Positions 1-64,000 of a stretch of 64,000 nt of DNA are shown here, one piece after another. The stretch is from Phenylobacterium sp. Its GTDB lineage: Bacteria > Pseudomonadota > Alphaproteobacteria > Caulobacterales > Caulobacteraceae. How positions within the stretch are numbered: position 1 is the stretch's first letter; each line of letters opens with the position of its first letter. The notes beneath the pieces are model-generated. The model searched no databases. It was not told the origin of the DNA and saw only the letters and a program-made list of their open reading frames with translations. The position numbers were made by a program, and so were the translations under genes. The stretch lies in assembly GCF_030651185.1 (NCBI RefSeq), contig NZ_JAUSCJ010000013.1:1-64000 (forward strand), in the 5' to 3' direction.

Positions 1-86
1 TGAAGCTTGCTTGCAAACCCTGAGGCGGCGTTGCACAGACCGCCCGGTCTGCCGCGTTCCTCGGCCGACCTATGGGGGAAGATCAC

Positions 87-449
87 ATGATGAGGAAGTT
101 GCTCGCTGCCGCGGGAGTGATGCTCGCGCTCGCCGCTTTCCCTGCCGTCGCCGGGGATCAAGATTTCACGTTGAAGAACCAGACCGGCTACACGATCGAA
201 CAGGTCTACGTCGCCGCCAGCAAAAGCAATGATTGGGAGGAGGACGTCATGGGCGATGACGTCCTGAAGAACGGCGCCAACGTCGACATCACTTTCGACG
301 CTGCGGAGAACGTCTGCCGCTTCGACATAAAGGTGGTCTACGACGACAAGGAAGAGGCTATCTGGTCAAACCTCGACCTGTGCACAATCTCAGCGGTCAC
401 TGTTCGCTACAATCGTAGTACGGGAGCGACGTCGGCCGTCACCGAGTAA
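87..449 (+). CDS. Small secreted protein of unknown function
   Basis: Encodes 120 residues. An N-terminal signal peptide (MMRKLLAAAGVMLALAAFPA, cleavage probably after AVAG) is followed by a short acidic domain containing FTLKNQTGYTIEQVYV, a DDWEED-like stretch and two cysteines (NVCRFD, DLCTIS) that could form a disulphide. Small periplasmic proteins with the pattern FxLxNxTGYxIxxVYVxxSxSxDWEEDVMG recur in Caulobacterales; their function is unknown to me. I chose the ATG at 87 because GGGGGAA lies 6-7 bases upstream; an in-frame ATG at 72 would add five residues and has no such site. It stands alone, followed by about 130 bases of non-coding DNA. Confidence 0.75.
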   Translation: MMRKLLAAAGVMLALAAFPAVAGDQDFTLKNQTGYTIEQVYVAASKSNDWEEDVMGDDVLKNGANVDITFDAAENVCRFDIKVVYDDKEEAIWSNLDLCTISAVTVRYNRSTGATSAVTE

Positions 450-582
450 CGGGAGATCGTCGGGCGGTCCGGATGCTTTCACCTGGCCACCCGGGCAGCG
501 TCGGTGACGTCCGCTTCCCACCCATCTCTGACACTCCCCGAGTCTGCTTATTGGTCCCTGCCCATGGCATCGCTAGCCTTCA

Positions 583-747
583 ACTAGACACGCGCCCCGA
601 CCCCGTCGCCAGAGCGTGGAACGCCACGCCGTAGCCGCCCAGGCCGTCGCCGGCGGTGAGGTGTTCCAGTTCCAGCATGTTGCGCATCAGCAGGATGGCC
701 GCAGGGCCATTGGTGGGGTCGGCCCGCCACCAGCCCCGACGACGGTC
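583..747 (-). pseudogene. C-terminal remnant of a beta-lactamase-family serine hydrolase
   Basis: Reading the minus strand gives GWWRADPTNGPAAILLMRNM, then LELEHLTAGDGLGGYGVAFH and ALAT. This closely matches the last ~45 residues of the intact serine hydrolase at 4284-5477 (GWWQADPTNGSVAILLMHNM and onward). The frame is closed by TAA at 748-750 upstream and TGA at 580-582 downstream, so only the tail survives. Homology ends near 735, just short of the stop of the NUDIX gene. It reads as the debris of a paralogue whose front was deleted or replaced. Confidence 0.75.
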
Positions 748-763
748 TTACCATGGCGGCGCC

Positions 764-1381
764 TTACCCTCCCGCCGAGGCCGCTCTTTTGGCCGACAGG
801 GCCGCCGTGAGGATCGCGCGATGGCGATCCGTGACGGCGCCGAACGCCGCGTTCGTAGACATCAACATCGAGCGCACCTTGCCCTGGGTGGGATCAAGGC
901 TTCGCCGGTCGTAGTTCGCGCCTTCGGTGAGATAGATGAGGTTCGCGAAGTCGCACCAGTCGGCCGGGGCCGCTGGTCCCGGATGCTGAAAATGCAGGAA
1001 GGCGAACGGCCGAAGCGCGCCCACGCGCCACCCGCACTCCTCCAGGAGTTCGCGCCGGACGGTCGCTTCCAGGCCTTCGCCCGGCTCTCGGCGTCCTCCG
1101 GGCATGACGTGGTGCGTGCCGTCGGACTCACTCAGCACCACCACCCGCGAGCCTCTGAAGACCACGGCCCGGACCGCCGTCACCAGAATGTCCGGCACGG
1201 GAATGGCCGCGGCGTAGCCCCGCACACGCAGCCGTCCCTGCGGCCGCTGAACCTCATGGTCGAAGAAGGGTTCGTGGGCGGCGAGCAAGGGGGCAAACGC
1301 CGCCGCGGCCTCAGCCTGGCTGCTGGGGGCGGCGACGGAGCGCGCATCGATAGGACGCGTCGGGATCGGCCGGTCAGTCAT
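764..1381 (-). CDS. NUDIX hydrolase
   Basis: The 205-residue protein carries a complete NUDIX box at about residues 96-117: G96 and E102 (GRREPGE), then R110, E111, E114, E115 and G117 (RRELLEECGW). Members of the family hydrolyse a nucleoside diphosphate linked to another moiety using Mg2+ held by the glutamates; the substrate here cannot be read from sequence. About 60 residues precede the domain (first core strand near VTAVRAVVF). It is monocistronic, and its 3' end abuts the decayed serine-hydrolase tail at 583-747. The ATG at 1381 is the only good start. Confidence 0.8.
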   Translation of the reverse strand: MTDRPIPTRPIDARSVAAPSSQAEAAAAFAPLLAAHEPFFDHEVQRPQGRLRVRGYAAAIPVPDILVTAVRAVVFRGSRVVVLSESDGTHHVMPGGRREPGEGLEATVRRELLEECGWRVGALRPFAFLHFQHPGPAAPADWCDFANLIYLTEGANYDRRSLDPTQGKVRSMLMSTNAAFGAVTDRHRAILTAALSAKRAASAGG

Positions 1382-1445
1382 CCGATCATCCTAGGGAAAG
1401 TTCCTGGCGCATCCAGCCGAGGTCTGGTCGCCGCCCATCCCTGAC

Positions 1446-1569
1446 GTGGCGATGAAGCACCGGAACATGTCGGACTCCGACCTCGGCGACGGCCACAAGG
1501 ACTACTTCGCCGGCGAAGCGGCCCTGAAAGGCCGGCGGCGTCCACAACACCATGGGCCAGTTCGCCTAA
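1446..1569 (+). pseudogene. Frameshifted C-terminal tail of an unidentified gene
   Basis: One frame reads MKHRNMSDSDLGDGHKDYF and then AGEAALK. At 1526-1530 (ctgaaag) the sense continues in the next frame as AGGVHNTMGQFA and a TAA at 1567. One extra A in the AAA run would explain the break. The repaired tail sits 20 bases before a strong terminator, as expected for the end of a once-functional gene. No upstream body is present, because the NUDIX gene lies on the other strand. I do not recognise the family. Confidence 0.35.
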
Positions 1570-1589
1570 GCGCTACGGACGACAACAGG

Positions 1590-1621
1590 ACGGCCCGGAG
1601 CTTAAGGCTCCGGGCCGTTTT
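1590..1621 (+). terminator. Rho-independent terminator
   Basis: A perfect 12-bp stem (ACGGCCCGGAGC / GCTCCGGGCCGT, loop TTAAG) is followed by TTTT. It would end transcription of the degraded gene just upstream and insulate the APH-like gene at 1735. Confidence 0.85.
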
Positions 1622-1734
1622 GCGTGGGGGTTTGGGAAGGGGCCCACCCTCAGCGGTTGACCGCCCTGCGCCACCCGTATTGATGGGGCGCAGGCTTCCT
1701 TGGTGGGCCAATCTGAGCGCAGAGCGAGCAGCCC

Positions 1735-2604
1735 TTGCAGCCCCCTGAACTTCAGCGAGCGGTGGCCGCGGCCATCTCGACCGCCAAGGCGCTCGGTCTC
1801 CAGGCCGACGACGCGGTCGTGCTTCAGAACTCGAACAAGCTCGCCTTGCGCCTACGGCCCTGTGACGCCTTCGCCCGGGTCGCGCCCCTGGCGATGCAGG
1901 TGGCGCAGTTCGAGGTGGAGCTGGCCCGGCGGCTCGCCGAGACCGGGAGTCCTGCGGCGGCTCTCGACCCTAGGATTGCGCCGCGAGTCCACGAGCGCGA
2001 CGACTTCGCGATCACGCTTTGGACCTACCACGCGCCCGTCGCGCCAGACCTCGCGCCAGCCGACTACGCAGATGCCCTCTGGCGTCTGCACGCGGGCATG
2101 AAGACGATCGAGATCGTGGCGCCGCACTTCACCGACCGCGTCGCCGAAGCCCAGGCGCTCGTGGCGAACCGGAGCCAGACACCCGACCTCGCCGATGCGG
2201 ACCGGGACCTCCTCAGCGGCATGTTGCAGAGCCTGCGGCGAACGATTGTCGCGCGCGGCGCGGCCGAGCAGTTGCTGCATGGCGAACCCCACCCCGGCAA
2301 TGTGCTGAGCACCGAGATCGGGCCGCTGTTCATCGACCTTGAGACCTGTTGTTTCGGGCCGATCGAGTTCGATCTGGCCCACGTGCCTGAGGGGGTACCC
2401 GAGCACTACCGCGACGTTGATCAGGCGCTGCTGAGCGAGTGTCGCGCCCTCGTTTTGGCGATGTGCGCGGCGTGGCGGTGGGACGTCGGCGACCAGTTCC
2501 CGAACGGCCGACAGTGGGCCGAACACTTCATCGACACCCTGCGCAAGGGCCCGCCATGGCCGTCGCTACAAGCCATGACGCGGCGCCTTGAAGGGCGTGG
2601 CTGA
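1735..2604 (+). CDS. Aminoglycoside phosphotransferase (APH)-family kinase-like protein
   Basis: The 289-residue protein has the APH/choline-kinase catalytic segment: HGEPHPGN at residues 182-189 (canonical HGDxxxxN) and the metal-binding IDLE at 200-203, followed by GPIEFDLA. The catalytic aspartate of the HGD motif is Glu184, a substitution seen in other members. The family phosphorylates small hydroxylated molecules; resistance cannot be assumed. The N-terminal lobe is short and lacks an obvious P-loop. The start is a TTG at 1735, the first start after a stop; no strong ribosome site is visible, so a later start is possible. The HAD gene follows 18 bases downstream and is probably co-transcribed. 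Confidence 0.7.
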   Translation: MQPPELQRAVAAAISTAKALGLQADDAVVLQNSNKLALRLRPCDAFARVAPLAMQVAQFEVELARRLAETGSPAAALDPRIAPRVHERDDFAITLWTYHAPVAPDLAPADYADALWRLHAGMKTIEIVAPHFTDRVAEAQALVANRSQTPDLADADRDLLSGMLQSLRRTIVARGAAEQLLHGEPHPGNVLSTEIGPLFIDLETCCFGPIEFDLAHVPEGVPEHYRDVDQALLSECRALVLAMCAAWRWDVGDQFPNGRQWAEHFIDTLRKGPPWPSLQAMTRRLEGRG

Positions 2605-2622
2605 CAGAAGGACGCCCACAGA

Positions 2623-3282
2623 ATGACATTGCCATACCGCCCGAGCGCCGTGGTCTTCGACATGGACGGCCTGCTGTTCGACACCGAGGCGCTCTGGCAG
2701 GAGGCGCTGCTGGCCGCCGCCGCCGAGCGCGGGCATGACATCCCCGAGGAGGTCTACAACAGGTCCATCGGCGTGCGGCGCTCGCAGTGCGGGGACCTGT
2801 TCCGGTCGCACTTCGGCGAGGACTTCATGTTCGAGGACTTCCACGCCGATTGGAGGCGCCACTTCTGGCTGGTCGCCGAAAACAGGCCCGCCATGAAGCC
2901 TGGGGTACCTGAACTGCTGGGCTCCCTCGACCAGCTCCGGCTGCCACGCGCCATCGCCACCTCGTCATCTCGAACCACCGTCGAGCGTCACCTGACCTCG
3001 CAGGGCCTGACGGGTCGTTTCGACCAGATCGTCTGCCGGGGGGACTACGAGACCGGCAAGCCCGCGCCCGATCCTTTCCTGAAAGCCGCCGAGCGGTTGG
3101 CCGTCGAACCCCGCCTCTGCCTGGCCCTCGAAGACTCCCACATCGGGGTCCGGTCGGCATCGGCGGCCGGCATGATGACGGTCATGGTTCCCGATCTGAT
3201 GGCGCCAACCGAGGACATTCGCGCGCTCTGCGCCCTTGTCGTTCGCGACCTCCATGAGGTTTGCGACCTGGTTCTGACCTAA
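2623..3282 (+). CDS. HAD-superfamily hydrolase, beta-phosphoglucomutase-like
   Basis: The 219-residue protein has all four HAD motifs: DMDG (nucleophile D13, acid D15), the serine cluster ATSSS (~112-116), the lysine of GKPAPDPF (K146) and LEDS (E170-D171). The cap inserted after motif I is the small helical type (residues ~20-85) of the phosphoglycolate phosphatase / beta-phosphoglucomutase branch. The product is a cytoplasmic Mg2+-dependent sugar-phosphate phosphatase or mutase of unknown substrate. GAAGGA lies 10 bases before the ATG. It follows the APH-like gene in the same direction. Confidence 0.85.
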   Translation: MTLPYRPSAVVFDMDGLLFDTEALWQEALLAAAAERGHDIPEEVYNRSIGVRRSQCGDLFRSHFGEDFMFEDFHADWRRHFWLVAENRPAMKPGVPELLGSLDQLRLPRAIATSSSRTTVERHLTSQGLTGRFDQIVCRGDYETGKPAPDPFLKAAERLAVEPRLCLALEDSHIGVRSASAAGMMTVMVPDLMAPTEDIRALCALVVRDLHEVCDLVLT

Positions 3283-3303
3283 TCGCGAAGTTAACTGGGC
3301 GCG

Positions 3304-3359
3304 TCCTTCTCCCCTTGCGGGAGAAGGTGGCCGGTCGGAGACCGGTCGGATGAGGGGTC
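3304..3359 (+). repeat. Structured interspersed repeat, copy A
   Basis: This 56-nt unit has three parts: 29 nt containing hairpin 1 (CCTTCTCCC / GGGAGAAGG), an 11-nt hairpin GGTC-GGA-GACC, and a 16-nt tail GGTCGGATGAGGGGTC. Copy B at 3411-3466 is inverted and identical except in the small stem, where both sides change together. Repeats of this appearance are scattered through intergenic regions of Caulobacterales. Confidence 0.85.
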
Positions 3360-3410
3360 ACGCTCCCATCTCCGTTGATCATCCAAGCGCCCAAACCGGA
3401 GAGGCCTATC

Positions 3411-3466
3411 GACCCCTCATCCGACCCTGCTCCGCAGGGCCACCTTCTCCCGCAAGGGGAGAAGGA
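3411..3466 (-). repeat. Structured interspersed repeat, copy B (inverted)
   Basis: Read on the minus strand this is the same 56-nt unit as copy A, with the small stem CTGC-GGA-GCAG in place of GGTC-GGA-GACC. The stem pairing and the GGA loop are kept although four positions on each side differ or are re-paired. The 51-nt spacer between the copies contains no gene. Together copies A and B form a 163-bp inverted repeat filling most of the 3283-3587 gap. Confidence 0.85.
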
Positions 3467-3587
3467 AAACTGGAGGCGCGCAGATTGGTATGGCCCCCCA
3501 GTTCGTCGCCGGCGCGGAGAACTCCAACTCGCGTGACGCCGTTCTGCGACTGGGTCATCCTGCCCTGGCGACTTCCGGGGGGAAGGC

Positions 3588-4259
3588 ATGGGCGGCGAAC
3601 GAAACCAACCGACGGTCAGCGGACCCGAGCCCTCGGGTTTGTCGACGCTGTGGGCTCGGCTCAAGGCCGCGCTGGCCGCACTCGCCGCGCGGCGGCCCAG
3701 GCCTGCCGACCCGGCGCCTCGCGAGAAGACCACCCGGCGGGCGGCCAAGGCCCGGCAGGATCCGGCGGCGGCCGCTGAGGTGAAGGCCTGGCGCAAGGTC
3801 CATGGACGGCCGGCGATCTGGATGGCCCCCGTCTTCCTGGTGTTCGCCGCCCTCTATGCGGTCCCGCATCTGGCGCTGGCGCTCGAGCCGCAGGCGCCGC
3901 GCAGCCTGATCACCGCCCTGGTCGCCGCCTTGCCGAGCTGGGCCGAACCGCTTTCGGCGATGCTGGCCGGCTGGCTTTGGGCGCCATGGTGGCTGGGGTT
4001 GCTTGCCCTGCTCTTCCGGCTGCGGGCCGCCTGGACGGCCGGTAAGGCCGTGCTCGACGCCGTAGGCTGGGGGATGGCCGCCCTGGTGGTCGAGGGGGGC
4101 GCCTGGCTGTTCTTCGGCCGCGACGCGCTGGAAGCCTTCAGCGTGGCGGAACAGACCGGCGCCTGGCGGCTGCTGGCGGCGGAATTCATCTTCCTGTTCC
4201 TGACCGCCGTGCTGTTTGGGCCCAACACCTACCAGCGCGTCCGGTTCGAACAGAGCTAG
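3588..4259 (+). CDS. Multi-pass membrane protein of unknown function
   Basis: The 223-residue protein starts with about 70 charged, Ala/Arg/Lys-rich cytoplasmic residues, followed by four likely membrane segments (approximately 77-97, 122-145, 155-176 and 193-210) with a WAPWWLGLLALL stretch. I recognise no family. GGGGGGAAGG directly upstream of the ATG at 3588 is a strong ribosome site. It converges with the serine-hydrolase gene, whose stop lies 25 bases downstream on the other strand. Confidence 0.65.
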   Translation: MGGERNQPTVSGPEPSGLSTLWARLKAALAALAARRPRPADPAPREKTTRRAAKARQDPAAAAEVKAWRKVHGRPAIWMAPVFLVFAALYAVPHLALALEPQAPRSLITALVAALPSWAEPLSAMLAGWLWAPWWLGLLALLFRLRAAWTAGKAVLDAVGWGMAALVVEGGAWLFFGRDALEAFSVAEQTGAWRLLAAEFIFLFLTAVLFGPNTYQRVRFEQS

Positions 4260-4283
4260 AGCGGGTGACGGTGCGGGTTTCGG

Positions 4284-5477
4284 CTAGGCTGTCGCCAGGG
4301 CGTGGAACTCCATGATTGCGCCGTAGCCGCCCAGGCCGTAGCCGGCGGTGAGTTGTTCCAGCTCCAGCATGTTGTGCATCAGCAGGATGGCCACCGAGCC
4401 GTTGGTGGGATCGGCCTGCCACCAGCCGCCATAGGCGCCGGGCCAGCCCACCGTGCCCACCCCGCCCTTGCCGCGCATCACCTGGGCGGTGGCCGGATCG
4501 AGAACGACAGAAACGCCGAGACCGAAGCCGGAGCCGGTCCCGAAGGTCGGCATGCCGAACATCTCAGCCCCCAGCCGCTGGGGGTCGGTGAGCCGGTTGG
4601 TGGTCATCAAGGCCAGGGTCTCCGGCGACAGCAGCTTCACCGACGGGTCCACGAACATGCGGGCGAAGGCCAGGTAGTCGTCCGCCGTCGACCACAGGCC
4701 CGCGCCCCCGGAGGCGAATTCCATGTCGCCCGGCCGCTCGGGCAAGGCCACGCCACCGGGCGGGGCGTCGATCTTCTTCAGCTTGCCGGTCATGTCGAAG
4801 CCGTAGAGCCCCGCCCGGCGGTGGCGCTTGTCCGGCGGCACGGAAAAGCCGGTGTCGCTCATGCCCAGGGGTTCGAACACCCGGTGGCGCAACACCTCCT
4901 CCAGGGTTGCGCCCTCCATGCGGGCCAGCAACAGGCCCAGCAGGTCGGTGGACCGGCCATAGGTGAAGGACGCCCCCGGCTGGCCCACCAGCGGCAGGCT
5001 CGCCAGCCCTGAGATCCAGGCGTCCGGCGACAGCGGGCTGTCGAGGTCCGGCCCCAGGGCCTCGCGGTGGGCCGCGTCGATGGGACCGGAATGGAAGCCC
5101 GCCTGGGTCAGGCCCGCCCGGTGGGTCAGCAGGTCCTCGAAGGTGATCTGCCGGTCGGCGGGCGTGGTGTCGTCCAGCGGCCCGTCAGGATCGCGCAGCA
5201 CCCGCATCGCCAAGAACTCCGGCGCCACGCGGGAGATCGGGTCCTCCAGGGCAAACCGCCGCTCCTGCAGCATCGTCATCGCCGCGGCCGAGACGATGGG
5301 CTTGGACATCGAGGCGATGCGGAAGAGGGAGTCCCGGTGCATCGGCAGGCCAGCCTCCATATCCCGCCAGCCCACAGCGGCGACCTGCGCCGCCCCGCCC
5401 CGCCAGACCAGGCCGACCGCGCCGGCCAGGTCTCCAGCCGCCACCACCGCCCCCAGGGCCTCATCGATCGTGTTCAT
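4284..5477 (-). CDS. Serine hydrolase, beta-lactamase/EstB family
   Basis: The 397-residue protein has the class C beta-lactamase/esterase fold signature: SMSK at residues 56-59 (nucleophile Ser56, Lys59), a tyrosine motif FTYGRS (Tyr173) and a C-terminal GxGG...GWPGAYGGWWQADP block in place of KTG. No signal peptide is seen, so it is probably a cytoplasmic esterase rather than a periplasmic lactamase. I start at the ATG at 5477, because GGAG lies 9 bases before it; an ATG at 5492 would add MESGR. It is divergent from the TetR gene at 5553 across a short AT-rich region and is a likely target of that regulator. A decayed paralogous tail lies at 583-747. Confidence 0.85.
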   Translation of the reverse strand: MNTIDEALGAVVAAGDLAGAVGLVWRGGAAQVAAVGWRDMEAGLPMHRDSLFRIASMSKPIVSAAAMTMLQERRFALEDPISRVAPEFLAMRVLRDPDGPLDDTTPADRQITFEDLLTHRAGLTQAGFHSGPIDAAHREALGPDLDSPLSPDAWISGLASLPLVGQPGASFTYGRSTDLLGLLLARMEGATLEEVLRHRVFEPLGMSDTGFSVPPDKRHRRAGLYGFDMTGKLKKIDAPPGGVALPERPGDMEFASGGAGLWSTADDYLAFARMFVDPSVKLLSPETLALMTTNRLTDPQRLGAEMFGMPTFGTGSGFGLGVSVVLDPATAQVMRGKGGVGTVGWPGAYGGWWQADPTNGSVAILLMHNMLELEQLTAGYGLGGYGAIMEFHALATA

Positions 5478-5490
5478 CCGCCCCGACTCC

Positions 5491-5552
5491 ATAAAATATA
5501 TATCTTATAAAATAGACTTCCTATTAATTGGCAACCGCCTAGGGTCTTCTCC
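5491..5552. promoter_or_regulatory. AT-rich divergent promoter with ATAAAAT direct repeats
   Basis: In a window that is otherwise GC-rich, 5490-5530 is almost pure A/T. It contains two ATAAAAT repeats (5491-5497 and 5507-5513) flanking ATATATCTT, with starts 16 bp apart. It separates the serine hydrolase from tetR and is the natural place for both promoters and the TetR-family operator. The operator assignment is inference. Confidence 0.5.
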
Positions 5553-6146
5553 ATGACCAAGGAGACCCGCCGCAAGCCCAAGGGCGACAAGCGCGCCCGC
5601 ACCCGTGCCGCCCTGATGGAGGCCGCCCGCCAGCTGGCTCGCGAGAAGGGGTTCGAGGCCACCACCCTAGAGGACGTCGCCCGCCGCGCCGGCATGACCA
5701 GCGGGGCGATCTACGGCAATTTCCGGAACCGCCAGGACCTGTTCATGGCCATCGCCCAGACAGACTGGGCGCCCATCAAGCCGGTGATCACGCCCGGCTC
5801 CAGCCTCCCCCAGATCCTGCACGCCTTCGCCAAGGCGACCCTGGCCGCCGTCCCCGTCCGTCAGGGCGCGGCCGCCGCCCGCCTCAGCGGCATGGCCCAC
5901 ACCCTTAGCCATGAGGAAGCCCGGGCCCAGGTGCGCGAGATCACCGCCCAGAGCTATGCCGGGGGCGCGGCCTGGCTCGCCAGCATCCTGAAGGATGGCG
6001 ATAGCCCGATGCCGCCGGAGATCCTGGTGGTGGTGATCCACGCCCTCACCGAGGGCCTGGTCTTCCAGCGCCTGATGACCCCGGACCTGGTCCCCGACGA
6101 GGTGTTCTACGCGGCCTTCGAGGCCCTGGCGTCGCCGCCTCGCTAG
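5553..6146 (+). CDS. TetR/AcrR-family transcriptional regulator
   Basis: The 197-residue protein has a basic N-terminus followed by a TetR helix-turn-helix at about residues 15-62 (RAALMEAARQLAREKGF, TTLEDVARRAGMTSGAIYGN, FRNRQDLF). The C-terminal ligand/dimer domain is alanine-rich and variable. It is divergently arranged with the serine hydrolase gene, with a 75-bp AT-rich interval holding candidate operator repeats, so it probably represses that gene and itself in response to an unknown small molecule. Confidence 0.85.
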   Translation: MTKETRRKPKGDKRARTRAALMEAARQLAREKGFEATTLEDVARRAGMTSGAIYGNFRNRQDLFMAIAQTDWAPIKPVITPGSSLPQILHAFAKATLAAVPVRQGAAAARLSGMAHTLSHEEARAQVREITAQSYAGGAAWLASILKDGDSPMPPEILVVVIHALTEGLVFQRLMTPDLVPDEVFYAAFEALASPPR

Positions 6147-6222
6147 GCGTCGCGCTTTTTCTTCGGCCCCCTGTCGGGTCCGGGCATACTCGTTCGTCCT
6201 AGCCTCGATCAGGGACGCCGAA

Positions 6223-6594
6223 ATGCTCTACGCCATCCTCTGCTACAACTCCGAAGAGATCGTCTATTCCTGGAGCCAGGAAGAGGACGACAAGGTCATG
6301 GCCGACCTCGACGTGGTCCACCAGAAGCTCCACGCCCAGGGCCGGCTTGGCCCCGCCCTGCGCCTGCTGCCCACAACCGCGGCCACCAGCCTGCACCGCG
6401 AGGGCGGCCTGATCACCGACGGCCCCTTCGTGGAGACCAAGGAGCAGCTGCTCGGCTTCTACGTCGTGGAGTGCAAGGACCTCGAGGCAGCCATCGAGAC
6501 CGCTAAGGACCTCACCAAGGCCAATCCCGGCTCCGGCGGCGGCTATGAGATCCGGCCGATCCGCCTGTTCCTGCCCGGCGGCGACGTGGCATGA
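6223..6594 (+). CDS. YCII-related DGPF-domain protein
   Basis: The 123-residue protein contains the defining DGPFVETKEQL motif (~residues 66-76) and an N-terminal MLYAILCYN strand, typical of YciI-like/DGPF proteins with a ferredoxin-like fold. Such proteins are the hallmark partners of ECF42 sigma factors, and here the stop codon overlaps the start of an ECF42 gene (ATGA at 6591-6594). The biochemical role is undefined, and DGPF proteins have been proposed as targets or cofactors of their sigma factor. AGGGA precedes the ATG. Confidence 0.85.
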   Translation: MLYAILCYNSEEIVYSWSQEEDDKVMADLDVVHQKLHAQGRLGPALRLLPTTAATSLHREGGLITDGPFVETKEQLLGFYVVECKDLEAAIETAKDLTKANPGSGGGYEIRPIRLFLPGGDVA

Positions 6595-7847
6595 GCGACC
6601 TGGCCTGGATCGAGCAGGCGATCACCGCCGCCCGGCCCCAGGCCATCGGCGCCCTGCTGCGCTATTTCCGCGATCTCGACACCGCCGAGGAGGCCTTCCA
6701 GAACGCCTGCCTGCGGGCGCTGAAGGCCTGGCCGCAGAACGGTCCGCCCCGCGATGCGGCCGCCTGGCTGATCATGGTGGGCCGCAACGCCGCCATCGAC
6801 CAGGTCCGCCGCCAGGCCAAGCAGACCGCCCTTCCGCCTGAGGACCTGATCTCCGACCTCGACGACGTCGAAACCCCGATGGCCGACCGGCTGGACGGCG
6901 CCCACTACCGCGACGACATCCTGCGGCTGCTGTTCATCTGCTGCCATCCGGACCTGCAGCCCACCCAACAGATCGCCGTCGCCCTGCGCATCGTCTCGGG
7001 CCTCACCGTCAAGCAGATCGCCCGCGCCTTCCTGGTGGGCGACAGCGCCATGGAACAGCGGATCACCCGCGCCAAGGCCAGGATCGCCCGCGCCGATGTG
7101 CCCTTTGAAACCCCCGGTCCGGTGGAGCGCTCCGAGCGGCTCGGCGTGGTGGCGGCCATGGTCTACCTGCTGTTCAACGAGGGCTATTCGGCCGGCGGCG
7201 CAGAGATCGCCGCCCGCAGTCCGCTCTGCGAGGAGGCCATCCGGCTCTCCCGCCTGCTGCTCCGCCTGTTCCAGGCCGAACCGGAGATCATGGGCCTCAC
7301 CGCCCTGCTGCTGCTGCAGCACGCCCGCGCCGCCGCCCGCTTCGACGCCGCCGGCGAGGTGATCCTTCTTGAAGATCAGGATCGAGCGCTCTGGAGCACC
7401 CGCGACATCGCCGAGGGCCTGGCCCTGATCGACAAGGCCATGCGCCACCGCCGTCCCGGCCCCTACCAGGTCCAGGCCGCCATCGCCGCCCTGCACGCCC
7501 GCGCCGCCCGGTTCGAGGACACCGACTGGGCCCAGATCGACCACCTCTACGCGACCCTGGAGATCATGACCCCCTCGCCCGTCATCACCGTCAACCGCGC
7601 CGTGGCGGTGTCGAAGGTGCATGGGCCGCAGGCGGCGCTCGACATGATCGAGCCCCTGGCCAACCGGCTCGGCGGCTACTTCCATTTCTTCGGGGCCAAG
7701 GGGGCGCTGCTGCTGCAACTGGGCCGGTCCGACGACGCCCGCGAGGCCTTCAACCAGGCCATCGCGCTGGCCAACACCCCGGCCGAGGCCAACCACATCC
7801 GCATGCACCTCGACCGCCTGCAGCAGGACAACGCCACGAGCGCGTGA
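6591..7847 (+). CDS. ECF42-type RNA polymerase sigma factor with long C-terminal extension
   Basis: The 418-residue protein has sigma region 2 at ~10-75 (RYFRDLDTAEEAFQNACLRA, GRNAAIDQVRR) and region 4 at ~105-165 (QQIAVALRIVSGLTVKQIAR, AFLVGDSAMEQRITRAK). A long helical C-terminal domain of ~240 residues with TPR-like helix pairs follows (ALAMCDKAM-like segments near LALIDKAMRHRRPGPYQVQA). ECF42 factors are distinguished by this extension, which substitutes for a membrane anti-sigma factor; none is encoded nearby. The gene is translationally coupled to the DGPF gene and followed after 85 bases by a VOC gene likely to belong to the same unit. Confidence 0.88.
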   Translation: MSDLAWIEQAITAARPQAIGALLRYFRDLDTAEEAFQNACLRALKAWPQNGPPRDAAAWLIMVGRNAAIDQVRRQAKQTALPPEDLISDLDDVETPMADRLDGAHYRDDILRLLFICCHPDLQPTQQIAVALRIVSGLTVKQIARAFLVGDSAMEQRITRAKARIARADVPFETPGPVERSERLGVVAAMVYLLFNEGYSAGGAEIAARSPLCEEAIRLSRLLLRLFQAEPEIMGLTALLLLQHARAAARFDAAGEVILLEDQDRALWSTRDIAEGLALIDKAMRHRRPGPYQVQAAIAALHARAARFEDTDWAQIDHLYATLEIMTPSPVITVNRAVAVSKVHGPQAALDMIEPLANRLGGYFHFFGAKGALLLQLGRSDDAREAFNQAIALANTPAEANHIRMHLDRLQQDNATSA

Positions 7848-7932
7848 GGCCGGCCCGCCCGATGTCGGACTGGAGCCGCCCCATTCGTCCTGGGAACAGA
7901 GCGCCATCCGGGCGCAAACTTGGAGAGCCCAT

Positions 7933-8337
7933 ATGAGCCAGACCCTCGATCCCGTGTTCCAGGGCGTCATCCCCTATCTCAGCGTCGAAGGCGCCGGCGC
8001 CGCCTCGGCGTTCTACCAGAAGGCCTTCGGGGCCAAGGAACTGCGCGTCATGCCGGCCGAGGACGGCAAGCGGTTCATGCACATTCACCTGGAGATCAAC
8101 GGCGGCTCGGTGATGCTCAGCGACGCCTTCCCGGAAAGCGGTTACGCCCACCAGCCCTCGCACAGCTTCACCATGCAGCTCGTCGTCGCCGACCTCGACA
8201 CCTGGTGGAGGTGCGCGGTGGACGCCGGCGGCAAGCCCACCTCCGAGCCGCAGCTTATGTTCTGGGGCGACTATTACGGCGCCCTGGTCGACCCCTTCGG
8301 CGTCCACTGGGCCTTCAACCAGCCGGCCGCGCAGTAG
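7933..8337 (+). CDS. VOC-family (PhnB/glyoxalase-like) protein
   Basis: The 134-residue single-domain protein has the 3-demethylubiquinone methyltransferase-like/PhnB pattern: VIPYLSVEGAGAASAFYQKA, FMHIHLEINGGSVMLSD and DPFGVHWAF at the C-terminus. VOC proteins bind a metal between paired beta-alpha-beta-beta-beta modules and usually work as dimers. The substrate is unknown. PhnB-like genes commonly accompany ECF42/DGPF pairs, which supports a shared regulon. GGAGA precedes the ATG. Confidence 0.8.
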   Translation: MSQTLDPVFQGVIPYLSVEGAGAASAFYQKAFGAKELRVMPAEDGKRFMHIHLEINGGSVMLSDAFPESGYAHQPSHSFTMQLVVADLDTWWRCAVDAGGKPTSEPQLMFWGDYYGALVDPFGVHWAFNQPAAQ

Positions 8338-8349
8338 GCATGATCGACA

Positions 8350-8388
8350 TTTCCTCCCTCGTTCCGCTCCGCTGCACAGGGGAGGAAA
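8350..8388. terminator. Bidirectional hairpin between convergent genes
   Basis: A 9-bp stem TTTCCTCCC / GGGAGGAAA lies between the VOC gene (plus) and the DUF808 gene (minus). Its right half (CGCTGCACAGGGGAGGAAA) resembles the repeat right arm at 40158-40174 (CGCTGCGCAGGGGAGGAA), so it may be a partial copy of the same interspersed palindrome. Confidence 0.55.
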
Positions 8389-8448
8389 ATGCGCCGCCCA
8401 GTCGATTTCCGCCCGGCCCATCGAGATGCGCGCTCTTCAGTCCGAGGA

Positions 8449-9390
8449 CTAGTGGCCGCCGCCGCGCACCTTCTGCACCAGATGGACCACACCGACGATC
8501 ACCGCGCCGACCGCCAGGCCCACCACCGCTGAGCCGGCCGCGAAGGCCAGCCAGCCGGTGACGGCGCCGACGCGGGGGACGCCGCCCGCCCAGTGAGAGA
8601 GGCCCTCCACAAGATGGGGGATGGTCATCCAGCCGAAGTGCTCCAGGCCGTGGACCAGGATGCCGCCGCCGACCCACAGCATGGCGGCCGTACCGATGGT
8701 CGCCAGGCCGCCCAGCAGGGTCGGCATGGCCTTCACCAGGCCACGACCGAGGGCGCGGCCCAGCCGGGTGTGGCCATTGGCCAGGTGCAGGCCGATGTCG
8801 TCCATCTTCACCAGCAGGCCCACAACCCCGTAGACCCCGATGGTTATGGCCAGGCCCACCACCGCCAGGGCGGCGGCCTGGATGGCGAAGGGGCGATCGG
8901 CGACGTCGGCCAGGGCGATGAACATGATCTCCGCCGACAGGATCAGGTCGGTGCGGATGGCGCCGGCCACCTTCTGATCCTCCAGTTCCGTCGAACTGAG
9001 CGCCAGCTCTTCCAGCTCTTCGCCCGCCTCGTGCGGCACGAAGGCCTCCAGGATCTTCTCGCTGGCTTCGAAGGCCAGGTAGGTCCCGCCGACCATCAGC
9101 AGGGGCGTGACCAGCCAGGGCGCGAACGCGCTCATCGCCAGGGCGCCGGGCAGCAGGAAGACGAACTTGTTGCGCAGGGAGCCTAGCGCGATCTTCCAGA
9201 CGATGGGCAGTTCGCGGTCCGGGGTGAAGCCCATGGCGTAGCCCGGCGTCACCGCCGCGTCGTCCACCACCACGCCCACGGCCTTGGAGCCGGCCTTGCC
9301 CGCCGCGCCGGCCACATCGTCCACGGAGGCCGCGGCGATCTTGGCGATCGCCGCCACGTCGTCCAGCAGCGCGGCAAGGCCGGAAGCCAT
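8449..9390 (-). CDS. DUF808 (YedI-like) inner membrane protein
   Basis: The 313-residue protein matches the DUF808/YedI family: the N-terminal ALLDDVAAIAKIAAASVDDV, DDAAVTPGYAMGFTPDRELP and WKIALGSLRNKFVFLLP, followed by about six membrane segments. Its function is unknown; homologues are common single-gene units in Proteobacteria. It converges with the VOC gene and lies downstream of the AraC gene on the same strand, 125 bases away. It is probably transcribed independently. Confidence 0.85.
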   Translation of the reverse strand: MASGLAALLDDVAAIAKIAAASVDDVAGAAGKAGSKAVGVVVDDAAVTPGYAMGFTPDRELPIVWKIALGSLRNKFVFLLPGALAMSAFAPWLVTPLLMVGGTYLAFEASEKILEAFVPHEAGEELEELALSSTELEDQKVAGAIRTDLILSAEIMFIALADVADRPFAIQAAALAVVGLAITIGVYGVVGLLVKMDDIGLHLANGHTRLGRALGRGLVKAMPTLLGGLATIGTAAMLWVGGGILVHGLEHFGWMTIPHLVEGLSHWAGGVPRVGAVTGWLAFAAGSAVVGLAVGAVIVGVVHLVQKVRGGGH

Positions 9391-9515
9391 CGGTCAGTCC
9401 CTCGTGAGATCGGTCCGCCTGCAATCGGTGAAAACGCCCGGGGTTCCAAGCGGAAACACCACGTCGGGCTGCGGAAGGCCTAAACCGCGCTCAGGCCCGC
9501 GTCGGTATCCCGGCG

Positions 9516-10562
9516 CTAGGCGTCCTTCCAGCCGCGCGGACCCTGGCCGGTCCACCGCTTGAAAGCTCGCGAGAAGGCGCTGCGGTCGGAGAAGCCCAGC
9601 AGGTAGGCCGTCTCGTTCACCGACAGCCGCGCAAGGTAGGTCTTGGCCAGCTCCCGGCGCAGGTCGTCCAGTACCTGGTCAAAACTCACCCCCTCGGCCC
9701 TCAGCCGGCGATAGAGGGTCGGGCGACTGAGGTTCATCAGCCCGGCCGTGACCGCCATGCTCGCGGCCCCCAGGTGGAGGCGCGGCACCAGCAGGCGCTC
9801 CACCTCGCCGCGCACCGTGCGCGAGGCCTCCAGCCTGGCCAGCAGGGCGTCGGCCCGGTCGTTGAAGATCCCGAACACATAGCTGTTGGCGCCCTGGGTC
9901 TTCAGCGACAGCCAGGAGGGCTCGATCCGCAGGGCGTTGCGCGCCGCGCCGAACACTACCGGCGCCTTGAGCACCGCCGCGTAGGCGGCGGCATGGTCGG
10001 GCCTGGCGTGGGTCACCTCCACCGCGGTCACGAAGGGGACGTCGCCGTAGCTACGCGCCACCTCGCACACGAAGCGGGCGAAGGTCTCCTCGGTGAGCTC
10101 GGGGAAGGCGTTCGGGTCGGGCCGCCGGTCCTCCAGCCACAGGTCGCCGTCCCGCGAGACCAGCTCGAACCTCTCCCCGCCCCCCAGGTCCACCTCGGCG
10201 ATCAGCCGCCGGTAGCGGTTCAACTGCTGCAGCGCCTCGCCCATGGTCCCGGCGGCGCGGCAGATCAGCCCCACCAGCGACACCTCCTCGAAGTTGGTCC
10301 CCGCGCCGAACCGCAGGCCCAGGTCAGGGGCTTCGCAGATGTCCTTGGCCGACCGCATCAAGGCCACATAGCTCGCCAACGGCACGCGGTTGTCTCGGTC
10401 GCTCAGCGCGTCCGCCGCGATCGCGGACCGCGCCAGCAGCAGCGCCCGCCCGGCCCCCTGAGCCACCGCGAAGTCCAGCAGCGCCTGGGCGTAGCCCGCC
10501 GAGACGGTGGGCCGGTCGGTGCGATTGATCCCTGCGGTCACAAGTCTGGGTCCTGCGGTCAT
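9516..10562 (-). CDS. AraC-family regulator with arabinose-binding-like domain
   Basis: The 348-residue protein has an N-terminal PF12625-type effector domain (VAQGAGRALLLARSAIAADA..., ~residues 30-215) and a C-terminal AraC helix-turn-helix domain (~250-348) ending TAYLLGFSDRSAFSRAFKRW, TGQGPRGWKDA. The layout is that of OruR/ArgR-like activators that sense a small organic ligand. It is divergent from the DUF2306 gene 65 bp away, which with the phosphatase-like gene behind it is the most likely target. The ATG at 10562 has no strong ribosome site. Confidence 0.85.
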   Translation of the reverse strand: MTAGPRLVTAGINRTDRPTVSAGYAQALLDFAVAQGAGRALLLARSAIAADALSDRDNRVPLASYVALMRSAKDICEAPDLGLRFGAGTNFEEVSLVGLICRAAGTMGEALQQLNRYRRLIAEVDLGGGERFELVSRDGDLWLEDRRPDPNAFPELTEETFARFVCEVARSYGDVPFVTAVEVTHARPDHAAAYAAVLKAPVVFGAARNALRIEPSWLSLKTQGANSYVFGIFNDRADALLARLEASRTVRGEVERLLVPRLHLGAASMAVTAGLMNLSRPTLYRRLRAEGVSFDQVLDDLRRELAKTYLARLSVNETAYLLGFSDRSAFSRAFKRWTGQGPRGWKDA

Positions 10563-10626
10563 CGACGCTGCGGCGCGCCAGCCTAAATTTCACCAAGGAA
10601 TTGGTCGCGAACCGGAGAGTAGAGTC

Positions 10627-11427
10627 ATGTCCACCGCGCCGAAAGCCGAACGGCTGCTGCGGGCCTCCGCCGTGCTCTGGTACGGGGTCGCGGTCGCCGG
10701 TCTGTGGGCCTTCGGCCTCTACATCGCCGCCCTCTATGGGGTGGGCCTGCTGGGGGGCGACCTCAACCGGTGGAACCGGGTGCTGCCGGAGGGCCACGGC
10801 TATGTCGCCGGCGACCTGAGGGGAAACCTGGCCCTGGGCGCCCATCTCAGCCTGGCCTTGATCGTCACCCTCGGCGGGGCGCTGCAGCTGGTTCCCCAGA
10901 TCCGCGCCCGCGCGCCCTGGCTGCACCGATGGAATGGACGCCTGTTCGTGGTGGCCGCGGTGGTGGCGGCGGGCAGCGGCCTCTTCATCGCCCTCACCCG
11001 CGGCGCCGTGGCGGGGATCTATATGACCCTCGGCAACGCCCTGAACGCCGCCCTGGTCCTGACCTTCGCCACGCGGGCCTGGCGCGCGGCGCGGGCGCGG
11101 GCCTTCATCGACCACCGCCGCTGGGCCCTACGGCTCTTCGTGGTGATCAACGCCGTCTGGTTCTATCGCCTGGGCATGATGCTGTGGTTCGCGGTCCACC
11201 AGGCGCCGGTGGGGCACACCGCCGCCTTCGACGGACCCTTCGACATCTTCCTGGCCTTCGCCCACGTGCTCCTGCCCCTGGCGATCCTGGAGCTCTACCT
11301 GGCCGCCGGAGCGCGGGGCGGCGCGCGCGCCAAGGGCGCCATGGCAGCGCTTCTGCTCGTTCTCAGTCTGGCGACCGCCGCGGGCATCCTTCTGGTGGTG
11401 ATGGGGATGTGGCTGCCGCGGCTCTAG
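10627..11427 (+). CDS. DUF2306 multi-pass membrane protein
   Basis: The 266-residue protein has seven or so hydrophobic segments and the DUF2306 signature: RGNLALGAHLSLALIVTLGG and LQLVPQIRARAPWLHRWNGR in the middle, and FIDHRRWALRLFVVINAVWF toward the end. His/Arg motifs of this kind resemble those of cytochrome b561-like transmembrane proteins, but no cofactor is proven. GGAG lies 11 bases before the ATG. It is divergent from the AraC gene, and the next gene begins almost at its stop, so the two should be one unit. Confidence 0.8.
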   Translation: MSTAPKAERLLRASAVLWYGVAVAGLWAFGLYIAALYGVGLLGGDLNRWNRVLPEGHGYVAGDLRGNLALGAHLSLALIVTLGGALQLVPQIRARAPWLHRWNGRLFVVAAVVAAGSGLFIALTRGAVAGIYMTLGNALNAALVLTFATRAWRAARARAFIDHRRWALRLFVVINAVWFYRLGMMLWFAVHQAPVGHTAAFDGPFDIFLAFAHVLLPLAILELYLAAGARGGARAKGAMAALLLVLSLATAAGILLVVMGMWLPRL

Positions 11428-11460
11428 TCCATGCTGGGCGCCTTCACCGGGATCGCCGCC

Positions 11461-11997
11461 ATGCTCGACCGCCGCCGCCTGTTCGTTCTGCCGCTGCTGG
11501 CCGCGTTCGCCGGCGGGGCGCAGGCCGCCGAGCCGCTAAAGATCGCCTTCGTGGACACCGGAAACACCGGCCGCAGCCTGATGGCTCAGACCCTGGCCCG
11601 GGCGCTCGCCGCCCGCCGCGCCCTGCCGATCGCCGTCATCTCCCGCGGCCTCGACGTCGATCCCTTCGACGAGGCGCCCGAGGCCAACGCCCAGACCCTG
11701 ATGGCGGCCCGCGGCTTCGACCTCGCCGCCCACCGCGCCCGGCCCCCGACGGCCGCCGACATCGCCCACGCCGACCTGATCCTCACCATGACCGCGACGC
11801 ACGTTGAGAAGGTCGTGGCCCTCTATCCGGACGCCAGCGCCAAGACCCACACCCTGGCCGCCTACGCCAGCGGCCAGGACACCCCGATCCCCGACGCCTG
11901 GGGCAAACCGATGGCCGCCTACACCGCCGTGCTGGCCCAACTCGATCTCTACCTCCCACTGGCGCTCGCCAAGGCGATTGCGGACCGCAAACCCTAG
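11461..11997 (+). CDS. Exported low-molecular-weight phosphatase-like protein lacking the catalytic Cys
   Basis: From the ATG at 11461 the 178-residue product starts with a signal peptide (MLDRRRLFVLPLLAAFAGGA) and continues as a low-molecular-weight protein-tyrosine-phosphatase fold. The P-loop that should read CTGNxCRS is DTGNTGRS (residues 32-39), so the nucleophilic cysteine is Asp and the second cysteine is Gly. The phosphate-binding Arg-Ser and a C-terminal IPDAWG (general-acid loop) remain. It therefore looks like a periplasmic pseudo-enzyme or anion-binding protein, not an active CX5R phosphatase. An ATG at 11431 would add ten residues. It sits directly behind the DUF2306 gene. Confidence 0.75.
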   Translation: MLDRRRLFVLPLLAAFAGGAQAAEPLKIAFVDTGNTGRSLMAQTLARALAARRALPIAVISRGLDVDPFDEAPEANAQTLMAARGFDLAAHRARPPTAADIAHADLILTMTATHVEKVVALYPDASAKTHTLAAYASGQDTPIPDAWGKPMAAYTAVLAQLDLYLPLALAKAIADRKP

Positions 11998-12175
11998 GCC
12001 GCGTCTTCCGCAGCCAAAGACGCGCGCTCAGCGTCACCGGCGTGGTGATCTGGCGGCGCAAGCGCCAGGGCCGGGTGAAGCGGCGCAGGCCGCGCGCGGC
12101 CACGGCCTGACCGCCACGCGGAATTGACAACGGCGTTCGCCGAGCCGACGATCGGCTCCACTTGAGGGGGTGGAG

Positions 12176-12583
12176 ATGAGGATTGCAGTTTTAGCGGCTG
12201 CGATGGCTGCGGGCCTGGCCCTGGCGGCGGCCGGGCCGTCCCAGGCGGCGGGCTTCCTGTCGGACCTGGTGTCCAGGCTCGACATCCTGCCCGACAACGC
12301 CAGAAGGCTCGACAACGCCAACAGCGCGCGGAGCTCGGCGATCAGCGAAGCCATCGCCCGCGACGCCGGCCGGATCGAGGCCGAGGCCTATATCAAGTCG
12401 ATACAGGCCGAACGGGCGGTGCGGGTTCCCGCCGCGCCCACGCTGATCAACCTCGCCACCGGCCCATCCGTCTGCCGGACCCTGGTCGGCGCCTGCACGG
12501 TCAACGTCCTGGCCACCGCGGGTCAGGCCTGCTGGTGCCCCACCGAGGACGGCGGATTCGCCACGGGCACGGTGGGACAATGA
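12176..12583 (+). CDS. Exported protein with C-terminal cysteine motif (operon gene 1)
   Basis: The 135-residue product has a signal peptide (MRIAVLAAAMAAGLALAAAG, cleavage near SQA-A), a charged helical middle (residues ~35-85, with repeated LDNA and an IEAEAYIKSIQAER helix) and a C-terminal block CRTLVGACTVNVLATAGQ followed by ACWCPT. That block is shared with the next gene. I find no named family. GAGGGGG lies 5 bases upstream of the ATG at 12176. A TTGACA at 12124-12129 could be a promoter element. The stop overlaps the next start (ATGA at 12580). Confidence 0.7.
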   Translation: MRIAVLAAAMAAGLALAAAGPSQAAGFLSDLVSRLDILPDNARRLDNANSARSSAISEAIARDAGRIEAEAYIKSIQAERAVRVPAAPTLINLATGPSVCRTLVGACTVNVLATAGQACWCPTEDGGFATGTVGQ

Positions 12584-12813
12584 AGGCCCGGCTTGCTCTC
12601 TTGATGGCCGCCTGCGCCCTGCTGCTGGCCGGTTGTCTCAGCATTCCGGGCGTCTCCGTCCCGGGCCTGAACGATCCGCCGCCCACCGCCGCCCCCCTGT
12701 GCCGGACCCCGGTGGGCCAGTGCCGGATCAACGCCTATGCCTCCCCGGGCGCCTCCTGCTGGTGCCCCACCCGCCAGGGTCAGGCCGCCCTGGGCGAGGT
12801 GGTCGCGCCATGA
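12580..12813 (+). CDS. Small lipoprotein with the same cysteine motif (operon gene 2)
   Basis: The 77-residue product has a lipoprotein signal peptide with lipobox LAGC (MKARLALLMAACALLLAGC), so the mature form should be lipid-anchored. Its C-terminus CRTPVGQCRINAYASPGA then SCWCPT repeats the pattern CRTxVGxCx(V/I)NxxAxxGxxCWCPT of the preceding protein. Four cysteines in fixed positions suggest two disulphides. Both junctions are ATGA overlaps (12580-12583 and 12810-12813), so it is translationally coupled on both sides. Confidence 0.75.
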   Translation: MKARLALLMAACALLLAGCLSIPGVSVPGLNDPPPTAAPLCRTPVGQCRINAYASPGASCWCPTRQGQAALGEVVAP

Positions 12814-13490
12814 AGCCGCCGCCCAAGACCCAACCCGGCGGTTCGCTGAGCCGGCGCGGCCTCCAGATCATCCTGTCGATCTCGGGGCTGCTGGTGGTGG
12901 CCGCCCTGATGGCGATCTGGACCACCCGGCCGCTGCCGCCCGCCACGGCGCCGGCCACCCCCACCACCTTCGAGCGCTGCTGGAAGGACCAACTGGCCCC
13001 GGTTCCGGTGAAGGAGCAGACCCCCGACCTCGTCGATCGGGTCTCCTCGGTCTGCTACAACCACGCCTACCGCGCCCTGCTGCTGGACGATTTCCGCATC
13101 CGCCGCACCGCCTATGTGCAGCAGCAGTTCCAGGGCAACGTCATGCTGTGGATGGTGGTCGCCATCACCCTGTCGGGGGTCGCCCTCGCCGGCCTCCAGC
13201 TGCTGGCCGCCTCGCGCCTGGCGGCCACCGGCCAGGCCAGCCTGGCCTCCGACGGCGTGCTGAGCCTGGAGCGCGGCAAGATCTCCCTGCGCTCGTCGGT
13301 CACCGGCCTGCTGATCCTGGTGGTGTCCCTGGCCTTCTTCGGCATCTTCGTGAACTGGGTCTACCAGCTCTCCGAGAACACCCCCGAGAAGGCGCCGCAG
13401 CCGGCGGTCCAGAGGGCCCAGCAGATGCTGCAGGGCATCGGCGGCGTCGGACCGCCGCCCCCGGGCATGACGACGCCGAAGCTCCGCTAG
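12810..13490 (+). CDS. Inner membrane protein (operon gene 3)
   Basis: The 226-residue product has a membrane segment at ~20-41, a periplasmic stretch of ~90 residues with two cysteines (FERCWKD, SSVCYNH), then a segment at ~112-135 (NVMLWMVVAITLSGVALAGL), a short loop and a third segment at ~168-190 (TGLLILVVSLAFFGIFVNWV). The tail is Pro/Gly-rich. The loop DGVLSLERGKISLRSSVTG between segments 2 and 3 is a pattern I have seen in uncharacterised proteobacterial membrane proteins. The ATG overlaps the upstream stop, so it belongs to the three-gene operon and may anchor or handle the two cysteine-motif proteins. Confidence 0.7.
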   Translation: MKPPPKTQPGGSLSRRGLQIILSISGLLVVAALMAIWTTRPLPPATAPATPTTFERCWKDQLAPVPVKEQTPDLVDRVSSVCYNHAYRALLLDDFRIRRTAYVQQQFQGNVMLWMVVAITLSGVALAGLQLLAASRLAATGQASLASDGVLSLERGKISLRSSVTGLLILVVSLAFFGIFVNWVYQLSENTPEKAPQPAVQRAQQMLQGIGGVGPPPPGMTTPKLR

Positions 13491-13495
13491 GCTCT

Positions 13496-13939
13496 CTAGC
13501 GCCAGTCGTCCGGTCCAGGCGGCTCCATGGGGGGCTGACCGCCCTTCCGGATGGGCGCGTCGGGACGGGTCCAGAACCCACCGGTGTGGGCGTTGTCGCT
13601 CCGGTGAATGGTTACGCTGGCCGGGTCAAAGTTCACGAACATCCGGGCATTGACCGCGCGGATCGTGGAGGGCTGGTCCAGGGCGGTGTGATGGGTGACG
13701 CAGCCACAGGTCTTGCAGCGCCAGAAGCCGATCCAGCGGTTACCCCAGATATAGGCCTCCACCGCATCGGCCCCTTGAACCAGGTCCACGCTGAGCTGCG
13801 TCTTGCCGATGGGATCGGAGCCATAGGCCCAGAGCACGCCATAGCGGCGGCAGATCGAACAGTTGCAGTCCAGCACCCAGACCGGCGCCGGGTCCATCGT
13901 GATGCGGACGGCTCCGCAGTGACAGGCGGCTCTGACCAT
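13496..13939 (-). CDS. GFA-family (glutathione-dependent formaldehyde-activating-like) protein
   Basis: The 147-residue protein shows the GFA zinc-binding layout: CHCGAVR at the N-terminus, CNCSICRRYG (~25-34) and CKTCGCVTHH (~75-84). These cysteines hold two zinc ions in Gfa. Most homologues are not formaldehyde enzymes, so only the fold is claimed. It lies 24 bases after the acyl-CoA synthetase stop on the same strand and is probably co-transcribed with it. It converges with the membrane-protein operon. Confidence 0.85.
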   Translation of the reverse strand: MVRAACHCGAVRITMDPAPVWVLDCNCSICRRYGVLWAYGSDPIGKTQLSVDLVQGADAVEAYIWGNRWIGFWRCKTCGCVTHHTALDQPSTIRAVNARMFVNFDPASVTIHRSDNAHTGGFWTRPDAPIRKGGQPPMEPPGPDDWR

Positions 13940-13963
13940 CGGCGGCTTCCTCCCTCGGCGGGC

Positions 13964-15637
13964 TCAGCCCCAGCGGGCGGCCGCCTCGTCCCGCAGTTGC
14001 CGCTTGAGGATCTTACCCGAAGCGATGCGCGGCAAGGGCTCACCGGCAAAATGGAAATAGCGGGGGATCTCGAACCTCGCCAGGCGCGGTTCCAGGAAGG
14101 CCCGCAGTTCGGCCTCGTCGATGGGCGAGCGCGCATAGATCGTCGCCCCCACCTCCTCGCCCAGGCGTTCGTCGGGCACGCCGTAGACGCTGACCTCCAG
14201 CACATCGGGATGTTCCAGGAGCGCGGCTTCCACCGACCCGCAGCCGATGTTCTCCCCGCCCCGGATCACCAGGTCCTTGATACGGTCGACGATGTAGACG
14301 AAGCCCTCGTCGTCGACATAGGCCACGTCCCCGGTGCGCATCCAGCCGTCCACGAAGGTCTCGGCATTGGCCTCGGGGCGGTTCCAGTAGCCGCGCATGA
14401 TCGAGGCGCCGCGGATCTGCAGCTCGCCCCGCGTCCCCGCCGGCTGGGCGACGCCCGCCTCGTCCACGATGCGGATGTCCAGCACGCCCGACACCCGCCC
14501 TGAGCTGGCCGGATGGGCCAGGTAGTCGGCGCCGGCGATCGAGGTGCCGATGGCGTTGGTCTCGGTCATGCCCCAGCCGGTGTTGGGCGCGGCGTTGGGG
14601 AAGGCCTTGTCGATGGCCCGCACCTGCTCCGGCGCGCGGCTCGCCCCGCCGCCGCCCACGGCCATCAGCGAGCTCAGGTCGCGGCCCTCGCGCCGGGCGA
14701 TCTCCACCAGGTCGCCGGTCACCGCCGGCGGGCCGTTGAAGCCGGTGATGCGCTCGCGCTCGATGATCTCCACGGCCTGGGCCGGGTCCCACTTGTACAT
14801 GCAGACCAAGCGCCGCTGGGCGCGGAAGCTCTGCAGCAGGCTGACGTGCAGGCCCGAGACGTGGAACAGCGGGATCGACAGCAGGGCGGCGGGCTGCGGC
14901 CCGCCCGCGACGGGGGCGAAGCCGGCCAGCATGCCGGCCTGGGCGTCCAACTCCCACGACAGCAGGGCCGACATGATGTTGCGGTGGGTCGAGACCGCCC
15001 CCTTGGGATGGCCCGTCGAGCCGGAGGTGTAGAGCATGATGGCGTCGTCGTCGGGCCCGACGTGCCGCTCCGGCGGCCCCGCCCCCACCGGCGCGGCGCG
15101 GGCCATCACCTCGTCATAGGCCCGCACGCCGGCCGCCAGAGGCTTGGTGGCCCGCACCGCGATCACCGCCAGGCCCGCGGGCGCGTTCTCACAGGCGGCC
15201 AGTCGGTCCAGCCGCTCCTGGTCGGCCAGCAGCAGCTTGGCGCCTGAGTCCTTCAGCCCGTATTCCATCTCGTGCGGCTGCCACAGCGCATTCATCGCCA
15301 CCGCGATCGCCCCGATCGAGGTCGCCGCCATGAAGCCGAGGATCCATTCCGGATAGTTGCGCATGGAGATCGCGACCCGGTCGCCCTTCTCCACGCCATA
15401 GTCGCGGGCCATCACCGCCGCCAGATGCTGCGAGCGCGTCCAGGCCTCTTCGAAGCTCAGCCGCTCGTCCTCGTAGACGATGAACGGCAGGTCGCTGCGC
15501 CCGGCCGCAAACAGCGCCGCCAGGTTGACCGGCGCGTTCTTGAACGCCCGCACCCGGCGGCCCAGAGCCTCGGTCTCCGCGAGTTCGTACGGCAGACCCT
15601 CGCCGGTCAGCTGCGCCAGCGCCTCGATCCTGTTCAC
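13964..15637 (-). CDS. Acyl-CoA synthetase / AMP-dependent ligase (class I adenylate-forming)
   Basis: The 557-residue protein has the ANL core: the P-loop LYTSGSTGHPKGAV (~195-208), GWGMTETNAIG, GDVAYVDDEGFVYIVDRIKD and the hinge RIKDLVIRGGENI, with the catalytic lysine in the C-terminal ASGKILKR. It activates a carboxylate (probably a fatty or aryl acid) to the acyl-AMP and then the CoA thioester. The start is a GTG at 15637, after GGGGGATTTGAG. It is divergent from the alpha/beta hydrolase at 15770 and followed by the GFA gene. Confidence 0.88.
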   Translation of the reverse strand: MNRIEALAQLTGEGLPYELAETEALGRRVRAFKNAPVNLAALFAAGRSDLPFIVYEDERLSFEEAWTRSQHLAAVMARDYGVEKGDRVAISMRNYPEWILGFMAATSIGAIAVAMNALWQPHEMEYGLKDSGAKLLLADQERLDRLAACENAPAGLAVIAVRATKPLAAGVRAYDEVMARAAPVGAGPPERHVGPDDDAIMLYTSGSTGHPKGAVSTHRNIMSALLSWELDAQAGMLAGFAPVAGGPQPAALLSIPLFHVSGLHVSLLQSFRAQRRLVCMYKWDPAQAVEIIERERITGFNGPPAVTGDLVEIARREGRDLSSLMAVGGGGASRAPEQVRAIDKAFPNAAPNTGWGMTETNAIGTSIAGADYLAHPASSGRVSGVLDIRIVDEAGVAQPAGTRGELQIRGASIMRGYWNRPEANAETFVDGWMRTGDVAYVDDEGFVYIVDRIKDLVIRGGENIGCGSVEAALLEHPDVLEVSVYGVPDERLGEEVGATIYARSPIDEAELRAFLEPRLARFEIPRYFHFAGEPLPRIASGKILKRQLRDEAAARWG

Positions 15638-15769
15638 GTCTCAAATCCCCCAGGCCAAACCCCGAACTCGCGCCGGGCTAAGCGCGCTAGGCGCCAGAGT
15701 TCGGCGGCGATGTCCAGGGGCCGGCGGCGGTGCTAAGGGTCTCGCCCCCTGAGCGGCGGAGAGTCCCCC

Positions 15770-16636
15770 ATGGAAGGCCCCACCTCCCACTTCTATTTCT
15801 CGCAGCGCCTGCGCCTGCACTATGTCGACTGGGGAAACGCCGGCGCCCCGCCCCTGCTGCTGATCCACGGCGGCCGCGATCACTGCCGCAACTGGGACTG
15901 GGTCGCCGCGCGGCTGGCCGACCGCTACCACATCATCGCCCCGGACCTGCGCGGCCACGGCGACAGCGCCTGGGCGATCGGCGGCGGCTATGACCAGGCC
16001 GCCTACCTCTACGACATCGCCCAGCTGGTGCATCAGACCGGCCTGGCCCCGGTGACCATCATCGCCCACTCGCTGGGCGCCGGCATCGCCCTGAACTACT
16101 GCGGCACCTTCCCCGAGACGGTCAGCAAGGTCATCGCCATCGAGGGCCTGGGCGCCTCCCCCAAGGTGATCGCCGAGCAGGCCGCCCGCAGCGTCGACCA
16201 GCGCCTGCGTGACGCCATCAAGGACCGCCGCGAGAACTCCGGCCGCGCGCCGCGCCGCTATGCCAGCCTCGACGAGGCCACCGCCCGCATGGCCCAGGAG
16301 AACCCCCACCTCAGCCCCGACCAGGCCCGCCACCTGACGGTCCACGGCGCCCACCAGAACGAGGACGACACCTGGTCGTGGAAGTTCGACAACCACACCC
16401 GCTGGGGCGGCGGCAGCCTCTCCCACGCCGACCAGCACCACCTCTGGCGCCAGATCACCGCCCCAGTCCTGCTGGCCCGAGGCGCCGAGTCCTGGGCGTC
16501 GGACCCCGTCCTCGACGGCCGCATCCAGAACTTCCGCAACGCTCGCCTGGTGAATTTCGAAGGTGCGGGCCACTGGGTGCACCACGACAGGCTGGAGGCC
16601 TTCATGGCCGAGACCGAGGCGTTCCTGGCGGAGTAG
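15770..16636 (+). CDS. Alpha/beta hydrolase
   Basis: The 288-residue protein has the alpha/beta hydrolase elements: oxyanion-hole HGGRDHCRNW (~34-43), APDLRGHGDS (~61-70), the nucleophile elbow AHSLGAG (Ser ~102) and a C-terminal GAGHWVHHD carrying the catalytic histidine. It resembles epoxide hydrolase/haloalkane dehalogenase-like enzymes in outline but with a serine nucleophile, so an esterase or C-C hydrolase is more likely. It is divergent from the acyl-CoA synthetase gene, with a 132-bp promoter region between them. Confidence 0.85.
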   Translation: MEGPTSHFYFSQRLRLHYVDWGNAGAPPLLLIHGGRDHCRNWDWVAARLADRYHIIAPDLRGHGDSAWAIGGGYDQAAYLYDIAQLVHQTGLAPVTIIAHSLGAGIALNYCGTFPETVSKVIAIEGLGASPKVIAEQAARSVDQRLRDAIKDRRENSGRAPRRYASLDEATARMAQENPHLSPDQARHLTVHGAHQNEDDTWSWKFDNHTRWGGGSLSHADQHHLWRQITAPVLLARGAESWASDPVLDGRIQNFRNARLVNFEGAGHWVHHDRLEAFMAETEAFLAE

Positions 16637-16713
16637 CCGGCGGAGGCGGCAGCCCCCACGCCCGTCATTCTAAGCCTCGCGCCTAGGACTCCTCTGTCGG
16701 CCGCGCAAGGTAC

Positions 16714-16941
16714 CTACGGCTCAGTGGAAATGTCAGCAAAGGGCATTGGCGCGTCGAGCGGAAGAGCGGCCACTTCGGCGGCTTGCTGCTCAGCCTGCGC
16801 GATTTGCTGAGCCAGCGCGTCGCCCAAGCTCGACGATCGGAAGACAGCTGGAGCCGCGCAACTCACACCCCCAAATGCCGAACCCAAGGCCCCGCCCCGG
16901 ACAGCGTCGAGGCCCGAGACACCGAGGCGCTCCGGGAGCAC
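16714..16941 (-). CDS. Possible small protein of unknown function
   Basis: A 75-codon frame starts at a GTG (16941), 15 bases beyond the LacI stop, and contains an Ala/Gln-rich amphipathic stretch, DALAQQIAQAEQQAAEVAAL. Codon use is moderately gene-like but less biased than its neighbours, and no ribosome site is evident. It could be a real short gene after the LacI gene or the tail of a lost one. The rest of the 16637-16955 gap shows nothing else. Confidence 0.3.
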   Translation of the reverse strand: MLPERLGVSGLDAVRGGALGSAFGGVSCAAPAVFRSSSLGDALAQQIAQAEQQAAEVAALPLDAPMPFADISTEP

Positions 16942-16955
16942 CGGGCCTCTGAACC

Positions 16956-17996
16956 CTACCCCACCTTCCCCGTCGACCCTCGCACCACCAGCTGCGGCGC
17001 CACCTCGTGCGCGTCGGCGCGCTTCTCGCGCAGGGCGTTGGGCACCAGCATCTCGCCGGCCATCCGGCCCATGTCGCGCAAGGGGAGCCGCACCGAGGTC
17101 ATCGGCGGCCAGAGGCGCACGGCGATGGGGGCGTCGTCATAGCCCACCACCGAGCAGTCCTCGGGGATCGACAGGCCCATCTCGCGGGCGGCGGTGTAGA
17201 CCCCGGTGGCCATCTCGTCGTTGAGGCAGAAGATGGCGGTGGGGCGCTGCTCCATGCGGAACAGCTCCAGGGCCGCGGCGTGGCCGCTCTCATAGGTATA
17301 GGCGCCGACCTTGTCATAGGCCGGGTCCAGGCTCAGGCCGGCCTCGGCCAGGCCTTCCTCGAACCCCTTCTTCCGCTCGATGGAGCTGCGGAAGGTGGGG
17401 GGGCCGGAGATCAGGGCGATGCGGGTGTGGCCGAGGTCGGCCAGGTGGCGGGCGGCCTGGGCGGCGCCGCGGCCATCGTGGCTGACCAGCATGCGGTCGG
17501 GCTCGTCCAGGGCCACCGAGCCGATGCGCACATAGGGGACGTCCAGCTCGCGCAGCAGGGCGGCCAGCTTCTCGTCCTCCGAGACCGGCGAGGGCAGGAC
17601 CACGGCGAACAGCTTCTGGCGCTCCACGAAGTCGCGCATGTCGGCCAGCAGGCGCGGCGAGTTACGGTCCACCGGGCGGACCACCAGCTCGAAGCCCGAG
17701 CCGGCCATGGCGTCCAGCAGGCCCTGCTGGTGGCTGATGGTGTGCTGGGGGTTGGGGTTGTCGTAGATCAGCCCCACCAGGAAGGAGCGGCGGAAGGCCA
17801 GGCCGCGGGCCTGCGGGTCAGGGACGTAGCCCGTCTCGCGCATGATCTCCAGGACCGCCTTGCGGGTCTCCTCCTTGACGAAGGGGCTCTCATTGATGAC
17901 CCGGCTGACGGTCTTCTTCGACACCCCGGCCAGGCGGGCGACGTCGTTGATGGTGTGCCGCTTGGCCTTGTCGGCGCCTGGGTCGCGTGTCGCCAC
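16956..17996 (-). CDS. LacI-family transcriptional regulator (pectin/uronate locus)
   Basis: The 346-residue protein has a LacI helix-turn-helix at residues 14-62 (TINDVARLAGVSKKTVSRVI, NESPFVKEETRKAVL) and a periplasmic-binding-protein-like sensor domain with YVRIGSVALDEP, LGHTRIALISGPP and AIFCLNDEMATGVYTAA. It is downstream of and co-oriented with the pectate lyase gene. ATGACACCGG occurs both just upstream of this gene (18021-18030) and in the divergent promoter of the lyase and hydratase (19532-19541), so it probably controls these genes and itself, responding to a pectin-derived sugar acid. The start is GTG. Confidence 0.85.
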   Translation of the reverse strand: MATRDPGADKAKRHTINDVARLAGVSKKTVSRVINESPFVKEETRKAVLEIMRETGYVPDPQARGLAFRRSFLVGLIYDNPNPQHTISHQQGLLDAMAGSGFELVVRPVDRNSPRLLADMRDFVERQKLFAVVLPSPVSEDEKLAALLRELDVPYVRIGSVALDEPDRMLVSHDGRGAAQAARHLADLGHTRIALISGPPTFRSSIERKKGFEEGLAEAGLSLDPAYDKVGAYTYESGHAAALELFRMEQRPTAIFCLNDEMATGVYTAAREMGLSIPEDCSVVGYDDAPIAVRLWPPMTSVRLPLRDMGRMAGEMLVPNALREKRADAHEVAPQLVVRGSTGKVG

Positions 17997-18014
17997 GGGG
18001 GAAATGTCCTCAAT

Positions 18015-18030
18015 CTTGTCCCGGTGTCAT
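18015..18030 (-). promoter_or_regulatory. Candidate LacI operator upstream of the lacI-like gene
   Basis: The minus strand reads ATGACACCGGGACAAG, sharing the 10-mer ATGACACCGG with the site at 19531-19547. It lies 19-34 bases upstream of the regulator's start codon, as expected for autoregulation. LacI-family sites commonly have a central CG or CCGG. The assignment rests on two occurrences only. Confidence 0.45.
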
Positions 18031-18149
18031 AGCCTGCGCCTCGGGGTGCGCCAAGCGGGCCTGATGCCGAGGGAGGGACGGCGGCATCATGGGGTATGAG
18101 CCGCCTGTTGCGCCTCGATCGGCGGCACGAGGCCGCCGCCAGGTCGGCC

Positions 18150-19478
18150 CTAGGTGCCCTTGGCCTTGGAACTGGAATCCAGCACTTCGGGCCGCCTGGG
18201 GGTCATGTCGGTGAGGTTCCAGTCGGCCTCGTTGAACGGGCGCGCCGTCGGCTTATGGGTCGGGTAGCCGTGCAGGGCCTGCTCGGAATCGATGATCGTC
18301 CCGCGGCCCTCGGCCACGTCGGCCAGCAGCCGGACGTCGTCGAAGTCCCGGTCCCAGGGGCGGGCGCCGACGTTCATCAGCACCGACTTCTGCACGTCCA
18401 TGGCGGCCATCGGCTTGAAGCCCTCCGGCCAGGTCGGAGGGGTCCTGGTCTCGATGATCCTGGCCCGGCTGGTGGTGTAGCGGCCCAGCATCGGCAGCGG
18501 CCGGCCGATGCGGTCCACGGCGATGTTGTCGCGGCCGTAGTACGCCACATCCCCGTCGCCCCCGAGCTCGAAGAAGGCCACCTGGTCGGGGGTGGAAATT
18601 CCCGCCCGCATGGCGTTGCCCACCGCCACGATCTGGCCGGTCTCATAGGGGTGATCGCCCCACTCATTGGCCTGCAGGTTGTAGTGCAGGATTCGCTGGC
18701 CGGGGTTGAAGATCAGGTTGTTGGCCATCACCGCCCGCGCCCCGCCCTTGAACAGGGCGTTGCGCTCATAGTTGTGGGCATAGAGGTTGCCGACGATCAG
18801 CAGGTCGCTGGCGTTGTCGTGGATCAGGCTGCCCTTGGAGTGCTCGATCTTGGCGTGGGTCGAATAGGCCAGGCTCTCGGCGATGATGTTGTTGGAATAG
18901 GTGATCCGGTGCGAGGTCGCCGCCCGCCAGTCGTCCGGGGTCTTGCCGATGAACCTCAGGCCGGAGACCGACAGGTTCTCGTCGGTGGCCCAGGTGAAGG
19001 TGCAGTGGTCGACGATGATGTTGTAGGCCCCGCTCACCGTGGAGAAGGCGTCCTCGTCCCAGCCGCTCTTCTTGAGCTGGCCGGCCTCGCCGGGACGGAC
19101 CCGGATGTGCCGCAGGACGACGTCGTGGGCCGAGACGTCCATGCCGCCGCGGATCAGGGTGATTCCCGGTGACGGCGCCGTCTGGCCGGCGATGGTCAGG
19201 AAGGGTTCGGTGATCCTGATGGTCTTGCGGTCGAGGTCGATCACCCCGCCCACCTCGAAGACCACGATGCGCGGCCCCTTGGCTTCCACCGCCTCGCGGA
19301 AGGAGCCCGGTCCCTCACTGGCCAGGGTCGTGACCCTGAGGATCCGCCCGCCGCGCCCGCCCGGCGTGGTCGCCGCCCAGCCCTGCGCGCCCGGGAAGGC
19401 CAGGGGCTCGGCCGCCTGAACCTCGGCGGCGGCCAGCAGGATCGAAAACAGCGCCACGGCGGCCAGGCGAATACCCAT
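18150..19478 (-). CDS. Pectate lyase-like protein, polysaccharide lyase family 1
   Basis: The 442-residue exported protein has a signal peptide (MGIRLAAVALFSILLAAAEV, cleavage near QAA) and the PL1 start FPGAQGWAATTPGGRGGRIL, followed by right-handed beta-helix coils. The block YNIIVDHCTFTWATDENLS matches the PL1 calcium-site region (vWIDHCtfS..D). It should cleave polygalacturonate by beta-elimination in the periplasm or outside the cell. The ATG at 19478 follows GGGAGAG. It is divergent from the hydratase gene, with a candidate LacI operator between them, and its own regulator lies downstream. Confidence 0.88.
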   Translation of the reverse strand: MGIRLAAVALFSILLAAAEVQAAEPLAFPGAQGWAATTPGGRGGRILRVTTLASEGPGSFREAVEAKGPRIVVFEVGGVIDLDRKTIRITEPFLTIAGQTAPSPGITLIRGGMDVSAHDVVLRHIRVRPGEAGQLKKSGWDEDAFSTVSGAYNIIVDHCTFTWATDENLSVSGLRFIGKTPDDWRAATSHRITYSNNIIAESLAYSTHAKIEHSKGSLIHDNASDLLIVGNLYAHNYERNALFKGGARAVMANNLIFNPGQRILHYNLQANEWGDHPYETGQIVAVGNAMRAGISTPDQVAFFELGGDGDVAYYGRDNIAVDRIGRPLPMLGRYTTSRARIIETRTPPTWPEGFKPMAAMDVQKSVLMNVGARPWDRDFDDVRLLADVAEGRGTIIDSEQALHGYPTHKPTARPFNEADWNLTDMTPRRPEVLDSSSKAKGT

Positions 19479-19530
19479 GGAAGCTCTCCCTGATGCCCCT
19501 TGAAATTGCGAATTTGGGACTTGATTTGAA

Positions 19531-19547
19531 AATGACACCGGTTTCCT
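19531..19547. promoter_or_regulatory. Candidate LacI operator in the lyase/hydratase divergent promoter
   Basis: AATGACACCGGTTTCCT is an imperfect palindrome centred on CCGG, lying between the divergent starts at 19478 and 19599. It shares ATGACACCGG with the site in front of the LacI gene. It is probably the operator for induction of pectate lyase and the hydratase-transporter pair. Confidence 0.5.
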
Positions 19548-19598
19548 CTAGAGACAACAGCGCCTTTCGAGGGCGAGCGGGTGGGGAGGCGATTTCGC

Positions 19599-20429
19599 GT
19601 GAGCGTTCCGGCGGCAAGCATGGCAGATGGCTTTCCCATCGACGACGTGGCGGCGCGGTTTGTCCGCGCCCGGCGTTCGGCGACCGCCCTTTCCGACTAT
19701 CCCGGCCCCGTGCCGAGCGATCTTGCCACCGGTTACCGCGTTCAGGACGCCGCGCTAAAACTCTGGCCCGACGAGGTGATCGGCTGGAAGGTCGGTCGGG
19801 TGCCGCCCGAGCATGAGGAACGCCTGAAGAGCAACCGCATCTGTGGCCCGGTCTTCGCCAAGTCCCTGTGGCATGTGACGCCCGGCGACGTGACGCCCTT
19901 CCCGGTCTTCGAGGGCGGGTTCGCCGCCGTGGAGGCCGAGTATGTGGCCCGCATCGCCTTCGACGCCCCGGCCGACAAGCTGACCTGGACCACGCAGGAG
20001 GCCGCCGAGCTGATCGGCGCCCTGCACATCGGCATGGAGCCGGCCGGCAGCCCCCTGGCCAGCATCAACATCCTGGGGCCCACGGTTGTTGTCTCCGACT
20101 TCGGCAACAACGCCGGCCTGATGGTGGGCGCAGAGATCGTCGACTGGCGTCGCCGCCGCATCGAGGACCTGCGCTGCGAGACCGTGATCGAGGGTCAGGT
20201 CGTGGGCCAGGGCGGCGCCTTCCTGCTGCCGGGCGGCCCGGTGGAATCCATCCGCTTCCTGGCCGAGAACACCGCCCGGCGCGGCCGCCCGCTGACGGCC
20301 GGCATGTACATCTGCACCGGCGCCGCGGCCGGCATCCATGACATCGCCGCCGGCCAGACCGGCGCCGTACGCTTCGAGGGCTTTGGCGAGATCGCCTGCC
20401 GCGCCTACCCAGCCAAGCCGGCCGATTGA
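19599..20429 (+). CDS. 2-keto-4-pentenoate hydratase family protein
   Basis: The 276-residue protein belongs to the FAH-superfamily hydratases: VIGWKVGRVPPEHEERLKSN (~50-70), VFEGGFAAVEAEYVARI with the metal-ligand glutamates, and ALHIGMEPAGSPLASINILG. Family members add water to 2-keto-4-enoates or decarboxylate 4-oxalocrotonate. In this locus it may act on a keto-acid produced from uronates; that is inference. I chose the GTG at 19599 because GGGGAGG ends 9 bases before it; an ATG at 19620 (MADGFPID) is the alternative. An MFS gene follows after 82 bases. Confidence 0.8.
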   Translation: MSVPAASMADGFPIDDVAARFVRARRSATALSDYPGPVPSDLATGYRVQDAALKLWPDEVIGWKVGRVPPEHEERLKSNRICGPVFAKSLWHVTPGDVTPFPVFEGGFAAVEAEYVARIAFDAPADKLTWTTQEAAELIGALHIGMEPAGSPLASINILGPTVVVSDFGNNAGLMVGAEIVDWRRRRIEDLRCETVIEGQVVGQGGAFLLPGGPVESIRFLAENTARRGRPLTAGMYICTGAAAGIHDIAAGQTGAVRFEGFGEIACRAYPAKPAD

Positions 20430-20511
20430 CGAGACAACCCTTCCCGCTCGGCGATGGCGGGGAGGTTCAAGAGATGTCGCCAAGGCGAAGAAACAAAAGG
20501 GCGTTCTGTCC

Positions 20512-21795
20512 ATGACCACCACCGACACCGGGCCTGCCGTCACGGCGGACGGCAAGATGACGCGCCGCCGCTGGGTGATCTGCGCCCTGCTCTTCACCGC
20601 CGTGGTGATCAACTATGTCGACCGGCAGATGCTGGGGGTGCTCAAGCCCTTCATGTCCGACGAGATGGGCTGGAGCGAGACCGACTATGCCGATATCGTC
20701 TTCTATTTCCAGGCCGCCTACGCCGCCTCCTATCTGCTGTTCGGGGCCTTCGTGGACCGGGTGGGCGCCAAGATCGGCTACGCCTCGGCCTTCATCATCT
20801 GGCAGCTGGCCCACATCGCCCATGCCGGCGCGAGCACCCTCAGCCAGTTCTTCCTGGTCCGGGTCCTGCTCGGGGTCGGCGAAGGGGGCAACTTCCCGGG
20901 CGGGGTGAAGGCCGTCACCGAGTGGTTCCCCAAGAAGGAGCGGGCCTTCGCCACCGGCATCTTCAACGCCGGGGCCAATATCGGGGCGGTGGTCACCCCC
21001 CTGGTCGCCCCCATGATCATGCTGGCCTATGGCTGGCGGGCGGCCTTCATCATCACCGGCGTGATCGGCATGCTGTGGATCGTGGCCTGGCTGATCATGT
21101 ACCGGTCGCCCGAGCAGGAGCCCAAGGTCAACGCCGCCGAACTCGCCCACATCCGGTCCGATCCCGAGGACTCCGACCAGAAGGTCAGCTGGCTGAAGGT
21201 GGCGACCAAGCGCGAGACCTGGGCCTATGCGCTGGGCAAGTTCCTGATCGATCCGGTCTGGTGGATGCTGCTGTTCTGGCTGCCCGACTACTTCAAGAAG
21301 ACCTTCGACCTGAACGTCACGACCTTCGGCCTGGTGCTGGCGGCGGTCTATCTGATCTCCGACGTCGGCAGCGTTGGCGGCGGCTGGATGTCCTCGCGCC
21401 TGATGAAGGCCGGGCGCAGCCTGAACTTCTCGCGCAAGATCACCATGCTGATCTGCGCGGTCGCCACCCTGCCCTACTTCTTCATCAACCAGATTCACGA
21501 TCTGTGGCTGGCCACCGCCGTTGTGGGCCTCGTCGCCGCCGCGCACCAAGCGTTCTCGGCCAACCTCTACACCCTGCCTGGAGATGTCTTCCCGCGCAGC
21601 GCCGTGGGCTCCGTCATCGGCATCGGCGGGATGCTGGGGGGCATCGGCGGCATGGTGATGGCCAAGTCGGTGGGTCAGGTGCTGGAGCAGGCTGGCGGCT
21701 ACGGCCCGATCTTCGCGGTCTGCGGCTGCATCTACTTCCTGGCCCTGCTGGCGGTCCACCTGCTCTCGCCGAGGCTTGCGCCCGCCAGGATCTAA
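20512..21795 (+). CDS. MFS transporter, ExuT/hexuronate (ACS family) type
   Basis: The 427-residue protein has 12 membrane segments and the anion:cation symporter pattern: VVINYVDRQMLGVLKPFM in the first segment, FVDRVGAKIG in loop 2-3 and VRVLLGVGEGGNFPGGVKAV in the fourth. This subgroup imports sugar acids such as galacturonate and glucuronate with protons. Next to a PL1 lyase and a LacI regulator, oligogalacturonide-derived uronates are the natural substrate guess. The ribosome site is weak; GGAGG occurs much earlier, at 20461. Confidence 0.85.
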   Translation: MTTTDTGPAVTADGKMTRRRWVICALLFTAVVINYVDRQMLGVLKPFMSDEMGWSETDYADIVFYFQAAYAASYLLFGAFVDRVGAKIGYASAFIIWQLAHIAHAGASTLSQFFLVRVLLGVGEGGNFPGGVKAVTEWFPKKERAFATGIFNAGANIGAVVTPLVAPMIMLAYGWRAAFIITGVIGMLWIVAWLIMYRSPEQEPKVNAAELAHIRSDPEDSDQKVSWLKVATKRETWAYALGKFLIDPVWWMLLFWLPDYFKKTFDLNVTTFGLVLAAVYLISDVGSVGGGWMSSRLMKAGRSLNFSRKITMLICAVATLPYFFINQIHDLWLATAVVGLVAAAHQAFSANLYTLPGDVFPRSAVGSVIGIGGMLGGIGGMVMAKSVGQVLEQAGGYGPIFAVCGCIYFLALLAVHLLSPRLAPARI

Positions 21796-21931
21796 GCGCG
21801 GACGACCCGGGACGCAGGCTTCGGGCCCTCGCGATGCGGGGCGCTCACGAGGCCGTATGACGCGGCGGCGTCTTCTCAAGTTGACGCCCCCGTCATTTTC
21901 CGCCAATGGGCTAGGTAACCGGAGAAACGAC

Positions 21932-23188
21932 ATGAGCGACGGATCAATCGACCTGAACAGCGACGCGCGCGCAAAGGTCTATGCGACCCCCCTGGAGCTG
22001 CTCGACCCGGCCCAGCCGGAACTGTTCCGCCAGGACGCGCACTGGGCCCTCTTCGAGCGCCTGCGCAAGGAGGACCCGGTCCACTACACCGCCGAGCATG
22101 AGTTCGGCCCGTACTGGTCGATCACCAAGTACAACGACATCATGACCGTGGACACCAACCACGAGGCCTTCTCCTCCGAGGGCGGCATCACCATCGCCAA
22201 CCAGGACGGCGGCGAAGGCCCCCTGCCCATGTTCATCGCCATGGACCCGCCCAAGCACGACGTGCAGCGCAAGACCGTCAGCCCGGTGGTCTCGCCCCAC
22301 AACCTGGCCATCCTTGAGCCGCTGATCCGCGAGCGCGCCGCCAAGATCCTCGACAGCCTGCCGATCGGCGAGGAGTTCGACTGGGTCGACAAGGTCTCCA
22401 TGGAACTGACCGCCATGACCCTGGCGACCCTGTTCGACATGCCGCAGGAAGATCGCCGCAAGCTGACCTACTGGTCGGACGTGGTCACCGCGGCGCCGGG
22501 CCAGGGCCTGATCGACACCATCGAGCAGAAGATGGAGATCTTCGTCGAGTACCACGCCTACTTCACCAAGCTGTGGAACGACCGGGTCAACGCCCCGCCC
22601 GCCGGCGACCTGATCTCCATGCTGGCCCACGGCGAGGCCACCCGGGACATGTCGCCCCGCGAGTACTTCGGCAACATCGTGCTGCTGACGGTCGGCGGCA
22701 ACGACACCACGCGGAACACCATTTCCGGCTCGGTCCTGGCGCTGAACCAGAACCCCGACCAATACGCCAAGCTGCGCGCCAATCCGTCCCTGATCCCGTC
22801 GATGGTCTCCGAGACCATCCGCTGGCAGACGCCGCTGGCCCATATGCGTCGCATCGCCACCCGGGACTTCGAACTGGGCGGCAAAACCATCAAGAAGGGC
22901 GACAAGGTCGTCATGTGGTACGTCTCGGGCAACCGCGACGATGAGGTGATCGCCAACCCGAACGCCTACATCATCGACCGCGAACGCCCCCGCCAGCACA
23001 TCTCCTTCGGCTTCGGCATCCACCGCTGCGTCGGCAACCGCCTGGCCGAACTGCAACTGAAGATCATCTGGGAGGAAATCCTGGCCCGCTTCCCCGATAT
23101 CCAGGTCGTGTCCGAGCCGAAGCGGGTCTATTCCAGCTTCGTGAAGGGCTACGAGAGCATGAAGGTGGTCATTCCCACCCGTTACTGA
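21932..23188 (+). CDS. Cytochrome P450, CYP153-like
   Basis: The 418-residue soluble P450 has the I-helix GGNDTTRNT, the ExxR pair ETIR, and the heme loop FGFGIHRCVGNRLAELQL with Cys366 as thiolate ligand. The stretch TVGGNDTTRNTISGSVLAL and the wording after the heme cysteine are those of CYP153-type alkane/terpenoid terminal hydroxylases. These need a ferredoxin and a ferredoxin reductase, neither of which is in the window. GGAG lies 8 bases upstream of the ATG. It is followed by a hairpin and a TonB receptor. Confidence 0.85.
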   Translation: MSDGSIDLNSDARAKVYATPLELLDPAQPELFRQDAHWALFERLRKEDPVHYTAEHEFGPYWSITKYNDIMTVDTNHEAFSSEGGITIANQDGGEGPLPMFIAMDPPKHDVQRKTVSPVVSPHNLAILEPLIRERAAKILDSLPIGEEFDWVDKVSMELTAMTLATLFDMPQEDRRKLTYWSDVVTAAPGQGLIDTIEQKMEIFVEYHAYFTKLWNDRVNAPPAGDLISMLAHGEATRDMSPREYFGNIVLLTVGGNDTTRNTISGSVLALNQNPDQYAKLRANPSLIPSMVSETIRWQTPLAHMRRIATRDFELGGKTIKKGDKVVMWYVSGNRDDEVIANPNAYIIDRERPRQHISFGFGIHRCVGNRLAELQLKIIWEEILARFPDIQVVSEPKRVYSSFVKGYESMKVVIPTRY

Positions 23189-23566
23189 TCACCCCCACAT
23201 ACTGACAGTATCGTCGAATAGAGGCGCCGCTCTCCGGAAAGGGGGGCGGCGTTTTCTCGTTGCGGTCAAACTCGCGGAAATCCCATGCCCACATTGGGGT
23301 TGCGGCGCGATATCCGAGTAACGTCGTTCTTTCGGAATACAGGTTGACCTAGGTGAAGGTTGGTATAACGGCGTTTTATTGACATGCTCGCGCAATTATA
23401 TGGTCAATTTTCACCTGATGACGTGCATCAGCATTACCCAAGGTCAAGTGTAACATTGAATTCGTTGAGAAATTGACCTCTATCCGAACGCCGTTCGAGT
23501 CTGCTATCTCGCAGTATTGCCGCCGAGAGCCGTACAAGAGCTCCGGACGCGTTGGGAGGTACTAGG
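23189..23566 (+). promoter_or_regulatory. Intergenic region: P450 terminator and TonB-receptor promoter region
   Basis: A hairpin (CGCCGC 23225-23230 / GCGGCG 23246-23251, then TTTTC) probably ends the P450 transcript. Further on the DNA is unusually AT-rich. TTGACC (23344) with TATAAC 14 nt later, and TTGACA (23379) with TTATAT 11 nt later, are promoter candidates. CTGATG-acgtg-CATCAG (23415-23431) is a perfect 6-bp inverted repeat that could be an operator. GGGAGG at 23554 is the ribosome site of the receptor. Confidence 0.5.
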
Positions 23567-26116
23567 ATGAGGAATTCTCTGCTTATGCGGAGCGCGCTGG
23601 TTGCAGGCGTCTCCGCCGTCGCCCTGGCTTCGGCCGGTTCGGCCATGGCGCAAGCGGGCGCCGCTCCGTTCATGATCGAGGAACTGGTGGTCACCGCTGA
23701 AAAGCGTGAAGCCAGCCTGCAGGACGTGCCGGTGGCGATCACCGCCTACACCAGTGAAAAGCGCGACCTTCTGGGCGTCGCCACTGTCGAGGACCTGGCG
23801 CGCGTCAGCCCCAGCATGGCCTACACCAACAATGACCGGATCTCGATCCGCGGTTTCGGACGCCTGACCAACTCCATCGGCACCGACCCGTCGGTGGCCC
23901 TGTATTCGGACGGTATCTTCTCCAACTCGATGTCGGACGCCTCGACTCCGTCGCTGTTCATCGAGCGGACGGAAATCCTGCGCGGCCCGCAGGGTACGCT
24001 TTACGGCCGGAACTCCATCGGCGGCGCCATGAACATCATCTCCAAGCGCCCCACGGACATCTTCAACGGCGAAGTTCGCGCCTCGGTCGGCAATTACGGG
24101 ACCTGGACGACCCAAGCCCTGCTGCGCGGCCCGATCACCGACGGCCTGCGCTACTCGATCGGCGGCTCGCTTGAACGCCGCGATGAAGGCTATATTCACA
24201 ACAATGGGCCGGGCGGGGACACTAGCGCCGTAAAGCGCTACTTGATCGACGCTCAGATCGAAGCTGACCTCGGTGAGAACATCACCGCCCGCCTCAGCTA
24301 CCGAAAGATCGACTGGGACGACAGCTACGGCGTGGGCAACATCCACGAAGCCGTGGTGAGCCCCTACGACACCACTTCGGTCGTCGGTCTGGGCAACTCG
24401 GCCCTCTACTACAACCCGACCTTGGGCTTCGCCGGCGTCAATCCCTCGACCGCCGATCCCTATACTATCGCGATGAACGACACCATGGAGGGCAAACTCT
24501 CCGATCACCACCGTCTGAACTTCGACATGACCTGGGATCTGGGCTGGGCTTCCCTGAAATACATCGCGGGCTATCAAGCCTATGTCTACAACACCAATGG
24601 CGACGAAGATCGATCTTCACGAGCGGGCCTGTTCAACGTCTCCTCGGTGACGCCGTTCGGCGCCTACACCGCCAGCAACGTCTCGCCGCGCGAGCGCTTC
24701 TTCTACCAGGAGAAGCAGAAGTGGTGGTCGAACGAGATCAACCTGTCCTCCAACAGCGATGGCCCGCTGTCCTGGATCGGCGGCATCTATCAGTACCACC
24801 AGGAGTACTCGCAGCCGCAGGGCCTGCGCGTCTTGGGCGATCCGACCGTTCAGAACCCGATCAATCTGGCCACTGGCGGCTTGGCGGCGCCCAATCCGAA
24901 CGGCAACTATCTGCTGGTTGACGGCACCCTGACGGTCGACTCCTACGCCGCCTTCGCCCAGGTCGAATACAAGCTGTCCGACACCCTTACCCTCCAAGCC
25001 GGCCTGCGCTACACCACCGACGACAAGACCGGCACGGACTTCGCGCGCTATGTCTCGCGCAGCCCGACCACCACGACCGTGCTGCGGTCAGGCGGCGTGC
25101 CGCTCGTCGCCGCCGGCGATATCGCTGTCGACTTCACCACCTTCGTTGTCTGCGGCGGCCCGACCATCGCCAGCTGCGCGGCCAATCCCCTCTATTCGAA
25201 CCTGACCCAAGTCGCGACCGGCGGCCTGGTCCGCGATATGGCGGCCGACTACCAGGCCTGGTCTGGCACGATCGGCCTGCAGTGGCAGCCGGACTCCGAC
25301 ACCAACGGCTACGCCCGCTACAGCCGCGGCTACAAGTCCGGGGGTTGGATCGCGTCGAATGGTCTCTCGCCGTCCCCCTATGCCGATCCGGAATACGTGG
25401 ACAACTACGAGATCGGACTGAAAAAGACCTTCGGTGGTCGCGTTCAGGTGAACTCGTCGATCTTCTACGCCGACTACAAGGGCTTCCAGGCTCCGCTCAC
25501 CGTGGTGCTGAACTCGACGACCGGCTCTACGGGCACGCAGTTCCTGAACCTCGACTCCATCAACTGGGGCCTGGAACTTGAAGCGCAGTGGGCGCCGATC
25601 GAAAACCTCTCGATCTTCGGCAGCTACGCTTATCTGAACACCGAACTGCAAACGGGCTGCTGCTTCGTCGATACGGCCGATGCGAAGGCCCTGAAGGCCG
25701 GCGCACGTCCCACCGGCGTGGTCTTGCCCAATGGCAGCCGTCCGCAGACCCTGGTGGGCAATCACCTGCCGCTGACGCCTGAGAATAAGTTCAACCTGGG
25801 CGCCAACTACACCTTCGACTTCGACGCGGGCAGCCTGACGCTCGGCGCCACGGCCACCTATACCGGCGACCAGCAGGTCACGATCTTCGCCCAGGACGGC
25901 TACACTTCGCCTTCCAACACGGTGGCGGATGTGCGGGCCCTGTGGAAGGACGCCGCGGACCGCTTCACCATCATCGGCTATGTCAAGAACTTGACCGACG
26001 AGGTGGCGATCCAGAGCTCGACCATCGGCTCGCCGTCCTCCAGCGGCAACCAACGCCAGACGCAGAAGCTGAACTTCCCGCGCACCTACGGCGTGGAAGT
26101 GCAATACCGCTTCTAA
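23567..26116 (+). CDS. TonB-dependent outer membrane receptor
   Basis: The 849-residue protein has a signal peptide (MRNSLLMRSALVAGVSAVAL... ending AMAQA), a TonB box region EELVVTAEKREASLQDVP, the plug domain (ISIRGFGR, ERTEILRGPQGTLYGRNSIG) and a C-terminal beta-barrel ending in aromatic YGVEVQYRF, as needed for outer-membrane assembly. This EKRE subclass in Caulobacterales and Sphingomonads imports sugars, terpenoids or other organic substrates as well as siderophores. The ligand is unknown; proximity to a P450, a dienelactone hydrolase and an SDR suggests a catabolic substrate. A strong terminator follows. Confidence 0.9.
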   Translation: MRNSLLMRSALVAGVSAVALASAGSAMAQAGAAPFMIEELVVTAEKREASLQDVPVAITAYTSEKRDLLGVATVEDLARVSPSMAYTNNDRISIRGFGRLTNSIGTDPSVALYSDGIFSNSMSDASTPSLFIERTEILRGPQGTLYGRNSIGGAMNIISKRPTDIFNGEVRASVGNYGTWTTQALLRGPITDGLRYSIGGSLERRDEGYIHNNGPGGDTSAVKRYLIDAQIEADLGENITARLSYRKIDWDDSYGVGNIHEAVVSPYDTTSVVGLGNSALYYNPTLGFAGVNPSTADPYTIAMNDTMEGKLSDHHRLNFDMTWDLGWASLKYIAGYQAYVYNTNGDEDRSSRAGLFNVSSVTPFGAYTASNVSPRERFFYQEKQKWWSNEINLSSNSDGPLSWIGGIYQYHQEYSQPQGLRVLGDPTVQNPINLATGGLAAPNPNGNYLLVDGTLTVDSYAAFAQVEYKLSDTLTLQAGLRYTTDDKTGTDFARYVSRSPTTTTVLRSGGVPLVAAGDIAVDFTTFVVCGGPTIASCAANPLYSNLTQVATGGLVRDMAADYQAWSGTIGLQWQPDSDTNGYARYSRGYKSGGWIASNGLSPSPYADPEYVDNYEIGLKKTFGGRVQVNSSIFYADYKGFQAPLTVVLNSTTGSTGTQFLNLDSINWGLELEAQWAPIENLSIFGSYAYLNTELQTGCCFVDTADAKALKAGARPTGVVLPNGSRPQTLVGNHLPLTPENKFNLGANYTFDFDAGSLTLGATATYTGDQQVTIFAQDGYTSPSNTVADVRALWKDAADRFTIIGYVKNLTDEVAIQSSTIGSPSSSGNQRQTQKLNFPRTYGVEVQYRF

Positions 26117-26140
26117 GCCGCGGACTGGGAACGACAATTG

Positions 26141-26171
26141 GGGCGGCGCCGATTTCGGCGCCGCCCTTTTT
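26141..26171 (+). terminator. Rho-independent terminator of the TonB receptor
   Basis: A 12-bp perfect stem, GGGCGGCGCCGA / TCGGCGCCGCCC with a 2-nt loop TT, is followed by TTTTT. It also separates the receptor from the convergent dienelactone hydrolase gene. Confidence 0.9.
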
Positions 26172-26183
26172 CGTGAGCCAAGG

Positions 26184-26912
26184 CTAGGCCAGATTGCGCT
26201 TGAACAGCGCCAGCAGGCGTTCCCAGTGGCGCTCGGCCGCGGGCTTGTCGTAGGCGGCGCGCTGCGGGAAGGCGAAGCCGTGGTGGACGCCGGGATAGAT
26301 CTCCACCTCGCCCTTGACCTGGTTGGCGGTGACCGACTGGCTGAGGGCCTCGACCATTTCCAGCGGCGCATAGGGGTCGATCTCGGCGCAGGCGAAATAG
26401 ACCTCGCCTTGGACCTTCTGGGCGGCCAGGTGGGGACTGTCGTGGGCGTCGGTGACCAGGGAGACACCGTAGATCGAGGCCGCCGCCTTCACCTTGTCCG
26501 GATAGTAGGCCGCCGCGTTGATGGCGTACTGGCCGCTCATGCAGTAGCCGACCGCCCCCATAGGGCCCTTGCTGGCGGCCGGATCGGTGTCGATGTGGGC
26601 CAGCAGCGCCTTGGTGTCTGACATGATCAGGCCGATGTTGATGGAGGCCATCAGGTCGAACATCGTCTTGCGGTCCGCCTCGGTGGCGAAGCCCGCCAGT
26701 TCCAGGACGCCGGCCCGGTAATAGAGGTTGGGCAGGACCACATAGTAGCCGGAGCTGGCCAGGCGCCGCGCCATGTCGCGCAGTTCCTCGCGGATGGCCG
26801 GGGCGTCCATGTAGAACAGGATCACCGGGTGCGGCCCGTCCCGCTCGGGATGGACGATGAAGGTGGTGGTCGCACCGTGCGCGGTGGCGATCTCGAGGGT
26901 CTGTTCGATCAT
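26184..26912 (-). CDS. Dienelactone hydrolase family protein
   Basis: The 242-residue alpha/beta protein has a cysteine nucleophile in GYCMSG (~residue 125), an acid in YFACAEIDPY and the histidine in VHHGFAFP, the Cys-Asp-His triad of dienelactone hydrolases. The true substrate is uncertain, since many members are general carboxylesterases. It is the downstream gene of a probable two-gene unit with the SDR (27696 to 26926), 13 bases apart on the same strand. Confidence 0.85.
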   Translation of the reverse strand: MIEQTLEIATAHGATTTFIVHPERDGPHPVILFYMDAPAIREELRDMARRLASSGYYVVLPNLYYRAGVLELAGFATEADRKTMFDLMASINIGLIMSDTKALLAHIDTDPAASKGPMGAVGYCMSGQYAINAAAYYPDKVKAAASIYGVSLVTDAHDSPHLAAQKVQGEVYFACAEIDPYAPLEMVEALSQSVTANQVKGEVEIYPGVHHGFAFPQRAAYDKPAAERHWERLLALFKRNLA

Positions 26913-26925
26913 GGCGCCCCTGCCC

Positions 26926-27696
26926 CTAGAAGTTGACGCGGGCGCTGATGGCGCCGTCCACCAGCATGTTGATGCCCGTGGTGAAGGCCGAGCGCGGGCT
27001 GGCCAGGAAGACCGTGGCGGCCGCCACCTCCTCAGGGGTCGCCATGCGGCCGGTGGGGTTGCGCTTGATCATCTGGTCGAAGAAGGCCGGCATGCCCGCC
27101 TTCACATTGCCCCAGACGCCGCCCTCGAAGAAGACGGTGCCCGGCGAGACCACGTTGCAGCGGACGTGCTTGGCCGCGCCTTCCTTGGCCAGGCCCTTGG
27201 CGTAGTGGATCTGGGCGGCCTTCATGGCGCCATAGGCCGAGGCGCTGGAGGCCTCCGCCGCCGACACCGAGGAGGTGATCACCATGCAGGCGTCGCCCTT
27301 GTCCTCGGCGGCCTTTTCCAGGAACGGCCTGGCGGCCTCGAAGGCGTTGACGGCGCCCATCAGGTCGATGTCGAACATCGCCTTCCAGTCCGCCTCCTTG
27401 GCGCCTTGAACAAGCGCGCTGGCGTTGGACACCAGGATATCGATGCCGCTCAGGGTTTCGCCGGCCTTGGTGACGAAGGCCTTTAGGGCCGGACCGTCGG
27501 CGATGTCGACGACCTCGCCCCAGGCGCTGACGCCCTTGGCCTGCAGGGCCGCGACCGTCTCGGCCACCTGGTCGGCGTTGCGGGCGCAGATGGCGACATT
27601 GGCGCCCTCTTCGGCGAACAGCTCGGCGATCGCCCGGCCGATGCCCCGCGTCGCGCCGGTGACCACCGCCGTCTTGCCCTTGAGTTGAAGATCCAT
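26926..27696 (-). CDS. Short-chain dehydrogenase/reductase (SDR)
   Basis: The 256-residue classical SDR has the dinucleotide motif TGATRGIG (~14-21), NAS (~91), the active-site Ser in ITSSVSAAE and YGAMK (Tyr/Lys catalytic pair, ~155-159), and the C-terminal family ending TGINMLVDGA. A basic residue after the first strand (ICARN) suggests NADP(H) preference. The substrate is unknown. It is upstream of the dienelactone hydrolase on the same strand and divergent from glcD. Confidence 0.88.
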   Translation of the reverse strand: MDLQLKGKTAVVTGATRGIGRAIAELFAEEGANVAICARNADQVAETVAALQAKGVSAWGEVVDIADGPALKAFVTKAGETLSGIDILVSNASALVQGAKEADWKAMFDIDLMGAVNAFEAARPFLEKAAEDKGDACMVITSSVSAAEASSASAYGAMKAAQIHYAKGLAKEGAAKHVRCNVVSPGTVFFEGGVWGNVKAGMPAFFDQMIKRNPTGRMATPEEVAAATVFLASPRSAFTTGINMLVDGAISARVNF

Positions 27697-27763
27697 GGTC
27701 GTCTCCCGTTTGGTTTGTTGCGACCTTTCTAGCGCGGGCGGGCGGAGCCGCGAGGTCTTTCTG

Positions 27764-29317
27764 ATGCCGGCGCTTCAAGTGATTGACGCCCCCGCGGCGC
27801 CCGGACCAAGAAGGGTGATGCTCGATCAGTTCGACGCCCGCCTCGACGCCGATTTCCCGCCCGTCGATCCCGCGCGCCTGATCGCGGCGCTGAAGCCCCT
27901 GCTGCCGCCCGAAAACCTCAAGACCCAGATCGAGGCTCTGCGGCCCTACGAGACCGATGGCCTGGCCGCCTACCGCTCCCTCCCCGCCGTCGTCGCCCTG
28001 CCAGAGACCGTGGCGCAGGTGCAGGCGATCCTGAGGGTGTGCTCCGACCTGGGGGCGCCCGTCGTGGCGCGCGGCGCGGGCACGGGCCTGTCGGGCGGCG
28101 CCCTGCCCTATCCCGGCTGCGTGCTGCTGAGCCTGGCCAAGTTCAGCCGCATCCTGGAGATCGACGCCCAGGCCCGCACCGCGCGGGTCCAGCCCGGCGT
28201 GCGCAATCTGGCGATCTCCGAGGCCGTGGCGCATCTGGGCCTGTTCTACGCCCCGGACCCCTCATCCCAGATCGCCTGCTCCATCGGCGGCAATGTCGCG
28301 GAGAACGCCGGAGGGGTGCACTGCCTGAAATACGGCCTGACGGTGCACAACCTGCTGAAGCTGGAGATGGTGACCCTGGAGGGCGAGGTGCTGCACCTCG
28401 GCTCCGACGCCTATGACGCGCCGGGGTTCGACCTGATGGCTCTGATGACCGGGTCCGAGGGCCTGTTGGGGGTGGTCACCGAGATCACCGTCAAGCTGAC
28501 GCCCGTGCCCGAGACCACCCAGGTCCTGCTGGCCGCCTTCGACAATGTGGAGGTGGCCGCCCAGGCCGTCGCCGAGATCATGGCCGAAGGCATCGTGCCC
28601 GCCGGCCTGGAGATGATGGACGGCCCGGCCCTGCGCGCCGCCGAGGACTTCGCCATGGCGGGTTACCCCAAGGACGCCGCGGCCATCCTGCTCTGCGAAC
28701 TGGACGGCGCCGGCCCGGACGTGGCCGAGGAGATCGCCCGGGTCTCGGCCCTGCTCTCGAGCTGCGGCGCCACCGAGGTCCGCCAGGCCCGCGACGAGGA
28801 CGAGCGCAAGCGGTTCTGGGCCGGGCGCAAGGGGGCTTTCCCAGCCGTGGGGCGGATCGCGCCGGACTATTACTGCATGGACGGCACCATCCCCAGGCGG
28901 GCCCTGCCCAATGTTCTCACGGAGATCACCCGGCTGTCGGAGGTCCACGGCCTGGCGGTGGCCAACGTCTTCCACGCCGGCGACGGCAACCTGCACCCCC
29001 TGATCCTCTACGACGCGGCCAAGGACGGCGACCAGGACGCCGCCGATGCCCTGGGCGGGGCGATCCTGGAGCTCTGCGTCTCCGTGGGCGGCACCATCAC
29101 CGGCGAGCACGGCGTGGGCCGCGAGAAGATCAACCAGATGTGCGTGCAGTTCAGCAGCGCCGAGATCGACGCCTTCCACGCCCTGAAAGCCGCCTTCGAT
29201 CCCAAGGGCCTGCTCAATCCCGGCAAGGCCATCCCGACCCTGGCCCGCTGCGCAGAGTTCGGCGGCATGCACATCCACAACGGGGAACTGCCCTTTGCGC
29301 ACCTCCCCCGGTTCTGA
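27764..29317 (+). CDS. glcD: Glycolate oxidase subunit GlcD (FAD-linked oxidase)
   Basis: The 517-residue protein has the PCMH-type FAD domain (VVALPETVAQVQAILRVCSD, ARGAGTGLSGGALP, and SSQIACSIGGNVAENAGGVH at ~165-185) and the FAD-linked oxidase C-terminal domain with NVFHAGDGNLHP and GTITGEHGVG. GlcD, GlcE and GlcF together oxidise glycolate (and D-lactate) to the keto acid at the membrane, passing electrons to quinones. I start at 27764 after GAGG; an internal ATG at 27818 is possible. glcE begins inside its last codons. Confidence 0.9.
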   Translation: MPALQVIDAPAAPGPRRVMLDQFDARLDADFPPVDPARLIAALKPLLPPENLKTQIEALRPYETDGLAAYRSLPAVVALPETVAQVQAILRVCSDLGAPVVARGAGTGLSGGALPYPGCVLLSLAKFSRILEIDAQARTARVQPGVRNLAISEAVAHLGLFYAPDPSSQIACSIGGNVAENAGGVHCLKYGLTVHNLLKLEMVTLEGEVLHLGSDAYDAPGFDLMALMTGSEGLLGVVTEITVKLTPVPETTQVLLAAFDNVEVAAQAVAEIMAEGIVPAGLEMMDGPALRAAEDFAMAGYPKDAAAILLCELDGAGPDVAEEIARVSALLSSCGATEVRQARDEDERKRFWAGRKGAFPAVGRIAPDYYCMDGTIPRRALPNVLTEITRLSEVHGLAVANVFHAGDGNLHPLILYDAAKDGDQDAADALGGAILELCVSVGGTITGEHGVGREKINQMCVQFSSAEIDAFHALKAAFDPKGLLNPGKAIPTLARCAEFGGMHIHNGELPFAHLPRF

Positions 29318-30344
29318 CCTTACCGAGAGCCTCGCCGAGCGCGTCCGCGCGGGAGGTCCCCTGCGCCTGGAGGGCGGCGGGACGCGGGGCCTCTATGGCC
29401 GCAAGGTGGACGGCGCCGCGCTGTCGCTGGCCGGACACCACGGCGTGGTGGATTACGACCCCAGCGAACTGGTGATCACCGCGCGAGCGGGAACGCCGAT
29501 CATCGAGATCGAGGCCCTGCTGGCGGCCGAGAACCAGATGCTGGCCTTCGAGCCGCCGGTGTTCGGTTCGGCCGGCACCCTGGGTGGCGCGGTGGCCACG
29601 GGGCTGTCGGGGCCGCGCCGGCCCTTCGTGGGGCCGCTGCGCGACTATGTGCTGGGCGCCCGCCTGATGAACCCGCAGGGCGAGGTGCTTCGCTTCGGGG
29701 GCACGGTGTTCAAGAACGTCGCCGGCTTCGACGCCTTCCGGCTGATGGCCGGATCGCTGGGCTGTTTCGGGCCGATCCTGGAGGTCTCCCTGCGGGTGAC
29801 GCCTCGGCCGCGGACAGAACGGGCCCTGGTCTTCGAGATGGCGGGCGAGGCGGCGCGGACCTGGGTGACCGGCCTGATGGGCCGCCCCCTGCCCCTGTCG
29901 GGCGCCTTCCACGATGGCCAACGCCTGCACCTGCGGCTCTCCGGTGGCGAGGCTGGCGTCGCGGCGACCAAGGCCGAACTCGGGGGCGAGGACGAGCCGC
30001 TGGAGACCTGGGCCGCGATCCGCCACATGACCCATCCGGTCTTCCAGGAGCCGGTCCTGTGGCGCGTGTCCCTGCCGCCCACCGGCCCGGCGGAAAGCTT
30101 CGAGACCACCGCCTGGGACTGGGCCGGCGGCCAGCGCTGGCTCGCCGCCGACAGCGTCGATCCAGGCGTCTGGGGCCATGCCGCGCGGCTCGGCGGCCAC
30201 GCCACCCTGTTCCGAGGCCAGGCAGATAATGACCAGGTTTTCCAGCCGCTTGCCCCCGGCGTCTTCAACCTGCACCGCCGCGTGAAGGCCGCCCTGGACC
30301 CGGCGGGGATCTTCAATCCCGGCGCCATGTATGAAGGGCTCTAG
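29295..30344 (+). CDS. glcE: Glycolate oxidase subunit GlcE (FAD-binding)
   Basis: The 349-residue protein has the FAD-binding half found in GlcE: LRLEGGGTRGLYGR, VVDYDPSELVITARAGT, GTLGGAVATGLSGPRRPFVG and GGTVFKNVAGFDAFRLMAGS. It is shorter than GlcD because it lacks the full C-terminal catalytic region. The start is a TTG at 29295, 23 bases inside glcD, with GGGGAA 7 bases upstream. The stop abuts the glcF start exactly, so the three genes form one operon. Confidence 0.9.
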   Translation: MRTSPGSDLTESLAERVRAGGPLRLEGGGTRGLYGRKVDGAALSLAGHHGVVDYDPSELVITARAGTPIIEIEALLAAENQMLAFEPPVFGSAGTLGGAVATGLSGPRRPFVGPLRDYVLGARLMNPQGEVLRFGGTVFKNVAGFDAFRLMAGSLGCFGPILEVSLRVTPRPRTERALVFEMAGEAARTWVTGLMGRPLPLSGAFHDGQRLHLRLSGGEAGVAATKAELGGEDEPLETWAAIRHMTHPVFQEPVLWRVSLPPTGPAESFETTAWDWAGGQRWLAADSVDPGVWGHAARLGGHATLFRGQADNDQVFQPLAPGVFNLHRRVKAALDPAGIFNPGAMYEGL

Positions 30345-31562
30345 ATGAAGACGGTCATCCAGGGTCCGCTGGCTGGGAGCAGCGGCGGCGACATCGCCGC
30401 CCAGGCCCTGCGCGCCTGCGTCCACTGCGGCATGTGCAACGCCACCTGCCCCACCTACCAGATCACCGGCGACGAGCTGGATGGCCCGCGCGGCCGCATC
30501 TACCTGCTGAAGCAGGCCCTGGAGGGCCAGCCGGTCAGCCAGACGACGCTCAAGCACCTCGACCGCTGCCTGAGCTGCCGAGCCTGCGAGACCACCTGCC
30601 CCTCCGGCGTCCAGTACCACCGGCTCTACGACATCGGGCGAGAGGCGGTCGTCGATCAGGTGGGCCGGCCCTGGACCGAGCGGCTGGCGCGCGGCGTGAT
30701 CCGGCGGGTGACCCGCTCGGCGGCCCTGCTGGGCGCGGCCCTGGCGGTGGGCCGCCTGGTGAGCCCGCTGCTTCCCAAGGCCCTGAAGGCCAAGGTCACG
30801 CCGCGCATCGCCCCTGGCCTGCGTCCCGCCCCGCACCACGTCCGGCGGATGCTGATGCTCACCGGCTGCGCCCAGTCAGCGGCCGCCCCGCACTTCAACG
30901 CCGTCACCGCCCGGGTATTCGACCGTCTGGGGGTGAGCCTGGTGGAGGCGCCCCGCGCCGGCTGCTGTGGCGCTGTCAGCTTCCACCTGGACGCACCGCA
31001 CGAGGGCGCCGCCGCCGCGCGGGCCAATATCGACGCCTGGTGGCCCGACATCGAGGCCGGCGCCGAGGCCGTGGTGGTCAATTCCAGCGGCTGCGCGGCC
31101 TTCATCAAGGACTATCCAGACGTCCTGCGCGACGACCCGGCCTATGCCGAAAAGGCCCGGGTGGTGGCCGCCCTGGTGCGCGACCCCATCCAGCTGCTGT
31201 CGGTGGCCGACCTCGCGGCCCGACGCGCGCCCGCCGAGCCCCGCATCGCCGTCCATGAGCCCTGCACCCTGCAGCATGGCCTGCGCCTGACCGGCCGCAT
31301 CGGGACGCTGCTGGCGAGCCTGGGCTACGAGCCCCAGCCGGTGGCCGACAGCCACATCTGCTGCGGCTCGGCCGGCGCCTATTCGCTGCTGCAGCCGGAG
31401 ATGTCGGGCAAGCTGAAGGCCGCCAAGCTCAGCACCCTCAACGCCCACCAGCCGGCCGCCATCTACACCGCCAATATCGGCTGCTGGATGCACCTGGCGC
31501 CCGACTCCACCGCCCCGGTGCGGCACTGGCTGGAGGCGGTGGACGAGGTCACGCGGCCCTGA
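30345..31562 (+). CDS. glcF: Glycolate oxidase iron-sulfur subunit GlcF
   Basis: The 405-residue protein has two 4Fe-4S ferredoxin motifs (CVHCGMCNATCP ~25-36 and CLSCRACETTCP ~75-86) and two CCG/cysteine-rich repeats (APRAGCCGAVSFH, DSHICCGSAGAY) for quinone-linked electron transfer, as in GlcF and LutA. It carries electrons from the GlcDE flavin to the membrane. It is the last gene of glcDEF; an acyl-CoA dehydrogenase follows after 95 bases. Confidence 0.92.
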   Translation: MKTVIQGPLAGSSGGDIAAQALRACVHCGMCNATCPTYQITGDELDGPRGRIYLLKQALEGQPVSQTTLKHLDRCLSCRACETTCPSGVQYHRLYDIGREAVVDQVGRPWTERLARGVIRRVTRSAALLGAALAVGRLVSPLLPKALKAKVTPRIAPGLRPAPHHVRRMLMLTGCAQSAAAPHFNAVTARVFDRLGVSLVEAPRAGCCGAVSFHLDAPHEGAAAARANIDAWWPDIEAGAEAVVVNSSGCAAFIKDYPDVLRDDPAYAEKARVVAALVRDPIQLLSVADLAARRAPAEPRIAVHEPCTLQHGLRLTGRIGTLLASLGYEPQPVADSHICCGSAGAYSLLQPEMSGKLKAAKLSTLNAHQPAAIYTANIGCWMHLAPDSTAPVRHWLEAVDEVTRP

Positions 31563-31657
31563 GCATGGCGTTGACAGCCTGCCCCAGCGGCAGTCTCATG
31601 TCGCCATAAGCGGGCGGGCTCGACCACGTCGGCGCAAAGACATTTAGGGAAACGACC

Positions 31658-32869
31658 ATGGCTGATTTTGGCGGCGCCGATCTCGACGCTTTCCGCAGCG
31701 AAGCCAAGACCTGGCTGGCGGAGAACTTCCCCCCCTCCCTGAAGAACCGCAGCGACATTGCCGCCGCCGAGGCGCCGGTCCCCGTCGAGGGCGACTACAA
31801 GCTCTGGAAGGAGCGGATGGGCGCCAAGGGCTGGGGCGTTCCCACCTGGCCGTCAGAGTACGGCGGCGGCGGCTTGAACAGCTCCGAGGCCCGCGTGCTG
31901 CGCGAGGAGATGGCCGCCATCGGCGCCTGGAACCCCATCGGCGGCATGGGGGTGATGATGTTCGGCCCCACCCTGCTGGAATACGGCACCGAGGAACAGA
32001 AGCAGCGCCACATCCCGCCCATCGTCCGCGGCGAGCTGCGCTGGTGTCAGGGCTACTCCGAGCCGGGCTCTGGATCTGACCTCGCCTCCCTGCAGACAAA
32101 AGCTCAGGACAAGGGTGATCATTTCCTCGTAAATGGTTCAAAAATATGGACTTCTGGCGCTCAGTACGCCGACTGGTGCTTCTGCCTGACGCGGACCGAT
32201 CCCAGCAAGAAGCATGAGGGGATCAGCTTCCTGCTGATCGACATGAAGACGCCCGGCGTCGAGCCGCGGCCGATCCTGCTGATCTCCGGGTCGTCGCCGT
32301 TCTGCGAGACCTTCTTCACCGATGTGAAGGTGCCCAAGGAGAACCTGGTGGGGCCGCTCAACGGCGGTTGGACGGTGGGCAAGCGGCTGCTGCAGCACGA
32401 GCGCAACGGGCTGTCGGGCGGCGGCGGGGCGCCGGCGCGGAACAATCCGGCGGCGCTGCGGGAGATCGCCAAGAAATACATCGGCGTGGACGACAGCGGC
32501 CGGCTGGCCGACCGCGACTTCCGCACCCGGCTGATCGAGCAGGACATGAACGCCCGGGCCTATCAGCTCACCAACGCCCGGGTGGCCCTGGAAGCGCGCA
32601 ATCAGAGCGGGCCCTCCGCGGCGACCTCGATCATGAAGAACGCCAGCTCGAGCATCAATGTGAACCACGCCGAGATGGTGGTGGAGGCCATGGGCTATAA
32701 CGGCCTGGCCTGGGCCGGAGACGAGTTCAGCGCCGAGGAGCTGGCCGCAGCTAGAGCCTTCCTGCGGGTGAAGTCCGGGACGATCGCGGGCGGCTCCTAC
32801 GAGATCCAGAACAACATCATCTCCAAGCGGATCCTGGGTCTGCCCGACACCAACATCCACACCTACTGA
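31658..32869 (+). CDS. Acyl-CoA dehydrogenase
   Basis: The 403-residue protein has the ACAD N-terminal helical domain (FRSEAKTWLAENFPPSLKNR), the FAD/substrate-contacting block WCQGYSEPGSGSDLASLQTK (~128-147), the second block VNGSKIWTSGAQYADWCF and the C-terminal helical domain with GGSYEIQNNIISKRILGLP. This ending is typical of the large-ACAD group (FadE-like, including steroid side-chain enzymes). It oxidises an acyl-CoA at C2-C3 and passes electrons to ETF. AGGGA precedes the ATG. Confidence 0.9.
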   Translation: MADFGGADLDAFRSEAKTWLAENFPPSLKNRSDIAAAEAPVPVEGDYKLWKERMGAKGWGVPTWPSEYGGGGLNSSEARVLREEMAAIGAWNPIGGMGVMMFGPTLLEYGTEEQKQRHIPPIVRGELRWCQGYSEPGSGSDLASLQTKAQDKGDHFLVNGSKIWTSGAQYADWCFCLTRTDPSKKHEGISFLLIDMKTPGVEPRPILLISGSSPFCETFFTDVKVPKENLVGPLNGGWTVGKRLLQHERNGLSGGGGAPARNNPAALREIAKKYIGVDDSGRLADRDFRTRLIEQDMNARAYQLTNARVALEARNQSGPSAATSIMKNASSSINVNHAEMVVEAMGYNGLAWAGDEFSAEELAAARAFLRVKSGTIAGGSYEIQNNIISKRILGLPDTNIHTY

Positions 32870-33082
32870 TTGACCGCCTGGGGCCTCGCCGCTAAGGCGG
32901 GGCCATGGCCGCCTCGACCGCCACTGTTGCATTGACCGACCTGCGGAGCGTGCTGAACGCCCGCGGCGGCCGAGGTCTGCGCGTCTTCGGATAGACCGCG
33001 GGATCAGGCGCAGCCGTTCCCGGGCGCTCCGGGGACGTGAAACCACCGCCTGACATTCCCAAATCTATTCGGAGGAGCCACC

Positions 33083-33826
33083 GTGCTTTCCCTTTATCAA
33101 TCCAATGGGTTGGTCCACTGGACCGACCGTGAGATCCGCCTGCGCGACATGATGCAGGCCCACTTCACCGCCGAGATTTCGGCCTTCCTGACGAACGCCA
33201 ACCCCGCCTGGGACATCCGCCGGGTGGAGGCGCCGCAGCTGACGCCGCGCGAGATGGTGTCGGAGGCCTATGGGCCGGAGGACATCTTCTTCATCGAACG
33301 CCTGGGCGAGGCCCAGTTGGTCCTGCGGCCGGAGACCACGCCCTCGACCTACGCTTACATGGCCCACCTGCTGAACAGCCACGCCAAGGTGCGCATGCCG
33401 CTGTGTGTCTGGCAGGCCGGCAAGTCGTTCCGGCGCGAGCAGGACCAGGTGAGCAAGCACATGCGGCTCAAGGAATTCTGGCAGATGGAGTTCCAGTGCG
33501 CCTACACGGTCGACACCGCCAACGACTACCACGCCGCCAGCCTGGAGCCGGTGCGCCGGATGATCGAGGCCATGGTGCGGCTGCCCACCCGCATCGTGCC
33601 GTCCGACCGCCTGCCGGCCTATTCCCAGGTGACCATGGATGTGGAGGTCGACAACAGCGACAAGTGGATGGAGGTCTGCTCCATCTCCCGACGCACCGAC
33701 TTCCCGCAGGCGGCCCGGTTCGCCACCAAGGGCGGTGAGGTGCGCGAGGTGGCGGTGCTGGTGCTGGAGATCGCCATCGGCCTGGACCGCTGCGTCTACA
33801 ATTGGGGCGTGGCGGACGGGCGATAA
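33083..33826 (+). CDS. Stand-alone class II aminoacyl-tRNA synthetase core, glycyl-tRNA synthetase-like
   Basis: The 247-residue protein aligns by eye with the catalytic core of dimeric (alpha-2) glycyl-tRNA synthetase: LRPET (81-85), motif 2 GKSFRRE (113-119) followed by MRLKEFWQMEF (127-137), the glycine-pocket segment SISRRTDF (200-207) and motif 3 IAIGLDR (230-236). The ATP-contacting arginines are all present, so it should be able to adenylate. It is half the length of GlyRS (~450-500 residues), lacks any anticodon-binding domain, and ends 11 residues after motif 3. It may load an amino acid on a carrier, make an aminoacyl-adenylate for a metabolite, or regulate. The start is GTG with GGAGGA 6 bases upstream. 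Neighbours give no direct clue. Confidence 0.8.
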   Translation: MLSLYQSNGLVHWTDREIRLRDMMQAHFTAEISAFLTNANPAWDIRRVEAPQLTPREMVSEAYGPEDIFFIERLGEAQLVLRPETTPSTYAYMAHLLNSHAKVRMPLCVWQAGKSFRREQDQVSKHMRLKEFWQMEFQCAYTVDTANDYHAASLEPVRRMIEAMVRLPTRIVPSDRLPAYSQVTMDVEVDNSDKWMEVCSISRRTDFPQAARFATKGGEVREVAVLVLEIAIGLDRCVYNWGVADGR

Positions 33827-33930
33827 CCTTCGCTGACTGACCTTAGGTCAGGCCTGACAAGGCGTCCTCCTTCCCGCATGGTCCGTATCAAGGAACGGCG
33901 CCGCAAGAGCGCCACGGGTGGAGGACGTCA

Positions 33931-35154
33931 ATGGCCGCTTCAAATCAGTTCGTGCTCGCCTGCGTATTGGCCGGCGCCCTTGCGTCGTCGGCTCAGGCGG
34001 CGACGCTCAGGGTCGCCCCCGGCGCGGACGCGCAGGAGCGAGTGCAGTCCGCCCTGCTGGACGCCAAGCCCGGCGATACCGTGGCCCTGGACGCCGGAAC
34101 GTTCGCCTTCACCGACGGTCTGTCCCTCGACGTCGACAGTGTGACCGTGACGGGTGCGGGCCAAGGCAAGACGGTGCTGTCCTTCGCGGGTCAGAAGGGG
34201 GCGGGCGAGGGTCTGCTGATCACCTCGGACGGCGTCACGGTGCGCGACCTGACCCTGCAGGACAGCAAGGGCGACGGCATCAAGTCCAAGGGCGCCGACC
34301 GCATCAGCTTCGTCAGCGTCACGGTGGAGTGGACCGGCGGCCCCAAGGAGACCAACGGCGCCTATGGCGTTTACCCGGTCGCATCGACCAATGTGCTGAT
34401 CGACAAGGTCACCGTGCGCGGCGCGTCCGACGCCGGAATCTATGTCGGCCAGTCGAAGAACATCATCGTCCGCAACAGCCGGGCGGAGTTCAACGTCGCC
34501 GGCATCGAGATCGAGAACTCCACCGACGCCGATGTGTTCGACAATGTCGCCACCCACAATACCGGCGGCATCCTGGTGTTCGACCTGCCAGGCCTGCCCG
34601 TGATGGGCGGCCACTCGACGCGGATCTTCCGCAACCAGGTGGTGGACAACGACACCGCCAACTTCGCGCCCAAGGGCAATATCGTGGCCAATGTGCCGGT
34701 GGGGGTGGGCGTCATGCTGATGGCCAACCGCGACGTCCACGTGTTCGACAACGACATCTCCGGCAACCAGACCAGCGCGGTGATGCTGGTGAGCTTCAGC
34801 CGCAGCTTCGACGACAAGAGCTACAACCCCCTGCCCCGGGACATCGTGGTGCGGGACAACAGGCTGGGGCGCAACGGCTGGCTGCCCGGCCTGCCCGGCG
34901 GCAAGATGCTCGCCGCGGCGACCGGAGGGTCTCTGCCTCCGATCCTCTGGGACGGCGTCACCACCTATGCCGGCTACGGCGGACCCGCCCCGCGCCTGTA
35001 CCTGAAGGACGGCCCCGTTCTGAACCTGAACCTGCCCAAGGCGGGCGAGGTGGAGGCCGCCAAGCCGACGGTCACCGCGAGCCTGGGATCGCCGGGCCTG
35101 CCGGAGCGGGCCGCCGTGGTGCTGCCGGCCGATCAGGACAAGCCCGCCAAATGA
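33931..35154 (+). CDS. Exported parallel beta-helix repeat protein
   Basis: The 407-residue protein has a signal peptide (ending SSAQA, about residue 23) and a right-handed beta-helix of repeated coils such as TSDGVTVRDLTLQDSKGDGI, STNVLIDKVTVRGASDAGIY and IIVRNSRAEFNVAGIEIENS. It resembles pectate lyase/NosD-like carbohydrate-binding helices, without a recognised catalytic set. Its stop overlaps the start of a diheme cytochrome (ATGA at 35151). The two families are known to occur as neighbours (SO2930/HNE_0200-type pair), but the function of the pair is undescribed as far as I know. Confidence 0.8.
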   Translation: MAASNQFVLACVLAGALASSAQAATLRVAPGADAQERVQSALLDAKPGDTVALDAGTFAFTDGLSLDVDSVTVTGAGQGKTVLSFAGQKGAGEGLLITSDGVTVRDLTLQDSKGDGIKSKGADRISFVSVTVEWTGGPKETNGAYGVYPVASTNVLIDKVTVRGASDAGIYVGQSKNIIVRNSRAEFNVAGIEIENSTDADVFDNVATHNTGGILVFDLPGLPVMGGHSTRIFRNQVVDNDTANFAPKGNIVANVPVGVGVMLMANRDVHVFDNDISGNQTSAVMLVSFSRSFDDKSYNPLPRDIVVRDNRLGRNGWLPGLPGGKMLAAATGGSLPPILWDGVTTYAGYGGPAPRLYLKDGPVLNLNLPKAGEVEAAKPTVTASLGSPGLPERAAVVLPADQDKPAK

Positions 35155-36209
35155 TGCGTCTCGCCGCTCTGCTGGCGGCGGTCCTGTCGCTGGGTGCGGC
35201 GCCCGAGCCCGCACCCGTGGCGCTGGACGCTCTGCTGGCCGACACCCCGGCGCCGAGCCTGGACACCTACCGGCTGTTCACCGACCAGGGCGCGCGGGCG
35301 CCCAACGCCGGCCTGACCCCCTATGCCCTGAACACGCCGCTGTTCAGCGACCATTCGGAAAAGTCCCGCTTCCTGTTTCTGCCGCCAGGCACCCAGGCGA
35401 CCTATGCCGCGACAGGCGCCTTCGCCTTCCCGGTGGGGGCGACCCTGGTGAAGACCTTCGCCTATCCCGCCGACCTGCGGAAACCTGGGGATCGGGTGCG
35501 GCTCATCGAGACCCGCCTGATGATCCACAAGCCCCAGGGCTGGGTGGCTCTAACCTATGTCTGGAACCCCGAGCAGACCCAGGCGGTGCTGAAGCGCGCC
35601 GGGGCGCGGCTGCCGGTCTCGGTGATCGATCACGCCGGCAAGCCGCTGACCATCGACTATGCGGTCCCCAACACCAACCAGTGCAAGGAGTGCCATTCGC
35701 TATCCGGCGAACTGGCGCCCATCGGCCCCAAGGCCCGCAACCTGAACGGCGACCTGGCCTATGGCCCGAGGCGCGAGAACCAGCTGGCGCATTGGACAAG
35801 GGCCGGCCTGCTGACCGGCGCCCCGGACCCTAGGATCGCGCCCCGCACGGCGATCTGGAACGACGCGGCCGAGCCCCTGGCCGACCGTGCGCGGGCCTAT
35901 CTCGACGGCAATTGCGGCCACTGCCACAACCCCGAAGGCATGGCGAGCAACTCCGGCCTCTTCCTGCACCTGGAGGAGACCGACCCCGCCAAGCTGGGGG
36001 TCCGCCGGCGGCCGGTGGCAGCCGGGCGCGGATCCGGCGGCCTCGAATTCGATATCGATCCGGGACGTCCCGAAACCTCAATCCTCCTGCACCGCATGAA
36101 GTCCCGCGAACCGGGCGTGATGATGCCGGAGCTGGGCCGATCCCTGGTGGATGAGGACGGCGTGGCCCTGGTCGCCGACTATCTGCGGAGCCTTCCGGCT
36201 TCGCGTTGA
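35151..36209 (+). CDS. SO2930-family diheme c-type cytochrome
   Basis: The 352-residue exported protein has a signal peptide (MMRLAALLAAVLSLGAAPEP) and two heme-attachment motifs, CKECH (~residues 182-186) and CGHCH (~258-262), with candidate distal methionines in MASNSG and VMMPELG. The region between (TLVKTFAYPADLRKPGDRVR, WNPEQTQAVL) is characteristic of the SO2930/HNE_0200 family. It probably transfers electrons in the periplasm for an unknown oxidation coupled to the beta-helix protein. It is translationally coupled to that gene. Confidence 0.82.
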   Translation: MMRLAALLAAVLSLGAAPEPAPVALDALLADTPAPSLDTYRLFTDQGARAPNAGLTPYALNTPLFSDHSEKSRFLFLPPGTQATYAATGAFAFPVGATLVKTFAYPADLRKPGDRVRLIETRLMIHKPQGWVALTYVWNPEQTQAVLKRAGARLPVSVIDHAGKPLTIDYAVPNTNQCKECHSLSGELAPIGPKARNLNGDLAYGPRRENQLAHWTRAGLLTGAPDPRIAPRTAIWNDAAEPLADRARAYLDGNCGHCHNPEGMASNSGLFLHLEETDPAKLGVRRRPVAAGRGSGGLEFDIDPGRPETSILLHRMKSREPGVMMPELGRSLVDEDGVALVADYLRSLPASR

Positions 36210-36279
36210 CACCCAACCCGGGGACGCCTCTTGTCGCTGCAGGGCGACGGCAAGAGCGCCCCAAGAGGAAACAAAGGTC

Positions 36280-37500
36280 ATGGTCTACATCCTGGGCGGC
36301 TGGCAGAGCGACTTCTCGAAGAACTGGGCGCGCCAGCAGATGGACTTCGCCGACGCCTTCGCCGAGGTGGTGGGTGAGGGCCTGGCGGCCGTGGACCTGG
36401 AACCCAAGGACATCGACACCGGCCACGTCGGCAACTTCGTCGGCGACCTGTTCGCAGGGCAAGGCCTGCTGGGCGGGTTCTTCGGCCTGGTGCATCCCGA
36501 CTTCGACGGCATGCCGACGTCCCGCCACGAGGCGGCCTGCGCCTCGGGCAGCGTCGCGATCCTGGCGGCCACCGCCGAGATCGAGGCCGGCCGCTATGAC
36601 ACCGCCTGCGTCGTCGGCCTGGAGATGATGCGCAACGTTTCGGGCCAGCAGGCGGCCCAGAACCTGGGCGCCGCGGCCTGGGCCGGGCACGAGTTCCAGG
36701 ACGCCACCTACCTCTGGCCCAAGGCCTTCTCCGACCTGGGCGAGGAATACGACCGCCGCTGGGGCCTGAAGTACGAGCACCTGATGCGGATCGCGGAGAT
36801 CAACTTCGCCAACGGCCGCAAGAACCCCAATGCCCAGACCCGTCAGTGGGCCTTCAACGACAAGAGCTTCACCGCTGATGACGAGGCCAACCCGGTCGTC
36901 GAGGGCATGATCCGCAAGAACGACTGCGGCCAGGTGACCGATGGCTCTGCCGTGGTGTTCCTGGCCTCGGAGAAGGCGGCCAAGGCCTATGCCGACAAGC
37001 GCGGCCTGCCCCTGGAAAGCCTGCCGCAGATCAAGGGCTGGGGCCACCGCTCCGCCCCCATCAGCTATGACCGCAAGGTGCGCGCCAGCGCTGGCGGCCC
37101 CTATGTCTTCCCGCAGGTGAAGCGCGCCATCGACGAGGCCCGCGCCCGGGCCGGGATCGACGACATCAGCCAACTCCACGCCGTCGAGACCCACGACTGC
37201 TTCACCACCACCGAATACATGGCCATCGAGCACCTGGGCCTGACCGCGCCGGGCGAAGCCTGGAAGGCGGTGGAGGACGGTTCCATCGAGATCGGCGGCC
37301 GGCTGCCGATCAATCCCTCCGGTGGCCTGATCGGGGGCGGCCACCCGGTGGGCGCCACCGGGGTGCGCATGACCCTGGACGCCTACAAGCAGGTGACCGG
37401 CAAGGCCGGCGACTATCAGGTGGAGGGGGCGAAAACCGTCCAGACCCTGAACATCGGCGGCTCCACCACCACCACGGTTAGCCTGGTGGTGGGCCTTTGA
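36280..37500 (+). CDS. Thiolase-family acetyl-CoA acetyltransferase (SCP-x-like)
   Basis: The 406-residue protein has the thiolase nucleophile in HEAACASGSVAI (Cys ~90), the HD pair in AVETHDCFTTTEYMAIEHLG and the C-terminal INPSGGLIGGGHPVGATG. These are hallmarks of the SCP-x/lipid-transfer-like thiolase branch often found in sterol and branched-chain degradation. It is the first gene of an operon of five with overlapping or nearly overlapping starts. AGAGGA lies 10 bases before the ATG. Confidence 0.88.
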   Translation: MVYILGGWQSDFSKNWARQQMDFADAFAEVVGEGLAAVDLEPKDIDTGHVGNFVGDLFAGQGLLGGFFGLVHPDFDGMPTSRHEAACASGSVAILAATAEIEAGRYDTACVVGLEMMRNVSGQQAAQNLGAAAWAGHEFQDATYLWPKAFSDLGEEYDRRWGLKYEHLMRIAEINFANGRKNPNAQTRQWAFNDKSFTADDEANPVVEGMIRKNDCGQVTDGSAVVFLASEKAAKAYADKRGLPLESLPQIKGWGHRSAPISYDRKVRASAGGPYVFPQVKRAIDEARARAGIDDISQLHAVETHDCFTTTEYMAIEHLGLTAPGEAWKAVEDGSIEIGGRLPINPSGGLIGGGHPVGATGVRMTLDAYKQVTGKAGDYQVEGAKTVQTLNIGGSTTTTVSLVVGL

Positions 37501-37925
37501 GCGCCAAACTCGCCACCATGAAGGCCCTGATCGCCCGCTGGTCGGAAGGCGACGTGGACGGGGCCCTGGCCCACATGCACGAGGACATCGTCTGGCACTA
37601 CGCCGCCAGCGTCGCCCCGCCGCTGAAGGGCAAGGTCAAGGCTCGGAAGTTCCTGGAGAACTTCAAGAGCCAGATCAGCGAGGTCCGCTGGCGGATCTTC
37701 GACTATGCCGAGAACGGCGACCGGCTGTTCGTGGAGGGCGTGGACGAATACCTCGCCAAGGACGGCGGCCTGGTGGCCGCGCCCTATGCCGGCGTGATCG
37801 AGTTCAAGGACGGCCTGATCATCGGCTGGCGCGACTATGTCGACATAGGGGTGATGGAGGCCCAGAAGACCGGCCATCCGCGCTCGGCCTGGGTGGACGC
37901 CCTGATCGACCGGGTGGCCCTGTGA
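37497..37925 (+). CDS. SnoaL-like / NTF2-fold protein
   Basis: The 142-residue NTF2-like protein has the pattern LIARWSEGDVDGALAHMHED, IVWHYAASVAPPLKGKVKAR and FKDGLIIGWRDYVD typical of limonene-1,2-epoxide-hydrolase/SnoaL2 relatives. It could bind or convert a hydrophobic intermediate; the catalytic Asp-Arg-Asp set of limonene epoxide hydrolase is only partly apparent. The start is a TTG overlapping the thiolase stop (TTGA at 37497), and its own stop overlaps the next start. Confidence 0.75.
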   Translation: MSAKLATMKALIARWSEGDVDGALAHMHEDIVWHYAASVAPPLKGKVKARKFLENFKSQISEVRWRIFDYAENGDRLFVEGVDEYLAKDGGLVAAPYAGVIEFKDGLIIGWRDYVDIGVMEAQKTGHPRSAWVDALIDRVAL

Positions 37926-38443
37926 GCCACGCGCCCGAGATCCAGGCTCTGCTGGACAAGCAGGCGATCACCGAGGTGCTGGCCAGCTATTGCCGCGCCG
38001 TGGACCGCGCCGACATCCCCCTGCTGAAGGCCTGCTATCACGACGACGCCACCGAGGATCACGGCGGCACGTTCAACGGTTCGGCCACCGCCTATATCGA
38101 GAGCATCGCGCCGATCCTGCCGCGCGGCGGGATCATGACCCACACCACCACCAACGTCCTGATCGCCCTCGATGGTGACAGCGCCCACGTGGAGAGCCAC
38201 ATCCTGGCCTTCGCCCGACTGAAGAAGGACGGCGAGAAGTTCGACACCCTGACCCTGGCCCGCGCCGTCGACCAGTTTGAGAAGCGGGGCGGAACCTGGC
38301 GCATCGCCACGCGCCGCATGGTCTGGGAGTGGAATCACGAGATGCCGATGGCCGAGACCTGGGGCCGCGGCATCATCGCGCCCGACGCCACGGTGCTGGT
38401 GCGGGGCCGCAAGACCCCCGATGACCTGATCTACGGCGCCTGA
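37922..38443 (+). CDS. SnoaL_4-type NTF2-fold protein
   Basis: The 173-residue protein belongs to the SnoaL_4/scytalone dehydratase-like group: DKQAITEVLASYCRAVDRAD, YHDDATEDHGGTFNG, ITHTTTN-like (IMTHTTTNVLIALDGD) and TWRIATRRMVWEWN. Several members are dehydratases or steroid isomerases, others ring-hydroxylating dioxygenase accessory proteins. It starts at a GTG overlapping the previous stop (GTGA at 37922), so translation is coupled. It is the second NTF2-fold protein in the same operon. Confidence 0.78.
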   Translation: MSHAPEIQALLDKQAITEVLASYCRAVDRADIPLLKACYHDDATEDHGGTFNGSATAYIESIAPILPRGGIMTHTTTNVLIALDGDSAHVESHILAFARLKKDGEKFDTLTLARAVDQFEKRGGTWRIATRRMVWEWNHEMPMAETWGRGIIAPDATVLVRGRKTPDDLIYGA

Positions 38444-38447
38444 TCCC

Positions 38448-39206
38448 ATGGAGCTCAAGGACAGCGTCGCCCTGGTCACCGGCGGCAATCGCGGCATCGG
38501 CGAAGCCTTCGTGCGCGCCCTGCTCGCGGCCGGCGCGGCCAAGGTCTATGTCGGTGCCCGCGAGGCAGGCAGCGCCGCCCACCTGGCCGCCGAGGCGCCC
38601 GGCCGCGCCATTCCCATGGAGCTGGACGTCACCAAGCCCGAGCAGATCGCGGCGGCGGCCGCCCAGTGCGGCGACGTCTCCATCCTGATCAACAACGCCG
38701 GGGCCTTCCACAACCAGACCCTGATGACCGCGCCAGATCTCACCGCCGCCCGCGACGAGATGGAGGTCAACTATTTCGGCCCCCTGACCCTGGCCCGCGC
38801 CTTCGCGCCGATCCTGGCGAAGAACGGCGGCGGGGCGATCTGCAACGTACTGTCGTCGGGAGGGATGGTGGCCGTGCCGGCCATGGGCGGCTACAGCCCG
38901 TCGAAGTTCGCCGGCCGCGCGGCGACCACCTGCATCCGTGCCGAGCTGGCCGGACAGGGGACCACCGTCACCGCCCTGATCGTCGGCTCGGTGGACACCC
39001 GCATGGCCGCCCACGTCGCCGGCGCCAAGGAAGACCCCGCCGACATCGCCAAGGCCGGCCTGGCCGCCATCCGCCGGGGCCTCGACGAACTGGACACCGA
39101 CCGCATGGCCATCGAGGTGCGCGCCTCGCTGGCCCGCGACCCCAAGGCCCTGGAACGCAGCATGGCCAAGATGCTCACCGCCACCCAAGTCACCACCGGA
39201 CGCTGA
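38448..39206 (+). CDS. Short-chain dehydrogenase/reductase (SDR)
   Basis: The 252-residue SDR has TGGNRGIG (~11-18), NNAG (~82-85), the catalytic Ser in VLSSGGMVAV and YSPSKFAGRA (Tyr/Lys). The usual C-terminal substrate loop contains VGSVDTRMAAHVAGAKEDPA, a form common in actinobacterial-type SDRs. It lies 4 bases after the SnoaL_4 stop. The substrate is probably the same lipid or steroid-like acyl chain handled by the thiolase; that is inference. Confidence 0.85.
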   Translation: MELKDSVALVTGGNRGIGEAFVRALLAAGAAKVYVGAREAGSAAHLAAEAPGRAIPMELDVTKPEQIAAAAAQCGDVSILINNAGAFHNQTLMTAPDLTAARDEMEVNYFGPLTLARAFAPILAKNGGGAICNVLSSGGMVAVPAMGGYSPSKFAGRAATTCIRAELAGQGTTVTALIVGSVDTRMAAHVAGAKEDPADIAKAGLAAIRRGLDELDTDRMAIEVRASLARDPKALERSMAKMLTATQVTTGR

Positions 39207-39211
39207 CACCC

Positions 39212-40018
39212 ATGGAAATCGCCCAACTCCTGCTGCTGAACGCCGGGGTCTCCATCGCCCTCTTCATCGGGCTGTGGCTCTATTCGATCCGCATCAAGGA
39301 CCCGAGCTTCATCGACAGCTGGTGGCCCCTGGGCATGGTGGTGATGGCCCTGACCAGCTACCTGATCACCGGCGGCCGAGGCCCGCATGCGGCCCTTTTG
39401 ACCTTGCTCTGCGCCGTCTGGGGCCTGCGGCTGGGCATCTACCTGCTGTGGCGCTGGCGCAAGCACGGCGCCGACCGCCGCTACGCCACCATGATGGGCA
39501 AGGCCAAGCTGGAGCGCGGCTGGGACTATCCGAAAGCCTCCCTGCTGCTGGTCTTCGCGTTGCAGATGCCGCTGCAGTTCGCGGTCTGCCTGCCGGTGCA
39601 ACTGGGCCAGGTCCACGCCACCACCGACCTTTCGGCCATCGCCTGGGCCGGCGTGGCGCTGGCCGTCATCGGCATCGCCTTCGAGAGCCTCGGCGACTGG
39701 CAGCTGATGAAATTCAAGGCCAACCCGGCCAACAACGGCAAGGTGCTGGACACCGGCCTGTGGCGCTACACCCGCCACCCCAACTATTTCGGCGACGCCT
39801 GCGCCTGGTGGGGCCTCTGGCTGATCGCCGCCGACACCGGCCTGGTGGGCGCGGTCTCCATCGTGGGTCCGGTGCTGATCACCTTCCTGCTCACCAAGTG
39901 GAGCGGGGTCCCCACCGTCGAGGGCCGCATGCGCCGCAAGCGGCCGGACTACGAGGCCTATGTGGCGAGGACCTCGGGGTTCGTGCCGATGCCGCCGAAG
40001 AAGGTGGCGGCGGAGTAG
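39212..40018 (+). CDS. DUF1295 / steroid 5-alpha-reductase-like membrane protein
   Basis: The 268-residue polytopic protein has six to seven membrane segments and the DUF1295 signature: SFIDSWWPLG, LWRYTRHPNYFGDACAWWGL and a C-terminal KRPDYEAYVARTSGFVPMPP. The family is related to steroid 5-alpha-reductases and isoprenylcysteine methyltransferases, which reduce or modify membrane-embedded lipids. It is the last gene in the thiolase operon, 5 bases after the SDR stop, strengthening a lipid or terpenoid theme. Confidence 0.85.
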   Translation: MEIAQLLLLNAGVSIALFIGLWLYSIRIKDPSFIDSWWPLGMVVMALTSYLITGGRGPHAALLTLLCAVWGLRLGIYLLWRWRKHGADRRYATMMGKAKLERGWDYPKASLLLVFALQMPLQFAVCLPVQLGQVHATTDLSAIAWAGVALAVIGIAFESLGDWQLMKFKANPANNGKVLDTGLWRYTRHPNYFGDACAWWGLWLIAADTGLVGAVSIVGPVLITFLLTKWSGVPTVEGRMRRKRPDYEAYVARTSGFVPMPPKKVAAE

Positions 40019-40048
40019 CGCGCCTGGAGGCCTGATCTTTCCGGCCCC

Positions 40049-40178
40049 GTTTACGGGGAAGGGGGACCGCGCCGCAGGCGTGGTGGAAGGGGCGGCCTCA
40101 AGCTCCGAGCCCGGTCTCGCCACCTCCACCATGCTCGCGCATGGTCCCCCTCCCCCGCTGCGCAGGGGAGGAAAGGGT
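40049..40178. repeat. Imperfect inverted repeat of palindromic units
   Basis: The left arm (from about 40049) and the reversed right arm (to about 40178) share GGGGGACC, a variable hairpin and GTGGTGGA/CATGGTGGA. The left hairpin is ACCGCGCC-gca-GGCGTGGT and the right one ACCATGC-gcga-GCATGGT, so pairing is kept while bases differ. It fills the gap between the convergent DUF1295 and carotenoid-oxygenase genes and may end both transcripts. Confidence 0.6.
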
Positions 40179-40182
40179 CGCC

Positions 40183-41640
40183 CTAGCCCGCCAGCATGTC
40201 CCGCGGCGCCCAGACCGCATGCGTCCCGCTGCACAGCTTGTGCGGCAGACGGATGCGGCACACGGGCCCGGCGGCGAGGTCCCTGGCGTCGATCAGGATG
40301 CACTCCGAGGTCCCGGCGTTTTCGTCGGTGAGGAAGCTCACCAGATAGCCGTCGTCCTCGTCCACCGCGCCGATGCGGGGGCAGAAGGGCGCCTCGCTGG
40401 CATAGACGCCCTCGGGCAGGATGAACTCGCTGCTCTCGCCGGTTTCCAGGTCGTGCTTGACGAAGCCCCGGAACAGGAACCAGCCGACCTCGGCCACCGT
40501 CGAATAGGCGTAGCGGTATTTCAGCCCGGCATAGCGGGCGTTGATCATGCCGAATTCCAGGATGCGGTCGTCCAGGTGGGCCTCGGTGGTCTCGCCGGTC
40601 TTCAGGTTGAAGCGCCAGCGGTGCAGCTTGGGCTTGAACCGGTATTCGTCGAGATAGGCCATCATATGCTCGAAGCCGGGGGGCGCGTCCGCATTGGGCT
40701 CCGGCGTCGGGTCTTCCTGGAAGTAGCCGTCGAGGACGATCTCGTCGCCCTCCTCATAGGCGTTCAGCCAGTGCAGGACATAGGTGGGCGCGGCCTCGAA
40801 CCAGCGGATATCTCCACCGTGGCGCGGGACGATGGCGAAGCGCGAGGGGATGCCCTCGTGCAGCCGCACCGCGTGGATGTTCCGCTCCAGCAGCTTGGCG
40901 TCCCAGAACACCGGCAGGTCGTTGAGGATCGAGTAGTTGGTGGTGAAGGCCATGTCGTGCGGCAGGCGCGGGCCCGGCAGCGGGATCGGCATATAGGTCT
41001 TCAGCCGATTGTCGGGGCCGACCACGCCATAGTGCATGTAGGGGGCGTGCTTGGAGTAGTTGAAGAACATCAGCTCGCCGGTGGCCTCGTCCACCTTGGG
41101 GTGGGCGCTGATGCCGTCGATCGGCACCCAGCTCTCCAGGCCCTCCTGCTCCAGGGTCAGCGGATCGAGGCGATAGCCCTCCCCACACTGGTAGAAGGTG
41201 GAGAGCGCCTTGCCGGCGTGGACCACGATGTCGGTGGAGGATGAATCTTTCAGCGACCCGTGGGCGCCCCAGCCCGGGCGCTTGGCAAGCTGGACCGGAT
41301 CGGCGAGGCCGCCCCACAGGGAGGCGCCGGCCTCCTGCTCGGCCTCGAAGCCGCGGGTGCGGACGAAGCGGTTGCGGTAGCTGGCCTGGCCGCCCTTGAA
41401 ATCGATCTGGTGGATCATCCCGTCGCCGTCGAAGGGATGGAAGCGGCCGAGCGGCTGCTGCACCTGGTTCTCGGTGTTGCGCAGGTAGACGCCGTCGAGG
41501 TCGGTGGGGATCGCGCCGAAGGTCACCTCCAGGTCGGTGGCGTTGACCTCCTCGTGCAGCGGGGTCCAGGCCCCGTTGAGATAGGGGTGGTTGCTGGGCA
41601 GCAGGCTGGTGACGACGGGCGGAAGCCGTTCGACCTTCAT
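40183..41640 (-). CDS. Carotenoid oxygenase family protein
   Basis: The 485-residue protein has the four iron-ligand histidines of the carotenoid/stilbene cleavage family in their usual contexts: GISAHPKVD, PHDMAFTTNY, TYVLHWLNAYEEGD and CSGTHAVWAP near the C-terminus. It also has NPYL-like NHPYLNGAWTPLHEE, IPTDLDGVYLRNTENQ and RFHPFDGDGMIH. The seven-bladed propeller enzyme uses Fe(II) and O2 to cleave a C=C bond of carotenoids, apocarotenoids or stilbenoids. I start at the ATG at 41640 after GAGGA; a TTG at 41661 would add seven residues. Confidence 0.9.
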   Translation of the reverse strand: MKVERLPPVVTSLLPSNHPYLNGAWTPLHEEVNATDLEVTFGAIPTDLDGVYLRNTENQVQQPLGRFHPFDGDGMIHQIDFKGGQASYRNRFVRTRGFEAEQEAGASLWGGLADPVQLAKRPGWGAHGSLKDSSSTDIVVHAGKALSTFYQCGEGYRLDPLTLEQEGLESWVPIDGISAHPKVDEATGELMFFNYSKHAPYMHYGVVGPDNRLKTYMPIPLPGPRLPHDMAFTTNYSILNDLPVFWDAKLLERNIHAVRLHEGIPSRFAIVPRHGGDIRWFEAAPTYVLHWLNAYEEGDEIVLDGYFQEDPTPEPNADAPPGFEHMMAYLDEYRFKPKLHRWRFNLKTGETTEAHLDDRILEFGMINARYAGLKYRYAYSTVAEVGWFLFRGFVKHDLETGESSEFILPEGVYASEAPFCPRIGAVDEDDGYLVSFLTDENAGTSECILIDARDLAAGPVCRIRLPHKLCSGTHAVWAPRDMLAG

Positions 41641-42167
41641 GGAATGCGTGTCCTCGGGCAAGCGGCCCTTCTGAGACGGGGCCGTGGGCCCACCCTAGCT
41701 CCGCGCGCGTGCCCGCGCGAGGGCGCCGTCGCGGCAACCTGCAAGCCGGCGCGGGCGGGCGCGCCAGCCAATCTGGAGGCCTCGCGGCCTTCCGCGAGAC
41801 GCGTCCGGCCGACTTTTCGGGCCTCTAGCCCCGCTTAGATAAGAAATTTCAGGCCCAGGTGCGACAAAGTGGACACCCGCCGCGGGCCCACGTCCTTAAC
41901 GCGCCCGCCCCCCGCGCATTAACGGAGTCCGGTTGAATCACCGAGAGTCACGGGGCGCACCCATGAATCCCGCCTAGACTCTTGTCGCCGTTCGTTATGA
42001 CTCTTGGTGAATCAACATTAAGGAACAGCCAGAGTATTCCCGTGATTCACGACTCGGAAATCTTCGCGTAACGATTCAAGAACCCTGCCCCACTACAAAG
42101 GTCACAGAGCAAAAATGCTTGCGGTCACCAAAACGGTGAACGAAACCTAAAAGTGGGGTTTTCTACG
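41641..42167 (+). promoter_or_regulatory. Long intergenic/leader region upstream of flagellin
   Basis: About 330 bases before flagellin are AT-richer than the surroundings. A 20-bp imperfect inverted repeat (41931-41950 and 41998-42017; e.g. GAATCACCGAGAGTCA facing TGACTCTTGGTGAATC) encloses 47 bases, and further GATTCAC/GACTC elements occur at 41978 and 42042-42054. I could not find a convincing sigma-54 GG-N10-GC promoter. Part may be a structured 5' leader, as known for Caulobacter flagellin mRNA controlled by FlbT; that is inference. Confidence 0.45.
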
Positions 42168-42986
42168 ATGCCGAATAGCGTCAATACCAACGTCGGGGCG
42201 ATGGTCGCCCTTCAGAACCTGAACCAGACCAGCTCCGAGCTGATGACGGTCCAAAACCGCATCAACACCGGCAAGAAGATCGCTTCGGCGAAGGACAACG
42301 GCGCCATCTGGGCCATCGCCCAGAACCAACGCGCCACCTCCGGCTCCCTGAACGCCGTCAAGGACTCCCTGCAGCGCTCGCAGTCGACCGTGGACGTCGC
42401 CATCGCTGGCGGTGAAGCTGTCTCCGATCTGCTGCTGCAAATGAAGGAAAAGGCCTTGGCCGCCTCCGACTCCAGCCTCGACACCGCCTCGCGGACCGCT
42501 CTGAACGACGACTTCAACGCTCTGCGCGACCAGATCGGGAAGTCGGTTTCCAACGCCACCTTCAACGGCGTGAACATGATCAGCGCCACCGGCACCGACA
42601 TCGCCGCCCTGGCCAACGATGATGGCACCTCGAAGATCACCGTCCAGGCCCAGGACCTGTCCCTGGCCGGCATCAGCCTGGCCTCCGGGTCGATTTCGAC
42701 CCAAGCGACGGCCGAAGCCATGATCGCCACCGTCGGCACGGCGATCTCCACGGTTTCCACCGCCCTGTCGAAGATGGGTACGGGCTCCAAGTCGCTCGGC
42801 GCCCACCTGACCTTCGTCAGCAAGCTGCAAGACTCGATCGACGCCGGGGTGGGTAACCTCGTTGACGCCGACCTTGCCAAGGAAAGCGCGCGACTGACCT
42901 CGCTGCAGACCAAGCAACAGCTTGGCGTGCAGGCGCTGTCGATCGCCAACAGCTCTTCGTCGGGCCTGCTCAGCCTCTTCCGCTAA
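42168..42986 (+). CDS. Flagellin
   Basis: The 272-residue protein has the conserved flagellin ends: N-terminal [20 protein letters not shown], then [20 protein letters not shown] (D0/D1 helices), and C-terminal [40 protein letters not shown]. The middle is short, as in the ~25-28 kDa Caulobacter FljJ-O flagellins with no D2/D3 outer domain. It is secreted by the flagellar type III apparatus and polymerises into the filament. Initiation is at the ATG at 42168 (MPNSVN); an earlier in-frame ATG at 42153 lacks a ribosome site. A strong terminator follows. No other flagellar gene is in the window. Confidence 0.92.
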
Positions 42987-43019
42987 GCCCCGACCAGAAC
43001 TCCAGTATGCGTACAGGAA

Positions 43020-43048
43020 GGGAGGTCCCGCACGGGACCTCCCTTTTT
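43020..43048 (+). terminator. Rho-independent terminator of flagellin
   Basis: An 11-bp stem GGGAGGTCCCG / CGGGACCTCCC with a CA loop is followed by TTTTT, 34 bases after the flagellin stop. Confidence 0.9.
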
Positions 43049-43104
43049 GCTGTCTGCGCATGTAAGCGCTTTCACCCTTCCCATGCCCCGATGTCTCGCG
43101 TTAG

Positions 43105-43125
43105 ATAGGACGCAAGACGTACAAT
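43105..43125. promoter_or_regulatory. Candidate LacI operator O2 in front of the capA-like operon
   Basis: The right arm ACGTACAAT is identical to the right arm of the perfect operator at 47808-47828, the spacer is 3 bases (AAG), and the left arm ATAGGACGC matches ATTGTACGT at 6 of 9 positions. Identity continues past the right arm (TTTAT against TTAAT). TACAAT inside it is a good -10 element. It is 40 bases upstream of the start at 43165. Confidence 0.6.
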
Positions 43126-43164
43126 TTATCCGCACAAAGAAATGGCGGATCGGCGGGGAGAGAC

Positions 43165-44283
43165 ATGGGCGACATTCTTCTCCTGGCGGCCGGCGACGTG
43201 GCGCCCGACCGGGACGATCCCGCCGAGTGCTTCGCGCTCGCCGCCGACACCCTGCGCCAGGCCGACATCGCCTTCTGCCAGCTTGAGTGCAACCTGACCG
43301 AGGGCGGCTCGCGCCTGCCTCAGGCCCGCCATACCCACCGCGCCACCCTCAAGGCCGCCCACGCCATGAAGGCCGCCGGGTTCAACCTGGTGTCCTTCGC
43401 CGGCAACCACTGCATGGACTGGGGCAAGGAAGGCTTCTTCGACACCATCGCCAACCTGGAGATCGCCGACCTCAAGGTGGTGGGGGTTGGGGCCAATATC
43501 GGGGCGGCGCGCGCGCCGGTCATCCAGGAGGTGCGCGGGACCAGGGTGGCGACCCTGGCCTACTCCTCGATCCTGCCGATGAGCTACTGGGCCGAGGCCG
43601 ACCGCCCCGGCTGCGCGCCGATGCGGGCCCACACCCTCTACGAACAGATCGAACACGACCAGCCCGGCACCCCGGCCCGGGTCCACACCTACGCGCACCG
43701 CGGCGACCTGGCCGCCCTGCTGGACGACATCGCCAAGGCCAAGGCCGTGGCCGACGTGGTGGTGGTCTCCCTGCACTGGGGCATCCACTTCGTGCCCGCC
43801 GTCCTGGCCGACTACCAGCAGGAGGTGGCGCACGCGGCCATCGACGCCGGCGCCGACCTGATCCTCGGCCACCACGCCCACATCCTGAAGGGCATAGAGG
43901 TCTATCGGGGCAAGGCGATCTTCTATTCGCTGAGCAACTTCGCCGTCGATCTGCGGATGACGCCGGAGCATGCGGCCAGCAAGGGGTTCAAGGAGATCCA
44001 GGTGCTGTCGCCCGGCTGGGAGCCGGACTTCGAAAGCCTCTACAACTTCCCGCCCGACGCCCGCATGACCCTGATCGCCAAGGCGGTGATTTCAGGCGGG
44101 GCGATCACCCGCGTCGGCTACCTGCCCGCCTTCATCAACCGCCAGGCCCAGCCGGAAGTGCTGGCCGCCGGCGACCCGCGCTTCACCCAGGTGATCGACT
44201 ATGTCCGCGCCATCGGCGTGGCGGTCGATCTCGACACCGGCTTCGTCGTCCAAGGCGACGAGGTCATTATCCAGACATCTTGA
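43165..44283 (+). CDS. CapA-family (PgsA-like) metallophosphoesterase-fold protein
   Basis: The 372-residue protein has the CapA pattern: AAGDVAPDR at the start, CQLECNLTEG, FAGNHCMDWGKEGFFDTIAN, VVVVSLHWGIHFVP, ILGHHAHILKGIEVYRGKAI and FYSLSNF, giving a calcineurin-like two-metal site. CapA/PgsA are linked to poly-gamma-glutamate capsules, but no capB/capC is present and there is no signal peptide or membrane anchor, so a cytoplasmic catabolic or hydrolytic role is more likely. It is the first gene of an operon with a DMT transporter and an MmgE/PrpD gene, with a LacI-type operator in its promoter. Confidence 0.82.
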   Translation: MGDILLLAAGDVAPDRDDPAECFALAADTLRQADIAFCQLECNLTEGGSRLPQARHTHRATLKAAHAMKAAGFNLVSFAGNHCMDWGKEGFFDTIANLEIADLKVVGVGANIGAARAPVIQEVRGTRVATLAYSSILPMSYWAEADRPGCAPMRAHTLYEQIEHDQPGTPARVHTYAHRGDLAALLDDIAKAKAVADVVVVSLHWGIHFVPAVLADYQQEVAHAAIDAGADLILGHHAHILKGIEVYRGKAIFYSLSNFAVDLRMTPEHAASKGFKEIQVLSPGWEPDFESLYNFPPDARMTLIAKAVISGGAITRVGYLPAFINRQAQPEVLAAGDPRFTQVIDYVRAIGVAVDLDTGFVVQGDEVIIQTS

Positions 44284-44296
44284 GGAGGCGACCGCG

Positions 44297-45316
44297 ATGA
44301 AACGCGCCCTGCCGTTGGAGGTCATCACCCTCCTCTACATGCTGTTCTACATCCCCTACATCATCCTCACCAAGCACCTGGCCACCACGCCGGACCCGAC
44401 CCTGGGACGGCCCCTGAGCGGGCTGGAGATCCTGCCGGCGTCGCTGGCGCTCTCGGGCGTGGCGACCATCCTCTGGATCTGGGCGGCGGGCTGGTGGAAG
44501 TCGGCCAACCAGGTGAAGCTGGGACCGCTGTCGGTCCCCTTCCCCACCAAGTGGACCCTGCTGTCGGGGATCTGCACCGCCTTCGTGCTGTTCACCGTGC
44601 CGCTGTCCTACACCTTCCAAGGGGTCTCGATCCCCTACATCCAGCTGCTGATGCGCGGCGACGTGCTGCTGATCGCGCCGGTGGTGGACCTGGTGATGGG
44701 GCGCAAGGTGCGCTGGTGGTCCTGGACGGCGCTCGCCCTGGCGGCCCTGGGCATGTTCATCGCCATCAATGCGCGCGGCGGGATCAACCTGCCGCCCATC
44801 GCGATCGCCACCATCATCGCCTACACGATCGGCTACTTCGGCCGCCTGGCGATCATGACCAAGGTCTCCAAGACCGGGGCGGAGGGGTCTGTGAAGAGCT
44901 ACTTCGTCGAGGAGAAGATCGTCGGCATCCCGGTGGCCATCGCCGTGCTGGCGGCCATCTCGTGGTTTGGCCTGGGGAACCAGGGCGGCCAGCTCGGCTG
45001 GGGCTTCGTGGACGTCTGGAGCAGTCCGCAACTGCTGCCCATCGCCGTCATGGGCCTGACCCTCTTCGTCGTCTCGGTGTTCTCGATCCTGATCCTGCTG
45101 GACGCGCGGGAGAACACCTTCTGCGTACCGCTGGAACGGTCGGCCAGCGTGCTGGCCGGCGTGGTGGCGGCCTATGTTCTGGCCTTCACCCTGGGCCTGC
45201 CCAAGCCCACCACCGCCGAACTGATCGGCTCGGGCCTGCTGGTGGCCGCCATCGTGGTGCTGTCGGTGGCCCCGCGCCTGGCCGCGCGGCGCCTCGCCCT
45301 GGCCGAGGCGACCTGA
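44297..45316 (+). CDS. DMT/EamA-like multi-pass transporter
   Basis: The 339-residue membrane protein has about ten hydrophobic segments, beginning VITLLYMLFYIPYIILTKHL and including YIQLLMRGDVLLIAPVVDLV (which resembles the EamA half-repeat ending) and CVPLERSASVLAGVVAAYVL. Drug/metabolite transporters of this type export or import small metabolites. The substrate is unknown; a carboxylate related to the neighbouring MmgE/PrpD substrate is plausible. GAGGAGG lies 6 bases before the ATG, 13 bases after the capA-like stop. Confidence 0.75.
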   Translation: MKRALPLEVITLLYMLFYIPYIILTKHLATTPDPTLGRPLSGLEILPASLALSGVATILWIWAAGWWKSANQVKLGPLSVPFPTKWTLLSGICTAFVLFTVPLSYTFQGVSIPYIQLLMRGDVLLIAPVVDLVMGRKVRWWSWTALALAALGMFIAINARGGINLPPIAIATIIAYTIGYFGRLAIMTKVSKTGAEGSVKSYFVEEKIVGIPVAIAVLAAISWFGLGNQGGQLGWGFVDVWSSPQLLPIAVMGLTLFVVSVFSILILLDARENTFCVPLERSASVLAGVVAAYVLAFTLGLPKPTTAELIGSGLLVAAIVVLSVAPRLAARRLALAEAT

Positions 45317-45320
45317 GCCC

Positions 45321-46682
45321 ATGCTGACCCGCGCGGTCGCCCGCCACGTCGTGGCCCTGCGGTTCGAGGACCTGACAGCTGAAGCCGTGACGGCCGCCAA
45401 GCGCTCGCTGCTGGACGCCGTGGCCGTAAGCCTGGCCGCCAGCGGCATCGGCGAGGGCTGCGGCCCCTTCACCGAGCTGGCGCGGGATGCCGGCGGCCGG
45501 CCCGAGGCCACGGTGCTGGGCGCGGGCTTCAAGGCGCCCCTGGCCGCCGCGGTCCTGGCCAATGGCGCCCTGGCCCACGCCCTGGACTTCGAGGACGCCC
45601 TGGACGGCGCGCCGGTGCATCCCAACGCCGCCTCGACCCCGGTGGCCCTGGCGCTCGCCGAGACCCTGCCTGGCGTCACCGGCCGCGACCTGATCACGGC
45701 CCTGGCGGTAGGTTGCGACCTCACCTGTCGGCTCGGCCTGGCCTTGCAGGTGAACCCGGACGACTTCGGCTTCTATCCCCCGCCGATCCTCTCGGCCTTC
45801 GGGGCGGTCGCCACGGCGGGCAAGTTGCTGAAGCTGGACGAGCGCGCCCTGCTGGACGCCTTCGCCCTGGTGCTGAACCAGGCGGTAGCCAGCGCCGAAT
45901 TCAAGGGCGAGCCGGCCTCGGTGATCCGCGCGGTCCGCGACGCCTTCCCGGCCCAGGCGGCCCTGCAATCTGCTCTGCTCGCCTCGAAGGGCGTGCGGGG
46001 TTTTGACACCGCGCTCGAGGGCAAGGCCGGACTGTTCGCGCTCTATGCCCGTGGCGCCTATGATCCCGAGGTCATCACCGACCGCCTGGGTGCGCGGTTT
46101 TACGGCACGCAGCTCAGCCTCAAACCGTGGCCCAGCTGCCGGGGGACCCACGCCTTCATCGAGGCGGCCCTGACGCTCAGCGCCCGCAACGGGCTCAAGC
46201 CGACCGAAATCGAGGCCCTGACAGCCACCGGCGGTCCGGTCCAGGTCATGCTGGTGGAACCCGCCGCCCAGAAACAGGCGCCCGCCACCGCCATCGACGC
46301 CAAGTTCTCCATCCCCTTCACCGTGGCCGCCGCTCTGGTTCGCGGCGAGATCACCTTAGAGACCTTCGAGAACCTGACCGACCCGGCGGTGCTGGCCCTG
46401 GCGCGCAAGGTCAGCTTCGTCCAGGCGCCGGGCGCGGACATGCGCACCGCCGCCTCCGGCGCCTTGGATATCCGCACCACCGATGGGCGGAGCTTCGCCA
46501 TGGCCGTGCCCGAGCCGCTGGGCGCGCCCACCAATCCGATGACGGAGCGGGCCCTGGTGGCGAAGTTCGTGGCCTGCGCGGGCTATGCGGCGTCGCCTGT
46601 GACGGACGCGGCGGGTCTCGCGGCGAGGCTGCTGGCGGTGGATGAAGAGGCAGACTTGAAGGGCCTGATCGGAAGCTTGTGA
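45321..46682 (+). CDS. MmgE/PrpD family protein
   Basis: The 453-residue protein belongs to the 2-methylcitrate dehydratase fold family: LLDAVAVSLAASGIGEGCGP, NGALAHALDFEDALDGAPVH (active-site Asp/His stretch, ~80-100), HPNAASTPVALALAE and KPWPSCRGTHAFIEAAL. Members dehydrate 2-methylcitrate, decarboxylate cis-aconitate or isomerise other tricarboxylates. No prpB or prpC is nearby, so propionate catabolism is unlikely, and the acid used is unknown. It is the third gene of the capA-like operon, starting 4 bases after the transporter stop. Confidence 0.85.
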   Translation: MLTRAVARHVVALRFEDLTAEAVTAAKRSLLDAVAVSLAASGIGEGCGPFTELARDAGGRPEATVLGAGFKAPLAAAVLANGALAHALDFEDALDGAPVHPNAASTPVALALAETLPGVTGRDLITALAVGCDLTCRLGLALQVNPDDFGFYPPPILSAFGAVATAGKLLKLDERALLDAFALVLNQAVASAEFKGEPASVIRAVRDAFPAQAALQSALLASKGVRGFDTALEGKAGLFALYARGAYDPEVITDRLGARFYGTQLSLKPWPSCRGTHAFIEAALTLSARNGLKPTEIEALTATGGPVQVMLVEPAAQKQAPATAIDAKFSIPFTVAAALVRGEITLETFENLTDPAVLALARKVSFVQAPGADMRTAASGALDIRTTDGRSFAMAVPEPLGAPTNPMTERALVAKFVACAGYAASPVTDAAGLAARLLAVDEEADLKGLIGSL

Positions 46683-46688
46683 CATCCG

Positions 46689-46712
46689 CCCTCCCCTTCA
46701 CGGGAGGGAGAA
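46689..46712. terminator. Hairpin between convergent genes
   Basis: A stem CCCTCCC / GGGAGGG with a six-base loop lies between the MmgE/PrpD stop and the LacI stop. There is no T-run, but the position suits a bidirectional terminator. Confidence 0.5.
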
Positions 46713-46716
46713 ATCC

Positions 46717-47760
46717 CTACCCGCTCTTGCGCACCACCAACTCGAACCCAACGTCCACGATAGGTTCGGCCACGCGTTCCCCCCGCGCCCGCTGCAGCAG
46801 GAAGCTCACCGCCTGGCGGCCGATGGCGTGGCCATCGATGCGGACAGTGGTCAGGGCTGGGTTCACATCGGCGGAGAAGTCGAGGTCGCCGAAGCCGATC
46901 ACCGCCAGGTCGCCCGGAACGTCGAGACCCCGGCTCTGGGCCTCGGCGATGACGCCATAGGCGGTCCAGTCCGACGAGCAGACCACCACGTCGGGCCGCG
47001 TGCCGGCCTCCCAGGCCTGGGCGAAGGCGCGCCGGCCCCGCCCCACCGTGGTGACGCCGTCGAAGGTCAGAACCTCGGGGTTGGGTCGGCCGTTCTGGCG
47101 CAGGGCCTCGGTGAAGCCGGCTTGGCGGATGCCGGCTCGGGTCCCGGTGGCGGAGATCAGCAGCGGCTTCTTCCAGCCCTTGTCGATGACGCGCGAGCCC
47201 ACGGCGTGGCCGACTGCCTCGTGGGAGAAGCCCACCACCATGTCGATGGGATCGGCGGGCAGGTCCCAGGTCTCGATGATCGGGGTGTTCTGGGCCACCA
47301 GGCGCTGGCGCATGATCGGATCGGTGATCGAGCCGGTGAGGATCACGCCGTCCGGGCGCCGGCCCAGCACGGCGGAGAGCTGCTGGCCCACGTGCTCGTC
47401 CCGCGCCCCGGTCAGACCCAGCATGACGCTGTAGCCCGCGCCCGCCAGCTCGTCGGTCATGGCCTGGATGGTGGCCGCGAAGATCGACTGCTCGATGGTC
47501 GGCGCCAGCGCCGCCACCAGCCGGGAGCGGTTGGAGGCCAGGCCTCCAGCCACCAGGTTCGGTGTGTAACCCAGCTCGTCCACCGCGCCCTTGATGCGGG
47601 CCGCGGTCTCGGCGCTCAGCTTGCCCGGCGCGTTGAAGAACCGAGACACGGTGGCCCCCGACACGCCGGCCATGCGGGCCACCTGCGCCAGGGTCGGCGT
47701 CGGAGAGTCGGGGCGTCGAACGAGGCGGAGCGGCGGTGTCACAGCGTGACGATGATCCAA
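46717..47760 (-). CDS. LacI-family transcriptional regulator (GntR-type)
   Basis: The 347-residue protein has a LacI helix-turn-helix at ~22-70 (TLAQVARMAGVSGATVSRFF, NAPGKLSAETAARIKGAVDE) and a sensor domain with VVVCSSDWTAYGVIAEAQSR and DLAVIGFGDLDFSADVNPAL. The initiator is probably TTG at 47760; GTG at 47742 is an alternative. A perfect palindrome lies 48-68 bases upstream, in the promoter shared with the TonB receptor, and a near copy precedes the capA-like operon. It thus likely represses itself, the receptor cluster and the capA-like operon. Confidence 0.87.
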   Translation of the reverse strand: MDHRHAVTPPLRLVRRPDSPTPTLAQVARMAGVSGATVSRFFNAPGKLSAETAARIKGAVDELGYTPNLVAGGLASNRSRLVAALAPTIEQSIFAATIQAMTDELAGAGYSVMLGLTGARDEHVGQQLSAVLGRRPDGVILTGSITDPIMRQRLVAQNTPIIETWDLPADPIDMVVGFSHEAVGHAVGSRVIDKGWKKPLLISATGTRAGIRQAGFTEALRQNGRPNPEVLTFDGVTTVGRGRRAFAQAWEAGTRPDVVVCSSDWTAYGVIAEAQSRGLDVPGDLAVIGFGDLDFSADVNPALTTVRIDGHAIGRQAVSFLLQRARGERVAEPIVDVGFELVVRKSG

Positions 47761-47802
47761 AAACCCTTACGCAGCAACGATGAACGCGCTTACATTTGCA
47801 CG

Positions 47803-47828
47803 TTGACATTGTACGTTTGACGTACAAT
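47803..47828. promoter_or_regulatory. Promoter and perfect LacI operator O1 before the TonB receptor
   Basis: The arms ATTGTACGT (47808-47816) and ACGTACAAT (47820-47828) are exact reverse complements around TTG. TTGACA (47803-47808) and TACAAT (47823-47828), 14 bases apart, would form a promoter that the operator covers, so bound repressor should block it. It lies between the divergent LacI and TonB-receptor genes. Confidence 0.8.
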
Positions 47829-47879
47829 TAATTCTCCAAACGGCGCCATGAGCGACCGATGCCTGGGGAGGTTGACCAA

Positions 47880-50510
47880 ATGTCTGAACTGAAGATGCGC
47901 GGCCGTTATCTGGCCGGAGCGGCGCTGGGCGCCCTGATGGCGTTCGGCGCGGGCCAGGCCAGCGCCCAGGACACCAGCCTCTCCGAAGTCGTGGTCACCG
48001 GCAGCCGGATTCGTGGCGTCGAGGCGGTCGGCTCCAACGTCGTCAGCATCAACCAGGAAGCGATTGTCCAGAGCGGAACCTCGTCGGCCGCCGACCTGCT
48101 GCGAAAGGTGCCGCAGGTGATCGGGCTTGGCCCCTCGGCCACCGCCTCCAGCGCCCAAAACGGGGCGGCCAACGCCACCCGGGGTTCGGGCGTCAACCTG
48201 CGGGGCGTCGGCGTCAACGCCACCCTGCTGCTGCTGAACGGCAAGCGCTTCCCCGCGGCGGGGACCCAAGGCCAGTTCACCGATCCCTCGGTCATTCCGT
48301 TCCTGGCCCTGGAGCGGGTGGAGGTGGTGCCGGACGGCGCCTCGGCCATCTACGGCTCCGACGCCATCGCCGGCGTGGTCAACCTGATCATCCGCAAGAC
48401 CTTCGACGGCGCCCAGACCAACGCGCGGGTCTCCTACGCTGACGGCTACGAAACCCACCAGATCAGCCAGCTGCTGGGCACGAGCTGGGACAGCGGCGCC
48501 GCGATGATCGCCTTCGAGCACAGCTACAACACCGAGCTCGATGCGCGCGACCGCGACTTCTATACCTCCGACCTGCGCTCGCGCGGCGGCCGCGACCTGC
48601 GGGCCAATCAGTGCAATCCGGGCAACATCATTATCTCGGGCGTGACCTATGCCATCCCGGCCGGCGGGGTCACCGCGGCCAACGCGGCGTCGCTGGTTCC
48701 CGCGACCAACCTCTGCGACAACCTGAAGTACAACTACATCATCCCCGAGCAGCAGAAGAACAGCGTGGTGCTGTCAGCCCGGCAGGACATCACCGACACC
48801 ATCAGCCTGTTCACCGAGGGCTATTACTCAAAACGCCAGGTGCTGAACCGCAACATCATCACCTCGTCCCTGACCGTGCCCTCGACCAACCCCTTCTATG
48901 TTCGCCCGCCCGGCGCGCCGGCGGGGACCTCGGAGTCGGTGAACTACTCGTTCTTCAAGGACTTCGGATACAACTACGTGGCCTCGGGCTCGGCCTCGGG
49001 TGAGATCACCGCCGGCGCCGATATCAAGCTGCCTGGCGAGTGGAAGGCCACCGCCTATGCTTCCTATGGCCGGTCCGACGACCTCAACAAGCAGCGGTCG
49101 AACTATTACGGCGCCGGTGGCGTGGCGGCGCTGGCCGACACCAACCCGGCCACGGCGCTCAACCTGTTCGGCGGCGCCAACCACCCGGCCACCATCGCCA
49201 AGATCTCCAGCGGCCAGTTCATCATCCAGGCGCGCACGGGACTGAAGACCTACAACGTCCAGGCCGACGGCGGGCTGATCGACCTGCCCGGCGGCAAGGT
49301 GCGCCTGGCGGTCGGCGCCGAGTACCGCGAGGAGCAGCTGGTCACCAACCTGTTCGGCGGCGCGCCGGGTCCGGCCACCACCTCGGCCTATTCCAACGTC
49401 ACCCGCAACATCGGCGCGACCTTCGCCGAACTCTACGTGCCCCTGGTGGGCCCCGACATGAACGTGCCCCTGGTGCGCCGTCTCGACCTGTCGGTGGCCG
49501 GCCGCTACGAGGACTATTCCGACGTCGGGACCACCAAGAACCCGAAGATCGGCCTGAACTGGGAGCTGGCCGAGGGCGTCAGCTTCCGCGGCAGCTACGG
49601 CAAGTCGTTCCGGGCGCCCAGCCTGGCGGAGAACAGCCCGATCGGCGGAGGCGCGGGCCTCTACGGTGACACCCTGCCCGATCCGTCCTCCCCCACCGGC
49701 ACCCGCCAGGGCATCGGCATCGCGGGCGGCAATCCCAACCTGCAGCCCGAGACCGCCAAGACCTGGTCCTTCGGCCTCGACCTGCGTCCCGAGCCCCTGC
49801 CCGGCTTCCACGCCAACGTCACCTATTTCAAGGTCGACTACGAGAACCAGATCGTCGCCCTGCGCGGGACGGCGGGCCTGCTGTCCCTGCCCTTCTATGC
49901 GCAGTTCGTGATCCGCAACCCGACCCCGGCGCAGATCGCCGCCCTGCAGGCGCAGTACGTCACCAACACCCCGATCAACACTGCCCTCGTGACCTACATC
50001 CAGGACGGGCGGCGCCATAACCTGGGCACCAACATCATCCGCGGGTTCGACTTCGACCTGGGCTATGACTGGAGCACCAGCCTGGGCGACTTCGAGACCA
50101 GCGTCAGCGGCGAGTACTTCACCAAGTTCGACCTTTCGCCGGCCCCCGGCGCGCCGATCACCGCGGTGGTGGACACCATCAACTACCCGCCGGAGCTGCG
50201 CATGCGCGGCGAGCTGGCCTGGCGCAACAACGGTTGGAGCGCCCGCTCCGCCGTCAACTTCACCGGCGCCTACAAGAACAACACCATCACCCCGGCCAAG
50301 AAGATCGACGCCTTCACGACCGTCGATCTGCACGTGAGCTATGACCTGAGCCCGCGCGGCGGCTGGTTCGACGGTGTGACCGTGGCCCTGGACGCCCAGA
50401 ACCTGTTCAACAAGGAGCCGCCCTTCGTGGACATCTCCGGCGGCTACGACCCGCAGATGGCCAGCCCGATCGGCCGGCTGGTGGGCGTGTCGATCGACAA
50501 GCGCTGGTAG
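47880..50510 (+). CDS. TonB-dependent outer membrane receptor (LacI regulon)
   Basis: The 876-residue protein has a signal peptide (cleavage near ASAQD), a TonB box SLSEVVVTGSRIRG, the plug (ADLLRKVPQVIGLG, GVNLRGVGVNATLLLLNGKR, LERVEVVPDGASAIYGSDAI, AGVVNLIIRK) and a barrel ending SIDKRW. The GSRI-type plug belongs to the iron-complex/oligosaccharide group common in Caulobacterales and Xanthomonads for plant-derived carbon. GGGGAGG lies 8 bases before the ATG. It is divergent from the LacI gene and precedes tannase-like and hydrolase genes, so an esterified plant compound is a likely ligand. Confidence 0.9.
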   Translation: MSELKMRGRYLAGAALGALMAFGAGQASAQDTSLSEVVVTGSRIRGVEAVGSNVVSINQEAIVQSGTSSAADLLRKVPQVIGLGPSATASSAQNGAANATRGSGVNLRGVGVNATLLLLNGKRFPAAGTQGQFTDPSVIPFLALERVEVVPDGASAIYGSDAIAGVVNLIIRKTFDGAQTNARVSYADGYETHQISQLLGTSWDSGAAMIAFEHSYNTELDARDRDFYTSDLRSRGGRDLRANQCNPGNIIISGVTYAIPAGGVTAANAASLVPATNLCDNLKYNYIIPEQQKNSVVLSARQDITDTISLFTEGYYSKRQVLNRNIITSSLTVPSTNPFYVRPPGAPAGTSESVNYSFFKDFGYNYVASGSASGEITAGADIKLPGEWKATAYASYGRSDDLNKQRSNYYGAGGVAALADTNPATALNLFGGANHPATIAKISSGQFIIQARTGLKTYNVQADGGLIDLPGGKVRLAVGAEYREEQLVTNLFGGAPGPATTSAYSNVTRNIGATFAELYVPLVGPDMNVPLVRRLDLSVAGRYEDYSDVGTTKNPKIGLNWELAEGVSFRGSYGKSFRAPSLAENSPIGGGAGLYGDTLPDPSSPTGTRQGIGIAGGNPNLQPETAKTWSFGLDLRPEPLPGFHANVTYFKVDYENQIVALRGTAGLLSLPFYAQFVIRNPTPAQIAALQAQYVTNTPINTALVTYIQDGRRHNLGTNIIRGFDFDLGYDWSTSLGDFETSVSGEYFTKFDLSPAPGAPITAVVDTINYPPELRMRGELAWRNNGWSARSAVNFTGAYKNNTITPAKKIDAFTTVDLHVSYDLSPRGGWFDGVTVALDAQNLFNKEPPFVDISGGYDPQMASPIGRLVGVSIDKRW

Positions 50511-50518
50511 GATTTCAA

Positions 50519-50560
50519 GGGCCGGAGCGGCGTCCCCGCCCTCCGGCCTTCTTCTGTTTC
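50519..50560 (+). terminator. Hairpin after the TonB receptor, possible partial terminator
   Basis: GGCCGGAG (50520-50527) and CTCCGGCC (50541-50548) form a stem with a 13-base GC-rich loop, followed by the T-rich TTCTTCTGTTT. It ends just before the ribosome site of the tannase-like gene and may set the ratio of receptor to enzyme message. Confidence 0.65.
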
Positions 50561-50571
50561 GGAGTACAGCC

Positions 50572-52092
50572 ATGGCCGTTCCGCGCCTTTCCGCCGCCGC
50601 CTGCGTCCTGGCCGTGGCGCTGGCCGCGCCGGCCCTGGCCACGGCCGGCGCGTGCGGTGACCTGAAGGGCCTGAAGCTCAAGGACGTGGAGATCACAGCG
50701 GCGACCACCGTGGTCCCGGCCCCCACCTGGAAGTCGCCCCAGCAGCGGCTCTACAATGGGGTAGTTTCCGCCCCCTTCTGCCGGGTCGAAGGCGTGATCG
50801 AGGGCGGCATCGGTTTCGAACTATGGCTGCCCGCGCCTGATCGCTGGACGGGCCGCTTCCTGGGGGCGGGTGTCGGCGGCGACGCCGGGATCTACAACTA
50901 CGCCGACCTCGCGCGCGGGGTGGATCGCGGCTACGCCTCGGCCACCACCGATAGCGGCCACAAGATCACCGAGCCGCACTGGATGCTCGATCCCGTCAAG
51001 GTGGAGAACTACGCCCACCGCGCCGAGCACCTGATGACGGTGACCGGCAAGGCCATCACCGCGGCCTACTACGGCAAGCCCACCGCCTATTCGTACTTCA
51101 TCGGCTGTTCCGGCGGCGGCCGTCAGGCGCTGAAGGAGATGCAGTCCTATCCCGACGACTATGACGGCATCGTCGCCGGGGCGCCCGGCCCCTACATGAT
51201 GATCCAGTCGGCCCGGTTCATGGCCATCGCGGTGGAGGAGATGCGCCGCCCGGCCGCCGCCCTGACCGACGCCGACTGGGATCTGGTGACCACCCGCGCC
51301 GTCGCCGACTGCGACGCCAAGGACGGGGTGGCAGACGGCGTCGTCGAGCAGCCCCTGGCTTGCCGGTTCGACCTGGACGCCCTGGCCTGCGGCAAGCTGG
51401 CCGGCCGCTGCCTGACCCCGGCCCAGATCGCCATGGTGCGCTGGATCTACGCCCCCCTGAAGGATAGCGCCGGCAAGGACCTGGACTCCGGCCTGGTCCA
51501 CGGGGTGCGGACGCGGCCCGGTCCGCCCTCCCCGCTGCTGCGGGCGATGTTCGCCGACGGGGCGCACAAGGACGTCAACTGGGACGCCATGACCTTCGAC
51601 GTCACCCAGGACCTGGCCCTGGTGCGCCAGACCATGCCGACCCTGGGCGCCGACCAGACCGACCTGTCGGGCTTCAAGGCGGCTGGCGGTAAGTTCATCC
51701 TCTACCAGGGCTGGATGGACCCCTCGATCGGGGCCAGGCAGTCGCTGGACTATTACGGCCGCGTTCGCACGAAGATGGGCGGCCAGGCGGCCGACAGCTT
51801 CACCCGCCTGTTCCTGGCGCCCGGCGTGCTCCATTGCGGCGGCGGAGCGGGACCCGACCTGTTCGGCGGCTCGGGGCGGCCGGCGCCAGTGGATGACCCC
51901 GACCACGACCTGCTGGCCGCCATCATGGCCTGGGTGGAACAGGACCGTGCACCCGAGCGGGTCGTCGCCAGCAAGATGGTGGACGAGAAGGTGGTCCGCA
52001 CCCGGCCGCTCTGCGCCTGGCCGAAGGTGGCGCGCTACAAGGGTTCCGGCAGCACGGACGAGGCGGCGAACTTCACATGCGTAAAGGCCTGA
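50572..52092 (+). CDS. Tannase/feruloyl esterase family protein
   Basis: The 506-residue exported protein has a signal peptide (MAVPRLSAAACVLAVALAAP...ATA-G), the tannase nucleophile YFIGCSGGGRQALKEMQSYP (Ser ~182), YDGIVAGAPG, the acid region FILYQGWMDPSIG and the histidine in LAPGVLHCGGGAGPD. The CS-D-HC arrangement, with a disulphide next to the triad, is the family hallmark. It hydrolyses aromatic carboxylic esters such as ferulate or gallate esters in the periplasm. It sits behind the LacI-controlled TonB receptor and overlaps the next gene by 16 bases. Confidence 0.88.
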   Translation: MAVPRLSAAACVLAVALAAPALATAGACGDLKGLKLKDVEITAATTVVPAPTWKSPQQRLYNGVVSAPFCRVEGVIEGGIGFELWLPAPDRWTGRFLGAGVGGDAGIYNYADLARGVDRGYASATTDSGHKITEPHWMLDPVKVENYAHRAEHLMTVTGKAITAAYYGKPTAYSYFIGCSGGGRQALKEMQSYPDDYDGIVAGAPGPYMMIQSARFMAIAVEEMRRPAAALTDADWDLVTTRAVADCDAKDGVADGVVEQPLACRFDLDALACGKLAGRCLTPAQIAMVRWIYAPLKDSAGKDLDSGLVHGVRTRPGPPSPLLRAMFADGAHKDVNWDAMTFDVTQDLALVRQTMPTLGADQTDLSGFKAAGGKFILYQGWMDPSIGARQSLDYYGRVRTKMGGQAADSFTRLFLAPGVLHCGGGAGPDLFGGSGRPAPVDDPDHDLLAAIMAWVEQDRAPERVVASKMVDEKVVRTRPLCAWPKVARYKGSGSTDEAANFTCVKA

Positions 52093-53285
52093 TCCCCGCC
52101 GCGGCCCTCGCCGCCCTGCTGGCATCGAGCGCCCTGGCCGCCCCGCGCCACGAGACCGGGACCCTGGCGGGGGGCGCGACCTATGTAATCGACGTGCCGG
52201 ACGCCTGGAATGGCGCCCTGCTGCTGTACAGCCACGGATATGCCCGAGGGCCGGCCAATCCAGCCCACAACGCCCCGAGCGAGGCGGTGAAGCCGCTGCT
52301 GCTGGCCAAGGGCTACGCCCTGGCCGGATCGTCCTTCGCCCGTCCCGGCTGGGCGCTGGAGGAGGCGGTTCCCGGCCAACTCGCCACCCTGGATGCGTTT
52401 TCCGCCACCATCGGAACGCCCAAGCGGACCCTGGCCTGGGGCTCCTCCATGGGCGCCCTGGCGACGGTCGCCCTGATCGAGCGTCACCCGGGCCGGTTCG
52501 ATGGGGGGCTGCCGCTGTGCGGCTCGGTGGGCGGGGCGATCCCGATGATGAACTCCGCCTTCGACGCGGCCTTCGCCTTCAAGACCCTGCTGGCCCCCGA
52601 CCTGAAGATCGTCGGTGGGGTGGATGATCGCGCTGTCGCGGAACGCGCGGCCGCCGTGGTCGCCGAGGCCCGCCAGACGCCCCAGGGCCGGGCGCGGCTG
52701 CAATTGGTGGCCGCCCTCGCACAGCTGCCCGGCGCGACCCTGGACGACCAGCTGAAGAGCTTCGTCATGGGGGTGTTCTTCCCGCGCGCCGACCAGGAAC
52801 GCCGCGCCGGCGGGGTGTTCTCCTGGAACACCGGGGTCGACTATCGCCGCCAGGTGAAGGCCACCGGCAAGGGCGGCGCGATCGCGGCGGCCTATGCGCA
52901 GGCGGGCCTGGCCATCGACAAGGACGTGGCGGCCCTGAACGCCGCGCCGCGCCAGGGCGCCGATCCACAGGCGGTGGCCTATCTGACCGCCAACTACGTC
53001 CCCACCGGCGCCCTCACCCGGCCGGTCCTGACCCTGCACACCACGCACGATCCCCTGACCTCCTCGGCCAATGAGGGGACCTACGGCGCCAAGGTGGCCG
53101 CCAGGGGCAAGGGCAAGCTGCTGCGGCAGGTCTTCGTGACCCGCACCGGGCACTGCAACTTCCAGCCCGACGAGCTGCTGGCCGCCGTGCAGGTGTTGGA
53201 CGGCCGCGTGACGAAGGGCGCCTGGAGCCACCTGCCAAAAGCGCCCTTCACGGCCTTCAAGCCGGAACGGCTGCTCCGGCCCTGA
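52077..53285 (+). CDS. Exported alpha/beta hydrolase
   Basis: The 402-residue protein has a signal peptide (MRKGLIPAAALAALLASSAL-AAP), oxyanion-hole LLLYSHGYARGP, the nucleophile elbow AWGSSMGALATV (~residue 123), an acid near LTLHTTHDPLTS and the C-terminal TRTGHCNFQPDELLAA carrying the catalytic histidine. It is a predicted periplasmic esterase. Its ATG is inside the last codons of the tannase-like gene, so the two are translationally linked and should act on the same class of substrate. It converges with the isochorismatase gene. Confidence 0.8.
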   Translation: MRKGLIPAAALAALLASSALAAPRHETGTLAGGATYVIDVPDAWNGALLLYSHGYARGPANPAHNAPSEAVKPLLLAKGYALAGSSFARPGWALEEAVPGQLATLDAFSATIGTPKRTLAWGSSMGALATVALIERHPGRFDGGLPLCGSVGGAIPMMNSAFDAAFAFKTLLAPDLKIVGGVDDRAVAERAAAVVAEARQTPQGRARLQLVAALAQLPGATLDDQLKSFVMGVFFPRADQERRAGGVFSWNTGVDYRRQVKATGKGGAIAAAYAQAGLAIDKDVAALNAAPRQGADPQAVAYLTANYVPTGALTRPVLTLHTTHDPLTSSANEGTYGAKVAARGKGKLLRQVFVTRTGHCNFQPDELLAAVQVLDGRVTKGAWSHLPKAPFTAFKPERLLRP

Positions 53286-53937
53286 TCAGGGCCAGTACCT
53301 CGTCGGTCGCCCGCACGTCGCCGAAGGTGCGGTAGACGTTGTGCAGGGCGGCGTTGTGGTCCTGGTCGCGGCGCGCGGCGTTGGCGTCGGCCACCATGAT
53401 CACCCGCAGGCCCAGGGTGCTGGCGTCGCGTGCGGTGGATTCACAGCAGATATTGGTCAGGGTCCCGGTGATCAGCACGGTGTCGACGCCGCGCGCCTCC
53501 AGCATTGGCGGCAAGGTGGAGCGGCCGGGAAAGAAGGCGCTGGTGGCCGACTTCTCCGCCAGGACATCGCCCTCATGGACCTGGAACTCATGCCAGAGCC
53601 GCTCGGCCAGGGTCCCCTCCCCGCCGCTGGCCGCATACATCGCCGCGACCTTCTCGCCGTAGAATTCGGTGGAGGCCGGTGTCGGCGCGCTGTTGGTGGG
53701 CAGGACCCAGGCCACGGTCCCGCCGGCCGCGCGCAGGCCATCGGCGATGCGGCGGACATTGGGGACGATGCCGCGGGTGTAGGGCAGCTCGTTCAGAAAG
53801 AACGGAACCATGTCGATCACCAGCAAGGCGGTTCGCGCCGGGACGATCACCTCATAGGCATGGCGGCGGCCGCGGCGATCTTCCTGCCGGGCGTATTCGC
53901 GGGCCTCGATGTGCCAGTCGTGCAACGGCGCTTCCAT
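53257..53937 (-). CDS. Isochorismatase-family cysteine hydrolase
   Basis: The 226-residue protein has the Asp-Lys-Cys triad: Asp in TALLVIDMVPFF (~38), Lys in LAEKSATSAFFPG (~128) and Cys in TGTLTNICCESTARDA (~161). Family members hydrolyse amides or vinyl ethers (nicotinamidase, N-carbamoylsarcosine amidase, isochorismatase). I use the ATG at 53937 after GGGGAGAG; a further in-frame ATG at 54000 lacks a ribosome site. Its last 29 bases overlap the 3' end of the convergent alpha/beta hydrolase. Confidence 0.85.
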   Translation of the reverse strand: MEAPLHDWHIEAREYARQEDRRGRRHAYEVIVPARTALLVIDMVPFFLNELPYTRGIVPNVRRIADGLRAAGGTVAWVLPTNSAPTPASTEFYGEKVAAMYAASGGEGTLAERLWHEFQVHEGDVLAEKSATSAFFPGRSTLPPMLEARGVDTVLITGTLTNICCESTARDASTLGLRVIMVADANAARRDQDHNAALHNVYRTFGDVRATDEVLALIRAGAAVPA

Positions 53938-54042
53938 ATCGTCTCTCCCCGAAGGAAGGAGGCACGATTCGTCGCGACGCGAACAGAGCGCGAACATCAA
54001 CTGAAATTGTGTGGAAAAACCGCCAGCACGACGGGAGAGCGA

Positions 54043-54119
54043 TGGTACCGCCTCTCAGGCTTGAACTGAGGACCTCCGGTTCCACAAACCGGCGCTCTAA
54101 CCAACTGAGCTAAGGCGGC
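54043..54119 (-). tRNA. tRNA-His (GTG anticodon)
   Basis: The 77-nt gene on the minus strand includes CCA. The acceptor stem GCCGCCT pairs with AGGCGGT (G1-U72), the D arm is AGCTCAGTTGGTTAGAGC, the anticodon stem/loop CCGGT-TTGTGGA-ACCGG has anticodon GTG, and the T arm is CTCAG-TTCAAGC-CTGAG. The discriminator base is A73 and there is no encoded G-1 opposite C73. Loss of that otherwise universal tRNA-His feature is known from a large group of alphaproteobacteria. Confidence 0.93.
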
Positions 54120-54137
54120 GCATCGCGAAGGCGTGTT

Positions 54138-54977
54138 CTAGTCGGGCGCGGCAGCCGGATCAAGCGCGCGCGACAGCAGGCCGGCGCGAAATCTCCGGCT
54201 TCCCGCCAGGCGCTCGCCAGAGGTGAGCCGGAGGTTGAAATCGCCGGAGGATTTGGTCTCCACCTCGGCGATGGCGGCGCGGCTGACCAGGCGCGAGCGG
54301 TGGATGCGGACGAAGCCGGCCAGCCGCTGTTCCATCTGGGCCAGGGAGGCGCGGTGCAGGACGGCGTTCTCACCCGTGTGCAGTTCGACATAGTTGCCGG
54401 CCGCCTCCACCCAGCGGATGTCCCCGACCGGCAGGAAGACCCGGCGGGCGCCGTCGCGCACCTCCAGGATGTCGCCCTGCGACGCAGCCGGGGCCTGGCG
54501 GGCGCGGAACTGCCGCCAGAGAGGGTAGCAGACCAGGGCGCCGGAATAGATCAGCAGGTCCTTGCGAAGCTCGTAGGGCCAGTCCCCCAGCGGCCCCAGG
54601 GCATCATAGACGCCGCCGACGAGGCTGTAGGCGGCGCTGCGCAGCAGGCCCATGGCGACAACGTGGATCAGGGAGAAGGCCAGGCCGCCGGCGATGTGGA
54701 CCGCCACCCAGGTGAAGGGCCGTTCAGGACGCGGGGGCCAGCGACGGATGAGCCACAGCATCGCCGGCAACAGGACGGCCAGGACCAGACCGCTGGACAC
54801 CTCCCAGACGGTGGGCTCCCACCAGGCGACGGGCTGCCCGAAACGGGCGCGGTCGTGCAGGACGGTGAAGATGTCCACGATGATCACGCCGCCGGCGAAG
54901 AGCATGAAGAGGCCCATGAACAGCAGGTCGCCCCGCCGGTCTCTTTCCCCCTCCCCGCTTCGATCCTGCGTCCTCAT
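54138..54977 (-). CDS. Membrane-anchored LytTR-domain transcriptional regulator
   Basis: The 279-residue protein has four membrane segments (approximately 20-40, 55-75, 95-118 and 142-158) followed by a LytTR DNA-binding domain (~175-270: ILEVRDGARRVFLPVGDIRW, VEAAGNYVELHTGENAVLHR, FVRIHRSRLVSRAAIAEVET). Such MHYT-like or multi-pass LytTR proteins sense something at the membrane and bind DNA directly; no histidine kinase is adjacent. I prefer the ATG at 54977; a TTG at 54995 would overlap the tonB terminator. Confidence 0.82.
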   Translation of the reverse strand: MRTQDRSGEGERDRRGDLLFMGLFMLFAGGVIIVDIFTVLHDRARFGQPVAWWEPTVWEVSSGLVLAVLLPAMLWLIRRWPPRPERPFTWVAVHIAGGLAFSLIHVVAMGLLRSAAYSLVGGVYDALGPLGDWPYELRKDLLIYSGALVCYPLWRQFRARQAPAASQGDILEVRDGARRVFLPVGDIRWVEAAGNYVELHTGENAVLHRASLAQMEQRLAGFVRIHRSRLVSRAAIAEVETKSSGDFNLRLTSGERLAGSRRFRAGLLSRALDPAAAPD

Positions 54978-54997
54978 GGCCCCAGCATAGCGCAAAG

Positions 54998-55026
54998 AAA
55001 AAGCCCCGGAGGTGAACCTCCGGGGC
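54998..55026 (-). terminator. Rho-independent terminator of the exbB-exbD-tonB operon
   Basis: A perfect 10-bp stem, GCCCCGGAGG / CCTCCGGGGC with loop TGAA in the plus-strand reading, is followed on the minus strand by TTTTTC. It lies 31 bases after the tonB stop. Confidence 0.9.
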
Positions 55027-55056
55027 CAATTCGTTTTTGCAGGGGAGCCCGGAGGC

Positions 55057-55755
55057 TCAGCCCTTGGGAAGAACCCAACGAAGGGGAATACGAACCGTAC
55101 CGCCTTCGATCGGGGCGCCGTCCAGGGTCTTCGGCTTCATCTTGAAGAGCTTGGAAGCCTTCAAGGTGGAGTCACCGAAGCCGTAGTCCGCCGGATCTTC
55201 CGAAACCACCGAGCAGTTCTCGAGCGTGCCCCTGGCGGTGACCGTGCAACTGATCGTCGCGCGGCCCTCGACGTTCATCCGCTGAGCCCGGTCCGGGAAG
55301 TACCGGGCCAGATCTTCGGCGTTGGGACGACGCGACCAGTCAGGGTTGCTGATGACCGAGGGGCGCGGAGGCGCCACGGGAGCCGGAGCCGGGGGCTTCG
55401 GTTCCTCGATCCGCTTCTCGACCGGCGGAACCGGCAGAGGGGGGATCGTCGGCATATCAGACGGCACGTTCACCGGAGGCCGCGGTTGCAGCTTGGGCGG
55501 CGGCGGCGGCGGGGTGTTCGGCGGCGGAGGCGGAGGCGGCGGCGGCGGCGGCGGGGCGGGCTTGATGATCGCCACATCCGTCACGTCGTCCGAGTATTCC
55601 TTGAACTCCGACTGGAACTTGGCCTTCCAGAGGTAAACGCCGACCACGCCGTGGACGATGACAGAGCCAATGATGGCGGCAGTCACCCCGTTGTTGCGCT
55701 TTTTACGCGGCGCATCGAAGGGGTTGTGCCCTGGGTGGGTGATGTCTTCAGCCAT
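55057..55755 (-). CDS. tonB: TonB energy transducer
   Basis: The 232-residue protein has a cytoplasmic N-terminus, one membrane anchor (~24-43, GVTAAIIGSVIVHGVVGVYL), a long proline-rich periplasmic spacer (~66-140, with a run of 14 prolines and KPAP/EPKPPAPAP stretches) and a C-terminal TonB domain (YFPDRAQRMNVEGRATISCT ... GGTVRIPLRWVLPKG). It transmits proton-motive-force energy from ExbBD to outer-membrane receptors. It is the third gene of the operon, 9 bases after exbD. Confidence 0.9.
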   Translation of the reverse strand: MAEDITHPGHNPFDAPRKKRNNGVTAAIIGSVIVHGVVGVYLWKAKFQSEFKEYSDDVTDVAIIKPAPPPPPPPPPPPPNTPPPPPPKLQPRPPVNVPSDMPTIPPLPVPPVEKRIEEPKPPAPAPVAPPRPSVISNPDWSRRPNAEDLARYFPDRAQRMNVEGRATISCTVTARGTLENCSVVSEDPADYGFGDSTLKASKLFKMKPKTLDGAPIEGGTVRIPLRWVLPKG

Positions 55756-55764
55756 GCTCCACCC

Positions 55765-56199
55765 CTAGTTCTTGTCTTCGCCGATCAGCGCCACGCTGTA
55801 AAACCCGTTGTCCTGGAGCTGGTTCATCACGCCCATGAAGTCCCCGTAGAGGACCCCTTTGTCGGCGCGGATGAAGATCCGCTCTTTCTCCGGGTTACGC
55901 TTGTTGCCGATATTCTTCCGCAGGTCGTCACCCAGGGTCGCGATCTCAGTGGGAATGTCCCCAATGAACAAGCGACCGGATTCCTGGATGGATATGTAGA
56001 CCGGCTTAGGAGGGTTGGTAGACGGCTTAGCCACCGCGTTGGGAAGTGTGACCTTCACCGTTACGGCGGCCATGGGTGCCGCCACCATGAAGATGATCAG
56101 GAGGACCAGCATGACGTCCACGAAGGGCGTCACATTGATCTCGCTGTTCGCATCCACGGCGTACCTGCCACCCCCAGAACCTGAGAGTTTGGCGCCCAT
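55765..56199 (-). CDS. exbD: Biopolymer transport protein ExbD/TolR
   Basis: The 144-residue protein has the family's single membrane helix with the functional aspartate, NVTPFVDVMLVLLIIFMVAA (Asp ~28), and a periplasmic domain ending FMGVMNQLQDNGFYSVALIG. With ExbB it forms the proton channel powering TonB. The operon order with exbB upstream and tonB downstream favours ExbD over TolR. Confidence 0.92.
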   Translation of the reverse strand: MGAKLSGSGGGRYAVDANSEINVTPFVDVMLVLLIIFMVAAPMAAVTVKVTLPNAVAKPSTNPPKPVYISIQESGRLFIGDIPTEIATLGDDLRKNIGNKRNPEKERIFIRADKGVLYGDFMGVMNQLQDNGFYSVALIGEDKN

Positions 56200-56204
56200 G
56201 GTGC

Positions 56205-57110
56205 TTAGGCCCCTTTGTCGAGCTGCCGGGAGATGCCGTTCATCAGCTCAGCCACGAACCCTTCCGTACGCGCACCGTAAGCGGAGATGCGGGTCTGGAA
56301 GTAGTTGTAGAAGATAACCGACGGAATGGCGGCGAACAGACCGATGCCGGTGGCCAGCAGCGCCTCGGCGATACCGGGGGCGACGACGGCCAGGTTGGTC
56401 GTGTTGGTGTTCGCGATCCCGATGAAGGAGGTCATGATCCCGTAAACGGTGCCGAACAGACCGATGAACGGACCGGACGAACCGACCGAGGCCAGGAACT
56501 GCATGCCGCTGGAGAGACGACCACCGAGCGACGCCTGGACGGCGGCGACGGCGTTCTCGGCGCGGTGAATGACCGCGTCACGGTGAGTACCGGAAACGGC
56601 CAGGCCAGCTTGGCGCGACAGTTCGACTTCTTGGGCGGCCGCGGCGGCCATATCGGCCAGCGGATTGCCTTCGAATTCGTCTGACATGCCGATGCGGCCC
56701 ATGTCGTTGATGGTCTTGGCGGTGCGGAAGGCTTCGAGGAAGCGGTCCGTTTGGCGGTTCAGAGAGCCATACTCAAGCAGCTTGGTGACCAGCAGGGTCC
56801 ACGAGAAGATGGAGCAGAGCACCAGGCCGATCATGACGACCTTGACGACCGCGCCGGCGTCCATGGCCATCTGGATGACGCTGAGCTTGCCAGCGCTTTC
56901 CATTTGGGGCGGGGCAGCTTCTTCGGCCGGAGCGGCCGCGGCGACGGGAGCCGCGGCGGCGGCGTCAGTCGGAGTTGTTGCGGGAGCGGCGGCGTCAGCG
57001 GCAGGTGCGGCCGGTGCGGCGGCATCCTGCGCGAACGCCGGCGCGCTCGTCATCAGCACCAAGGCGCCGAAGAGAGCGATGAAAGGAGTCGTTCGTTTGT
57101 TGTCGAGCAT
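56205..57110 (-). CDS. exbB: ExbB/MotA/TolQ proton channel family protein
   Basis: The 301-residue protein has an N-terminal signal-like segment (MLDNKRTTPFIALFGALVLM, AFAQ) and an Ala/Pro-rich linker (~25-75), then the three membrane segments of ExbB: VVKVVMIGLVLCSIFSWTLL, SVGSSGPFIGLFGTVYGIMT and EALLATGIGLFAAIPSVIFY. The extended N-terminus is seen in other alphaproteobacterial ExbB proteins and places it in the periplasm. The ATG at 57110 is followed by exbD after a 5-base gap. Upstream is a ~670-base region before the next gene. Confidence 0.9.
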   Translation of the reverse strand: MLDNKRTTPFIALFGALVLMTSAPAFAQDAAAPAAPAADAAAPATTPTDAAAAAPVAAAAPAEEAAPPQMESAGKLSVIQMAMDAGAVVKVVMIGLVLCSIFSWTLLVTKLLEYGSLNRQTDRFLEAFRTAKTINDMGRIGMSDEFEGNPLADMAAAAAQEVELSRQAGLAVSGTHRDAVIHRAENAVAAVQASLGGRLSSGMQFLASVGSSGPFIGLFGTVYGIMTSFIGIANTNTTNLAVVAPGIAEALLATGIGLFAAIPSVIFYNYFQTRISAYGARTEGFVAELMNGISRQLDKGA

Positions 57111-57779
57111 CTGTCGCCAGTTCCTGATTGGTCTAGCACGTTTGGACCGAGGGTCGTCGCGCGAGAGCGTGTCCACCCCAATTGAAATTGCCCGCAGTCC
57201 CTCTCGTAACCACGAGAGAAACGACGGAGCCGCTATCGCTGCGCCCGACCCGTAACCCGTGTCGCCAGCTGGCGACGGTCGTGTTCCGGAGGCGGGAGCG
57301 ACCTCGCCTGCCCCGAGGGGAAGTTGAAGTCTTACCGCTATGTTAGACGTGCGGCAGGGGTGCTTTGGCAACCCCTTTTCCAAGCGTCAAGGGGGCTTAC
57401 CGCCAAGCTCAACCATACGGATGCATTGGGAGATACGGTATTGCTGCACCGCACACCGCGATCAGCAACTATTCCTGATCGTTTTTCTACTGACGGGGGA
57501 ATTTATGCGCTGCATTGCAGCATTTTCGACGGAACGCCGGTCTTGAAATAACACGGTCGCCGAACGGCCCGGAGGCGCTCACGCCTGATTTTCGGTCAGG
57601 TCGCCGTACAGTTTGGCAAATGGGGGGATGGGGCTCGGGCGTCAAGGCGCCAGGCCCCGACTCGTCGGCGGAACTCGCCCGACATGGCGCGGCGGCCACA
57701 GTCGAGGGCGCCGCCACCGGTGGTATCGATGGAGGAGCGGCCAAGGCCCCCTGCCCCTACGGGACAGGAGGCCGCCAAC
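57111..57779. other. Intergenic region upstream of exbB, no gene seen
   Basis: About 670 bases between exbB and the ZnuD-like receptor, both on the minus strand. The half nearer exbB (57320-57540) is AT-richer and probably contains the exbB promoter; CGTCAA at 57385 is a minus-strand TTGACG, but no convincing -10 follows. The half nearer the receptor is GC-rich with only short, poorly coding frames. No Zur-like palindrome was found here. Confidence 0.5.
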
Positions 57780-59882
57780 CTAGAAGCTGTATGTGACGCC
57801 CGCGCGAACCGTGCGGCCCGGCAGGGGGGCGATGTCCTTCAGGAACGAGGCGTGCTCGCGCGCCGGCTCGTTGGTCAGGTTGCGGCCATCAAGGAAGATC
57901 CTGAAGTCCTGATCGGCCAGCGGCCGGTAGGAGACCCGGGCGCTCAGCAGGGTATAGGCGTCGGTGGGCAGCTCGAAGGCGCTGAGGCGATCCTGCTCGG
58001 CGACATGGCGGACCTCCACCTGGCCCTCCAGGCGCGGCGCGGTCCACACGACGCGTCCGGTCACGGAATAGGGCGGAATCCGCGCGGGCGGTCCCGCGTC
58101 GGTGCGGCCATGGACGTAGTCGTACGCCCCCTCGAGGGACAGCACGCCATCGCCGTGGCGCCAGACATCGTAGGTTCCCTCCAGCTCGCCACCATAGAAC
58201 AGGGCGTCCGACTGGATGAAACGCACCACCGGCAGTTCGCCGGCCGGATCGAGAACCCCGGCGTCGTCCACGAAGTCGCCGGTGCGCGCCTCATCGATGA
58301 AGCCCGTATAGTCGGCGGTGTAGACGTGGGCCTCGATCTTGCCGTTGGCGCCGGTCCAGCGGAGCGTCGCCTCCAGGGATGTGACCTGTTCAGCGTCCAG
58401 GGTGGGGTCGCCGATCTCATAGGATCCCGTGCCGCCATGCGGGCCATCGGCGAAGAGCTCAAACTCGGTCGGGGCGCGGGCGTTGTGGGCCAGGCTCAGG
58501 CCCAGGAACCAGTCGCTGGCCGGTCGCCAGAAGACCGACACCGAGGCCGAGGCGTTGGTGAAGTCCTGCTTGCCCGAGGCCGCGGCCCAGTTGACGTCAT
58601 ATCCGGCGGCGGCGTCGCTGGTGGGGCGGCCGGTGAGATTGGCGTCCAGGGTGCGGGTGTCGATGCGCAGACCGCCCTCCACCCCCCAGGTGTCGCGGTC
58701 GAGACGCTGGAGGACGAAGGCGCCGACCTCGCTGATCTCGACCCGAGGAATGAAGGCCTCGTCGCCAAGCGCCTCGAAATCGCGCCCCAGGATCTGGAGG
58801 CCCACGGCGCCCTGCCAGCCGTCACGTTCACGCTGAACCAGCTCAAGCCGGCCCTCGGCGCCCTTTGAGAGGAAGGTGGTTCCGACCGCGCCGCCGTCGA
58901 CCGCGATCTCCTGGTGCTCATAGTCGGCATAGCCCACGGAGACACGGGCCTTGTCGAAGGGACCCAGATCCAGCGCCGTCTCCCCGCGGAGGTCGTAGCG
59001 GGTCTGTTTGAGGTCAATATAGACCGGCCCCTCCTCGGGCGGCGGGCCGACCTGAACGATCTGCGCGAAGGGCACGCCATAGCTGGTCTCGGTGCGCTTG
59101 ACCGAGCCGCCGATGAAGCCGCTGTCGCCGATGTACGAGGCGCCGATCCCATAGGCGGTGAGGTCTACGCCGGTATTGTGGACCACCCGGTCGGGCAGAG
59201 CCGTGACGCCGTTGACGGCTTCATACCTGGAAGAGACTGGATTGACCGGCGTGTCGTAGTCGCCGCTCTCACGACGGACCGCGTCCAAGGCCACGACCCA
59301 GGGACCTTTGCCCGCCTTCAGGCCGGCGGAGACCGAGTAGCTGTCGTCCACCGAACCATAGGAGGCGCCGACATGGCCGTCGGCCCCGCCGGTGGCCGGC
59401 GTCGAGGGCACGCGCTCGTCGAGCATATTGACCACCCCGCCGATGGCGGAGCCGCCATAGGCCAGGGTCGAAGGGCCGCGCAGAATCTCGATGCGGGACG
59501 CCTCGCCCGGATCGGAGGCCACGGCGTGGTCGGGAGATAGCGAGCTGGCGTCCACCAGGCCGACCCCGTTCTGCAGGATCATGACCCGCGGGCCTGACAG
59601 GCCGCGGATGATGGGGCGGCTCGCGCCGGGACTGTAGGAGGTGGACCTTATCCCGGGCATGCCGTTCAGCAGGTCGCCAATCCCCACCGGCGGCGCCGTG
59701 GCCAGGTGCTCCTGGGTGATGATGTTGATGTGGGTGGTGGCGCTGTCGAGGGAGACGGCATAGGGCGCGCCGGTGACCACCAGTTCCGATACCGTGGGCG
59801 CGCCAGCCTCGTCGGCCACGGCCTGACCGGCGCAGAGAGCGGACACGCCGACGGCGGCGAGGAGAAGCGTTTTGGCGCGCAT
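57780..59882 (-). CDS. ZnuD-like TonB-dependent receptor (zinc uptake)
   Basis: The 700-residue protein has a signal peptide (MRAKTLLLAAVGVSALCAGQ-AVA), a TonB box VSELVVTGAPY and a plug with the wording of ZnuD-type receptors: GMPGIRSTSYSPGASRPIIR, GLSGPRVMILQNGVGLVDAS, SLSPDHAVASDPGEASRIEI and LRGPSTLAYGGSAIGGVVN. The barrel ends RAGVTYSF. It should bind zinc or a zinc complex at the outer membrane. A perfect Zur-type palindrome lies 35-51 bases upstream of the ATG (59882). The exbB-exbD-tonB genes follow on the same strand. Confidence 0.88.
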   Translation of the reverse strand: MRAKTLLLAAVGVSALCAGQAVADEAGAPTVSELVVTGAPYAVSLDSATTHINIITQEHLATAPPVGIGDLLNGMPGIRSTSYSPGASRPIIRGLSGPRVMILQNGVGLVDASSLSPDHAVASDPGEASRIEILRGPSTLAYGGSAIGGVVNMLDERVPSTPATGGADGHVGASYGSVDDSYSVSAGLKAGKGPWVVALDAVRRESGDYDTPVNPVSSRYEAVNGVTALPDRVVHNTGVDLTAYGIGASYIGDSGFIGGSVKRTETSYGVPFAQIVQVGPPPEEGPVYIDLKQTRYDLRGETALDLGPFDKARVSVGYADYEHQEIAVDGGAVGTTFLSKGAEGRLELVQRERDGWQGAVGLQILGRDFEALGDEAFIPRVEISEVGAFVLQRLDRDTWGVEGGLRIDTRTLDANLTGRPTSDAAAGYDVNWAAASGKQDFTNASASVSVFWRPASDWFLGLSLAHNARAPTEFELFADGPHGGTGSYEIGDPTLDAEQVTSLEATLRWTGANGKIEAHVYTADYTGFIDEARTGDFVDDAGVLDPAGELPVVRFIQSDALFYGGELEGTYDVWRHGDGVLSLEGAYDYVHGRTDAGPPARIPPYSVTGRVVWTAPRLEGQVEVRHVAEQDRLSAFELPTDAYTLLSARVSYRPLADQDFRIFLDGRNLTNEPAREHASFLKDIAPLPGRTVRAGVTYSF

Positions 59883-59916
59883 GCGGAGACCCCTGGAAGC
59901 AATTCCGGAGTCCACT

Positions 59917-59933
59917 ATGTTATATCATAACAT
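59917..59933. promoter_or_regulatory. Zur box
   Basis: ATGTTATATCATAACAT is a perfect inverted repeat (ATGTTAT / ATAACAT around three bases). It matches the zinc-uptake-regulator consensus with core GTTATnnnATAAC and sits 35 bases upstream of the ZnuD-like receptor start, in an AT-rich patch. Zur with zinc should repress the receptor. Confidence 0.82.
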
Positions 59934-60005
59934 CCCTCAAGCGATTTCCGATTAGCGGCGCGAAGAGGTTTGCCGGCGCCGCCAATTTGAGCGGACACCT
60001 TCCCC

Positions 60006-60046
60006 TCAATCGTCATGGCCGGGCTTGTCCCGGCCATGACGATTGA
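60006..60046. repeat. Perfect 18-bp stem palindrome
   Basis: TCAATCGTCATGGCCGGG and its exact reverse complement surround the loop CTTGT. The core CATGGCCGGGCTTGTCCCGG is a common intergenic palindrome in Caulobacterales. There is no T-run. It lies next to the stop of the ribosomal-protection GTPase gene (minus) and upstream of the ZnuD-like gene, and may stabilise or end the message of the former. Confidence 0.8.
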
Positions 60047-60050
60047 TGAA

Positions 60051-61985
60051 TCACCCCCGCCGCGCCACCCGGGTCAGGTAGTCCTTCCGGTTTAGGGGAT
60101 TGTTGTCGGTGCGCGGCCGGGTCGGGATCTCGCCGCGGACCGGGCGGTAGTGATCGAAGGCCGCCTCCAGCACCCCCTCCCCTTGCGTCAGGCCGGGCAG
60201 CTGCTGTTGCAGGTCGTGGACGCGGGCCGCCGGAACTTCGCCCTCGAGCCAGCACGAGGCGCCGCGCATCTCCGGAACGCCGGGCGCCGCCCCAAGCCGG
60301 GCCAGGACCGGAAGCATGGGCCCCAGTGCGTCGGCCGGGATCTCCAGTCCAAAGTGGTGGACCGGCTCGCAGACCTGGACGCCCGCCCGCTTGAGCGCGG
60401 CCATCAGCACAAGGGGCGTAAGGTTGCGATGCTCGGACGGCGTACTTGTGGCCCAGTCCCGGTAGCGGATGCCGTGGGTCATGGTGACCTTGCAATCGGT
60501 CACCCGCCAGCCGTGCAGTCCCTGATCCAGGGTCTCGCGCACGCTCTCCTCCACCGCCTTGTGAAACGAGAGCGGCAGGGACCCGAACTCGACCTCAAGC
60601 TGGAAGTCCACGCCACTGTTCACCGGCGCCGGCTCGACCCTCAGGCCGATGGTGGCGATGAAGGGATAGGGGGCGTGCTCGATGGCCGTCCCCACGCCCA
60701 CCGGTCGCTCCACGCAGATCATGCGGGTCCCGCGGAACGCCGCCTCGACGCCGTAGTCGTGGGCCAGGGTCTCGCCGATCACCTCCTTCTGCACCTCGCC
60801 ATAGAGAGAGACGAACATCTCCTGGCGCACATCATCCTGGCGCAGGTTGATCAGCGGGTCCTGCTCGGCGAGCTGGGCGAGCGCGGCGTGAAGCGCCCGC
60901 CGGTCCTCGGGACGGCGGGGATAGATCACCGTCTCCAGGGTGGGCGGGGCGAAGTGGTGACGGGGGGCGCCATCTCGCCGGTCGCCGATGGCGTCGCCGA
61001 TCTGGATGTCGGCCAGCCCCCACAGCTTGACGATCTGCCCGGCGACGGCGGTTTCCCTGGGGACGGCCGGCCCTCGGTCGAAGACCTGGAGGGCGGTCAG
61101 CTTGGCGCCGCCGTCCTGACCGAACGCCAACCGGTCGCGCACATGCAGGGCGCCGGAGAACAGGCGGGCATAGGCGATCTTCTCCCCGGCCGGGCCACGC
61201 TCCACCTTGAACACCGTACCGGAGACCGGCGCCTCGACGTTGCGCTCGGTGGCGGGCAGCAGGATCGCGATCGCGGCCATCAGGTCATCCACGCCCGCGC
61301 CGGTGATGGCCGAGCCCAGGAAGACGGGATGCGCCCTCCCCTGCCGCGTCTGGCGCCTCAATGCCTTGCGAAGCCGCCCATAGGACAGGCCGCCGCCGTC
61401 GAGATAGGCCGCAAGCAAGGTGTCGTCCTGTTCGGCCAGCCGTTCGCAGAGGCGCTCGGCGTCGGCGGGTCCGAAGGGCGCGAAGGCGGCGTCCCGTTCG
61501 CCGGGCCGCTCGGCTGCGCCCATGGGGACGATAGCTGGGGTCAGGCGCTCGGCGATGGCGGCCAGCACCCGATCAGGGTCCGCGCCCCGGCGGTCGATCT
61601 TGTTGATGAAGATCAGGGTGGGGATGCGCAGGCGTTGCAGGGTCCGCATCAGCACCCGCGTCTGGGCCTGGACGCCCTCCACCGCCGAGATCACCAGCAC
61701 CGCGCCGTCCAGCACGCTGAGCACCCGCTCGACCTCAGCGATGAAGTCGGGGTGGCCAGGCGTGTCGATCAGGTTGACCGCGACATCGCCCACGACGAAG
61801 GAGGCCACCGCCGCCTTGATGGTGATGCCGCGCCGCCGCTCCTGATCCAGGGAGTCGGTCTGGGTGTTTCCGCCATCGACGCTGCCGATCTCGTCGATGA
61901 CACCGGCCGCGTAGAGCAGCCGTTCCGTCAGGCTCGTCTTACCGGCGTCGACATGCGCCAGGATTCCCAAGTTCAAAGTCCGCAT
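60051..61985 (-). CDS. TetM/TetW-family ribosomal protection GTPase
   Basis: The 644-residue EF-G-like protein has all GTPase motifs: G1 AHVDAGKTSL (10-19), G2 RRRGITIKAA, G3 DTPGHPD and G4 NKIDRRGAD. Domain II, then the EF-G III-V-like domains follow (VNSGVDFQLEVEFGSLPLSF, LTPLVLMAALKRAGVQVCEP). The family removes tetracycline from the ribosome; chromosomal members in environmental bacteria may act on other ribosome stresses. Length and domain order are normal. It lies in a core-like context with no mobile element, next to malic enzyme. Confidence 0.85.
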   Translation of the reverse strand: MRTLNLGILAHVDAGKTSLTERLLYAAGVIDEIGSVDGGNTQTDSLDQERRRGITIKAAVASFVVGDVAVNLIDTPGHPDFIAEVERVLSVLDGAVLVISAVEGVQAQTRVLMRTLQRLRIPTLIFINKIDRRGADPDRVLAAIAERLTPAIVPMGAAERPGERDAAFAPFGPADAERLCERLAEQDDTLLAAYLDGGGLSYGRLRKALRRQTRQGRAHPVFLGSAITGAGVDDLMAAIAILLPATERNVEAPVSGTVFKVERGPAGEKIAYARLFSGALHVRDRLAFGQDGGAKLTALQVFDRGPAVPRETAVAGQIVKLWGLADIQIGDAIGDRRDGAPRHHFAPPTLETVIYPRRPEDRRALHAALAQLAEQDPLINLRQDDVRQEMFVSLYGEVQKEVIGETLAHDYGVEAAFRGTRMICVERPVGVGTAIEHAPYPFIATIGLRVEPAPVNSGVDFQLEVEFGSLPLSFHKAVEESVRETLDQGLHGWRVTDCKVTMTHGIRYRDWATSTPSEHRNLTPLVLMAALKRAGVQVCEPVHHFGLEIPADALGPMLPVLARLGAAPGVPEMRGASCWLEGEVPAARVHDLQQQLPGLTQGEGVLEAAFDHYRPVRGEIPTRPRTDNNPLNRKDYLTRVARRG

Positions 61986-62123
61986 TACGCCCCATGTCCT
62001 CTTGAAGGGTCATTCCCGTCTCGATGGTCATGAAGGGTCGGCGCATGGGTCTCTCCTTGGGGCGGCTGCCTCAGAGAACAGTACAGCAGAACCCCGTTAT
62101 GCGGGGCAAACGAAATGTCGGGG

Positions 62124-64000
<1,877 letters not shown>

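Follow-up and report, generated by a model that had tools for sequence, protein, structure and literature searches.

Class II aminoacyl-tRNA synthetase (aaRS) cores without catalysis are known from HisZ, whose catalytic residues are lost, and from the pol γ accessory subunit, and EpmA/PoxA has a LysRS-like core of the tRNA-synt_2 (D, K, N) type. In glycyl-tRNA synthetase (GlyRS), three glutamates hold the amino group of glycine, as described in excerpts of PMC4938167. The jumbo phages XacN1 and Atu_ph07 have been reported to carry suppressor tRNAs. In the available excerpts, the XacN1 report (PMC5852040) states that no target was found for its suppressor tRNAs, the Atu_ph07 report (PMC6102473) presents a UCA tRNA as a suppressor and names no target, and both list peptidyl-tRNA hydrolases. 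Here, we describe a small GlyRS-type enzyme, termed mini-aaRS, whose family is common to bacteria and large phages. It is encoded in the window, by which we mean the whole 64,000-nucleotide stretch of Phenylobacterium DNA analyzed, by the following features:

33083 to 33826, plus strand: mini-aaRS gene, a 247-amino acid free-standing class II (GlyRS-type) catalytic core, assigned by ORF reading, Pfam, NCBIfam, PDB and family alignment.
33071 to 33077, plus strand: Shine-Dalgarno sequence GGAGGAG of mini-aaRS, read in the sequence.

ORF reading places the start codon, GTG, at 33083 and the stop codon, TAA, at 33824–33826. The frame, its length and all five motifs named in an earlier, sequence-only reading of this DNA were confirmed: LRPET (residues 81–85), GKSFRRE (113–119), MRLKEFWQMEF (127–137), SRRTDF (202–207) and GLDR (233–236). 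That reading had also claimed a GlyRS-type catalytic core, and the class II aaRS fold stood up to structure matching. Pfam matched PF00587 (E = 1.3e-11; 45.4 bits against a cut-off of 29.3), and the top PDB match was GlyRS, with E = 1.6e-8 for the window sequence and 8.6e-20 for the family profile. The top NCBIfam model was dimeric GlyRS (NF003211) at 59.4 bits, far under its cut-off of 312, and a second curated GlyRS cut-off was likewise missed (35.3 versus 243.3). The anticodon-binding domain is absent, as had been proposed: the protein stops 11 residues past the motif 3 arginine and has no Pfam match to such a domain. The short gene is present as a single copy in the window's genome, which encodes a separate GlyQ elsewhere. 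The protein is almost certainly an active minimal GlyRS-type core.

We aligned 55 family members: 26 came from cells or metagenomes, the other 29 from viral records or contigs. Within motifs 2 and 3, R117, E119 and R236 were invariant in all 55, the window protein included, which extends the earlier claim of retained ATP-site residues to the aligned family. Three glutamates, E84, E136 and E229, were also invariant in 55 of 55, and we transferred to them by alignment the glycine-binding roles described in the excerpts of PMC4938167. In comparison with eight presumed full-length alphaproteobacterial GlyRSs, these glutamates correspond and the motif 2 loop is equal in length, which makes glycine the first guess for the substrate; we consider it the likely one. 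A Ser-to-Ala change in motif 3, considered as a mark of altered specificity, was dropped after the GlyRS alignment and the excerpts of PMC4938167 were taken into account; Ala231 of the window protein is also Ala in three of the eight GlyRSs.

A search with the window protein yielded 1505 homologues at E ≤ 1e-3, a count that says nothing on how common the short form is because the search was limited to proteins of similar length. With a mixed profile, 2079 of 7999 scored candidates were family proteins at E ≤ 1e-10, and the best 120 of each set were inspected. When 84,980 species genomes were scanned for close relatives, 27 loci emerged, of which two are partial; the carriers belong to Phenylobacterium, Devosia, Rhizobium, Mesorhizobium, Pleomorphomonas and two proteobacterial bins lacking a genus assignment. 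Among 385 alphaproteobacterial genomes, 47 matched, and the short form was present only in the window's genome and in one other (G146), whose copy is 56% identical to the window protein; the remaining 45 matches sit in frames of 454–555 residues, presumably full-length GlyRS. With the short form in two of 385 genomes, the bacterial gene is therefore patchily distributed. The 2.7-kb stretch around the G146 copy contained neither the leader motifs described below nor a tRNA. The phylogenetic tree leaves cell-versus-virus ancestry and the direction of transfer unsettled, with one viral sequence (L049) falling beside cellular rows. No PHROG family was matched by three tested members, and searches of the open-access literature turned up no description of the enzyme family, of its leader or of the early stop in phage pth2 genes described below.

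We compared all ORFs within about 10 kb of mini-aaRS, all against all, across the 27 loci and the window. No ORF family recurred beside mini-aaRS across genera. The widest cross-genus groups were frames of mini-aaRS itself, followed by an ABC-ATPase family at scattered distances; several other families were common to only two or three loci, mostly at scattered distances, and two loci (L019 and L021) shared some families at similar upstream distances. Pfam named only two neighbors in the window. Within this range, the comparison gave no support for a carrier-protein or operon partner. A split partner gene supplying the anticodon domain, the possibility raised by the sequence-only reading, was sought among these same neighbors, where none recurs across genera.

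The sequence-only reading had overlooked a conserved leader, which lies between the upstream gene and mini-aaRS in 27 of 27 complete cellular loci (L001–L025, L033 and the window; L022 and L023 are near-copies, and two partial loci were excluded). In the window, the upstream gene encodes an acyl-CoA dehydrogenase and ends at 32869. The leader comprises:

32870 to 32898, plus strand: predicted sigma-70-like promoter, with −35 TTGACC at 32870–32875, a 17-nt spacer and −10 TAAGGC at 32893–32898.
32905 to 32994, plus strand: upstream ORF (uORF) of 29 codons plus TAG, probably leaderless; frame, stop position and R-G-x-x-V end kept in 27 of 27 loci.
32971 to 32976, plus strand: CGAGGT, the codons CGA GGT and also a Shine-Dalgarno-like GAGGT inside the uORF; invariant in all 26 rows examined (A2 and A5).
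32981 to 33038, plus strand: leader hairpin enclosing the uORF stop (32992–32994), with P1 arms at 32981–32990 and 33029–33038, based on folds and covariation.

The −35 box starts with TTG in 27 of 27 loci, and the spacing is 17 in 26 of 27. The mean promoter score was 11.07, compared with 5.36 (s.d. 1.38) at 5400 random positions, 0.11% of which reached 11; the real score is the best of up to four ATGs, a choice the random control did not have. The uORF probably has a leaderless start, because its ATG follows the −10 box by only 6 nt in the window and 6–8 nt across the 27 loci. All 27 uORFs carry CGA GGT; with CGA counted as codon 1, codon 5 is GTC and codon 8 is the stop, and the distance from the uORF end to the mini-aaRS start is 75–92 nt. 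Conservation of the uORF is confined to the C-terminal R-G-x-x-V; its differences are spread over the codon positions (205/251/208) without third-position bias, and the whole peptide is therefore not under visible selection. Glycine codons are frequent at its 3′ end in Phenylobacterium and Devosia and fewer in Rhizobium.

The 3′ end of the uORF forms one arm of the hairpin, with the stop codon (TAG, TGA or TAA, depending on the locus) inside it. Of 260 cells, 93.8% were paired and 45 were changed on both sides; the paired share, the doubly changed cells and the covariation score were each reached by none of 500 shuffles, and sliding the arms out of register lowered pairing to 27–43%. The other two of the five covariation measures, doubly changed pairs (5 versus 4.6) and pair types (13 versus 12.8), were no better than shuffles. 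We consider it very likely that the leader controls mini-aaRS expression; what speaks against this is the lack of a U-run 3′ of the hairpin, the even spread of uORF differences and the two covariation measures at shuffle level. The arrangement suggests a translation-dependent attenuator. No Rfam family matched the leader apart from one chance match at E = 1. A leader model run on the 385 genomes under strict filters, which weak copies could escape, found only the window's own copy; with the leader seen beside no other gene there, a leader-based regulon was rejected.

Among 50,697 phage records, 19 gave a match to the window protein, all of them longer than 300 kb; the family profile matched 30 viral contigs, of which 11 exceed 200 kb. 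Reading 37 viral loci with ARAGORN (L029–L032 and L040–L072, some short and some near-copies) revealed tRNAs in 16 stretches. In nine of the 37, an amber (CUA) tRNA lies upstream of the enzyme gene on the same strand, at 52–1874 nt. These nine and L051 form one weakly supported branch of 10 rows (support 84/78), here called Phosso-like after one of the phages, and the nine are therefore not independent cases. L051 has no tRNA in its stretch and no pth2 match. For three enzyme relatives, one from a Brevundimonas phage and two from Caulobacter phages (L031, L032 and L072), the searched stretches contained no tRNA. Twelve phage records searched whole contained 2–67 tRNAs each; in Phosso, 51 of 62 tRNAs lie at 420–469 kb, and the CUA tRNA beside the enzyme lies at 172 kb.

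The nine CUA tRNAs adjoining the enzyme all have G73 (L029, L040, L042–L045, L047, L048 and L050), as does a CUA tRNA near pth2 in phage G009 (L156). Six further CUA tRNAs, located at other sites in these phages or in two additional ones, carry A73 (L159–L162, L164 and L166); the CUA tRNA of G006 (L157) was left out, as its acceptor pairing means that it may be A73. An unrestricted scan for CUA tRNAs in viral contigs placed 35 of 41 with G73, at least two of which (L331 and L349) are on short pieces of phages that have the enzyme, and 42 of 42 others in stretches without the enzyme. Such tRNAs therefore do not need the enzyme, and an obligate link between G73 CUA tRNAs and mini-aaRS was rejected. 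No CUA tRNA was found among the 44 tRNAs of the window's genome, or by pattern search in 16 host genomes with the gene. About 4 kb away from its normal tRNA-Ser(GGA) gene, the window's own genome (C4) also contains a near-copy of it that scores low and whose acceptor end is altered (L116:52-141, and L109).

Phosso encodes a second short class II core of 196 residues (L117:4096-4683). Its top model is HisRS (142.5 bits against a cut-off of 286.75), and it sits 275 nt behind a tRNA-His (L117:3746-3820), which favors tRNA charging as the role of the short cores in Phosso. An annotated ATP-grasp gene lies about 3 kb upstream of mini-aaRS in the same phage, and an R2K ATP-grasp ligase gene (L030:13087-13902) lies two genes downstream of mini-aaRS in Xanthomonas phage XbC2.

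Near the phage enzyme, pth2, encoding a type 2 peptidyl-tRNA hydrolase (PF01981 in eight of eight tested genes), opens with two to nine codons followed by an in-frame stop. Amber stops were present in eight IMG/VR members, Phosso, G002, G009 and a partial second copy in G002, as well as in four of the five additional pth2 genes that the scan for CUA tRNAs brought up. Agrobacterium phage Atu_ph07, in which a UCA tRNA but no mini-aaRS match was found, has an opal early stop instead. In total, the early stop was present in 17 pth2 genes and absent in 13 (L119, L133, L134, XbC2, L357 and eight others including XacN1), the latter being mostly more distant or paralogous; the weak matches L130 and L131 were not counted. 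The early-stop set is:

L118, L120–L129, L276, L325, L333, L342 and L383: phage contigs in which the pth2 early stop matches the suppressor tRNA.

A CUA tRNA was found in 14 of the 15 phages with an amber pth2, four of which had been chosen for having one; Atu_ph07 had not been so chosen. Where present, the early stop is TAG in phages with a CUA tRNA and TGA in Atu_ph07. In the eight IMG/VR members, the amber is invariant, third positions account for 67 of 112 differences before it and 265 of 396 after it, and codon changes are mostly synonymous on both sides (64 of 89 and 171 of 292; all pairwise counts). No ATG, GTG or TTG lies between the amber and the conserved domain in these eight and Phosso; G009 has a TTG two codons past the amber. 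Ribosomes may read through the pth2 early stop, and pth2 genes with a matching early stop are candidate targets for phage suppressor tRNAs.

Genome-wide amber recoding in the phages was rejected, as Phosso uses TAG as an ordinary, if rare, stop (5/95 and 3/40 CDS ends). Across three phages, early in-frame stops with a Shine-Dalgarno sequence are not TAG-enriched overall: the TAG, TGA and TAA counts were 6, 3 and 1 in Phosso and, in sampled parts, 1, 2 and 5 in G002 and 2, 3 and 1 in G009. An all-frame amber comparison gave 783 cases (303 X to X, 60 listed), mostly shadow frames, of which only pth2 was followed. In G009, a second ORF after pth2 may also begin with MS and an amber codon, with 111 open codons behind them (L234, record position about 221454), and G002 contains an odd 84-nt tRNA with G73, an enlarged anticodon loop and the four-letter call ctta (L222, record position about 96422).

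We favor, at a probability of roughly 50%, the reading that mini-aaRS is an active minimal GlyRS-type enzyme that acylates tRNA ends and is conditionally expressed in bacteria. The enzyme would make glycyl-adenylate and then load its glycyl group onto the 3′ terminus of a tRNA or of an RNA resembling one. Recognition would be restricted to the acceptor end, because the motif 2 loop has GlyRS length and there is no other RNA-binding part. In phages, the enzyme would supplement the phage's own tRNA set, and in the Phosso-like branch the neighboring amber tRNA would be the first candidate substrate. In Alphaproteobacteria, it would be a resident copy with a patchy distribution and conditional expression. 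Whether mini-aaRS is expressed would depend on translation of the uORF through CGA GGT into the hairpin, with slow decoding of the often glycine-rich uORF end as a possible signal. The phage setting, with tRNAs nearby, tips the balance toward a tRNA rather than a carrier protein as the acceptor, and we rate tRNA in this role at slightly better than an even bet.

The non-translational acceptor claimed by the sequence-only reading found no support. An enzyme that activates an amino acid for transfer to a protein, peptide or small molecule would resemble glycine:carrier protein ligases or EpmA, and a glycine:carrier protein ligase does appear among the structure matches, but it ranks behind 18 GlyRS entries. 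No such relative is among the sequence and profile matches listed, no neighbor recurs across genera, and the viral context, with 16 of 37 stretches holding tRNAs and the CUA tRNA just upstream in nine, also argues against it; we regard this acceptor class as clearly unlikely. A HisZ-like protein without catalysis, regulating or sensing through bound glycine or adenylate, would fit the free-standing core and the conditional-looking leader, and both HisZ and pol γ accessory entries, examples of class II cores that lost catalysis, are among the structure matches. It is very improbable, since none of the residues for ATP or for the amino group varies in any of the 55 members.

The Phosso-like enzyme and its CUA tRNA could instead be a dedicated pair reading the pth2 early amber, with the bacterial gene a domesticated copy that lost its tRNA. 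This would account for the order CUA tRNA, mini-aaRS, amber-pth2 in nine of 10 branch members, for the coding signal on both sides of the invariant amber in eight of them, and for the match of TAG and TGA early stops to CUA and UCA tRNAs. However, four phage stretches carry a CUA tRNA and an early-amber pth2 with no mini-aaRS in the stretch searched, the CUA tRNA of G009 adjoins pth2 at 18 kb from the enzyme, and G002 has an amber pth2 and the enzyme yet no CUA tRNA was found in it. L051 has the enzyme with neither partner, and a host synthetase could charge the CUA tRNA. We therefore consider a dedicated pair unlikely. Its more specific form is unlikely as well: a non-pyrrolysine orthogonal pair of phages, a 250-amino acid GlyRS-type core and a CUA tRNA, would insert a small amino acid at the pth2 amber, and Alphaproteobacteria would have adopted the enzyme under a translation-sensing leader. 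If true, peptidyl-tRNA hydrolase production would depend on the phage's own suppressor. Since the pth2 device occurs in enzyme-free phage stretches and no CUA tRNA was found in the tested bacteria, we do not claim a suppressor-synthetase role in bacteria, and retain the tRNA-end-acylating, conditionally expressed enzyme as our reading.

Compared with known systems, mini-aaRS is closest to dimeric (α2) GlyRS (Thermus 1b76 and Mycobacterium 8u2p), with which it has the class II fold, motifs 2 and 3, the motif 2 loop length and the three glycine-binding glutamates in common; it differs in lacking the anticodon domain and the long insertion between motifs 1 and 2, at 247 amino acids. Glycine:[carrier protein] ligases (Bll0957, 4h2s/3mf1) are, by their entry titles, likewise free-standing class II cores of Alphaproteobacteria acting on a small amino acid, but they rank below GlyRS in structure and are absent among the sequence matches listed, and no carrier-protein neighbor was seen within about 10 kb of mini-aaRS, where Pfam named two window neighbors. 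PylRS/tRNA-Pyl also combines a class II enzyme with a nearby CUA tRNA, as in the nine phage loci, and PylRS has weak profile similarity to the family (1.2e-6), whereas mini-aaRS is GlyRS-type (TIGR02367, 13.2 bits against a cut-off of 178.15) and no CUA tRNA was found with it in the tested cells. Unlike EpmA/PoxA, mini-aaRS stays under the PF00152 cut-off (13.6 bits versus 25), and unlike HisZ it keeps its catalytic residues in all 55 members (hisZ model 23.5 bits against a cut-off of 271.65). XacN1 (PMC5852040) and Atu_ph07 (PMC6102473) have CUA or UCA suppressor tRNAs, according to excerpts of these reports, as the phages here do, although XacN1 pth2 has no early stop despite the CUA tRNAs given in PMC5852040. 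To these systems we add a large family, as yet unnamed, of very small GlyRS-type enzymes in bacteria and giant phages. The family raises the question of how a synthetase without an anticodon domain would choose its tRNA, and its bacterial copies bring a compact, testable control element.
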